Below, piece after piece: positions 1-31,789 of a DNA stretch of 31,789 nt; position 1 is the stretch's first letter, and every line of letters starts with the position of its first letter. The notes under the pieces are model-generated. The model was given only the letters and a program-made list of their open reading frames with translations, made no database searches and was not told where the DNA came from. Source of the stretch: an uncultured Enterorhabdus sp. (GTDB lineage: Bacteria; Actinomycetota; Coriobacteriia; Coriobacteriales; Eggerthellaceae); NCBI GenBank assembly GCA_947645965.1, contig CANSES010000009.1:1-31789 (forward strand). The letters are read 5' to 3'. The translations under genes and the position numbers were made by a program.

Positions 1-628
1 CCGTGGCCATCAGCACGCCCACGGCGACGAGGAACCAGCCGCACACTTTGTTGATGATGTCGTAATGGCGCTTGATCACGTTGAATGCGCCCTTCAGCTT
101 GTCGATGAGCACGGCGGCGGCCACAAAGGGAATGCCGAGGCCAGCCGAGTAGCACAGCAGCAGTATAACGCCCTGCACCACCGAGGCCTGCTGCGAGGCC
201 AGCATGAGCGCCGACCCGAGGAAGGCCCCCACACAGGGCGTCCAGCCGATGGAGAAGATGATGCCGAACAGCACCGACGAGAAGAACCCGAGTTGGCGCC
301 CGGCCAGGGGGTTCTTGCCGCCGCGGAACAGGTTCACCTTGATGAACCCGAGGAAGTACAGGCCGAAGGCGATGACCACCAGGCCGCACACCACGTTCAC
401 GACGCTCTGGTACTCGATGAAGAAGGCGCCCACGGTGGAGGCCAGGGCTCCCAGGGCGATGAACACCATGGTGAAGCCGAGCACGAAGCCGAGGGCGTTG
501 CGCAGCACCACGCCCGTGCGCACTTCCTCGCCGGCGGCGAAGTAGGTGACGTAGATGGGAATCATGGGCAAAAGACACGGCGACACGAAGGTGATGATGC
601 CCTCGAGGAACGTGATGAGGTAGGTCAT
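1..628 (-). CDS. ccdA: CcdA/DsbD-type thiol:disulfide transport membrane protein (3' end beyond window)
   Basis: This gene is read leftward from ATG at 626-628, after a GGAGG ribosome site (GGAGGGCCC-ATG), and runs off the window, giving 209 visible residues. The product is a multi-span membrane protein of the CcdA/DsbD-beta family. That family passes reducing equivalents from cytoplasmic thioredoxin across the membrane to extracytoplasmic thiol proteins such as cytochrome c maturation factors or thioredoxin-like lipoproteins. The family marks are clear: the first helix carries FVSPCLLPMIP (residues 15-25, Cys18), and the second active cysteine lies in GWTPCVGAF near residue 143. Hydrophobic helices follow one another with short loops. 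A usual CcdA is about 220-240 residues, so little is missing. The partner lipoprotein is not in view. Family call is firm; the substrate is unknown. Confidence 0.9.
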   Translation of the reverse strand, partial: MTYLITFLEGIITFVSPCLLPMIPIYVTYFAAGEEVRTGVVLRNALGFVLGFTMVFIALGALASTVGAFFIEYQSVVNVVCGLVVIAFGLYFLGFIKVNLFRGGKNPLAGRQLGFFSSVLFGIIFSIGWTPCVGAFLGSALMLASQQASVVQGVILLLCYSAGLGIPFVAAAVLIDKLKGAFNVIKRHYDIINKVCGWFLVAVGVLMAT

Positions 629-712
629 GGGCCCTCCAAGCCGTCGTCGCCATTGCCGTGGGTCGTCGCTGCCGCGCGTTGCCTCCCCTCATTATTCCCG
701 AAAACAGCAAGC

Positions 713-742
713 CGCGCGACTCTCTTCACAGAAAGTCGCGCG
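713..742 (-). terminator. Probable terminator of the DUF234 ATPase gene
   Basis: A 9-bp perfect stem, CGCGCGACT (713-721) with AGTCGCGCG (734-742), and a 12-nt loop lie 30 bases past the stop codon of the leftward ATPase gene. In that orientation a moderately T-rich stretch (TTGCTGTTTTC) follows. Confidence 0.55.
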
Positions 743-771
743 TCCGTTACGCGGGCCGACGGGCGCCCCGA

Positions 772-2190
772 TTACTCACTCCCCAACCCCATGTCCTTCA
801 AAGCGACGAGCATGCAACGGGCCCGCTTCGCCTCCTCGCGGCAGCGCTCGGTGAAGCCGCTTTTCGAGAAGAGGACGAGGCGAAGCTCTCTGTTCCCCTT
901 AATCAGTTTGGCGCGGTGCTCCAGGGTATGGAGCACATCAACATCGGTGAGTTTTGTCTGCCACTTACATTCCCCGCAGATCAAGATGTCGTTTTTGCAC
1001 AAGGCGACGATGTCGAGCTCGGCCTGCTCTTTTCTTTCGTCATCCGTTCCCCACCAGCGGCCGATGTTGTCAATAAAGAACGGGCTTTCTTTGTCCGCAG
1101 AGTTGATGAGCCATTGCCGGCACACCTCTTCAAAGACCGGTCCCAGAAACGTTGAGAGGTGGTCGTCCGCGATGAGCTTCGCCACCTCTTCGCAGCGTCC
1201 TGCCTGCAAGGGCGTTAGATAGCGCGGCACAAAACGGTACCAGAAACGGAACAAGTTGTCGGAGAGCACGTAGCGCATCTTTTTTCTGTTGGCATCCACA
1301 ATGGGTTGCTCTTGTCTGACGATGCCAAGTTCCATCAGGCCTTTGAGGTAGGCCGTTACCGTGGATCTGTCGATACCCGCTGCGCTGGAGATATCCGAGA
1401 GGCGACCCTCTCCGTTGGCAATGGCTCGAGTGACGGCGTTGTACCGCGCCGGTTCCCGCACCTCCTGTTGGAGAAAAGAGTCGGGTTCGCCATAGAGAAA
1501 GCAATCGGGCCTTAAGGCGTTGTACGCAAGATTGTCCTGCAGGCTCAAAGAGGCATCGAACTGCTCAAGGTACAAGGGAATGCCGCCGGCGACTCCGTAC
1601 CACGCGACGATATCTTCCGGGGAGCTCCCCTTGAGCAGCAGTGCCGTTTGAAGGATGTCGAAGGGCCTCACTTTTATCTGCGCCGTTCTCCGACCGTAAA
1701 GCGGGCTCTTGTATCCCATCACCTGATGCTCCATAAAGCTCATGGACGATCCGCACAGAATCAGAAAGAGCCTGCTCGTCTCATGCTCTCTATCAATATA
1801 ATGCTGCAATAGAGAAGAGACCGCTCGGTAGCTCTGCGCCAAATAGGGGTACTCGTCGATGACGAAGATAAGACGTTGCTTACGAGCAAGGTCGAAGATG
1901 TACGAAAAGGCGCTGTCGAAGGTTTCGAAGACCGCTGATGGTCTGTCGGTCGCCCTCAGTGTCCCACCCGATTCAAAGCGGGTGATGGCCTCGCTGAACG
2001 CTACCAAGTTCTCCCGTTCCGTCGACTCTCGTGCCGAGAAGAAGATCGCCGGCTTCCCTTCAACAAAATGGGTTATGAGCGAGGTCTTGCCTACGCGCCG
2101 CCGCCCATAGATGACGGGCATTTGAAACTTGTCCGTTGCATAGAGCCTCTCAAGGGTCGATATTTCGCGCGCTCTGCCAACGAAGGACAT
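772..2190 (-). CDS. AAA-type ATPase with C-terminal DUF234 nuclease-like domain
   Basis: A 472-residue protein of the 'archaeal ATPase' (MNG10/SSO1545-like) group. The N-terminal P-loop domain has Walker A GRRRVGKTS (residues 29-37) and Walker B LIFVIDEYPYL with Asp112-Glu113. A winged-helix part follows near residues 250-300 (SDISSAAGIDRSTVTAYL). The C-terminal DUF234 region has the PD-(D/E)XK-like pattern ELDIVAL...ILICGECKW, so a nuclease-type fold is likely. Members are widespread, often in mobile or defence contexts, and their physiological role is not settled. The start is ATG at 2188-2190 after AGAAGGGA. The gene stands alone with its own promoter and terminator. Its base composition is visibly more AT-rich than that of its neighbours, which suggests acquisition by transfer. 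Family assignment is confident; function is not known. Confidence 0.88.
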   Translation of the reverse strand: MSFVGRAREISTLERLYATDKFQMPVIYGRRRVGKTSLITHFVEGKPAIFFSARESTERENLVAFSEAITRFESGGTLRATDRPSAVFETFDSAFSYIFDLARKQRLIFVIDEYPYLAQSYRAVSSLLQHYIDREHETSRLFLILCGSSMSFMEHQVMGYKSPLYGRRTAQIKVRPFDILQTALLLKGSSPEDIVAWYGVAGGIPLYLEQFDASLSLQDNLAYNALRPDCFLYGEPDSFLQQEVREPARYNAVTRAIANGEGRLSDISSAAGIDRSTVTAYLKGLMELGIVRQEQPIVDANRKKMRYVLSDNLFRFWYRFVPRYLTPLQAGRCEEVAKLIADDHLSTFLGPVFEEVCRQWLINSADKESPFFIDNIGRWWGTDDERKEQAELDIVALCKNDILICGECKWQTKLTDVDVLHTLEHRAKLIKGNRELRLVLFSKSGFTERCREEAKRARCMLVALKDMGLGSE

Positions 2191-2229
2191 AGCAGGATCC
2201 CTTCTGAAGATTATTTTTGTAGTATCACG

Positions 2230-2259
2230 ATTATACTAAGTGTAATCCTACAAAATCAA
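2230..2259 (-). promoter_or_regulatory. Near-consensus sigma70 promoter of the ATPase gene, overlapped by an inverted repeat
   Basis: Read on the minus strand, TTGATT (2254-2259) and TATAAT (2230-2235) are separated by 18 bases, which would start transcription about 33 bases before the ATG at 2190. A perfect 6-bp inverted repeat, TAGTAT (2220-2225) and ATACTA (2233-2238) with a 7-base spacer, overlaps the -10 box and is a candidate operator. Confidence 0.65.
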
Positions 2260-2427
2260 GCAATAGCTATTTCGGGGCCTCCAACATGTGTCTGCGAGTT
2301 GGGTTGGCGGCGCAGGCAATGGAGCATGAAGGAAGCGGGCTTTGTGCAAAGGCGCTTCCAGAATGCGCGGCGCCCTCCCTTGCCGGCTGGCTTGTTCGGG
2401 GAAGTAGCTGAATCCGTCCCAAAAACG

Positions 2428-2463
2428 AAACCCGAGCGGCTCGGCACAGCGCCGCTCGGGTTT
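2428..2463 (-). terminator. Strong hairpin terminator, most likely leftward
   Basis: A perfect 13-bp stem pairs AAACCCGAGCGGC (2428-2440) with its complement at 2451-2463 around a 10-base loop. On the minus strand the stem is followed by CGTTTTTGGG, a usable T tract. It would end transcripts from the agmatine deiminase remnant. There is no T tract beyond the stem on the plus side. Confidence 0.75.
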
Positions 2464-2494
2464 CCAGTCAGTTCAGGGGGAAGAGGGAGCGCCT

Positions 2495-2667
2495 CGTAGG
2501 GGCGGGCTTCAGCCCACCTGCAAGAGGGAGCGGGCCGCGGGCCGACGGGCGGCCTAAAGGCCGCCCCTACGGTGGGGGATGAACTTGCCGGCGCGGTTCG
2601 TAGGGACGGCTCGTAGGGATGGCCTCGGGGAGCGGCTCGTAGGAGCGGCTTTCAGCCCGCCCGCAAG
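2495..2667. repeat. Cluster of REP-like palindromes in a gene-free stretch
   Basis: The 486 bases between the ATPase start (2190) and the agmatine deiminase remnant (2677) hold no convincing gene. They contain the ATPase promoter, the hairpin at 2428-2463 and this repeat cluster. Clear copies of the palindrome (arm GTAGGGGCGGGC, loop TTCA, arm GCCCGCCC) are at 2495-2524 (plus), 2547-2570 (minus, with GGCCT arms) and 2639-2667 (plus). Degenerate half-copies beginning CGTAGGGA lie between them, at about 2599-2630. Nothing was recognised in 2262-2425. Confidence 0.8.
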
Positions 2668-2676
2668 TGCAGCTCC

Positions 2677-3135
2677 TTAGGCCTTGGGCTCCTGCTGGGT
2701 GATGCAGTGGATGTTGCCGCCGCCGTAGACGACCTGCTCGGACTGCACGCCCACGCATTTATAGGCGCCCTTGCCCCACACCTCGTCGTAGATGTTCTGG
2801 AGCGTCTCCACGGCCAGGGCGTCGTTCTCGTCGCCGTACTGGGGCACGATGACGCCGCCGTTGGTCACCAGGTAGTTCATGTAGGAGGCGATGAGCGGCT
2901 CGTCGGCCACGCGGGGCTCGGCGTTCTCATCGGCGTCGATGGAATCGCAGGAAGCCTGGTCCATGTACAGCGGGTTCACCGGCATGGGCAGCTTGTACAC
3001 CTTCAGCGGACGGCCCTGAGCGTCCACGGAGTTCGCCAGGGTCTCGTAGGCCTCGTGGCACTGCTGGTAGAAGGGGTAGTCCGGATCATCGGTCCAGATG
3101 CAGGCCATGACGCTGGGCGCGATGAAAGAAGCGCC
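2677..3135 (-). pseudogene. aguA: Agmatine deiminase remnant (C-terminal ~150 residues only)
   Basis: The reading frame gives the C-terminal part of agmatine deiminase, which hydrolyses agmatine to N-carbamoylputrescine and ammonia (polyamine synthesis or acid-resistance agmatine use). The end of the protein carries the catalytic-cysteine motif GGGNIHCITQQ of the PAD/guanidino-group-modifying superfamily, and IWTDDPDYPFY matches the family's usual substrate-domain region. A complete enzyme is about 365-380 residues; here family-like sequence starts only near 3135 (ASFIAPSVMACIW). Upstream the frame reads into sequence belonging to the LuxR gene on the other strand. Residues of the N-terminal catalytic half are missing, so the product should be inactive. 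An ATG at 3106-3108 could start a 143-residue peptide, but no good ribosome site precedes it. Confidence 0.85.
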
Positions 3136-3138
3136 GGG

Positions 3139-3644
3139 CTTGGCGCATCGCGCCGGCCGTCGTCTTCGTCGTCGCCACCGAGATCGTTCTTTGGGCGCTG
3201 CCGGTGAGCGAGTTTCGGCAGTGGCTCTTCTACACGCTGCGCCAGGGGTTCCTCGTCTGGTGCATCGCCTACGCCGTCTATCGCTACACGACTTCCCAAA
3301 GCGAGGTCGAGCGCGCTCGCATGCGCCGCCAGGAGCCTGTGCTGCTGGTAACGGCGGTGCTGTGCCTGTGCATTCTCATCGAGGACGTGGCCATGATCCT
3401 CGTGTTCGACTCCTCGTTCTTCGCCCAGGAAGCCCTGCTGCCCCTCTACATCAGCGAGCGCTACAACCTGACCGCTCGCGAGCGCGAGATACTGAAGCTG
3501 GTTTTAGAGGGCAAGGACAACCAGAACATCGCCAGCACCTTGCAGCTGGCCCTGGGCACCGTGAAGGCCCACGTGCACAACATCCTGAAGAAGACCCGCC
3601 ACGCCACCCGCCAAGAACTCACCCAAGATTTCTGGAAGGGGTAG
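3139..3644 (+). pseudogene. LuxR-family membrane regulator remnant (C-terminal part)
   Basis: The frame encodes two hydrophobic spans (VVFVVATEIVLWALP near the junction and PVLLVTAVLCLCILIED), then a GerE/LuxR helix-turn-helix: LTAREREILKLVLEGKDNQN followed by IASTLQLALGTVKAHVHNIL. Regulators of this layout, common in Eggerthellaceae, have about ten or more N-terminal membrane spans before the HTH and total near 480-520 residues, so some two thirds are missing. The frame is closed by TGA just upstream (about 3125) and joins agmatine deiminase sequence at about 3136-3140. A GTG at 3204 could start a 146-residue membrane-HTH peptide, but I see no convincing ribosome site. The stop TAG at 3642-3644 is followed by GGGGGCTCCCCG, which resembles a decayed copy of the dispersed palindrome. 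Confidence 0.82.
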
Positions 3645-3756
3645 GGGGGCTCCCCGTTTCCCCGCCCCGTCAATCTGTTGGTTGCCAAAGCGGGGGTGCG
3701 GGCTTATGCTGGGGAAACTGACGTTTGCGCCGCGGCGCTTGATAAAAGGAGGCCCT

Positions 3757-5007
3757 ATGGGCGGCTTGGTTGAAAGCGTGACGCGGCGACGGTTTCTGTG
3801 GTTGGCGGCTTTGGGAGCGGGCACGGTGGCCCTGGGCGGCTGCGAGAGCGGCCCGCGGGAGCAGGCTCCCTCGGCGACGGCCTTCGACACGCCGTCCGAA
3901 GGCGCCGGGACTGGAGGCGACGGTGCGGATAGCGCGGCCGCCGAGGCCGAGGCTGCTCTGATGGCCCGTGTAGAGGCCATGACCCTGGAGCAGAAGGTGG
4001 CCCAGCTGTTCGTGGTGGCCCCCGAGGCGTTGGTGGAAGGCGTGTCCCAGGTGACTCAGGCGGGCGATGCCACCCACGAGGGCGTGCGCACCTGGCCCGT
4101 GGGCGGTATCGTGTACTTCGCCTCGAACCTGGTGGACCCCGACCAGGCCACTGCCATGCTGGCCAATGTGCGCCAGTTCTACGCCGACGACGGCAACGTG
4201 GCGCCCTTCCTCGCCGTGGACGAGGAGGGCGGCACCGTGGTGCGCGTGGCCGACAACAAGGCCTTCGGCGTGCAGGATGTGGGCGACGCGAGCGCCCTGG
4301 GGGCAGCGGGCGACGAGGCCGCGGCCAAGGGCGCCGCCGAGCAGATCGCCTCCTACCTGAAGCCCCTCGGCTTCAATCTGGATTTCGCGCCCGTGTGCGA
4401 TGTGGTTGACCCGCTGCGCAGCGACACCATGGGTCTGCGGTCGTTCTCGTCGGACGCCAACGTGTGCGCCGCCATGGTGAAGGCCGAGGTGCGGGGGTTC
4501 CTCGAGGCGGGCATGCTGTGCTGTGCGAAGCACTTCCCCGGTATCGGATCGGCGCCCGGCGACTCCCATAGTGGTGCCATTACGGTGGAGAAGAGCGCCG
4601 AGGAATTGGCGGCGGTTGATTTCGTTCCCTTCAAGGCCGCCATCGAGGCGGGCGTGCCGATGATCATGGTGGGCCATGTGGACTTGCCCAGCATCGTGGA
4701 AGGGGCGGCGCCGGCGTCGCTGTCGAGCGCGGTGGTCCAGGGGATGCTGCGCGACACCCTGGGGTTCACGGGCATCATCGTCACCGATTCCCTGGCTATG
4801 GGCGCGATCACCGATCGCTACAGCGCCGCCGAGGCCGCCGTGGCTGCCCTCGCGGCCGGCTGCGACATACCGCTCATGCCCGAGAACTTCCGCGAGGCCT
4901 ACCAGGGCGTGCTGGACGCCGTGGCCGCCGGCGAGCTCACCGAAGAGCGCATCGACGAATCAGTCACCCGCATCCTGAAGGTGAAGCAGCAATACATCGG
5001 CTTGTAG
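3757..5007 (+). CDS. nagZ: Beta-N-acetylhexosaminidase, GH3 family, Tat-exported lipoprotein
   Basis: A 416-residue glycoside hydrolase family 3 enzyme, expected to remove beta-linked N-acetylglucosamine, probably from peptidoglycan fragments outside the membrane. The start ATG at 3757 follows AAAGGAGG at ideal distance; an upstream in-frame ATG at 3682 lacks such a site. The N-terminus is a twin-arginine lipoprotein signal: TRRRFLWLAALG, then lipobox ALGGC with Cys29. The NagZ signature KHFPGIG (Lys258-His259) is followed by D269-S270-H271, the His/Asp dyad loop that sets NagZ-type enzymes apart. The nucleophile is Asp344 in VTDSLAMG. Gram-negative NagZ is cytoplasmic; the exported lipoprotein form is usual in Gram-positives. 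The TAG stop (5005-5007) lies inside a dispersed palindrome shared with the convergent gene. The exact substrate is inferred. Confidence 0.9.
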   Translation: MGGLVESVTRRRFLWLAALGAGTVALGGCESGPREQAPSATAFDTPSEGAGTGGDGADSAAAEAEAALMARVEAMTLEQKVAQLFVVAPEALVEGVSQVTQAGDATHEGVRTWPVGGIVYFASNLVDPDQATAMLANVRQFYADDGNVAPFLAVDEEGGTVVRVADNKAFGVQDVGDASALGAAGDEAAAKGAAEQIASYLKPLGFNLDFAPVCDVVDPLRSDTMGLRSFSSDANVCAAMVKAEVRGFLEAGMLCCAKHFPGIGSAPGDSHSGAITVEKSAEELAAVDFVPFKAAIEAGVPMIMVGHVDLPSIVEGAAPASLSSAVVQGMLRDTLGFTGIIVTDSLAMGAITDRYSAAEAAVAALAAGCDIPLMPENFREAYQGVLDAVAAGELTEERIDESVTRILKVKQQYIGL

Positions 5008-5025
5008 GGGCGGGCCTCCGCCCTA
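5004..5025. repeat. REP-like palindrome containing the stop codons of two convergent genes
   Basis: GTAGGGGCGGGC, CT and CGCCCTA form a short near-palindrome. The TAG at 5005-5007 ends the hexosaminidase gene on the plus strand. The TAG read from 5025 to 5023 ends the Tat-signal protein on the minus strand. The element may serve as a compact two-way terminator, though there is no T tract. Confidence 0.75.
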
Positions 5026-6672
5026 AACCGGTTGCCAGACGCGGACGAGGCAGAGCTTCGTTTGATCGCCCTCGAGGGAGGTGTGGTCGATGTTGCTGTA
5101 GGTGATGGCGCGGGCCCCCATGTTGGTGGAGGCCAAGAACTCGCCGTAGCTGCTGGCGCCGTTCTCCAGGGGCAGCGATGTGTAGCGCTTCCCGGCCAGG
5201 TCAACGGCGCAGATACCGCTCTGGCCGCGCATCAGTACCCAGTCGCCGCACCAGGCCGGTGCCGACAGGGGGTTGCGCACGTAGTGAAACCATGGCTGGT
5301 CGCTGTAGGCCTCGGTGCCCAGATTCGCCTGGGCCACGGGCAGGAAGCGGTTGACTTCCCCGTCGTTCCCCCCACCTTCGACGCCTTCGCCGGCGTCCAG
5401 CGGGGGATGCTCGAAGGGGGCTAGCGGCATATAGGTGCCCAGGTTCGCGATGCCGTCGCCGTAATTGTAGATGCCGTCGAAGGCGAAGTTGAAGCCGGTC
5501 TTGCCGTAGCCGCATTCCAACGGCTTCATGGAAGCGGGCAGCACCATCGCGTCGGTGACGGCCCCGCTGGCACCGTCGATGCGCGTGAGCTGGTAGTAGG
5601 TGCCGCTCGTGCGGGCCCGGGGCACCGCGATGATGGCGTCGCCGCAGGAGGTGGGCGCGCAGGCCATGCGGCCCTGGGAGGCGTAGACCACTTCCGCGTT
5701 GCCCGTGCCGAAGGCCGCGCGCTTCAGCAGCGAGTCCTCGACGCGGGCGTTGCCGTCCAGCTGGGGCAGGCGCTGCCAGTAGCCGTAGTTCGCGGCGCAG
5801 GCCAGGGTGGGCATCTCCCAGTCGTTGTCGCCCTCGTCGAGCAGCTGGGGCTCGCCCAGGGTCTCGCCCGAGAGGGTGGCGCCGTACACGCGCCACACGC
5901 CGTCCATGATGTCGGCCTCGGTCCAGATGACGCCGGCGCTGTTGGCGCGCACGTCGTAGATCTCGAAGCCCTCGGTCTCGCCCACGGCGTGTTCCAGCAC
6001 GGTCAGGTAGGTGCCCGCTTCGGGGAAGATGAGCCCGATCTGGGCCAGGGGCTTGGCCACTTCAGTGGGCAGCAGGCAGGCGGCTACGGCGTCGTCGCAG
6101 CTCCACACGAGCGAGCCGAAGGGCAGCTTGATGGTGGAGGCGACGGCCATCACCGTGGACGAGTCCTCGATTTCCTCCAGGTCGTTCGAGGAAGTGACCG
6201 CCTCTTTGGGCACCGAGAGGGTAGCCAGGGTGTCGTCGCCCTTGGTCTGGCCCGAGGCCCAAGCGGCTCCGGTGCCCATGAGGGCCAAGGTGGCGATGCC
6301 GGCCACGCCGTACAGGAAGTGGCGGCGGGTCAGCAGCACCTCATGGCCGCCGGGCAGGGTGATTTCCCGGCCCTCCTCGGCCTGGGCGCGGGGCGTGGGC
6401 GCCGGCGGCGTGCGGCGCACCTTCACCTTGGTGGTGTTGCCCTTGGCAGCGCCGCGGGGGGCCGAGCCGTGGGACGCCGCGGCGCGCGAGGCCGGACCGC
6501 GGGATGCGGCGGCGCGCTGGTGGGCAGCACGGGCTTTCCCCGAGCTGCTGGCACGGGTATGGGAAGGGGGCTTTGATATAGAAGCACCGCCGGAACGCTT
6601 CGGGGCGCCGCCGCGGGGGCGACGGGGCGCGGAGGCTGCCGGTCGGGTGCGGGGGGTTCGTCTCTGTGGCAT
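5023..6672 (-). CDS. Membrane-anchored or Tat-exported protein of unknown function with basic N-terminal region
   Basis: A 549-residue protein with no family I can name. Residues 1-100 are a low-complexity stretch rich in Arg, Ala, Ser and Pro (many RR and RG pairs), probably disordered. A twin-arginine-like signal follows: LLTRRHFLYGVAG (Arg116-Arg117) leading into a hydrophobic segment at about 119-139 that ends in AAWA. The rest (about 400 residues) is soluble and should lie outside the membrane. It repeats short motifs with paired aromatic and Gly residues (YGYWQRLPQ, SGTYYQLTRIDG, YNYGDGIANLG, GICAVDLAGKRYTSLPL), suggesting a beta-propeller. Such a long basic tail before a Tat signal is unusual; the segment may instead be a permanent type II anchor. 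Start ATG at 6670-6672. The 178 bases to the divergent response regulator must hold both promoters. Confidence 0.8.
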   Translation of the reverse strand: MPQRRTPRTRPAASAPRRPRGGAPKRSGGASISKPPSHTRASSSGKARAAHQRAAASRGPASRAAASHGSAPRGAAKGNTTKVKVRRTPPAPTPRAQAEEGREITLPGGHEVLLTRRHFLYGVAGIATLALMGTGAAWASGQTKGDDTLATLSVPKEAVTSSNDLEEIEDSSTVMAVASTIKLPFGSLVWSCDDAVAACLLPTEVAKPLAQIGLIFPEAGTYLTVLEHAVGETEGFEIYDVRANSAGVIWTEADIMDGVWRVYGATLSGETLGEPQLLDEGDNDWEMPTLACAANYGYWQRLPQLDGNARVEDSLLKRAAFGTGNAEVVYASQGRMACAPTSCGDAIIAVPRARTSGTYYQLTRIDGASGAVTDAMVLPASMKPLECGYGKTGFNFAFDGIYNYGDGIANLGTYMPLAPFEHPPLDAGEGVEGGGNDGEVNRFLPVAQANLGTEAYSDQPWFHYVRNPLSAPAWCGDWVLMRGQSGICAVDLAGKRYTSLPLENGASSYGEFLASTNMGARAITYSNIDHTSLEGDQTKLCLVRVWQPV

Positions 6673-6850
6673 GGGTGTATTGTGTCATTTCGCATACGCC
6701 TCGGCGACCGTATGGCGCTAAACGCTACAATAAACGCAAACACGACCGCCGGGCTGATATATATCGTGACCGGGAAGAATCCGCAGGTCAGACATGGTGT
6801 CGGTTGAGGCGAACGAAAGCGTACGTCGGCGAATGACGAGGAGTACCTTT

Positions 6851-7555
6851 ATGAGCAACGAAACACGACGCATTCTGCTCGTCGAAGACGAGAAGGCCAT
6901 CCGCGATGCGGTGACCGCCTATCTGGAGCGCGAGAACTACTGGGTCACCGCCGTGGGCGATGGCCAGGATGCCCTGGAAGAGTTCCAGAAGCACCACTTC
7001 GACCTGGTCATTCTTGACCTCATGCTGCCCCGCGTGCCCGGTGAGCGCGTCTGCCGCGTCATCCGCGACACGTCGGATGTACCCATCATCATGCTCACCG
7101 CCAAGGGCGAGGTGGAGGACCGCATCATCGGCCTGGAGCTGGGCGCCGACGACTACCTGGTGAAGCCCTTCAGCCCCCGCGAGCTGGTGGCCCGCGCCCG
7201 CGCCCTGCTGCGCCGCGTGCACGCCGACTCCGAGCCTCAGCGCGAGGTGCTCGAGTTCGGCGAGCTGACCATCGACGTGTCTGGCCACAAGGTGCTCGTC
7301 TCCGGCGAGGAGATCGATCTCACGGCCAGCGAGTTCAAGCTGCTCACCACGCTGTCCCGCTACCCGGGTCGCGTGTACTCCCGTATGGAACTGGTGGAGA
7401 AGGTGCTCGGCTACGACTTCGAGGGCTACGAGCGCACCATCGACTCCCACGTGAAGAACCTGCGCGCCAAGATCGGCGACAATCCTCGCAATCCCAAGTG
7501 GTTGCACACCGTCCACGGCGTGGGCTACCGCTTCGAGGACCCCACCAAGCAGTAA
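6851..7555 (+). CDS. OmpR/PhoB-family response regulator
   Basis: A 234-residue two-component response regulator. The receiver domain has the acidic pair Glu12-Asp13, phosphoacceptor Asp56 in LVILDLMLP, switch Thr84 and Lys105 in LVKPFSP. From about residue 130 to the end is a winged-helix DNA-binding domain of the Trans_reg_C type, ending in the typical VHGVGYRFEDP. I choose ATG 6851 because CGAGGAG precedes it. An in-frame ATG at 6794 would add 19 residues with no ribosome site and no family match. The histidine kinase starts 60 bases after the stop, so the two form a co-transcribed pair. TACAAT at 6726-6731 may be a -10 box, but its -35 is unclear. The regulon cannot be told from sequence. 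Confidence 0.92.
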   Translation: MSNETRRILLVEDEKAIRDAVTAYLERENYWVTAVGDGQDALEEFQKHHFDLVILDLMLPRVPGERVCRVIRDTSDVPIIMLTAKGEVEDRIIGLELGADDYLVKPFSPRELVARARALLRRVHADSEPQREVLEFGELTIDVSGHKVLVSGEEIDLTASEFKLLTTLSRYPGRVYSRMELVEKVLGYDFEGYERTIDSHVKNLRAKIGDNPRNPKWLHTVHGVGYRFEDPTKQ

Positions 7556-7562
7556 GGCGCTC

Positions 7563-7586
7563 CGGGCGGTCTGAAGCCCGCCCCTC
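7563..7586 (-). repeat. REP-like palindrome between response regulator and kinase genes
   Basis: GGGCGG, TCTGAAG and CCCGCCCC form a copy of the dispersed palindrome in minus orientation, lying in the 59-base gap between the two-component genes. Confidence 0.7.
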
Positions 7587-7614
7587 CGAACGCCCCCGAT
7601 TTTGAAGGAGCTCC

Positions 7615-9186
7615 ATGACTGAAGCGGAAGCAAAGCCGCGCATTCTGGAAACCGCTGAAGAGGTCGCCCCGCCGGCGACCTCTTCGCCGTCTCCGGCGCG
7701 CAAAACGAAGAAGCACCGCCGCCTGCGGTGGTCGAACTTCTCCTACACCACCCGCGTGACTCTGGCCTTCGCGCTCATCGCCGCCATGACGGCCCTGGTG
7801 GCCATCGGCGTGGTGTCGTTCGTGTGGGAGCAGCATTTCCGCACCTACACGGCCGACAACATGAAGACGCTCTGCCAGACCACGGCCGACCGCATCGCAG
7901 TGCTCTACGAGCAGTCGGGCAGCCTCTGGGATCCCGAGACCACCAAGCCCGCCGCCCAGGCCGCCGAGCTGACGAGCGGCGTGGGCGTGAAGGTGATCGA
8001 CGACGAGGGCGAGGTGCCCTTCGACTCGTCGGTGGTCATCGAGGAAGAGCAATCGGGCACCATGCGCTCCTTCGAGCCGCCTGACCGATCCCAGGTGGCC
8101 GTGGCCCCCATCGAGATGCACAACGGCGAAGTGGTGGGCTACGTGCGCTTGTGGGTGTACGGCAGCGAGGCGCTGATGCGCCAGCCCGACCAGGAGTTCC
8201 GCGACAATTCCTACCAGGCCATGTTCATCGCCGCCGCCGTGGCCATCGTGCTGGCCTCCTGCATCGGCTTTTTGTTCGCGCGCAACCTGGTGGCGCCCAT
8301 CAACCGCATCATGGGGGCGGCCCGGGCCATCGGCAAGGGCGACCTGTCGGCCCGCACCAACCTGCACGGCGAGGACGAGGTGGCCCGCCTCGGCGAGACC
8401 TTCGACGCCATGGCCGAATCGGTGGAGAAGGACCGCGACCTGGAGCGCCGCCTGACCACCGACGTGGCCCACGAGCTGCGCACGCCCCTCATGGCCATCC
8501 AGGCCACGGTAGAAGCCATGGTGGACGGCGTCTACGAGGCCGACGAGGAGCGCCTTGTCACGGTGAACTCCGAGATCCAGCGCCTGTCGCGCTTGGTGAA
8601 CGCCCTGCTGAAGCTGTCGCGCCTGGAGAACCGCGCCGACCCCATGAAGGAGGAAGTGGTGAACGTGGGCGAGCTGATCGCCGGCATCGTCGCCACCCAT
8701 GAGATGTTCGTGTCCGACTCGGGGCTCACCCTGGAATACCAGGCCCAGCCCGACGTGGAGGTGGTGGGGGACGCCGACATGATCCGCCAGGCCACGGCCA
8801 ACCTCATCTCCAACGCCGTGCGCTACACCCCCGAGGGCGGCCACATCCAGGTCAGCGTGCGCAAGGGCGACATCATGGCGTCCATCGCCGTGAAGGACAC
8901 CGGTATCGGGCTTTCCAAGGAAGAGGCGCGCATGGTGTTCTCGCGCTTCTGGCGCGCCGATGCCGGTCGCACCCGCGAGAGCGGTGGTTTGGGCGTGGGC
9001 CTGGCCGTGGTGAAGGAAATCGTGGATCGCCACGGCGGCTGGGTGCAGGTGGAAGGCGAGAAGGGCAAGGGCGCCTGCTTCACCATCCACATCCCGCTGT
9101 TCGATCCGGAAGCCGCCTCGGCCCGCGACCGCAAGGGCGCCCTTCCCCGCGTCGGCCACAAAAAGCCCCCGAAGTCGGGGAAGTAA
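7615..9186 (+). CDS. Two-component sensor histidine kinase (HAMP-HisKA-HATPase)
   Basis: A 523-residue membrane kinase, partner of the response regulator just upstream. A basic, Pro-rich tail of about 40 residues precedes the first span (about 46-70). An extracytoplasmic sensor region of about 130 residues follows, then a second span (about 202-224), a HAMP linker (ARNLVAPINRIM onward), and a HisKA dimerisation domain with phosphorylated His286 in DVAHELRTPL. The ATPase domain has an N box (NLISNAVRYTPEGG, about 394-407), G1 (DTGIGLSKEE) and G2 (GGLGVGLAVV). Start ATG follows GAAGGAGC. The sensor region has no feature that names a ligand. The gene ends in a strong terminator. The architecture resembles PhoR/BaeS/ResE kinases. 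Confidence 0.92.
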   Translation: MTEAEAKPRILETAEEVAPPATSSPSPARKTKKHRRLRWSNFSYTTRVTLAFALIAAMTALVAIGVVSFVWEQHFRTYTADNMKTLCQTTADRIAVLYEQSGSLWDPETTKPAAQAAELTSGVGVKVIDDEGEVPFDSSVVIEEEQSGTMRSFEPPDRSQVAVAPIEMHNGEVVGYVRLWVYGSEALMRQPDQEFRDNSYQAMFIAAAVAIVLASCIGFLFARNLVAPINRIMGAARAIGKGDLSARTNLHGEDEVARLGETFDAMAESVEKDRDLERRLTTDVAHELRTPLMAIQATVEAMVDGVYEADEERLVTVNSEIQRLSRLVNALLKLSRLENRADPMKEEVVNVGELIAGIVATHEMFVSDSGLTLEYQAQPDVEVVGDADMIRQATANLISNAVRYTPEGGHIQVSVRKGDIMASIAVKDTGIGLSKEEARMVFSRFWRADAGRTRESGGLGVGLAVVKEIVDRHGGWVQVEGEKGKGACFTIHIPLFDPEAASARDRKGALPRVGHKKPPKSGK

Positions 9187-9221
9187 TCGTCAAACCGTGC
9201 GGTCATTCTGAAACCTTTGCC

Positions 9222-9256
9222 GTGGGGGCGCTTGTGCATGAGCGCCCCCACTTTTT
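9222..9256 (+). terminator. Rho-independent terminator after the two-component genes
   Basis: An 11-bp perfect GC-rich stem (GTGGGGGCGCT at 9222-9232 with AGCGCCCCCAC at 9241-9251), an 8-base loop and TTTTTA follow. It separates the kinase gene from purC and rules out the GTG at 9222 as a purC start. Confidence 0.92.
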
Positions 9257-9347
9257 ATGCCATAATGAGCGGTACGCAAAAATCGCGCTCGAAGTGCCGT
9301 TTTGGGGAGCACGGGCGGGCGCGGACACGCAAGGAGAAAGGGCGTCC

Positions 9348-10229
9348 ATGACGGGAATCGACATCACCCCCGACGCGCAGGGCAAGGTGCGCGACCTGTA
9401 CGATCTGGGAGACAAGCTGCTGCTGGTGGCCACCGACCGCATCTCGGCCTTCGACTACGTGCTGGCCGACGAGATTCCCTACAAGGGCCAGGTGCTCACC
9501 CAGCTGTCCAAGTTCTGGTTCGAGCTTCTGGACGGCGTGGTGGACAACCACCTCATTTCCACCGACGTGGCCGACCTGCCCGAGCAGTTCCAGCCTTACG
9601 CCGACTACCTGCGCGGCCGCTTCATGCTGGTGAAGAAGGCCGAGATGTTCCCCGTGGAATGCATCGTGCGCGGGTATCTGGCCGGCAGCGGCCTGAAGGA
9701 GTACCAGCGCGAGGGCACCGTCTGCGGCATTGCGCTGCCCGAGGGCCTTGTGAACTCCTCGAAGCTGCCCGAGCCCATCTTCACCCCGTCCACTAAGGCC
9801 GAGATCGGCGACCACGACGAGAATATCTCGTTTGAGCGCTGTGCCGAGCTGATCGGCGACGATGATGCCACCGCCCTGCGCGATCTGGCCCTGGCCGTGT
9901 ACACCGCCGCCCGCGATCATGCGGCGGCCCGCGGCGTGATCATCGCTGACACCAAGTTCGAGTTCGGCGTGATCGACGGCAAGATCATCCTGGCCGACGA
10001 GGTGCTCACCCCCGATTCGTCCCGCTTCTGGCCGGGCGATGCCTACGAGGAGGGCGCCGACCAGCCCAGCTTCGACAAGCAGTTCGTTCGCGACTGGCTC
10101 ACGGCCAACTGGGACAAGACGGGCAACCCGCCGCGTTTGCCCCAGGATGTCATCGACGCCACGTCCGCCAAGTACATCCAGGCCTTCGAGCTGATCACCG
10201 GCAAGAAGTTCGACCCCGCGACGTTCTAG
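9348..10229 (+). CDS. purC: SAICAR synthase (phosphoribosylaminoimidazole-succinocarboxamide synthase)
   Basis: A 293-residue enzyme that joins CAIR and aspartate with ATP to make SAICAR in de novo purine synthesis. It is the ~300-residue yeast ADE1-like form rather than the ~240-residue E. coli form. The first family signature is near the N-terminus (GKVRDLYDLGDKLLLVATDR), and ECIVRGYLAGSGLKEY and DTKFEFG are the expected conserved stretches. ATG 9348 follows AAGGAG; the frame is open further upstream only into the preceding terminator. A CATAAT at 9261-9266 could be a -10 box, but no -35 is clear, and I see no purine riboswitch. purL follows after one intervening gene. Confidence 0.95.
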   Translation: MTGIDITPDAQGKVRDLYDLGDKLLLVATDRISAFDYVLADEIPYKGQVLTQLSKFWFELLDGVVDNHLISTDVADLPEQFQPYADYLRGRFMLVKKAEMFPVECIVRGYLAGSGLKEYQREGTVCGIALPEGLVNSSKLPEPIFTPSTKAEIGDHDENISFERCAELIGDDDATALRDLALAVYTAARDHAAARGVIIADTKFEFGVIDGKIILADEVLTPDSSRFWPGDAYEEGADQPSFDKQFVRDWLTANWDKTGNPPRLPQDVIDATSAKYIQAFELITGKKFDPATF

Positions 10230-10295
10230 CGCCGATCGCGCCCGTCGCGTTTTATCGCACGACCCGCACGCCATTCAAAGGAGAAACACAGCACC

Positions 10296-11018
10296 ATGTC
10301 CCAGCGTAACCCCATGAACGAGCGGTACACCTCCGACGACCGTCGCGGCACCACCCGCAAGAGCGCGGCGTCCGCCAAGCCGAAGTCGAAGGCCGCCTCG
10401 TCGGTCACCGTGGTGCCCGGCGGTAAGAAGCCCAAGACCAAGGAGCAGATCAAGGCCGAGCAGCGCGAGGAAGATCGCAAGCGTCGCGAGTTTAACAACC
10501 GCTACTACAAGCCCGACACCCTGCGCTACAAGCGCCTGCGCATCGCCTGGTGGATCTGCCTCGTGCTGGCCATCGGCTGCTGCGCACTGGCCTTCATGGG
10601 CCAGGACTTCCTGTCCGGTCCGGCGGGCGTGGTGGTGCTCGTGCTCACCTACGTGTTCCTCATCGCCGCCTTCGTGATCGATCTGTGGCCGGTGCGCAAG
10701 GAGCGCAACGCCTACCAGGAGCGCATGCGCCAGGTAGAGCTGAAGCGCGAGAAGGCCGAGCGCGCCGCCGCCCAGCAGTCCCGGCAGAAGAAGGGCGCGG
10801 CCAAGAAGGGCTCGGGCAAGAACCAGAACCGCCACGCGGCCCAGAAGGCCGGCGCTCCGGCCGCCGAGGAGGCGCCCGCATCGGACGAGGCGCCCGTGAA
10901 GCCCACGCGTCGCGGTCTGTTCGGCAGCGGCTTCCGCCTGTCCAACCGCGAAAAGATGCAGGCCGAGAAGAAGGCCGCCAAGGAAGCCAAGGCCGCGGAG
11001 AAAGAGTCCGCCGAGTAG
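10296..11018 (+). CDS. Basic two-span membrane protein of unknown function within the purine cluster
   Basis: A 240-residue protein of no named family. Residues 1-80 are hydrophilic and strongly charged (KPKTKEQIKAEQREEDRKRR). Two hydrophobic spans at about 82-101 and 110-130 form a hairpin. A third region of about 110 residues is rich in Lys, Glu, Ala and Gln, probably partly coiled-coil, with both tails expected in the cytoplasm. ATG 10296 follows AAAGGAGA. It begins 66 bases after purC and ends about 160 bases before purL, so it may be co-transcribed with the purine genes. Nothing in the protein suggests an enzyme of the pathway. It may be a membrane scaffold or simply a passenger. Confidence 0.8.
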   Translation: MSQRNPMNERYTSDDRRGTTRKSAASAKPKSKAASSVTVVPGGKKPKTKEQIKAEQREEDRKRREFNNRYYKPDTLRYKRLRIAWWICLVLAIGCCALAFMGQDFLSGPAGVVVLVLTYVFLIAAFVIDLWPVRKERNAYQERMRQVELKREKAERAAAQQSRQKKGAAKKGSGKNQNRHAAQKAGAPAAEEAPASDEAPVKPTRRGLFGSGFRLSNREKMQAEKKAAKEAKAAEKESAE

Positions 11019-11077
11019 CAAGCGCTTTGCGCCGCAAGGGCAGAGGAGCGCCCTGCAGGAGACGGCGCGCGCTGCCC

Positions 11078-11140
11078 CGTCGGGACGGGCTTGAGCCCAC
11101 GGGATGGTCGTAGGGGCGGGCTTCAGCCCGCCCGAGCAAG
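11078..11140 (+). repeat. Two REP-like palindromes just upstream of purL
   Basis: A degenerate copy (GTCGGGACGGGC, TTGA, GCCCAC) at 11078-11099 is followed by a full copy at 11110-11133 (arm GTAGGGGCGGGC, TTCA, arm GCCCGCCC) with the trailing GAGCAAG often seen in this family. They lie in the purL leader, about 40 bases before its start, and could affect mRNA folding or stability there. Confidence 0.8.
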
Positions 11141-11177
11141 GAACAGGTACCTTCACGGTAAAGAGAGAGGCAGATTC

Positions 11178-14100
11178 ATGGTATCTCGCGTCTATGTTGA
11201 GAAGAAGCCCGGGTTTAACGGCGAGGCCTGCGCCCTGGCCGCCGAGCTGCGCGACATCGTGGGCATTCAGGGGCTCGCGGCGGTGCGCCTGGTGAACCGC
11301 TACGACGTGGAGGGCATCGGCGAGGAGTTGTTCGCCGCCTGCGTGCCCACGGTGTTCTCCGAGCCGCAGTCCGACATCGCCACCTTCGACCTGCCCGAGG
11401 CGAACGGGGCCGCGGTGTTCGCCGTGGAGTTTTTGCCCGGCCAGTTCGACCAGCGCGCCGATTCGGCGAGCGAGTGCATCCAGCTCATCAGCCAGGGGGA
11501 GCGCCCGCTTGTGCGCTCGGCCGTGGTGTACTACCTGGAGGGCGATCTGGACGAGGCCGCCGTGGAAGCGGTGAAGCGCTACGTCATCAACCCGGTGGAG
11601 GCCCGCGAGGCCTCGCTGGATACCCGCGACACGCTGGCCATGGCCTTCGAGCGCCCCGCCGACGTGGAAGTCATCGAGGGCTTCACGGGCTTTTCCGACG
11701 ACGACCTGGCCGCCTTCATTGCCGAGCGCGGCCTGGCCATGGACTTGGCCGACATCCAGTTCTGCCGCGCCTACTTCGCCGAGGAGGGGCGCGACCCCTC
11801 CATCACCGAGATCAAGATGATCGACACCTACTGGTCCGATCACTGCCGCCACACCACCTTCGGCACCGTGCTCGATGACGTGGCCATTGCCGATGCCAAC
11901 GTGCAGGTCGCCTTCGACCGCTATCTGGAGCTGCGCCACGAGCTGGGCCGCGACGAGAAGCCCGTGTGCCTCATGGACATGGGCACCATCGGCGCGAAGT
12001 GGCTGAAGAAGCAGGGCATCCTGACCGGCCTCGATGAGTCTGAGGAGATCAACGCCTGTACCATCAAGTGCAAGGTGGATGTGGACGGCGAGGAGCAGGA
12101 CTGGCTGTACCTGTTCAAGAACGAGACCCACAACCATCCCACCGAGATCGAGCCCTTCGGCGGCGCGGCCACCTGCGTGGGCGGGGCCATCCGCGACCCC
12201 TTGTCGGGCCGCTCCTACGTGTACCAGGCCATGCGCGTGACCGGTGCTGCCGACCCCACGGTGCCCGTGGCCGACACCATCCCCGGCAAGCTGCCCCAGC
12301 GCAAGCTGGTGACCACGGCGGCGGCCGGCTACTCCTCCTACGGCAACCAGATCGGCCTGGCCACGGGCCAGGTGCACGAGCTGTACCATCCCGGCTATGC
12401 CGCAAAGCGCATGGAAATCGGCGCCGTGGTGGGCGCCACCCCGGCCGACCACGTTCGACGCGAGACGCCGGCTCCCGGCGATGTGGTGGTGCTGCTGGGC
12501 GGCCGCACGGGCCGCGACGGCATCGGCGGTGCCACGGGCTCTTCCAAGGCCCATTCCGTGGAATCGCTGGAGAGCTGCGGGGCCGAGGTGCAGAAGGGCA
12601 ACGCGCCGGTGGAGCGCAAGATCCAGCGCCTGTTCCGCCGCGGGGACGCCTGCCGCATGATCAAGCGCTGCAACGACTTCGGCGCCGGCGGCGTGTCGGT
12701 GGCCATTGGGGAATTGGCCGACGGTCTGGATATCAACCTGGATGCCGTGCCCAAGAAGTACGACGGGCTGGATGGCACCGAGCTGGCCATTTCCGAGTCC
12801 CAGGAGCGCATGGCCGTGGCCCTGGCCCCCGAGGACGTGGAGGCGTTCATCGCGCTCGCCCACGAGGAGAATCTGGAGGCCACGCCGGTGGCCGTGGTGA
12901 CGGAGGAACCGCGGGTGCGCATGCACTGGCGCGGCGCCACCATCGTGGACGTGAGCCGCGACTTCTTGGCCAGCAACGGCGCGCCGAAGCACGCTGCCGT
13001 GGCCGTGCCCGCTCCGGCCGACGAGAGCCGTGCGGCCACGCCCTGCGACCGTGCCTTCGAGGCGGCGGCCAGCCTGACCGATCCGGTGGTGGAGGCTGCC
13101 GCTGCGGCCGATTCCCTGGAGGCGGGCCTGGCGGCGCTCATGGGCGACATCAACCACGCCTGCAACAAGGGCCTCGTGGAGCGCTTCGACTCCACCATCG
13201 GCGCTGGCACGGTGCTCATGCCCTTCGGCGGCTCCCGTCAGCTGACTCCGGCTCTGGCCATGGTGGCGAAGCTGCCGGTGCTGGGTGGTGCGACCACCAC
13301 GGTGTCGGGGCTGTCTTGGGGCTTCAACCCGTACCTGTCGGCTTACGATCCTTATGCGGGCGCCTATATGGCCGTGCTCGATTCCGTGGCGAAGCTGGTG
13401 GCCACGGGCTTCGAGCGAGCGAACATGTACCTCACTTTCCAGGAGTACTTCGAGAAGCTGCGCCAGGATCCGGAGCGCTGGGGCAAGCCCATGGCGGCCG
13501 TGCTCGGCGCGCTCATGGCCCAGGTCGATTTCGGCGTGGGCGCCATCGGTGGCAAGGACTCCATGTCCGGTTCCTTCGAGGATCTGGACGTGCCGCCGAC
13601 GCTCGTGTCCTTCGCCACGGCCATTGGCAACATTGACCGGGTGACCTCGCCGGAGCTGAAGGCCGCCGGCGATAATCTGGTGTGGATCTCCTGCCAGGAC
13701 GCCCTGGCCTCCAGCCTGTGCGCCACCTTCGACGCCATGGAGCACCTCATCGGTGCCGGCGTGGTGCGGGCCTGCGCGAGCAGCGGCGCGGCCGGTCTGG
13801 CCGAGACCCTCGTGAAGATGGCCGTGGGCAACGGCCTGGGCGTGGCCCTGACCGACGCCGTGGCCTCAGGCTCGCTGTTTGACCCGGCCTACGGCACCTT
13901 CGTGGTGGAGCTGGCCGCCGGCGAGACGGCCCAATCGGTGGTGACGCGCCTGGAGGATGCGGGCCTGGCCTCCAACGTGGATGTGGTGGCCCTGGGCACG
14001 GTGACCGAGGAGTACGCGCTGGCATGCGAGGGCGCCGTGGCCGATTTGGCGAAGGTGCAGGAGGCCTGGGAGTGTGGTATCGAGGGCGTGTTCCCCTACC

Positions 14101-14996
14101 GCACCAGCGCCGAGGATCGCGCGGCGGCCGAGGAAGTGCCCGCCATCAGCTTTGCGGGGAGCGCCCCGGCGGTGTTCACGGGTGAGGCCATCGCCCGCCC
14201 GCGGGTGGTCATCCCGGTGTTCCCCGGCAACAACTGCGAGTACGATTCCGCGGCCGCCTTCGAGCGAGCGGGCGCAGTGCCCACGGTGTATGTGGTGAAC
14301 AACCTGACGCCCGAGGCCGTGGCCGCCTCCACCGCCGAGCTGGCGCGGCTCATCGGCGAGTCGCAGATCGTCATGATTCCCGGCGGCTTCTCCGGCGGCG
14401 ACGAGCCCGACGGCTCGGCGAAGTTCATCACCGCTTTCTTCCGCGCTCCCCAGGTGACCGAGGCCGTGCGCGATCTGCTGCAGCGCCGCGACGGCCTCAT
14501 GCTCGGCATCTGCAACGGCTTCCAGGCCCTGGTGAAGCTGGGGCTCGTGCCCTTCGGCGACATCCGTCCCATGGACGCCGACTGCGCCACGCTCACCTTC
14601 AACGACATCGGGCGCCACCAGAGCACGCTCGTGCGCACCCGCGTGGCCAGCACCCTGTCGCCGTGGATGAGCCGCATGAATGTGGGCGACGTGCACACCG
14701 TGGCCATCAGCCACGGCGAGGGCCGCTTCGTGGCGCCGCCCGCGCTGCTGGACACCATGATCGCCGGCGGGCAGATCGCCACTCAGTATGTGGACGGGGC
14801 CGGTGTGCCCTCCATGGACTTGGCGGCGAACCCCAACGGATCCGTGCTCGCTATCGAGGGCATCACGAGCCCCGACGGCCGCGTGCTCGGCAAGATGGGC
14901 CACACCGAGCGTTCGGGCGCGGGCCTGTACAAGAACGCTTTCGGCAACACCTACCAGCCCCTCTTCGAGGGCGGTGTGGACTACTTCCGCGGCTAG
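11178..14996 (+). CDS. purL: Phosphoribosylformylglycinamidine synthase, single-chain (PurL-PurQ fused form)
   Basis: A 1272-residue enzyme that converts FGAR, glutamine and ATP to FGAM in purine synthesis. Order: an N-terminal PurS-like region, a linker, two AIR-synthase-type ATP-binding halves (DTYWSDHCRHTTF, FKNETHNHPTEIEPFGGAAT and GGKDSMSG are typical), then a class I glutamine amidotransferase from about residue 1005 (VVIPVFPGNNCEYDSA). Nucleophile Cys1112 is in LGICNGFQ, and SHGEGRF holds the His/Glu part of the triad. Length and N-terminus (SRVYVEKKPGFN) fit the long clostridial-type FGAM synthase rather than separate PurL, PurQ and PurS. ATG 11178 begins the family-like sequence; the preceding AGAGAGAGG is a modest ribosome site. 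A terminator follows at 15045. Confidence 0.95.
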   Translation: MVSRVYVEKKPGFNGEACALAAELRDIVGIQGLAAVRLVNRYDVEGIGEELFAACVPTVFSEPQSDIATFDLPEANGAAVFAVEFLPGQFDQRADSASECIQLISQGERPLVRSAVVYYLEGDLDEAAVEAVKRYVINPVEAREASLDTRDTLAMAFERPADVEVIEGFTGFSDDDLAAFIAERGLAMDLADIQFCRAYFAEEGRDPSITEIKMIDTYWSDHCRHTTFGTVLDDVAIADANVQVAFDRYLELRHELGRDEKPVCLMDMGTIGAKWLKKQGILTGLDESEEINACTIKCKVDVDGEEQDWLYLFKNETHNHPTEIEPFGGAATCVGGAIRDPLSGRSYVYQAMRVTGAADPTVPVADTIPGKLPQRKLVTTAAAGYSSYGNQIGLATGQVHELYHPGYAAKRMEIGAVVGATPADHVRRETPAPGDVVVLLGGRTGRDGIGGATGSSKAHSVESLESCGAEVQKGNAPVERKIQRLFRRGDACRMIKRCNDFGAGGVSVAIGELADGLDINLDAVPKKYDGLDGTELAISESQERMAVALAPEDVEAFIALAHEENLEATPVAVVTEEPRVRMHWRGATIVDVSRDFLASNGAPKHAAVAVPAPADESRAATPCDRAFEAAASLTDPVVEAAAAADSLEAGLAALMGDINHACNKGLVERFDSTIGAGTVLMPFGGSRQLTPALAMVAKLPVLGGATTTVSGLSWGFNPYLSAYDPYAGAYMAVLDSVAKLVATGFERANMYLTFQEYFEKLRQDPERWGKPMAAVLGALMAQVDFGVGAIGGKDSMSGSFEDLDVPPTLVSFATAIGNIDRVTSPELKAAGDNLVWISCQDALASSLCATFDAMEHLIGAGVVRACASSGAAGLAETLVKMAVGNGLGVALTDAVASGSLFDPAYGTFVVELAAGETAQSVVTRLEDAGLASNVDVVALGTVTEEYALACEGAVADLAKVQEAWECGIEGVFPYRTSAEDRAAAEEVPAISFAGSAPAVFTGEAIARPRVVIPVFPGNNCEYDSAAAFERAGAVPTVYVVNNLTPEAVAASTAELARLIGESQIVMIPGGFSGGDEPDGSAKFITAFFRAPQVTEAVRDLLQRRDGLMLGICNGFQALVKLGLVPFGDIRPMDADCATLTFNDIGRHQSTLVRTRVASTLSPWMSRMNVGDVHTVAISHGEGRFVAPPALLDTMIAGGQIATQYVDGAGVPSMDLAANPNGSVLAIEGITSPDGRVLGKMGHTERSGAGLYKNAFGNTYQPLFEGGVDYFRG

Positions 14997-15044
14997 GGAC
15001 GGCCAGAGCGACAGCTAGAACGAGCGTCATCAACACCATCAACC

Positions 15045-15070
15045 AAGAAGGGGTCACCAGGCCCCTTCTT
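15045..15070 (+). terminator. Hairpin terminator after purL
   Basis: A 9-bp perfect stem, AAGAAGGGG (15045-15053) with CCCCTTCTT (15062-15070), around an 8-base loop. The 3' arm ends in CTTCTT, so a weak U tract is part of the stem; the mirrored arm could also stop transcription arriving from the sigma factor gene. Confidence 0.75.
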
Positions 15071-15130
15071 CATGTCAGGACGAGCGCGCACCTCCCCATC
15101 ATGGGTTGCGCCACGGCCAGAGAGCGCTCC

Positions 15131-15158
15131 GTAGGGGCGGGCTTCAGCCCGCCCGCAA
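15131..15158 (+). repeat. REP-like palindrome containing the end of the sigma factor gene
   Basis: A full copy (GTAGGGGCGGGC, TTCA, GCCCGCCC, then GCAAG). The TGA stop of the leftward sigma factor gene (15146-15144) lies in its loop, and the last residues, LRAG, are encoded by its arm. Confidence 0.8.
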
Positions 15159-16430
15159 GCTGGAAGCGACTTGCGGCTCAAGATCGGAAAGAGAGGTGGG
15201 CTCGGCGGGTGGGAGCGATACGGTTACGGTTCCCTCGGCGGTGTTGCCGCAAAGATCGGTGGCGGTGAGCGTGTAGGTGCCAGAGGGAACGTCGAAGCGA
15301 CAAATGACCCCGGAGCCTTCGGCCGCCGCGTCGCGCACACCGCTCTCGGCCGCTCCAAACCCGCTGGTTGCTTCGGCCTCGTCACCCGTGCCGCCATCGG
15401 TTGCTCCGCCTGCCATGCCATCTGCGCCGCCCTCGGCGCTTCCGGAAACCTCCATCGCCACGGGCTGGTGCACCGTGCCGTCCTCGTCGGTCAGTCGCAC
15501 GTCGCCTATGCCCGATTCGTCAGTGAGCGTCACGACGGTCGCTCCGTGCTCGGTGGTCATGGCGGTTAGCCGGGGGCCGGCAGTATCGGTGGGGGCAGGC
15601 GGCTCCACAGCATCCGCGGCGGGCACGGGCGTCTCTTCGATCACCTCGGACGGCCCGAACGCGGGGCGCTCCATGGTGAAAGCGGCGCCCAGGCAACCCA
15701 CCACGGCCAGAGCCGACACGGCGGCCACGGCGCGCACAGCCCCGTCGATCGGCCGCAGCCGCGCCGGTCGCGGGCGCGGTGCCACGCCTGTGGCCAGAGG
15801 CTCTTCCACCGCATCGGCCAGCAGCACGATGAAGGCGCCGCCGCGTGGCAGATCGCCCAGGCTCGCGCGCAGCTTGCCCAACGCGCGCCGCAGGGTGCGC
15901 TTCACGGTGCTGGGGGACAGTTCCATGGCCGCAGCGATATCGTCGATGCGCATTTCCTGGTAGAACCGCAGCAGCACCGCCTCGCGCTCGCGATCGTCCA
16001 GCACCTCGCGTAGCGCTCGGGCGAGCAATGCCTGCTCGTCGCGGGTGTTCGTGATAATGGCGGGATCGGCGGTATGCTCTGCCCGGGCTTCCTGCTTCTC
16101 GTTGTGTTCGGCCGCTTCCAGGTCGGCCGCTGGCGCGGGGATCTCGCGCGGGCGGCTCGTCCGCTCATAGTGGCGCAGGCACACATTGTGCGTAACGGTG
16201 TTCAGGTAGCCCACGAACGAGCGCGGACGAATCTTAGCGATGTTTTTCCAAGCGGTCAGATACACTTCCTGCAGCAGATCGGGGGCGACCTCTGCATTGG
16301 TTTTCGCAGCGATAGAGAAGAATTGCGCCTGGGCGGTAAGCCGATAGGCTTCCTCGAAGGCGCCCCGATCGCCTGTTTGCGCCTGAGCGACCAAGTGGGC
16401 GAGGTGTTCGTAGGGGTCCGTTTCCCGCAT
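15144..16430 (-). CDS. ECF-like sigma factor with transmembrane anchor and Ig-like ectodomain
   Basis: A 428-residue protein. Residues about 15-95 are sigma70 region 2 (PDLLQEVYLTAWKNI, then SFVGYLNTVTHNVCLRHYER). Residues about 130-192 are region 4 (LDDREREAVLLRFYQEM, then LSPSTVKRTLRRALGKLRAS). A single membrane span follows at 231-251 (AVRAVAAVSALAVVGCLGAA). The last 175 residues should be outside: an acidic Pro-rich stalk, then an Ig-like beta domain split by a Gly/Ala-rich insert, ending in TYTLTATDLCGNTAEGTVTV, a typical repeat-domain motif of cell-surface proteins. The layout implies a membrane-held sigma factor that needs proteolysis, or acts at the membrane. ECF groups with C-terminal membrane extensions are known in actinobacteria. 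ATG is 12 bases after the Rpn gene stop, so the two are co-transcribed. Confidence 0.87.
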   Translation of the reverse strand: MRETDPYEHLAHLVAQAQTGDRGAFEEAYRLTAQAQFFSIAAKTNAEVAPDLLQEVYLTAWKNIAKIRPRSFVGYLNTVTHNVCLRHYERTSRPREIPAPAADLEAAEHNEKQEARAEHTADPAIITNTRDEQALLARALREVLDDREREAVLLRFYQEMRIDDIAAAMELSPSTVKRTLRRALGKLRASLGDLPRGGAFIVLLADAVEEPLATGVAPRPRPARLRPIDGAVRAVAAVSALAVVGCLGAAFTMERPAFGPSEVIEETPVPAADAVEPPAPTDTAGPRLTAMTTEHGATVVTLTDESGIGDVRLTDEDGTVHQPVAMEVSGSAEGGADGMAGGATDGGTGDEAEATSGFGAAESGVRDAAAEGSGVICRFDVPSGTYTLTATDLCGNTAEGTVTVSLPPAEPTSLSDLEPQVASSLRAG

Positions 16431-16433
16431 TCG

Positions 16434-16446
16434 CTTGCGCCCCTAC
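16434..16446 (-). repeat. Half-copy of the REP-like palindrome at the Rpn-sigma junction
   Basis: On the minus strand GTAGGGGCGCAAG carries the TAG stop of the Rpn-family gene and lies just before the sigma factor ATG, where its GGGG may also act as a weak ribosome site. Confidence 0.5.
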
Positions 16447-17318
16447 AGTCCGAGTTCCTCGAAGAGGGCCGTGCGCCGCGCATCGTCGGAGGCCGCCATG
16501 CGCAGGTCGTCAAGGCGCCCTTCGGCCAAAAGGCGTTCAATCAGGGAACTGTAGCGGGCCTCGGCCTCTTGAGCGCCCTCGGCACGACCCTCGGCGCGAC
16601 CCTCAGCAAGTCCCCGTTCTCGTCCCTCTTCCAATCCCTTTTTGCGGGCCAGGCGTTCCAAGATGCGGGCGCGACGGGCGTCGTTTTCCTCGATGGTGCT
16701 CACGCAGTAGAACACTTTGTCCACCCACTTCCGGTCGTTGTTTGCCTTGGCGACGATCTCGTCGATGCGCTGAACGAGCGAGCTTGCGCCGATGCTGCCA
16801 TTTTGCGTGTAGTGTAGCAGATCGCGCAAGACCCCATCAGGCAAAGTGTCCCAAGCCTGTGCATTCAGGGCAATCCAATGGGAATTACAGTCAATTGAGA
16901 GGTCGGGCACCTCCGAGCAGCATCGCTCCAGGGTGTAAATGGGCAGATTGAGATCGAAGGGGTCGTGGGAGCACAGGAACACGATAAAGCTCTCGCACAG
17001 CTCGTCGTAGTCTTTGCCCGGCGCGAGAGTGGCCATGTCGAGGGCGGCCTGGTAGTAGCGGAAACGACGGCCCAACAGGGGCTCGGGGGCACATTGCATC
17101 TCGATGTCGTAGACCCGGTTGCCCTCGCGGGCGTATACGTCCATGCGCACGCCGCGGCTCTCGACGGCTGGTTCCAACACCTGCTCGGCGTTCAGGTACT
17201 CGATGCGATCGACGTCGATACCGAGCACGCAGTGGATGAATTGGCGGCAGACCGATTCGTCCAGCATGACGCGTCCGAACATCCAGCGATTAGTGAAGGC
17301 GAGGCGGGGGCGGCTCAT
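16443..17318 (-). CDS. Rpn-family recombination-promoting nuclease / PD-(D/E)XK nuclease transposase-like protein
   Basis: A 291-residue protein of the Rpn/YhgA-like (PDDEXK transposase) family, whose studied members are DNA endonucleases that raise RecA-independent recombination. The nuclease core is near the N-terminus: VRMDVYAREGNRVYDIEMQ gives Asp60, Glu73 and Gln75, the family's D-x(n)-E-x-Q pattern. The start LAFTNRWMFGRVM is also typical. A charged region rich in Gly-Arg-Glu repeats (GRAEGRAEGAQEAEARY) lies at about 228-260, as in many members where this coiled segment changes length. ATG 17316-17318 follows AAAGGATC. The gene is transcribed away from the surface protein gene and sits upstream of the sigma factor, which it may be co-transcribed with. 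Family assignment is firm; the local role is unknown. Confidence 0.87.
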   Translation of the reverse strand: MSRPRLAFTNRWMFGRVMLDESVCRQFIHCVLGIDVDRIEYLNAEQVLEPAVESRGVRMDVYAREGNRVYDIEMQCAPEPLLGRRFRYYQAALDMATLAPGKDYDELCESFIVFLCSHDPFDLNLPIYTLERCCSEVPDLSIDCNSHWIALNAQAWDTLPDGVLRDLLHYTQNGSIGASSLVQRIDEIVAKANNDRKWVDKVFYCVSTIEENDARRARILERLARKKGLEEGRERGLAEGRAEGRAEGAQEAEARYSSLIERLLAEGRLDDLRMAASDDARRTALFEELGL

Positions 17319-17701
17319 GGGCGATCCTTTCGACGCGGCGGTTATGGTGGGAGCAGCGTATCAGGCGGCAACCGCGGTTTCGTCTCGGGAATCGCCGCCT
17401 GCGTGCCGTCGTGCGGTCGGGAAAAATTCGCCGGAAAGCCGTCCGCTTGTCGTAGCTGTGTCGGAGCGTGGCCGTCGGGTCATCGTGGGGGAGTCGCATC
17501 GAGCTTGCGCGGAAGCGTCTTCGCGGGTGTCAGAGGTTGCAGACGGTTCAGCGTCGGGGCGAATTGTGGTGAAGATGTGGGGGAACGGAATAATGACGGA
17601 AAGGGTGAACCGTTTCTTCCAGTTGGCGGATGTTTGATCTTGAATAGCTATCTTTTCACCCACACCTGGTAAATTGCGATAATGCGCGAGGAGGAAGCAT
17701 C
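17319..17701. promoter_or_regulatory. Divergent intergenic region between the Rpn-sigma genes and the surface protein gene
   Basis: These 383 bases hold no gene I can support; short open frames on both strands lack ribosome sites. Both promoters must lie here. A 7-bp inverted repeat, GGGTGAA (17603-17609) and TTCACCC (17655-17661), lies 45 bases apart. The second arm overlaps a weak -35-like TTTCAC placed 18 bases before GATAAT (17678-17683). That promoter would start inside or next to the GAGGAGG ribosome site, so it is uncertain. Confidence 0.45.
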
Positions 17702-18631
17702 ATGGGAAAACGCGAAGGGCTGCCTTGGGCAAGCCGGGAAAGGAAGCGAAGCACCCGCAATCTGCGTCCCGCGTCAGCCTTGCGACGCTCTTCTTTCCTC
17801 GGTCGACTTCTGCGCGCCTCGCTGGCGGTGATCTTGACTGCCGGCCTGCTTCCGTTGCTGCCGGTGGCACCTGTTGTGGAAGAAGCGGAGGCCTTGGCGG
17901 GCACGACGAATTACGAGGATGCGTTCAAGATAATCAATCGCCGTGGTACGCCAGGAGCCATCTCAGGAAACATATTGCGTGCCGCAAGCTATGTGAACGC
18001 AACTGACAGCGAAGTGGTGGGGGACTCTTACAGCTCGTCAGCTCTTCTTATCAGCAAGACAACGATGCCCCTGAGCATGACCTGGCGTGTGCGGGCTTCC
18101 GTGAGTTTCCGAAACTTCAGATTGCTAGCCAACTCCAGTGGCATGGGGGGAAATATGATGTTCGGCTTCACTGAGGGAAACAACGGGAGCTCTCTTAACG
18201 GGGTGATGCTGGCGCTGAACGCCAATGCCAACACGTCTGGTGGCTACACGGCCTATACGGCTCAGAGAAACATGGTCAACTCTAACGGGACAGACGTATC
18301 AGGGACAAGACAAAACATATCGTACTCTCCGATCTACGAGGTTACATTTGGCTATGATGCCGGAGCGGATAAGCTCACTATGGCCGGCGCAGGGTCAGAT
18401 CGGGAATACCCAGGCGTGAGGGCCGCCCTGGGAAACAAGGATTCGGCGTACATGGTTCTCATGGGAACCCTTAATGCCCATTATGCCACCTTAGGGAAAA
18501 AGCCCCTTGTCAACATGGAAACCTATGTCGAGTTCAAGGGAGTGGAGCTGCCGAACCTCAACCCCGCGATCCGCGAGGTGAAGCTGTACGACGCGGGGGG
18601 GGGAGGCTCCTGGGGCCGAACGACGTGGTGA
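17702..18631 (+). CDS. Surface protein, N-terminal part (signal peptide and lectin-like region), frame 1
   Basis: This 309-residue frame starts with ATG after GAGGAGG (17688-17694). A long Arg-rich N-region leads into a hydrophobic core at about 38-58 and a likely cleavage site after ALA near residue 66, so the product is exported. Residues about 67-290 form a beta-rich region with many Ser, Asn, Gly and Thr residues and motifs such as MMFGFTEGNNGSS and EVTFGYDAGADKLTM; the spacing recalls bacterial L-type lectin-like domains, but this is a weak match. Base composition from about 17900 to 18540 is clearly lower in GC than the part that follows. In the given sequence the frame ends at 18631, 12 residues past the nine-G tract, so a truncated protein without an anchor would be secreted. 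Confidence 0.75.
   Translation: MGKREGLPWASRERKRSTRNLRPASALRRSSFLGRLLRASLAVILTAGLLPLLPVAPVVEEAEALAGTTNYEDAFKIINRRGTPGAISGNILRAASYVNATDSEVVGDSYSSSALLISKTTMPLSMTWRVRASVSFRNFRLLANSSGMGGNMMFGFTEGNNGSSLNGVMLALNANANTSGGYTAYTAQRNMVNSNGTDVSGTRQNISYSPIYEVTFGYDAGADKLTMAGAGSDREYPGVRAALGNKDSAYMVLMGTLNAHYATLGKKPLVNMETYVEFKGVELPNLNPAIREVKLYDAGGGGSWGRTTW
18595..18603 (+). repeat. Nine-G homopolymer tract at the first frame break
   Basis: It is the longest single-base run I noticed in the window. It lies in a coding region where the sequence reads Asp-Ala-Gly-Gly-Gly in frame 1. One added G, or two lost, continues into RLLGPNDVVNSGDKVRVVC of the next frame. Such tracts are typical slippage sites in contingency genes. 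Confidence 0.85.
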
Positions 18632-20325
18632 ACTCCGGCGACAAGGTGCGCGTGGTGTGCCGCGTGTACAACAACAGCGGTTCGAAGGGCGAGGCGTACC
18701 CCACGACCCTCAAGCTGGTGGGCAGCATGACGAGCGGGTTCACCCCGTTCGCGGACTCTGGCCATCAGACGAGGGTGATGACGGGGACCGGGGCGGTGGT
18801 GTCCGCGTCGAGCCAGAAGATGGACGGCGCGACGGGCGTGTCCTTCACCCTGTCCGGAACCAACAACGTGAGCGACAGGACCACCGACACCGTCGTCGAG
18901 TACTGGGGCACCATCAGCGGCAGTGCGGGATCGGCGGTGACGGTCGGGCACCAGGCGACGGAGAACACCTTCGGCCTTTCGTCGAGCGCCGTGAAGACGA
19001 CCCTCCTCAACGAGCGGCCCTTGAAGCCCGGCGACGGCTCGGGCTCGGGCGTGGCGGGCACCGACTACCACTACACGCGGCTGCCGGCCCCGAACGCCAA
19101 CGGGTGGAACAACTCGCCGGTCACGGTGACGTTCTACCCCGGCGAGTTCGACCAGATGACGCTCACCCCCTCGGAGGGCGCGGCCAAGGTGCTCACGGGG
19201 GCCGACCCGGCCTGGACGCGGTCGGAGGACACGGCGGGTATCTCGCTGTCGAGCCAGGCCAAGGACACGGACACGGGCGCCGTCTCCACCCAGCGGGCCG
19301 GGCTGGTCAAGATCGACACCTCGGCCCCGCGCATCGAGAAGGACGCGGCCCTGGAGGCCTATACGCTCACCGACGTGTCCGCCGACCCGTCGAAGGCCAC
19401 GTCGGGCATCTGGCGGCTGCACCGCACCGACTCCTCGGGCGCGGTGGCGGCGGGCGCGCGGGCCGGGGTCTACCAGCCGTTCGACCTGACGAACGGCGAC
19501 GGGAAACCCACCCAGGCCGTGGGCAACCTGCCCAACGGCTGGTACGTGGCCGAGGACGCCGCCGGCAACCTCTCGGCGCCGCTGAAGGTGTCCGGGACCG
19601 AGCCGCCGAGCGTCGACCGCCCTGCGGGCAGCGTCGTGGATCCCGGCGATCCCGGCTACACCGCGCCCGTGGGGCCCGAGCTGGGCCCGGGGTCCGACCC
19701 CGTGCCCGACCCCACCGTCACCGAGGACGCCGAGGGGCTGAGGCACGCCGTCATCGAGGAGACGATCTCCCAGATGATCGACCCGGCTGCGCCTCCCTTC
19801 GGCGGCCTGCTGGGGCCGGACGAGGCGACCGCCATGATGGACTACCGCTACGCGGACTCCTCCGCGGCGGCGCCCACCGCCAAGGTGGACGCGCTGCTGG
19901 ACGCCGACGGCAACCCCCTGGCCTCCTTCGACACCAAGGTGCCCGGCGAGTGCCTCATCCGCCGGGTGATCACCGACACCCAGGGCAACACCACCACGAT
20001 CCTGCTGCATTACCAGACCACCCGCGACAACTGCCCGCCGGTGCGCCCGCTGCAGCCGAGCGACCCGGCCGACTCCGACAGTCCCCAGGTGCCGGGCGAC
20101 CCGCTGGTGCCCACGGGCCCCGTGGCCACGCGCCCCGACGGCACCCAGCACGTCGAGGTGGCCTGTGACGTGACCGAGGCCGTCACCCACGGCACCATGG
20201 ACGCCGCAGATGCCGAAGCCCTCTTCAAGCGCCACTTTGCCGCTACCGACGTCGACGGGGGCGACGGCGTCACCCTCACGGTGCAGTCGATGAAAAACGC
20301 AGTGGGGGGGTATCTCCTCCATTGA
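18625..20325 (+). CDS. Surface protein, middle part, frame 2
   Basis: The frame is meaningful from 18604 (just after the G tract) and ends at TGA 20323-20325 shortly after the second tract. It gives about 573 residues with no signal peptide or anchor. GTG codons at 18622 and 18625 could be starts, but there is no ribosome site, so it is best read as the middle of one protein. The first 200 residues resemble secreted beta-sandwich modules (DKVRVVCRVYNNSG). A segment ending in YVAEDAAGNLSAPLKVSGT is an Ig-like module of the 'D-x-AGN' type. Pro-rich linkers of Asp, Pro and Gly separate modules. The first repeat of the four-repeat array begins near 19715 and the second, near 20131, is cut by the seven-G tract. 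Confidence 0.72.
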   Translation: MVNSGDKVRVVCRVYNNSGSKGEAYPTTLKLVGSMTSGFTPFADSGHQTRVMTGTGAVVSASSQKMDGATGVSFTLSGTNNVSDRTTDTVVEYWGTISGSAGSAVTVGHQATENTFGLSSSAVKTTLLNERPLKPGDGSGSGVAGTDYHYTRLPAPNANGWNNSPVTVTFYPGEFDQMTLTPSEGAAKVLTGADPAWTRSEDTAGISLSSQAKDTDTGAVSTQRAGLVKIDTSAPRIEKDAALEAYTLTDVSADPSKATSGIWRLHRTDSSGAVAAGARAGVYQPFDLTNGDGKPTQAVGNLPNGWYVAEDAAGNLSAPLKVSGTEPPSVDRPAGSVVDPGDPGYTAPVGPELGPGSDPVPDPTVTEDAEGLRHAVIEETISQMIDPAAPPFGGLLGPDEATAMMDYRYADSSAAAPTAKVDALLDADGNPLASFDTKVPGECLIRRVITDTQGNTTTILLHYQTTRDNCPPVRPLQPSDPADSDSPQVPGDPLVPTGPVATRPDGTQHVEVACDVTEAVTHGTMDAADAEALFKRHFAATDVDGGDGVTLTVQSMKNAVGGYLLH

Positions 20326-21300
20326 CACCTCGCGGGCGGCCGACTACCTCATCACCTACCTGGTGCGCGACGCGACTGGCAATACGACAACTGTGCGCCT
20401 GACCTATCACCTGGTGTCGTCCCACGTGCCCGGCGTGGTGGTGACGCCTGATCCCGGCACCGACCCGAACCCGCGGCCTGGCGACGACCCGCTGAATCCC
20501 AAGCCGCGGCCCGTCGATCCGCCATACCCGCCTCGGGTGGATCCCGACGGCACCCAGCACGCGGTGATCGACGATGAGATGCGCGTGAAGGTGAAGGAGG
20601 GCGCCCAGCTGACCTTGGCCGACGCTCGCAGTCTGATGGAACGCCGCTACGCCTTCACGCCCGAGGGTGGCGGTGCGGTGACCGAGCTGAAACTGGCCCT
20701 GGCCGGCGGCGCGGGCAACTCAGTCTCCGCCATCGACCTGGGCCGTCCTGGAGCGTGGCGCATCACCTATAAGGTGGCCGACGCCAGCGGCAACACCATT
20801 ACGGTGAACCTGCGCTACGTGGTGGCGACTGACGCGCCTACGGTGACGCCCACGCCCGACCCCGAGCGCCCGGGCGTGGGTCCCGGCGGCCAACCGCTGC
20901 CGCCAGGCGAGACGAACGTTGATCCCGAGACGGGCCTGACCCACACGGTGGTGACCGATCATGTGGTGACCCGCACGTCCGACTTGCTGCTGACGCCCGA
21001 GGCCATGGCCGAATTCATCGGCGCGCGCTACGATCTTGCCCCGGGTTCGTCGGGCGGCGGTACCGCCCCGTTGAGCGTTGTCCTCACGGCGGCGAGCGCT
21101 CGCGCTCAGGCGTCGACTGCGGCTTCTTCGGATATCGTGGCCGGCGAGGTGCGTCTTTTCAACGCCGCGGGCGCGCCTGCGCTGGTCATCGACTGTTCGG
21201 CGCCCGGCGTGTGGTACGCCGAGCAGGTGTTTTCCGACTCCTTTGGCGACACCACCACGCTGAAGCTCACCTACGAGCTGCGCGAGGGCGACGTCCAGGG
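19715..21300 (+). repeat. Four tandem Ig-like protein repeats, about 400 bases each
   Basis: Units begin near 19715, 20131, 20540 and 20923. Each starts with a line such as PDGTQHAVIDDEM, PDGTQHVEVACDV or PETGLTHTVVTDHV and has a middle 'A-x-x-L-M-E-x-R-Y' motif (DARSLMERRYAF, EAMAEFIGARYDL). Each ends in a beta strand pair with 'D-x-x-GNTTT' (DATGNTTTVRLTY, DASGNTITVNLRY, DSFGDTTTLKLTY), followed by a Pro/Asp-rich linker. The second and third units share the exact DNA string CCCGACGGCACCCAGCACG. Confidence 0.78.
20304..20310 (+). repeat. Seven-G homopolymer tract at the second frame break
   Basis: The tract lies inside the second Ig-like repeat. In the present sequence frame 2 reads VGGYLLH and stops. 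With six G the protein would continue as VGGISSIDTSRAADYLI, matching the equivalent place in the third repeat (NSVSAIDLGRPGAWRI). Confidence 0.85.
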
Positions 21301-21607
21301 CGGCATCTCCGACGACGGCAATGGCGGCTCCAATGGCGGCACCGGCAACGTGTCCGTGAGTGAGGCCGGGCCGCTGACCGGCGACGGCTCTGGTTTGGGA
21401 CGCAGCCGGTGGGCATCGGCCATTCATCAGTTGCCCCAGACGGGCGGCATTCTGGGCCCCTGCCCGCTGCACATCATGTTCGTGCTGATCATGGTACTGT
21501 CGGGCGCCTACACCCTGATGCGCCTGCGCCAGGAATCGTCGGGGCGCGAGGAGCGCCGCCGTCGCGATGCCGAATGGAAGGAGTTTCGCCGTGAAGCTGT
21601 CCGATAA
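20363..21607 (+). CDS. Surface protein, C-terminal part with LPQTG sorting signal, frame 3
   Basis: A 414-residue frame; family-like sequence actually begins at 20312 (ISSIDTSRAADYLITYLV), and the GTG at 20363 is only the first possible start codon, with no ribosome site. It holds the end of repeat two, all of repeats three and four, a short Gly/Asn/Ser stretch, and then a sortase signal: LPQTG (21431-21445), a hydrophobic span (about 21465-21515, HIMFVLIMVLSGAYTLM) and a tail rich in Arg and Glu (RLRQESSGREERRRRD). Sortase would join it to the cell wall after cutting between Thr and Gly. No sortase gene is in the window. The stop overlaps the next small gene by 17 bases. Confidence 0.78.
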   Translation: MRDATGNTTTVRLTYHLVSSHVPGVVVTPDPGTDPNPRPGDDPLNPKPRPVDPPYPPRVDPDGTQHAVIDDEMRVKVKEGAQLTLADARSLMERRYAFTPEGGGAVTELKLALAGGAGNSVSAIDLGRPGAWRITYKVADASGNTITVNLRYVVATDAPTVTPTPDPERPGVGPGGQPLPPGETNVDPETGLTHTVVTDHVVTRTSDLLLTPEAMAEFIGARYDLAPGSSGGGTAPLSVVLTAASARAQASTAASSDIVAGEVRLFNAAGAPALVIDCSAPGVWYAEQVFSDSFGDTTTLKLTYELREGDVQGGISDDGNGGSNGGTGNVSVSEAGPLTGDGSGLGRSRWASAIHQLPQTGGILGPCPLHIMFVLIMVLSGAYTLMRLRQESSGREERRRRDAEWKEFRREAVR

Positions 21608-21782
21608 GCTGCTCTACGCCCTGTTCGTGCTGGCCGCCGTTGCCCTCGGCGCCCTTCGCTTCTGCTCGGCCGACTGGCTCTGGGCCATCGCGACCGTAGC
21701 CGTTGTGCTCGCCTGCGCCTTCCTCTTGCATCACCGCTGCCAGAAGGGCGCTCCCGATGCGCCAGAAAGGGAAAGACCGTAG
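21591..21782 (+). CDS. 63-aa two-span membrane protein coupled to the surface protein gene
   Basis: I choose GTG 21591 because AAGGAG (21578-21583) is at the right distance. The upstream ATG 21567 would add eight residues and lacks such a site. The product has two hydrophobic segments (LLYALFVLAAVALGALRF and WLWAIATVAVVLACAFLL) and a short polar tail. It overlaps the last codons of the LPQTG gene by 17 bases in another frame, suggesting translational coupling. I recognise no family; a role in display or turnover of the surface protein is only a guess. The TAG stop (21780-21782) lies in the arm of a REP-like palindrome. Confidence 0.7.
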   Translation: MKLSDKLLYALFVLAAVALGALRFCSADWLWAIATVAVVLACAFLLHHRCQKGAPDAPERERP

Positions 21783-21802
21783 GGGCGGCCTTCAGGCCGC
21801 CC
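21779..21802 (+). repeat. REP-like palindrome at the end of the surface protein operon
   Basis: GTAGGGGCGGCC, TTCA and GGCCGCCC form a copy with GGCC arms. It supplies the TAG stop of the 63-aa gene and lies between two convergent genes (murB ends at 21829). Confidence 0.8.
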
Positions 21803-21828
21803 GGGGTCGGGTGGGCCGTGGGTTGCTG

Positions 21829-22863
21829 CTACTGCCAGAGGCGGACTTCGGGGGTGAGGGCCACGCCGCTGGCTTCTTGTACGCGGTGCTGCACTTCGGC
21901 GATGAGGGCCAGCACGTCGGCGGCGGTGGCGCTGCCGGTGTTGACGACGAAGCCGGCATGCTTGGTGGACACCTGGGCGCCCCCGACGCACAGGCCCTGG
22001 CAACCGGCGTCCTGGATGAGCTTGCCGGCGAAGTAACCCTCGGGACGCTTGAAGGTGGATCCGGCCGAGGGCATCTCCAGGGGCTGCTTCTCGGCACGGC
22101 GCTGGGCGAGATCGTCCATGCGCGCGCGGATGGCGGCGGGGGAGTCGAGTCGCAGCTGGAGCATGGCGCTCAGCACCACCCAGCCCTCGTGCATCATGCG
22201 GCTCGTGCGATAGCCCCACGCCGCTTCGCTCGCGGGAATATCCGCGACCACCAGGCTTTCCCCATCTTCTTCTCCATGGGCGGCGTTGGCCGCGCGGCCT
22301 GTCTCCGTGATTTCGGTATCAGTTTCAAGATGCTCGGCATGCTCGGCCGCGCCCATCCCCAAGGCTGCGGCTGCGCGCGCCGGCATAAGGCAGCGGACGC
22401 TGACGGCTACATCGGAGAACTGGCCCTCGTAGGCGCCGGCGTTCATGATGGCGGCACCCCCGATGGTGCCGGGGATGCCGCTGGCGAACTCGTATCCGGC
22501 CAAGCCCGCCTTCCAGGCAGCCTCGGCTACGGCAGCGTTGGCGGCGCCGGCGCCGGCGCGCACCAGGCCGCCGGGCAGCACGTCCACGGTGGCGAAGTTG
22601 TCGGCGAATTGCAGGGTCACGCCGGGCAGTCCCTCGTCGGGCGCCAGCACGTTCGAGCCCGCGCCCAGGATGCGCAGGGGCACTCCGGCCTGGCGGCAGG
22701 CGGCGCAGACCGCGGCCACCTCGTCTTCGGTGCGGGGCCGCACGAGCCATTGAGCCGGCCCTCCGATGCGAAACGTCGTGTGCGCCGCCAGCGGCTCGTC
22801 GGCGAGCAGGTTTTCCGCGCCCACGATGGTGCGGATAGAATCGGAGAAGGTGGCGTCGGCCAT
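21829..22863 (-). CDS. murB: UDP-N-acetylenolpyruvoylglucosamine reductase
   Basis: A 344-residue flavoenzyme that reduces UDP-GlcNAc-enolpyruvate with NADPH to UDP-MurNAc in peptidoglycan synthesis. ATG 22861-22863 follows AAAGGA; a longer in-frame ORF start lacks a site. FAD-binding stretches are TTFRIGGPAQWLV (29-41), LGAGSNVL (66-73) and EFASGIPGTIGGAAIMNAGA (125-144). WGYRTSR (216-222) holds the conserved Tyr/Arg. GSTFKRP gives the catalytic Ser269, and LTPEVRLW gives Glu339. The layout is the short Gram-positive (type II) form, except for an extra acidic insert at about 161-205 (AEHLETDTEITE) that is absent from most MurB proteins. The enzyme would act in the cytoplasm. Divergent from the potassium transport operon. 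Confidence 0.93.
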   Translation of the reverse strand: MADATFSDSIRTIVGAENLLADEPLAAHTTFRIGGPAQWLVRPRTEDEVAAVCAACRQAGVPLRILGAGSNVLAPDEGLPGVTLQFADNFATVDVLPGGLVRAGAGAANAAVAEAAWKAGLAGYEFASGIPGTIGGAAIMNAGAYEGQFSDVAVSVRCLMPARAAAALGMGAAEHAEHLETDTEITETGRAANAAHGEEDGESLVVADIPASEAAWGYRTSRMMHEGWVVLSAMLQLRLDSPAAIRARMDDLAQRRAEKQPLEMPSAGSTFKRPEGYFAGKLIQDAGCQGLCVGGAQVSTKHAGFVVNTGSATAADVLALIAEVQHRVQEASGVALTPEVRLWQ

Positions 22864-22932
22864 GGGGTTCCTTTCGTGCGGTTGACGGGCGCGGGGCCGT
22901 GGTGCCCGCTTGTCATACCAGGTGGGTAACTG

Positions 22933-22961
22933 TTGGTGACCCGCACTGCTCATTGTACTAG
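22933..22961 (+). promoter_or_regulatory. Candidate promoter of the trkH-rsgA operon
   Basis: TTGGTG (22933-22938) and TACTAG (22956-22961) are 17 bases apart; the latter continues as AAT, so a TAGAAT with a 20-base spacer is the alternative. The start would lie about 45 bases before the 43-codon gene. Confidence 0.4.
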
Positions 22962-23014
22962 AATACGCCCATGACGAAATCGCCTACATATCATTGTCGA
23001 CGGGGACGCTAGCC

Positions 23015-23146
23015 ATGGCGCGCAAGCATCCCGACATCAAACCCGCCACGCCGGGTATGGCCATTACGCTCATGCTGCTGTCCATTGTCTGCTTCATTAT
23101 CGGACTGTGGGCGCTCATGGCCCTGACCCGTATTGTGCTGGGATAG
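23015..23146 (+). CDS. 43-aa single-span membrane peptide upstream of trkH
   Basis: ATG 23015 to TAG 23144-23146 encodes 43 residues: a basic N-terminus (MARKHPDIKP), one hydrophobic span (about residues 15-38, LMLLSIVCFIIGLWALM) and a short end. A GGGGACG site lies ten bases before the ATG. It ends three bases before the trkH ATG, so the two are almost certainly translated together. No named family, but the position recalls small subunits of other potassium transporters such as KdpF. It could stabilise or regulate the TrkH-type protein. I infer it is real from spacing, amino-acid pattern and the lack of stop codons in a GC-rich frame. Confidence 0.62.
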   Translation: MARKHPDIKPATPGMAITLMLLSIVCFIIGLWALMALTRIVLG

Positions 23147-23149
23147 CCT

Positions 23150-24670
23150 ATGTGGTTGCGATTCACCTTGTACGACCTGCGGGTCATCGGCCACTATTTG
23201 GGCACCCTGGTGCTCTTCTTCGCCGTGCTCATGCTGGTGCCCCTGGGAACGGCGCTCGTGTTCCAGGAATGGGAACCGGCCTCCCGCTACCTTGTGGCCG
23301 CTGGCATCACCATGGTGGCCGGCTGCACCCTGCGCTTCTTGCGCATCGAGCCGGGCCGCCTGTCCCGCCGCCAGGCCCTGGCGGTCACAGGCTTTGCCTG
23401 GGTGGTGCTGGCGCTGTTCGCCTCCATCCCGCTGTACTTCTCGGGGCACTACGCTACCTACCTGGACGCCGTGTTCGACGGCGTGTCGGGTCTCACCACT
23501 ACCGGCGCCTCGGTCATCGTGGACTTGGACCACCTCTCCTACGCCGACAACATGTTCCGCTTCGCCATGCACGCTCTCGGCGGTCTCGGCCTTATCGTCG
23601 TGGCCCTGTCCTTCGGGCTGTTCGGCCGCGGCGGCGGCGCGTCGCTGTTCTCGTCGGAGGGCCGCAGCGAGCACGTGGTGCCCAACGTGGTGCAGACCAC
23701 CCAGTTCATCGCCCGCATCACGCTGATCATCGTCACCGTGGCCACGGCGGTCATCATGGGGCTGTGCCTGGGGCTCGGCATGGAGCCGGCCCGCGCCTTC
23801 CTCAATGCCCTGTGGGTATCCATCTCGGGCTTCCTCACCGGCGGCTTCACGCCGATGCAGCTCTCTATTATGTACTACCATTCCTTCCCCCTGGAATGCA
23901 TCCTCATGGTGCTCATGATCCTGGGCTCCATCAGCTTCGTGCTGTACGCGGAAGTGTGGAAGGGCAACGTGGGCGCCTTCTTCAAGGACATCGAGACGAA
24001 GACCATGGTGCTGTGGATCGCGGTCATGGCCTTCGTGTTTACGGCCACGCTGTCGTCGTGGTCGCTGTTCGACGACATGCTGGCGCTGCTGCGCCGCGGC
24101 CTGTTCATGATCATCTCGGCCTTCACTACCACGGGCTTTCAAGTGGTCACCACCAACCAGATTACCACGGCGTTCTCCAACGGCGCCTTCCTCACCCTGG
24201 CCTTCATCATGGCCGTGGGCGGCAGCTCCGGGTCCACGGCGGGCGGCATCAAGTTTTCGCGCATGGGCATCATTCTGAAGTCCATCGTGGCGAACGTGAA
24301 GGAGGCCTTGGCCCCCGATTCGGCCCGCGTGGTGGTGGCCTATAACCACCTGGGCCGCCGCGTGCTCACGCCGAACATCGTGAAAGAGGCCATGACGGTG
24401 TTCATCCTGTACGTGATCACCTACGTCATCGGCGCGCTCGTGGGCATCGCCCACGGCGGCGAGGCCATTCCCGCCATCTTCGAGTCGGTGGCCATGACCT
24501 CCAACGGCGGCATCATCACGTCCATGGCCCACCCGGGCATGGCGCCCACGCTGGAGCTGTTCTACATTCTGCAGATGTGGGCTGGCCGTCTGGAATTCGT
24601 CACGCTGCTGGCGCTGATCGTGGAAGTGGGCGCGTCGCTTCTGCCCCGTCGGAAGGTGAAGCGTTCATGA
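23150..24670 (+). CDS. trkH: TrkH/KtrB-family potassium uptake membrane protein
   Basis: A 506-residue channel-like subunit for potassium uptake. Four pore loops with the central Gly of the selectivity filter are visible: SGLTTTGAS (about residue 113), SGFLTGGFT (about 226), SAFTTTGFQ (about 323) and MTSNGGI (about 449). AVGGSSGSTAGGIK is the usual stretch after the third filter. Length fits TrkH or a long KtrB. A regulatory RCK partner (TrkA or KtrA) is needed for activity and is not in the window. It follows the 43-aa gene by three bases, and its TGA overlaps the ATG of the next gene (ATGA). Confident in the family; TrkH and KtrB cannot be separated here. Confidence 0.92.
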   Translation: MWLRFTLYDLRVIGHYLGTLVLFFAVLMLVPLGTALVFQEWEPASRYLVAAGITMVAGCTLRFLRIEPGRLSRRQALAVTGFAWVVLALFASIPLYFSGHYATYLDAVFDGVSGLTTTGASVIVDLDHLSYADNMFRFAMHALGGLGLIVVALSFGLFGRGGGASLFSSEGRSEHVVPNVVQTTQFIARITLIIVTVATAVIMGLCLGLGMEPARAFLNALWVSISGFLTGGFTPMQLSIMYYHSFPLECILMVLMILGSISFVLYAEVWKGNVGAFFKDIETKTMVLWIAVMAFVFTATLSSWSLFDDMLALLRRGLFMIISAFTTTGFQVVTTNQITTAFSNGAFLTLAFIMAVGGSSGSTAGGIKFSRMGIILKSIVANVKEALAPDSARVVVAYNHLGRRVLTPNIVKEAMTVFILYVITYVIGALVGIAHGGEAIPAIFESVAMTSNGGIITSMAHPGMAPTLELFYILQMWAGRLEFVTLLALIVEVGASLLPRRKVKRS

Positions 24671-25638
24671 GCCGGCTGAGAAAAGAAGGCCGCCTTCCCC
24701 TCTTCGGCCTGATCACCGCCGCGCTGGCGGGATGGCTTTTGGCTGTGGCCTGCGTGGCCGTGGGCGGCGCGGTCAGCGACGACGGCGCCGGTCCGTCCGA
24801 GCCCGCGCCTCAGGCGGCCTGGGCCGACAACCCCACCAACGAGGCGGTGCCCACCGACGACACCGGCGTGGTGGACCCCAACGCGGGGAAGGACAAGCAG
24901 CCCGACGGCAACAACGGCAACGGCACCGGGGCCGGCTCGGGCGCGAACACGGGCACCACCCCGCCCGCGGGCCCGGCGCCCCAGTCCGGCGACGGCGCGG
25001 CCCCCGACGGCGCGGGCACGCCCCCGGCCGACGGCGAGGGCGCCCCCGACGGCGAAGGCGCGGAAGGCGAAGGGGGCGCCGAGGGAGACAAACCCGTCGC
25101 GCCCCCCGTGCCGGTGCTGCCCGACCCCGTCTTCGGCGAGGGCACCAACCCCGACAACCTGATCAATCCCCAGCAGAAGCCCGACAGCTCGTTCATCTAC
25201 GACACCTCCATCAGCGCGCTGCAGGACGCCGACTCCTACCTGAACAACCAAACGGTGCAGGTGACCGGCGAGGTGGTGGGCGACCGCATCAAAGCCGAGT
25301 TCGACCCCGGGTTCTGCTGGATCGTGCTGCAGGCCAACGACGATTCCTACGCCGAGGTGCCCGTGTTCATCGCCACCGATGCCACGGCCCCCATCGACAC
25401 CTACGGTTCCTACGGCCGCAAGGGCACCACGCTGCAGGTGCGCGGCACCTTCCATCTGTCCTGTTCCGACCACGAGGGTCTTACCGACCTGCACGCCGAC
25501 ACCGTCACGGCCGTGGAAAAGGGCTCCATCACCGAGCAGACCCTGGACCCGAAGGCCTTCATTCCCGGCGGTATTCTCACGGTGCTGGGCCTGGTGATGC
25601 TGCTCGTGTTCCGTCATATGCGAGAGGGGCGCCGTTAA
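24667..25638 (+). CDS. Membrane protein with low-complexity linker and OB-like extracytoplasmic domain
   Basis: A 323-residue protein. ATG 24667 overlaps the trkH stop; the longer frame upstream lies inside trkH. A span at about 11-33 (FGLITAALAGWLLAVACVAV) is followed by about 120 residues of Gly, Asp, Pro and Ala (GTGAGSGANTGT, PPADGEGAPDGEGAEGEGG). A domain at about 185-290 contains VQVTGEVVGDRI, FCWIVLQAND and LQVRGTFHLSC, the five-strand pattern of tRNA_anti-like OB folds found in membrane and exported proteins. A second span is near 297-314, with a short basic tail. Two cysteines in the OB-like part may pair. It lies between a potassium channel and rsgA. No named function; it may be a periplasm-facing partner. 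Confidence 0.78.
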   Translation: MSRLRKEGRLPLFGLITAALAGWLLAVACVAVGGAVSDDGAGPSEPAPQAAWADNPTNEAVPTDDTGVVDPNAGKDKQPDGNNGNGTGAGSGANTGTTPPAGPAPQSGDGAAPDGAGTPPADGEGAPDGEGAEGEGGAEGDKPVAPPVPVLPDPVFGEGTNPDNLINPQQKPDSSFIYDTSISALQDADSYLNNQTVQVTGEVVGDRIKAEFDPGFCWIVLQANDDSYAEVPVFIATDATAPIDTYGSYGRKGTTLQVRGTFHLSCSDHEGLTDLHADTVTAVEKGSITEQTLDPKAFIPGGILTVLGLVMLLVFRHMREGRR

Positions 25639-26660
25639 TGGCCGATACGCTGCACACCGGCGAAGTGGTGAAGCTCGACCGGGGATATCCCCTCGTGCGA
25701 TTCCCCGATGGCGAGACCCTGCGCTGCGAGCACGCCACGGCGCTGGTGAAGGGCTGCGACCAGCGCGCGGTGATCGGCGATGTGGTATCGGTGTCGGTGC
25801 CCGATGCCCACGACAAGGGCGTCATCGAGGCCATCGCGCCGCGCACCCGCGAATTCGTGCGGAAGGACCCCACCGAGCGTGCCGTGCCCCAGGTGCTGGC
25901 GGCCAACTTCGAGCGCGTCATCGTGGCCCAGCCCGTCAGCGAGGTGAACCTGCGCCGCCTGGAACGGGAACTGGTGCTGGCCTTCGAAACTGGCGCCGCG
26001 GTCACCGTGGTGCTGACCAAGGCCGACCTGGCCACCGACGATGAGGCCCTGGCCGCGGTGATGGACCAGGTGCGCGCCCTGGCCGGCCCCACCGCCGAGG
26101 TGCTGCTGGTGTCCGACACTGACCCCGCTTCCGTGGAGGCCGTGCGGCGGCTGCTGGCCCCCGACACCACCACGGTGCTCATCGGTCGCTCGGGCGTGGG
26201 GAAGTCGAGCCTGGTGAACATGCTGGTGGGCGAAGCGGTGCTGGACGTGGGCGCCGTGCGCGAGGGCGACGGCAAGGGGCGTCACACCACGGTGAGCCGC
26301 GAGATCGTGGCCGTGCCCGGAGCCGGCCGTATCGTGGACATGCCCGGGGTGCGCGGGCTGGGGCTGTGGGACGCCGATGCCGGCATCGAGGCCGCCTTCC
26401 CCGACATCGAGGACTTGGCCGAGCAGTGCCGCTTCCGCGACTGCACCCACCATGCCGAGCCCGGCTGCGCCGTGCGGGCGGCCGTGGAATCCGGGACAGT
26501 GCCCGTGGCGCGCTACGAGTCCTACCAGGCCTTAAAGCAGGAGATGGCCACGGTGAAGGACCGCCGCGAGCAGGCGCGCCGCCTCAACAAGGACAAGGCC
26601 CGCTACAGCAAGCAGTACCGCGCGAAAGGGGAGTCGTCCCGCAAAAAGCGCAAGGGCTAG
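25638..26660 (+). CDS. rsgA: Ribosome small subunit-dependent GTPase A
   Basis: A 340-residue circularly permuted GTPase that helps late 30S ribosome maturation. An N-terminal OB domain (about 1-80) is followed by GTPase motifs in permuted order: G4 TKAD (127-130), G5 SDTD, G1 GRSGVGKSSL (183-192), G2 with GRHTT, and G3 DMPGVRG (234-240). A zinc site follows: Cys264, Cys269, His271 and Cys277. The C-terminus is strongly basic. The ATG shares its first base with the previous TAA (TAATG), so translation is probably coupled. The link with potassium transport is unusual and may reflect only operon stacking. Confident. Confidence 0.95.
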   Translation: MADTLHTGEVVKLDRGYPLVRFPDGETLRCEHATALVKGCDQRAVIGDVVSVSVPDAHDKGVIEAIAPRTREFVRKDPTERAVPQVLAANFERVIVAQPVSEVNLRRLERELVLAFETGAAVTVVLTKADLATDDEALAAVMDQVRALAGPTAEVLLVSDTDPASVEAVRRLLAPDTTTVLIGRSGVGKSSLVNMLVGEAVLDVGAVREGDGKGRHTTVSREIVAVPGAGRIVDMPGVRGLGLWDADAGIEAAFPDIEDLAEQCRFRDCTHHAEPGCAVRAAVESGTVPVARYESYQALKQEMATVKDRREQARRLNKDKARYSKQYRAKGESSRKKRKG

Positions 26661-26755
26661 CCGCGTTTGCTGTCGCTTTGGCCACGGCCGCCGCGCGAGC
26701 GCGCCCGAACCGTTACAATAGATGCGTTCGAGTTACCATCCTCGAAAGGAAACCC

Positions 26756-28186
26756 ATGAACCCCGTTGTCATTATCCCCACCTTCATCTACCCGCGTCGC
26801 CATCGGGGCGGCTCCGACGTGGTGACCGCCTACGATCACCCCACGGCGCCCAATCAGCCCGGCGAGCTGGGGCGGTGTTTGGAATCGCTCGCGAAGGTGG
26901 AGGGCCTGGGGTTGGTGGTGATCCTCGTGTCGGCCGACATGTCCATCGAGGCCCAGGCCGCCGAAAAGGTGCAGGCCGTGGCCAACGCACATCCCGAGAT
27001 CACCACGCTGGTGATCGGCGCGCCCGAGCTGGCGCTGATCGAGCAGCGCATGGCCCAGCTGAACATTGAGCGCCTGAACAAGGAGATCGGCCTGGCCGGC
27101 TACGGCGCCATCCGCAACCTGGGTCTGGTCATCGCCAACGTGCTCGGTTTCGACGCCGCGGTGTTTCTGGACGACGACGAGGTGGTGGACGACCCGCAGT
27201 TTCTACAGAAGGCCATGTACGGCCTGGGAAAGCTGACGCGCCAGGGCGTGCCCATCGTGGCCAAGACCGGTTACTACTTAAACGACGAGGGCTCCTATCT
27301 GTCGAAGTGGGAAGACAAGTGGTACAACCGCTTCTGGCAGCAGGGGCGCGCCTTCAACGAGTGGATCAGCAAGGCCATGCGCGGCCCGCGGCTTTCCCGT
27401 TCCAACCACGTGTGCGGCGGCTGTCTGGCCATTCACAAGGAGGCCTTCCGCCGTTTGGCCTTCGATCCGTGGATTGCCCGCGGCGAGGATCTGGACTACA
27501 TGCTGAACCTGCGCATGTATGGGTCGGACATCTGGTTCGACAACCAATGGGTGCTGCGCCATCTGCCGCCGGCCTCGCCGAGCGAGGGCCTGCGCTTCCG
27601 CCAGGACATCTTCCGTTGGCTCTACGAGTACCGCAAGCTGGAATACAGCCGCGCCCTCATCGACTTGCAGCAGGTGAAGCCCGCGTCGCTGGAGCCTTAT
27701 CCGGGCCCGTTCTTGGAGCCGGGCCTGCGCAGCCGCATTCGCCTGACCGCCTGGCTGCGCAGCTTCGGGCGCCCCGACAAGCGCGCCTATCGCCAGGCCG
27801 CCAAGGCCGCCACCGGCGCGGCGAACGCCTATGCCGAGGCGAATTGCGCGAAGTACTTCGAGTTCCAGTACGTGTGGCCCGAGGCCATGAAGCGCCTGGA
27901 AGCCGACCAGCTGCTGTCCTCGGCGCTGGTGCGCTCCAGCATGCTGCGCGTGCAGGATGTGGAAGCGGACATGGCGGGAATGCCCGAGGCCGCGCCCGTG
28001 ACGGAAGCGATTGTGGGGGTTCCGGCGGGGGCGGCTCAGCCGGGGATGGCTCCCGCGGCTCCGGGTGTGCCGACGGCTCAGCCGGGTGCGGCGCCCGCGC
28101 CGACGGTGCCCCCTGTGCCGGCGGTGCCGCGACCGTCCATTGACGCGGGCGCGACGACGCAGATTCGCCTCGATTTGGCCGACTAG
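26756..28186 (+). CDS. GT-A fold glycosyltransferase-like protein with Ala/Pro-rich tail
   Basis: A 476-residue cytoplasmic protein of the glycosyltransferase GT-A superfamily. The N-terminal VVIIPTFIYP, a FDAAVFLDDDEVVDD motif (DDDE at 139-142, the expected metal/sugar-nucleotide DXD) and a later GCLAIHKEAFRR...RGEDLDYMLNLR match GT2-like enzymes, where the acidic pair and acceptor loop are placed this way. The C-terminal 70 or so residues are Pro, Ala and Gly rich (AAPGVPTAQPGAAPAP) and look disordered. ATG 26756 follows GAAAGGA; TACAAT (26714-26719) may be a -10 box with no clear -35. Substrate unknown. No other sugar genes are adjacent, so a role in wall or glycoprotein synthesis is speculative. 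Confidence 0.78.
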   Translation: MNPVVIIPTFIYPRRHRGGSDVVTAYDHPTAPNQPGELGRCLESLAKVEGLGLVVILVSADMSIEAQAAEKVQAVANAHPEITTLVIGAPELALIEQRMAQLNIERLNKEIGLAGYGAIRNLGLVIANVLGFDAAVFLDDDEVVDDPQFLQKAMYGLGKLTRQGVPIVAKTGYYLNDEGSYLSKWEDKWYNRFWQQGRAFNEWISKAMRGPRLSRSNHVCGGCLAIHKEAFRRLAFDPWIARGEDLDYMLNLRMYGSDIWFDNQWVLRHLPPASPSEGLRFRQDIFRWLYEYRKLEYSRALIDLQQVKPASLEPYPGPFLEPGLRSRIRLTAWLRSFGRPDKRAYRQAAKAATGAANAYAEANCAKYFEFQYVWPEAMKRLEADQLLSSALVRSSMLRVQDVEADMAGMPEAAPVTEAIVGVPAGAAQPGMAPAAPGVPTAQPGAAPAPTVPPVPAVPRPSIDAGATTQIRLDLAD

Positions 28187-28203
28187 CAAGGCGGCGTGCG
28201 AAC

Positions 28204-29163
28204 GTGGATGCCACTTTGATCATGGCCGCCGTCTCGCTCGTGGTGGGACTGGCGGTGGGCGTGCTGGCCGGCTTGCTCGGCGTGGGCGGCGGCACGCTGC
28301 TCGTGCCCATCTTCAAGCTGGGCTATGCCATGGATTCCCTCATGTGCACGGCTACCTCGCTGTTCACCATCATTCCCACCTCGGTTTCCGGGGCCCTTTC
28401 CCATATTCGGAACAAGACCTGCATCCCGCGGCTCGGCCTGGCCGCCGGCCTGGGCGGCGCGGTCACGTCGCCTCTGGGCGTGTGGCTGGCCACCCAGTCG
28501 CCCGACTGGGCCATCATGGGCGCTGCGGCACTCATCATCGTGTATTCGGCGACGACGATGTTCCGCAAGGCGCTGGCAGCCCCGAAGGTGCCCTGGCGCA
28601 AGAAGCAGTTCGCGGCCCAGGCCGCGGAAGGGGAGGGGGCGAGTGCGGGCGGCGCCGTCGATGGGGCCGCATCAGCATCCGGCGCCCTTTCCGCTTCCGC
28701 AGCAGTTTCCCCCGCCCCTGCGCCCCCCTCGGCCGCCGCTTCCCCGGCTGCCTCCCTCGCCGCCGAGAAGGACGCCGCCACCGTGGGCCCGCGCGAGCTG
28801 GCCATCGGGGTGGCCATCGGCCTGGTGGCGGGCCTCGCCTCGGGTTACGTGGGCGTGGGCGGCGGCTTCATCATGGTGCCGATGATGATCTCCATCGCGC
28901 ACATCTCCATGCGCGTCACCTCGGGCACGTCGCTCATCGCCGTGATGATCCTGGCCGTGCCCGGCACCATCGCCCAGGCCCTGCTCGGCAACATCAACTG
29001 GATTGCCGGCATTGCCGTGGCCTGCGGCTCCATTCCCGGTGCCGCCCTGGGCGCGCGCTTGGTGCCCCGGGTGCCCGAGCGCCAGCTGCGCTTCCTGTTC
29101 GCGGGATTTCTCGTGGTGGCCGCGCTCATGCTGGTCGTCAACCAGCTGGGACTGTGGGGCTAG
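28204..29163 (+). CDS. TauE/SafE-family (sulfite exporter-like) permease
   Basis: A 319-residue membrane protein with two homologous four-span halves. The family marker is repeated: GLLGVGGGTLLVP near residue 24 and GYVGVGGGFIMVP near 217. The halves are joined by a long Ala/Ser/Pro/Glu-rich linker (about 130-195) that is longer than usual. Family members move sulfite, sulfoacetate or other organosulfur anions; the substrate is unknown here. GTG 28204 follows AAGGCGG by eight bases; ATG 28222 is the alternative start. It begins 17 bases after the glycosyltransferase gene, suggesting shared transcription. Confidence 0.88.
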   Translation: MDATLIMAAVSLVVGLAVGVLAGLLGVGGGTLLVPIFKLGYAMDSLMCTATSLFTIIPTSVSGALSHIRNKTCIPRLGLAAGLGGAVTSPLGVWLATQSPDWAIMGAAALIIVYSATTMFRKALAAPKVPWRKKQFAAQAAEGEGASAGGAVDGAASASGALSASAAVSPAPAPPSAAASPAASLAAEKDAATVGPRELAIGVAIGLVAGLASGYVGVGGGFIMVPMMISIAHISMRVTSGTSLIAVMILAVPGTIAQALLGNINWIAGIAVACGSIPGAALGARLVPRVPERQLRFLFAGFLVVAALMLVVNQLGLWG

Positions 29164-29186
29164 GCGCTCGCCTGCGGCAGCTTTGC

Positions 29187-29192
29187 TATACT
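29187..29192 (+). promoter_or_regulatory. Extended -10 promoter of the LytS-like kinase gene
   Basis: TATACT preceded by TTTGC gives the TGn extended -10 form. A start near 29200 would leave a leader of about 30 bases with GGAGG (29215-29219) before the GTG. The -35 is poor, as is common for extended -10 promoters. Confidence 0.5.
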
Positions 29193-29227
29193 GACGTCAA
29201 CAACCTGGATGATCGGAGGCTGGCGTC

Positions 29228-30673
29228 GTGGCAACCCATGAGACCCAAAGCGCATGGACGCGCGGGATGGGCATTCCCAAATTCAACCAGGAGATGCTGG
29301 CGGTCACCATCGCGGCCATCGCGGCGGTTACCCTGGTGTGGGCCTTCCTCATGCCCGAGGCGCCAGTGCCCATTCTGGGGGCGGCCGGCGTGGTGTTCAC
29401 CGTGTCGGTGGTCGTGGTCATCCGCCTGATGATGGACCCCGATTCCGTGCGCGCCCTGCAATCCGACGCCATGTTGCAGCTGGCTTCGTCCATGATCGAC
29501 TCCATGGGCGAGGGTCTTACGGAAAAGGCTTCCCAGGAAGTGTGCGAGCTGCTGCTGCCGAACACCTCGGCTGTGGCCGTGGCCATCACCAATCGCGAAT
29601 TCGTGCTGGGCTATGCCGGCTACCAGGAGGCGAACAATCCCTCGGGCATCCGCATCCGCACCACCGCCACCCATCAGGCCATCAAGGACGGCGAGACCCT
29701 GGTGCTGCTCAGCCCCGAGGCCATCGGCCTGCCCGTGCCCGCCGACGAGTGCCGCATCAAGGCCGCCATCGTGGAGCCTTTGTGGGTGGGCGATCGCGTG
29801 GAGGGCACCCTGAAGTTCTACTACCGCAACGCGAACAAAATCACCGAGACCCAGCGATCCATCGCCCACGGTTTCGCCCAGCTGCTTTCCACCCAGATGG
29901 CCGCCGTGGAGATGGAGACCCAGCGCAAGCTGGCCACCGCTATGGAATTGAAGATGTTGCAAACGCAGATCAACCCCCACTTCCTGTTCAACACCATCAA
30001 CACCATCGCCTCGTTCATCCGCACCGATCCCATGAAGGCCCGCACCCTGCTGCGGGAGTTCGCCGTGTTCTACCGCCGCACCCTGGAGGACTCCACCGAG
30101 CGCATCTCGTTGGCCCGCGAGCTCGATCAGGTGCAGCGCTACTTCAACTTCGAGCTGGCCCGCTTCGGCGACGAGCGCCTGGGCCTGGAGGTGAATGCCA
30201 GTCCCGGCCTGCAGATCATGATGGTGCCGCCGTTTCTGGTGCAGCCCCTGGTGGAGAATGCCATCAAGCACGCCATGCCCTCGGAGGGCAAGCTGGTCAT
30301 CACCGTGGAGGCCGTGGCCGACGGCGACGACGTGGTCATCGTGGTGGGCGACAACGGCGTGGGCATGAGCGAGGAGACCTGCGCCAACATCACCCAGGTG
30401 GAATCGTCCACGGGCCTGGGGATCGCGGTGAAGAACGTGCACGACCGCATGATCGGCTTCTTCGGGCCCGATGCCCAGATGGTGTACACGAGCGAGTTGG
30501 GCGTGGGTACCCAGGTGACCCTGCGCTGTCCCGGCTGCGCCAAGGTGACGGTGCCCGTGGAGGAGGTGGCCAGCGCTTCGGCGGCCGATGACGAGGTTGC
30601 TCAGGCCGCGGCGCGCAACGAGGCTACGGTGGCGCAGCTGGCCGAGCTGGTGGCTCAGGTTGACGGCGAGTAA
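29228..30673 (+). CDS. LytS/YehU-type sensor histidine kinase
   Basis: A 481-residue kinase. Two membrane spans (about 22-42 and 47-68) come first, then a GAF-like sensor domain (about 85-215). The His_kinase domain carries the family motif QINPHFLFNTINTI (His251). The ATPase part follows (PLVENAIKHAMP, DNGVGMSEETC and STGLGIAVKNV). LytS-type kinases pair with LytTR-domain regulators; none is next to it in the window, so the partner lies elsewhere. A short tail with CPGC near residue 436 (RCPGCAKV) and an Ala/Glu-rich end is not typical. GTG 29228 is chosen for the GGAGG nine bases upstream. The ligand is unknown; many members respond to pyruvate, peptides or wall stress. Confidence 0.88.
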   Translation: MATHETQSAWTRGMGIPKFNQEMLAVTIAAIAAVTLVWAFLMPEAPVPILGAAGVVFTVSVVVVIRLMMDPDSVRALQSDAMLQLASSMIDSMGEGLTEKASQEVCELLLPNTSAVAVAITNREFVLGYAGYQEANNPSGIRIRTTATHQAIKDGETLVLLSPEAIGLPVPADECRIKAAIVEPLWVGDRVEGTLKFYYRNANKITETQRSIAHGFAQLLSTQMAAVEMETQRKLATAMELKMLQTQINPHFLFNTINTIASFIRTDPMKARTLLREFAVFYRRTLEDSTERISLARELDQVQRYFNFELARFGDERLGLEVNASPGLQIMMVPPFLVQPLVENAIKHAMPSEGKLVITVEAVADGDDVVIVVGDNGVGMSEETCANITQVESSTGLGIAVKNVHDRMIGFFGPDAQMVYTSELGVGTQVTLRCPGCAKVTVPVEEVASASAADDEVAQAAARNEATVAQLAELVAQVDGE

Positions 30674-30724
30674 ATGCCCGCCGAACTTTCTGCCCTTCGA
30701 GCAGGTAAGCGTGGCTTTTTCGTA

Positions 30725-30753
30725 TCGACAACGTCAGCGGGGTCGTATATCAT
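30725..30753 (+). promoter_or_regulatory. Candidate promoter of the Pro/Ala-rich membrane protein gene
   Basis: TCGACA (30725-30730) and TATCAT (30748-30753) are 17 bases apart, about 40 bases before the GTG at 30795. A TATATC at 30746-30751 with a 15-base spacer is the other reading. Confidence 0.45.
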
Positions 30754-30794
30754 CCCAGTAACTATCGATTTGCCTGTAGCTGTGAGGGGTTTCC

Positions 30795-31706
30795 GTGTTT
30801 GAATTCTTGTCGTCGCCTTTTGGTCTGGTCGCCGTGGGCCTGGGCGTTCTTGCGGTGGCTGTGCTGGCGTTGTGCCTGTGGATCACCACCCTGGATCGTC
30901 GTATGCGCGGCATGGCCGACGGCTTGGAAGCGGAACGCCGCAAGGTAGCCGAGATGCAGATGGTCATCGGCCGTCGCAACAACGCGGCCCGCAGCTATGG
31001 CGGCCGCCCGCGGGCCGGGCAGCCCGCGCCCCAGGCGGCTCCGCGGCCCGCGCCTGCGGCGGCCGGCGTGCCCATGGGGGCTCCGCAGCAGGGTGTGCCC
31101 ATGGGGCATCCTGGTATGGCGGGCGCACCGGTAGCGGCTGCCGCAGCGGTGCCCCAGGCGGCTGCGGCTCCCACCCCGCGTCCGGCACCCCAGCCGGCCC
31201 CGCGTCCCGCGCCCGCAGCGCGGCCGGCGGCTGGTCCGGCCCCTGCGCCGGCGGGTCGCGCGCCCCAGGGTGTGTCGCGGCGCCGTGGCGGCGGGTGGGC
31301 GCCCGACGAGCAGCCCCAGGTAGCCTCCGAGCAGATGGCCGAGGCCTGGGTCCAGAGCGGCGGCTTCGGCCAGCAGCCCATCGTGGTGCCCGATAAGAAG
31401 ATGTCGCGCAAGGCCCGTCGCGAGGCCGAGCGCGCGTTCGCCGCTCGCGCCGCCGCCGAGCTGGAGGCTCGCCAGGCCCGTCGCGCCGTGGAGGCTGCCG
31501 CAGCCGCACCGCCGGCGCGCTCCCAGGGCCAGCAGGGCATTCGCCCCTACGGCGGTCCGGCAGCTCCCACCCGCGGCTCCCATGCGCCGGCTCCCGTGCC
31601 GGGTACCCGCCCGGTGGCCCGCGGGGGTAGCGGATTCCCCGACCAATACGGCGCCCCCGCCGGTGCGCCCCAGGGACCGCTCGGTCGCGGTCGCCACGCC
31701 CGTTAA
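30795..31706 (+). CDS. Membrane-anchored Pro/Ala-rich protein of unknown function
   Basis: A 303-residue protein with one N-terminal span (about 10-32, LVAVGLGVLAVAVLALCLWI), then a short coiled segment (MADGLEAERRKVAEMQMVIG) and about 230 residues of Pro, Ala, Gly, Arg and Gln. The middle has PAPQPAPRPAPAARP-type repeats; a basic stretch (KKMSRKARREAERAFAARAA) lies near 200-220. The chain should be mostly cytoplasmic and disordered. GTG 30795 follows GAGGGG. No domain is recognised. It could be a scaffold at the membrane or wall. The frame is long and open with GC-rich third positions, so I believe it is real. Confidence 0.72.
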   Translation: MFEFLSSPFGLVAVGLGVLAVAVLALCLWITTLDRRMRGMADGLEAERRKVAEMQMVIGRRNNAARSYGGRPRAGQPAPQAAPRPAPAAAGVPMGAPQQGVPMGHPGMAGAPVAAAAAVPQAAAAPTPRPAPQPAPRPAPAARPAAGPAPAPAGRAPQGVSRRRGGGWAPDEQPQVASEQMAEAWVQSGGFGQQPIVVPDKKMSRKARREAERAFAARAAAELEARQARRAVEAAAAAPPARSQGQQGIRPYGGPAAPTRGSHAPAPVPGTRPVARGGSGFPDQYGAPAGAPQGPLGRGRHAR

Positions 31707-31735
31707 GGCTCAAACGCCAAAGGGCCGCCAGCATC

Positions 31736-31789
31736 TGAACTGCACCCCAATTCTTAGACGGGCTAATAAAGACTAAGCTGCAAGGGACT
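31736..31789 (+). mobile_element. Probable left end of an IS3-family (IS150-like) insertion sequence, cut by the window edge
   Basis: The string TGAACTGCACCCCAATTCTT, followed by AGAC, closely follows the left terminal inverted repeat of IS150-group IS3 elements, which open with TG-(T/A)-ACTGCACCC. The following AT-rich stretch and GCAAGGGACT may be the leader and ribosome site of orfA just past the window. No transposase is visible here, so the assignment rests on the end motif alone. Confidence 0.55.

What the first reader, a model, noticed from the sequence alone, without database searches (positions are those of the whole stretch)
17702..21607. LPXTG surface protein gene with two compensating G-tract frame breaks: possible phase-variable adhesin
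Seen: one signal peptide, one LPQTG anchor and continuous domain sequence over 1302 codons, interrupted only at a nine-G run (18595-18603) and a seven-G run (20304-20310). Gain of one G at the first and loss of one at the second restores the full frame; both breaks are at homopolymers and no other damage is seen. In this sequence the truncated product would be exported but not anchored. Known: single-base tracts in coding regions are classic contingency (phase variation) sites in surface proteins. Inference: the locus may switch between anchored, secreted and no product. Sequencing error at homopolymers is the main rival explanation.
Basis: partly seen in the sequence, partly recalled or inferred. 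Interest (0 to 1): 0.75.

Follow-up and report, generated by a model that had tools for sequence, protein, structure and literature searches.

The report
Lectin-headed surface adhesin with G-tract breaks
A gut bacterium related to Adlercreutzia mucosicola carries a wall-anchored, lectin-headed surface protein gene whose reading frame is broken at runs of G, and database relatives show the same kind of run both open and broken, so the cell probably switches this protein by replication slippage, much as Bifidobacterium switches its pili.

Summary
In detail: G9 (18595-18603) and G7 (20304-20310) are the only homopolymers of 7 or more in the window, and they sit at the only two frame breaks of a gene with a signal-peptide-like start and LPQTG.

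Tract 2 (G7): a recurrent break site. Three relatives (P0004, P0005, P0007) read through the tract-1 site and stop at tract 2 with the same out-of-frame tail; P0039 is open there. At the homologous site of another lineage P0058 is open and P0012 closed after near-identical sequence; P0053/P0022 are a pair at an earlier stalk repeat. A paralog has a G tract before its signal peptide, closed in A. mucosicola, open in relatives. The piece after tract 2 shows purifying selection (dN/dS 0.105).

Tract 1 (G9): private; 0 of 48 relatives have a Gly run there. Recent slippage or assembly error.

The head folds like an L-type lectin. Closest known case: the Bifidobacterium breve G-tract pilin switch (PMC9187656). 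Length variation within one clone was not tested, no strict full-length ortholog was found, and the A. mucosicola syntenic locus is decayed, so decay or a silent-donor role stays open.

The parts
17702..18631 (+). First open piece, 309 aa: signal-peptide-like segment (about residues 32-62, by eye), lectin-like head (about 66-298), then the tract-1 break
18595..18603 (+). Tract 1, G9, at the head-stalk junction; frame break; no Gly run here in 48 relatives
18625..20325 (+). Second open piece, 566 aa, stalk; ends ..NAVGGYLLH* just after tract 2
20304..20310 (+). Tract 2, G7, at what looks like a glycine turn of a stalk repeat (by eye; the stalk was not modelled); frame break shared with P0004, P0005, P0007; open in P0039
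20363..21607 (+). Third open piece, 414 aa: Ig-like stalk (PF16403, E 0.0026, below the curated cut-off), LPQTG sorting signal at residues 357-361; dN/dS 0.105 against A. mucosicola
15144..16430 (-). ECF sigma factor gene with a C-terminal membrane-like segment (by eye); homologs lie divergently beside five A. mucosicola paralog loci
16443..17318 (-). Rpn-family PD-(D/E)XK nuclease / putative transposase gene

Best explanation
This is a stalked, lectin-headed, sortase-anchored adhesin gene of an Adlercreutzia close to A. mucosicola, and its tract 2 is a slippage-prone G tract that sets the reading frame. In the open state the head and the whole stalk are wall-anchored. When tract 2 is closed the head and half of the stalk (871-876 aa in relatives) would be exported without an anchor. 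In this sequence tract 1 is also closed, so only the 309-aa head piece would be exported. Shown: the two breaks, the three open pieces, open and closed relatives at the same Gly run, purifying selection on the last piece. Inferred: slipped-strand mispairing as the cause, reversibility, secretion of the short forms, and an adhesin role.
For: Both breaks lie at the only homopolymers of 7 or more in the window. P0004, P0005 and P0007 (92, 85 and 72% identical to the middle piece) read through the tract-1 site and stop at tract 2 with ..GG(G)YLLH*; P0039 is open there with ..NSSGGG|ISSID. P0058 (open) and P0012 (closed) are near-identical for about 170 residues up to ..STSGGG (they differ more further upstream) and then part; all 24 symbols of the closed tail can be read from another frame of DNA that encodes the open tail. 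P0053 (open) and P0022 (closed) part at DASGGG in an earlier stalk repeat, 8 of 8 symbols. Of 50 sites homologous to tract 2 that a motif picked out, sites without a Gly run are 34 open and 0 closed, sites with one 11 open and 5 closed, the window being one of the 5 (Fisher p 0.002, rows not independent). Separate C-terminal ORFs starting just past tract 2 recur (P0070, P0071, P0072, P0074). The last piece has dN/dS 0.105 at dS 0.275 with no stop or indel. A paralog has a G13 tract between ATG and signal peptide, closed in A. mucosicola; P0059, P0061 and P0062 are open there with RAAGGG. PMC9187656 (abstract, sections 15, 21, 22 and further passages seen) shows the same layout, signal peptide and LPXTG on two ORFs split by a G tract, switching by replication slippage in B. 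breve.
Against: No full-length form of the strict orthologs was found: the search with P0004 (length range 481-1533) returned 59 proteins; after itself the closest is P0005 (77%, closed), and the closest that is open at the site is P0008 (73% over 54% of the query). P0039 is open only inside a mosaic of another paralog type. All four window-type closed forms share one frame, which random switching need not give. A. mucosicola has a 2.6-kb deletion in this gene, a deletion in the neighbouring sigma gene and a frame break in the Rpn gene. Tract 1 has no counterpart in relatives. G7 is short for a contingency tract and not rare by codon usage. Eleven sites with a Gly run of two or more are open. 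Relatives were compared as proteins, so their tract lengths in DNA were not seen.
Confidence: 0.6

Rival explanations
1. Decay, with or without a donor role: the locus is a dying copy of a paralog family, kept similar to its kin by gene conversion; the broken copy may act as a silent donor for expressed paralogs.
For: The A. mucosicola syntenic copy lost its middle, the sigma gene lost an internal part and the Rpn gene is frame-broken. P0039 looks like another paralog type with a patch from a window-type locus that includes tract 2. The three closest relatives that span tract 2 are all closed there.
Against: Last piece dN/dS 0.105, below MurB 0.252 and TauE 0.182 though above TrkH 0.028. All three pieces are open with no other stop. 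Open/closed pairs at Gly runs occur in other lineages.
Confidence: 0.2
2. Recoding: the tract-2 closed frame is the normal gene and a fraction of ribosomes or RNA polymerases slip at the G run to make the anchored form.
For: All four window-type closed forms have the same frame and the same tail, separate open C-terminal halves recur, and the last piece is under purifying selection.
Against: P0039 is open at the same run. P0012 is closed with a different tail. The RNA around tract 2 folds no better than shuffled sequence (z -0.27).
Confidence: 0.08
3. Sequencing or assembly error at one or both tracts, most likely at tract 1.
For: Tract 1 is private (0 of 48 relatives); P0004, 98% identical in the head, reads DASGKLLG there. 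G tracts are hard to sequence (PMC9187656, section 22 read). The A. mucosicola assembly has an N gap with duplicated ends beside a G13 tract.
Against: Tract-2 closure recurs in three relatives. In the stretches aligned with A. mucosicola I pick out five single-base differences at runs of 4-5 (9282, 17085, 17306, 17487, 17653): two lie between genes, two in the Rpn gene, where the A. mucosicola copy is the one in two frames, and one in an ORF of doubtful reality.
Confidence: 0.12

Closest known systems
Bifidobacterium breve UCC2003 sortase-dependent pilus G-tract switch, bbr_0113ab and bbr_1889ab (PMC9187656; abstract, sections 15, 21, 22 and further passages seen)
   Same: Gut actinobacterium; signal peptide and LPXTG on two ORFs split by a coding G tract; the sequenced state is closed; tract length decides whether the full surface protein is made
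   Different: There the tract lies near the 5' end of a pilin gene in a cluster with its own sortase and the closed product is very short. Here the tracts lie at the head-stalk junction and in the stalk, no pilus cluster was seen, and the closed product would keep the lectin-like head
C-terminal phase variation in Helicobacter canadensis (PMC2823697; abstract and section list seen)
   Same: Tract far inside the coding region, so slippage changes the C-terminus rather than abolishing the protein
   Different: Another phylum (recalled); the abstract does not speak of sortase-anchored proteins
Variable homopolymer tracts in Gardnerella surface protein genes (PMC11287997; passages seen)
   Same: Actinobacteria; tracts of 8 or more in genes with LPXTG and adhesin-like motifs, one shown to vary in vitro
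   Different: The passages name other domains (Rib, GA, FIVAR); about 70% of G/C tracts there lie upstream of ORFs
Lectin-domain surface proteins SraP, Aap, SasG, Pls and YwfG (Foldseek hits)
   Same: Surface proteins with an L-type-lectin-like domain; that they are stalked and wall-anchored is recalled
   Different: 10-15% sequence identity in the listed hits; whether their genes carry such tracts was not examined

Membership tests
Phase-variable (contingency) locus by homopolymer slippage | Homopolymer tract in the coding region whose length sets the reading frame | tested here: met
Phase-variable (contingency) locus by homopolymer slippage | Both reading states occur at the same tract among relatives | tested here: met
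   Tract 2 and homologous sites: P0039/P0007, P0058/P0012, P0053/P0022. Not met for tract 1
Phase-variable (contingency) locus by homopolymer slippage | Reversible length variation within a clone | not testable with these tools
   no reads or colonies available
LPXTG sortase-anchored surface protein | N-terminal export signal and C-terminal LPXTG, hydrophobic segment, basic tail | tested here: met
   Read from sequence: LPQTG and tail; hydrophobic N-terminal segment; they lie in different frames here. No signal-peptide predictor was run
L-type lectin domain | Legume-lectin beta-sandwich fold | tested here: inconclusive
   Model pLDDT 84-96 in blocks of ten from 71 to 280; best Foldseek hits SraP, YwfG, Aap, SasG, Pls, probability 1.00 but TMq 0.33-0.44; Pfam PF18483 only at E 0.079 and 0.13 in 2 of 8 relatives, far below its cut-off, and no Pfam match for the window's first piece
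L-type lectin domain | Sugar- and metal-binding residues | not tested
   -
B. breve-type G-tract pilus cluster | Pilin operon with a dedicated sortase | tested here: not met
   In the rows shown for the 19 window ORFs scanned with NCBIfam none is named a sortase or pilin; the next large gene downstream is murB on the other strand. Not every window ORF was scanned
Programmed frameshift gene | Stimulatory structure or conserved slip site without in-frame alleles | tested here: inconclusive
   No unusual fold at tract 2; an open allele exists (P0039)

The most novel reading that the evidence does not exclude
A whole Adlercreutzia family of lectin-headed stalk adhesins uses G tracts that arise again and again at the glycine turn of its stalk repeats as switches between anchored and released lectin. 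The tracts are also passed between paralogs by gene conversion, and each paralog pairs with its own divergent membrane-tethered ECF sigma factor.
Probability: 0.3. Interest if true: 0.75.

Novelty: new variant of a known kind. Interest (0 to 1): 0.52.

Why it matters
If true, it extends productive G-tract slippage from bifidobacterial pili to lectin-like adhesins of Coriobacteriia. It puts the switch in the stalk, so that the closed state could release a soluble lectin instead of silencing the gene. In the listings of my searches I saw no paper on G-tract phase variation in Adlercreutzia or Eggerthellaceae; several listings were cut (15 of 79, 15 of 124, 8 of 50, 8 of 60 papers shown) and most subscription papers are not in that library.

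Tried and rejected
Compensating pair as a conserved unit: rejected, because tract 1 has no Gly run in any of 48 relatives. A first count (0 of 42) used a motif that missed the window's own Gly run, and a second (0 of 34) missed the window too; one search uses a looser motif, finds the window's run as a control, and replaces both.

Simple always-closed recoding: considered when searches showed only closed orthologs, weakened by the open P0039 and an unremarkable RNA fold.

Whether G tracts of 9 or more in A. mucosicola are mostly between genes (24 tracts in 20 fetched stretches): dropped, because the same coding score fails on the coding tract in L026.

The same caution weakens the start positions of P0070-P0072 and P0074; the stop positions of P0004, P0005, P0007, P0012 and P0022 do not depend on it.

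In one search the values for RsgA and ORF 29254 (misaligned, stops in the reference) and for ORFs 9255, 10275 and 13866 (dN/dS above 1, probably wrong strand) were set aside. In one search six motif matches at another place were set aside.

The two L026 tract copies (G11TG and G13) have the same total length and differ by one base beside an assembly gap, so they are not counted as length variation. The viral-contig scan found no relative. A search for papers on ECF sigma factors with C-terminal extensions was only listed, not followed.
Full report
Observation. The window sequence has ATG at 17702, G9 at 18595-18603, G7 at 20304-20310, an LPQTG sorting signal and a stop at 21605-21607, 1302 codons in all. 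Three open pieces in different frames cover it: 309, 566 and 414 aa. The two tracts are the only homopolymers of 7 or more in the window. By local codon usage a run of 9 or more G is expected in 235 of 5000 draws for the three pieces and two runs of 7 or more in 146 of 5000, so tract length alone is only mildly unusual.

Where it comes from. No whole genome is held for the window. The downstream 8.8 kb is 92% identical to the A. mucosicola DSM 19490 genome (L001, G001), so the source is a close relative. Window-type stalk matches at E 1e-15 or better occur in 2 of 138 genomes of the family.

A. mucosicola. Five loci match the middle piece from near its start: C5:124609, C9:87102, C2:155741, C1:1929 and, shorter and with one stop inside, C5:4765. 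The syntenic gene itself (L022) lacks the stretch matching window 17972-20617 and changes frame at the junction. The neighbouring sigma gene has lost about residues 157-365 and the Rpn gene changes frame near residue 78. The remaining C-terminal piece is open, without gaps over 1170 aligned bases, and gives dN/dS 0.105 at dS 0.275 over 329 codons; other genes give MurB 0.252, TauE 0.182, the sigma part 0.137, the Rpn part 0.123, TrkH 0.028, the histidine kinase 0.033 and the response regulator 0.030. This pairwise value includes the time before either break.

Relatives in the protein collection. The middle piece found 26 proteins, P0004 found 59 and the last piece 14; the length limits of each search exclude some forms. 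P0004 (876 aa), P0005 (871 aa) and P0007 (874 aa) start with the same leader type, read through the tract-1 site and end NAGGGYLLH, NSSGGYLLH and NSSGGGYLLH; the window's middle piece ends NAVGGYLLH. P0070, P0071 and P0072 (94, 93 and 87% identical to the last piece) and P0074 (62%, Adlercreutzia sp. R7) are separate C-terminal ORFs that start at about the same place past tract 2. P0004 and P0072 both report a longest contig of 9543 bases, which suggests one contig but was not checked. P0039 reads through the site open, NSSGGGISSIDTSRAADYLITYLVRD, inside a gene that is otherwise of another paralog type.

Open and closed pairs. At 50 sites picked out by a motif in the fetched proteins, those without a Gly run are 34 open and 0 closed, those with a run of two or more 11 open and 5 closed, the window among the 5 (Fisher p 0.002; related rows are not independent, and search length limits shape the sample). 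P0058 and P0012 agree almost fully for about 170 residues up to STSGGG, though they differ more upstream, and then part; every one of the 24 symbols of the closed tail is readable from another frame of DNA encoding the open tail. P0053 and P0022 part at DASGGG, which I read as the corresponding turn of an earlier repeat (8 of 8 symbols). The window-type tail YLLH* fits P0039 likewise (5 of 5). P0016 also ends after a GGGG run, where its open relatives P0054 and P0055 have no run; its tail was not tested in the same way.

Tract 1. Of 48 relatives in which a motif finds the head-stalk site, none has a Gly run there; the window does. P0004, 98% identical in the head, reads DASGKLLG. Tract 1 is therefore private: a recent event or an error.

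A tract before the signal peptide. In the A. mucosicola paralog L026 a G13 run (G11TG in a second copy beside an assembly gap) lies between ATG and signal peptide, and the ATG frame ends after about 30 codons. P0059, P0061 and P0062, which are near-identical at this end, continue in frame there with RAAGGGCLQ. Start codons further in were not excluded. By its overlapping matches that run is the longest of those listed for G001 in the scan for nine or more G.

Protein. The model of the head has mean pLDDT 84-96 in each block of ten from residue 71 to 280. Its best PDB matches are SraP, YwfG, Aap, SasG and Pls (Foldseek probability 1.00, E down to 5.5e-09, TMq 0.33-0.44). Pfam supports this only weakly, in two of eight relatives (E 0.079 and 0.13). 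The stalk matches PF16403 above its cut-off in six of eight relatives scanned.

Mechanism. Slippage at tract 2 would switch between a wall-anchored protein and an exported form without anchor. Decay with gene conversion, assembly error (most likely at tract 1) and recoding remain possible, in that order of weight.

Known work. In B. breve UCC2003 two pilin genes have the secretion signal and LPXTG on two ORFs split by a G tract, the sequenced state is closed, and open lengths are enriched in mice (PMC9187656; abstract, sections 15, 21, 22 and further passages). C-terminal phase variation is described in H. canadensis (PMC2823697; abstract). Gardnerella has many tracts of 8 or more, some in surface protein genes (PMC11287997; passages). 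Homopolymeric tracts inside coding genes have been called a general regulatory device (PMC2831843; abstract). A paper on E. lenta prophages speaks of phase variation by recombinases and retroelements, not G tracts (PMC8778435; passages). In the listings of six searches (several cut to the top rows) I saw nothing on G-tract switching in Adlercreutzia or Eggerthellaceae.

Noticed in passing
15144-16430; L023, L024, L025, L026, L027: A divergently oriented ECF-sigma-like gene, 37-47% identical over about 400 aa, lies beside each of five A. mucosicola adhesin paralogs as it does here. The window protein has a C-terminal membrane-like segment and a tail that resembles the adhesin repeats by eye.
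   Followed up: partly
L022 (G001:C2:166000-184500): In A. mucosicola the sigma, Rpn and adhesin genes of the syntenic locus all carry deletions or frame breaks.
   Followed up: partly
21591-21782: A 63-aa membrane-like ORF with a GTG start overlaps the end of the adhesin gene (read by eye). In the L026 frame a similar-looking stretch is fused to the adhesin C-terminus.
   Followed up: no
18002-18601 against 18602-21601: G+C rises from 54-56% in the head to 67-74% in the stalk. P0005 and P0007 share stalk sequence but have different heads, which suggests head exchange.
   Followed up: partly
L026 4438-5109: A 50-base N gap in the A. mucosicola assembly has the same gene 5' end on both sides, close to the G tract.
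   Followed up: no
P0021, P0027: Two further relatives end early at places without a Gly run, one in a proline-rich linker.
   Followed up: no
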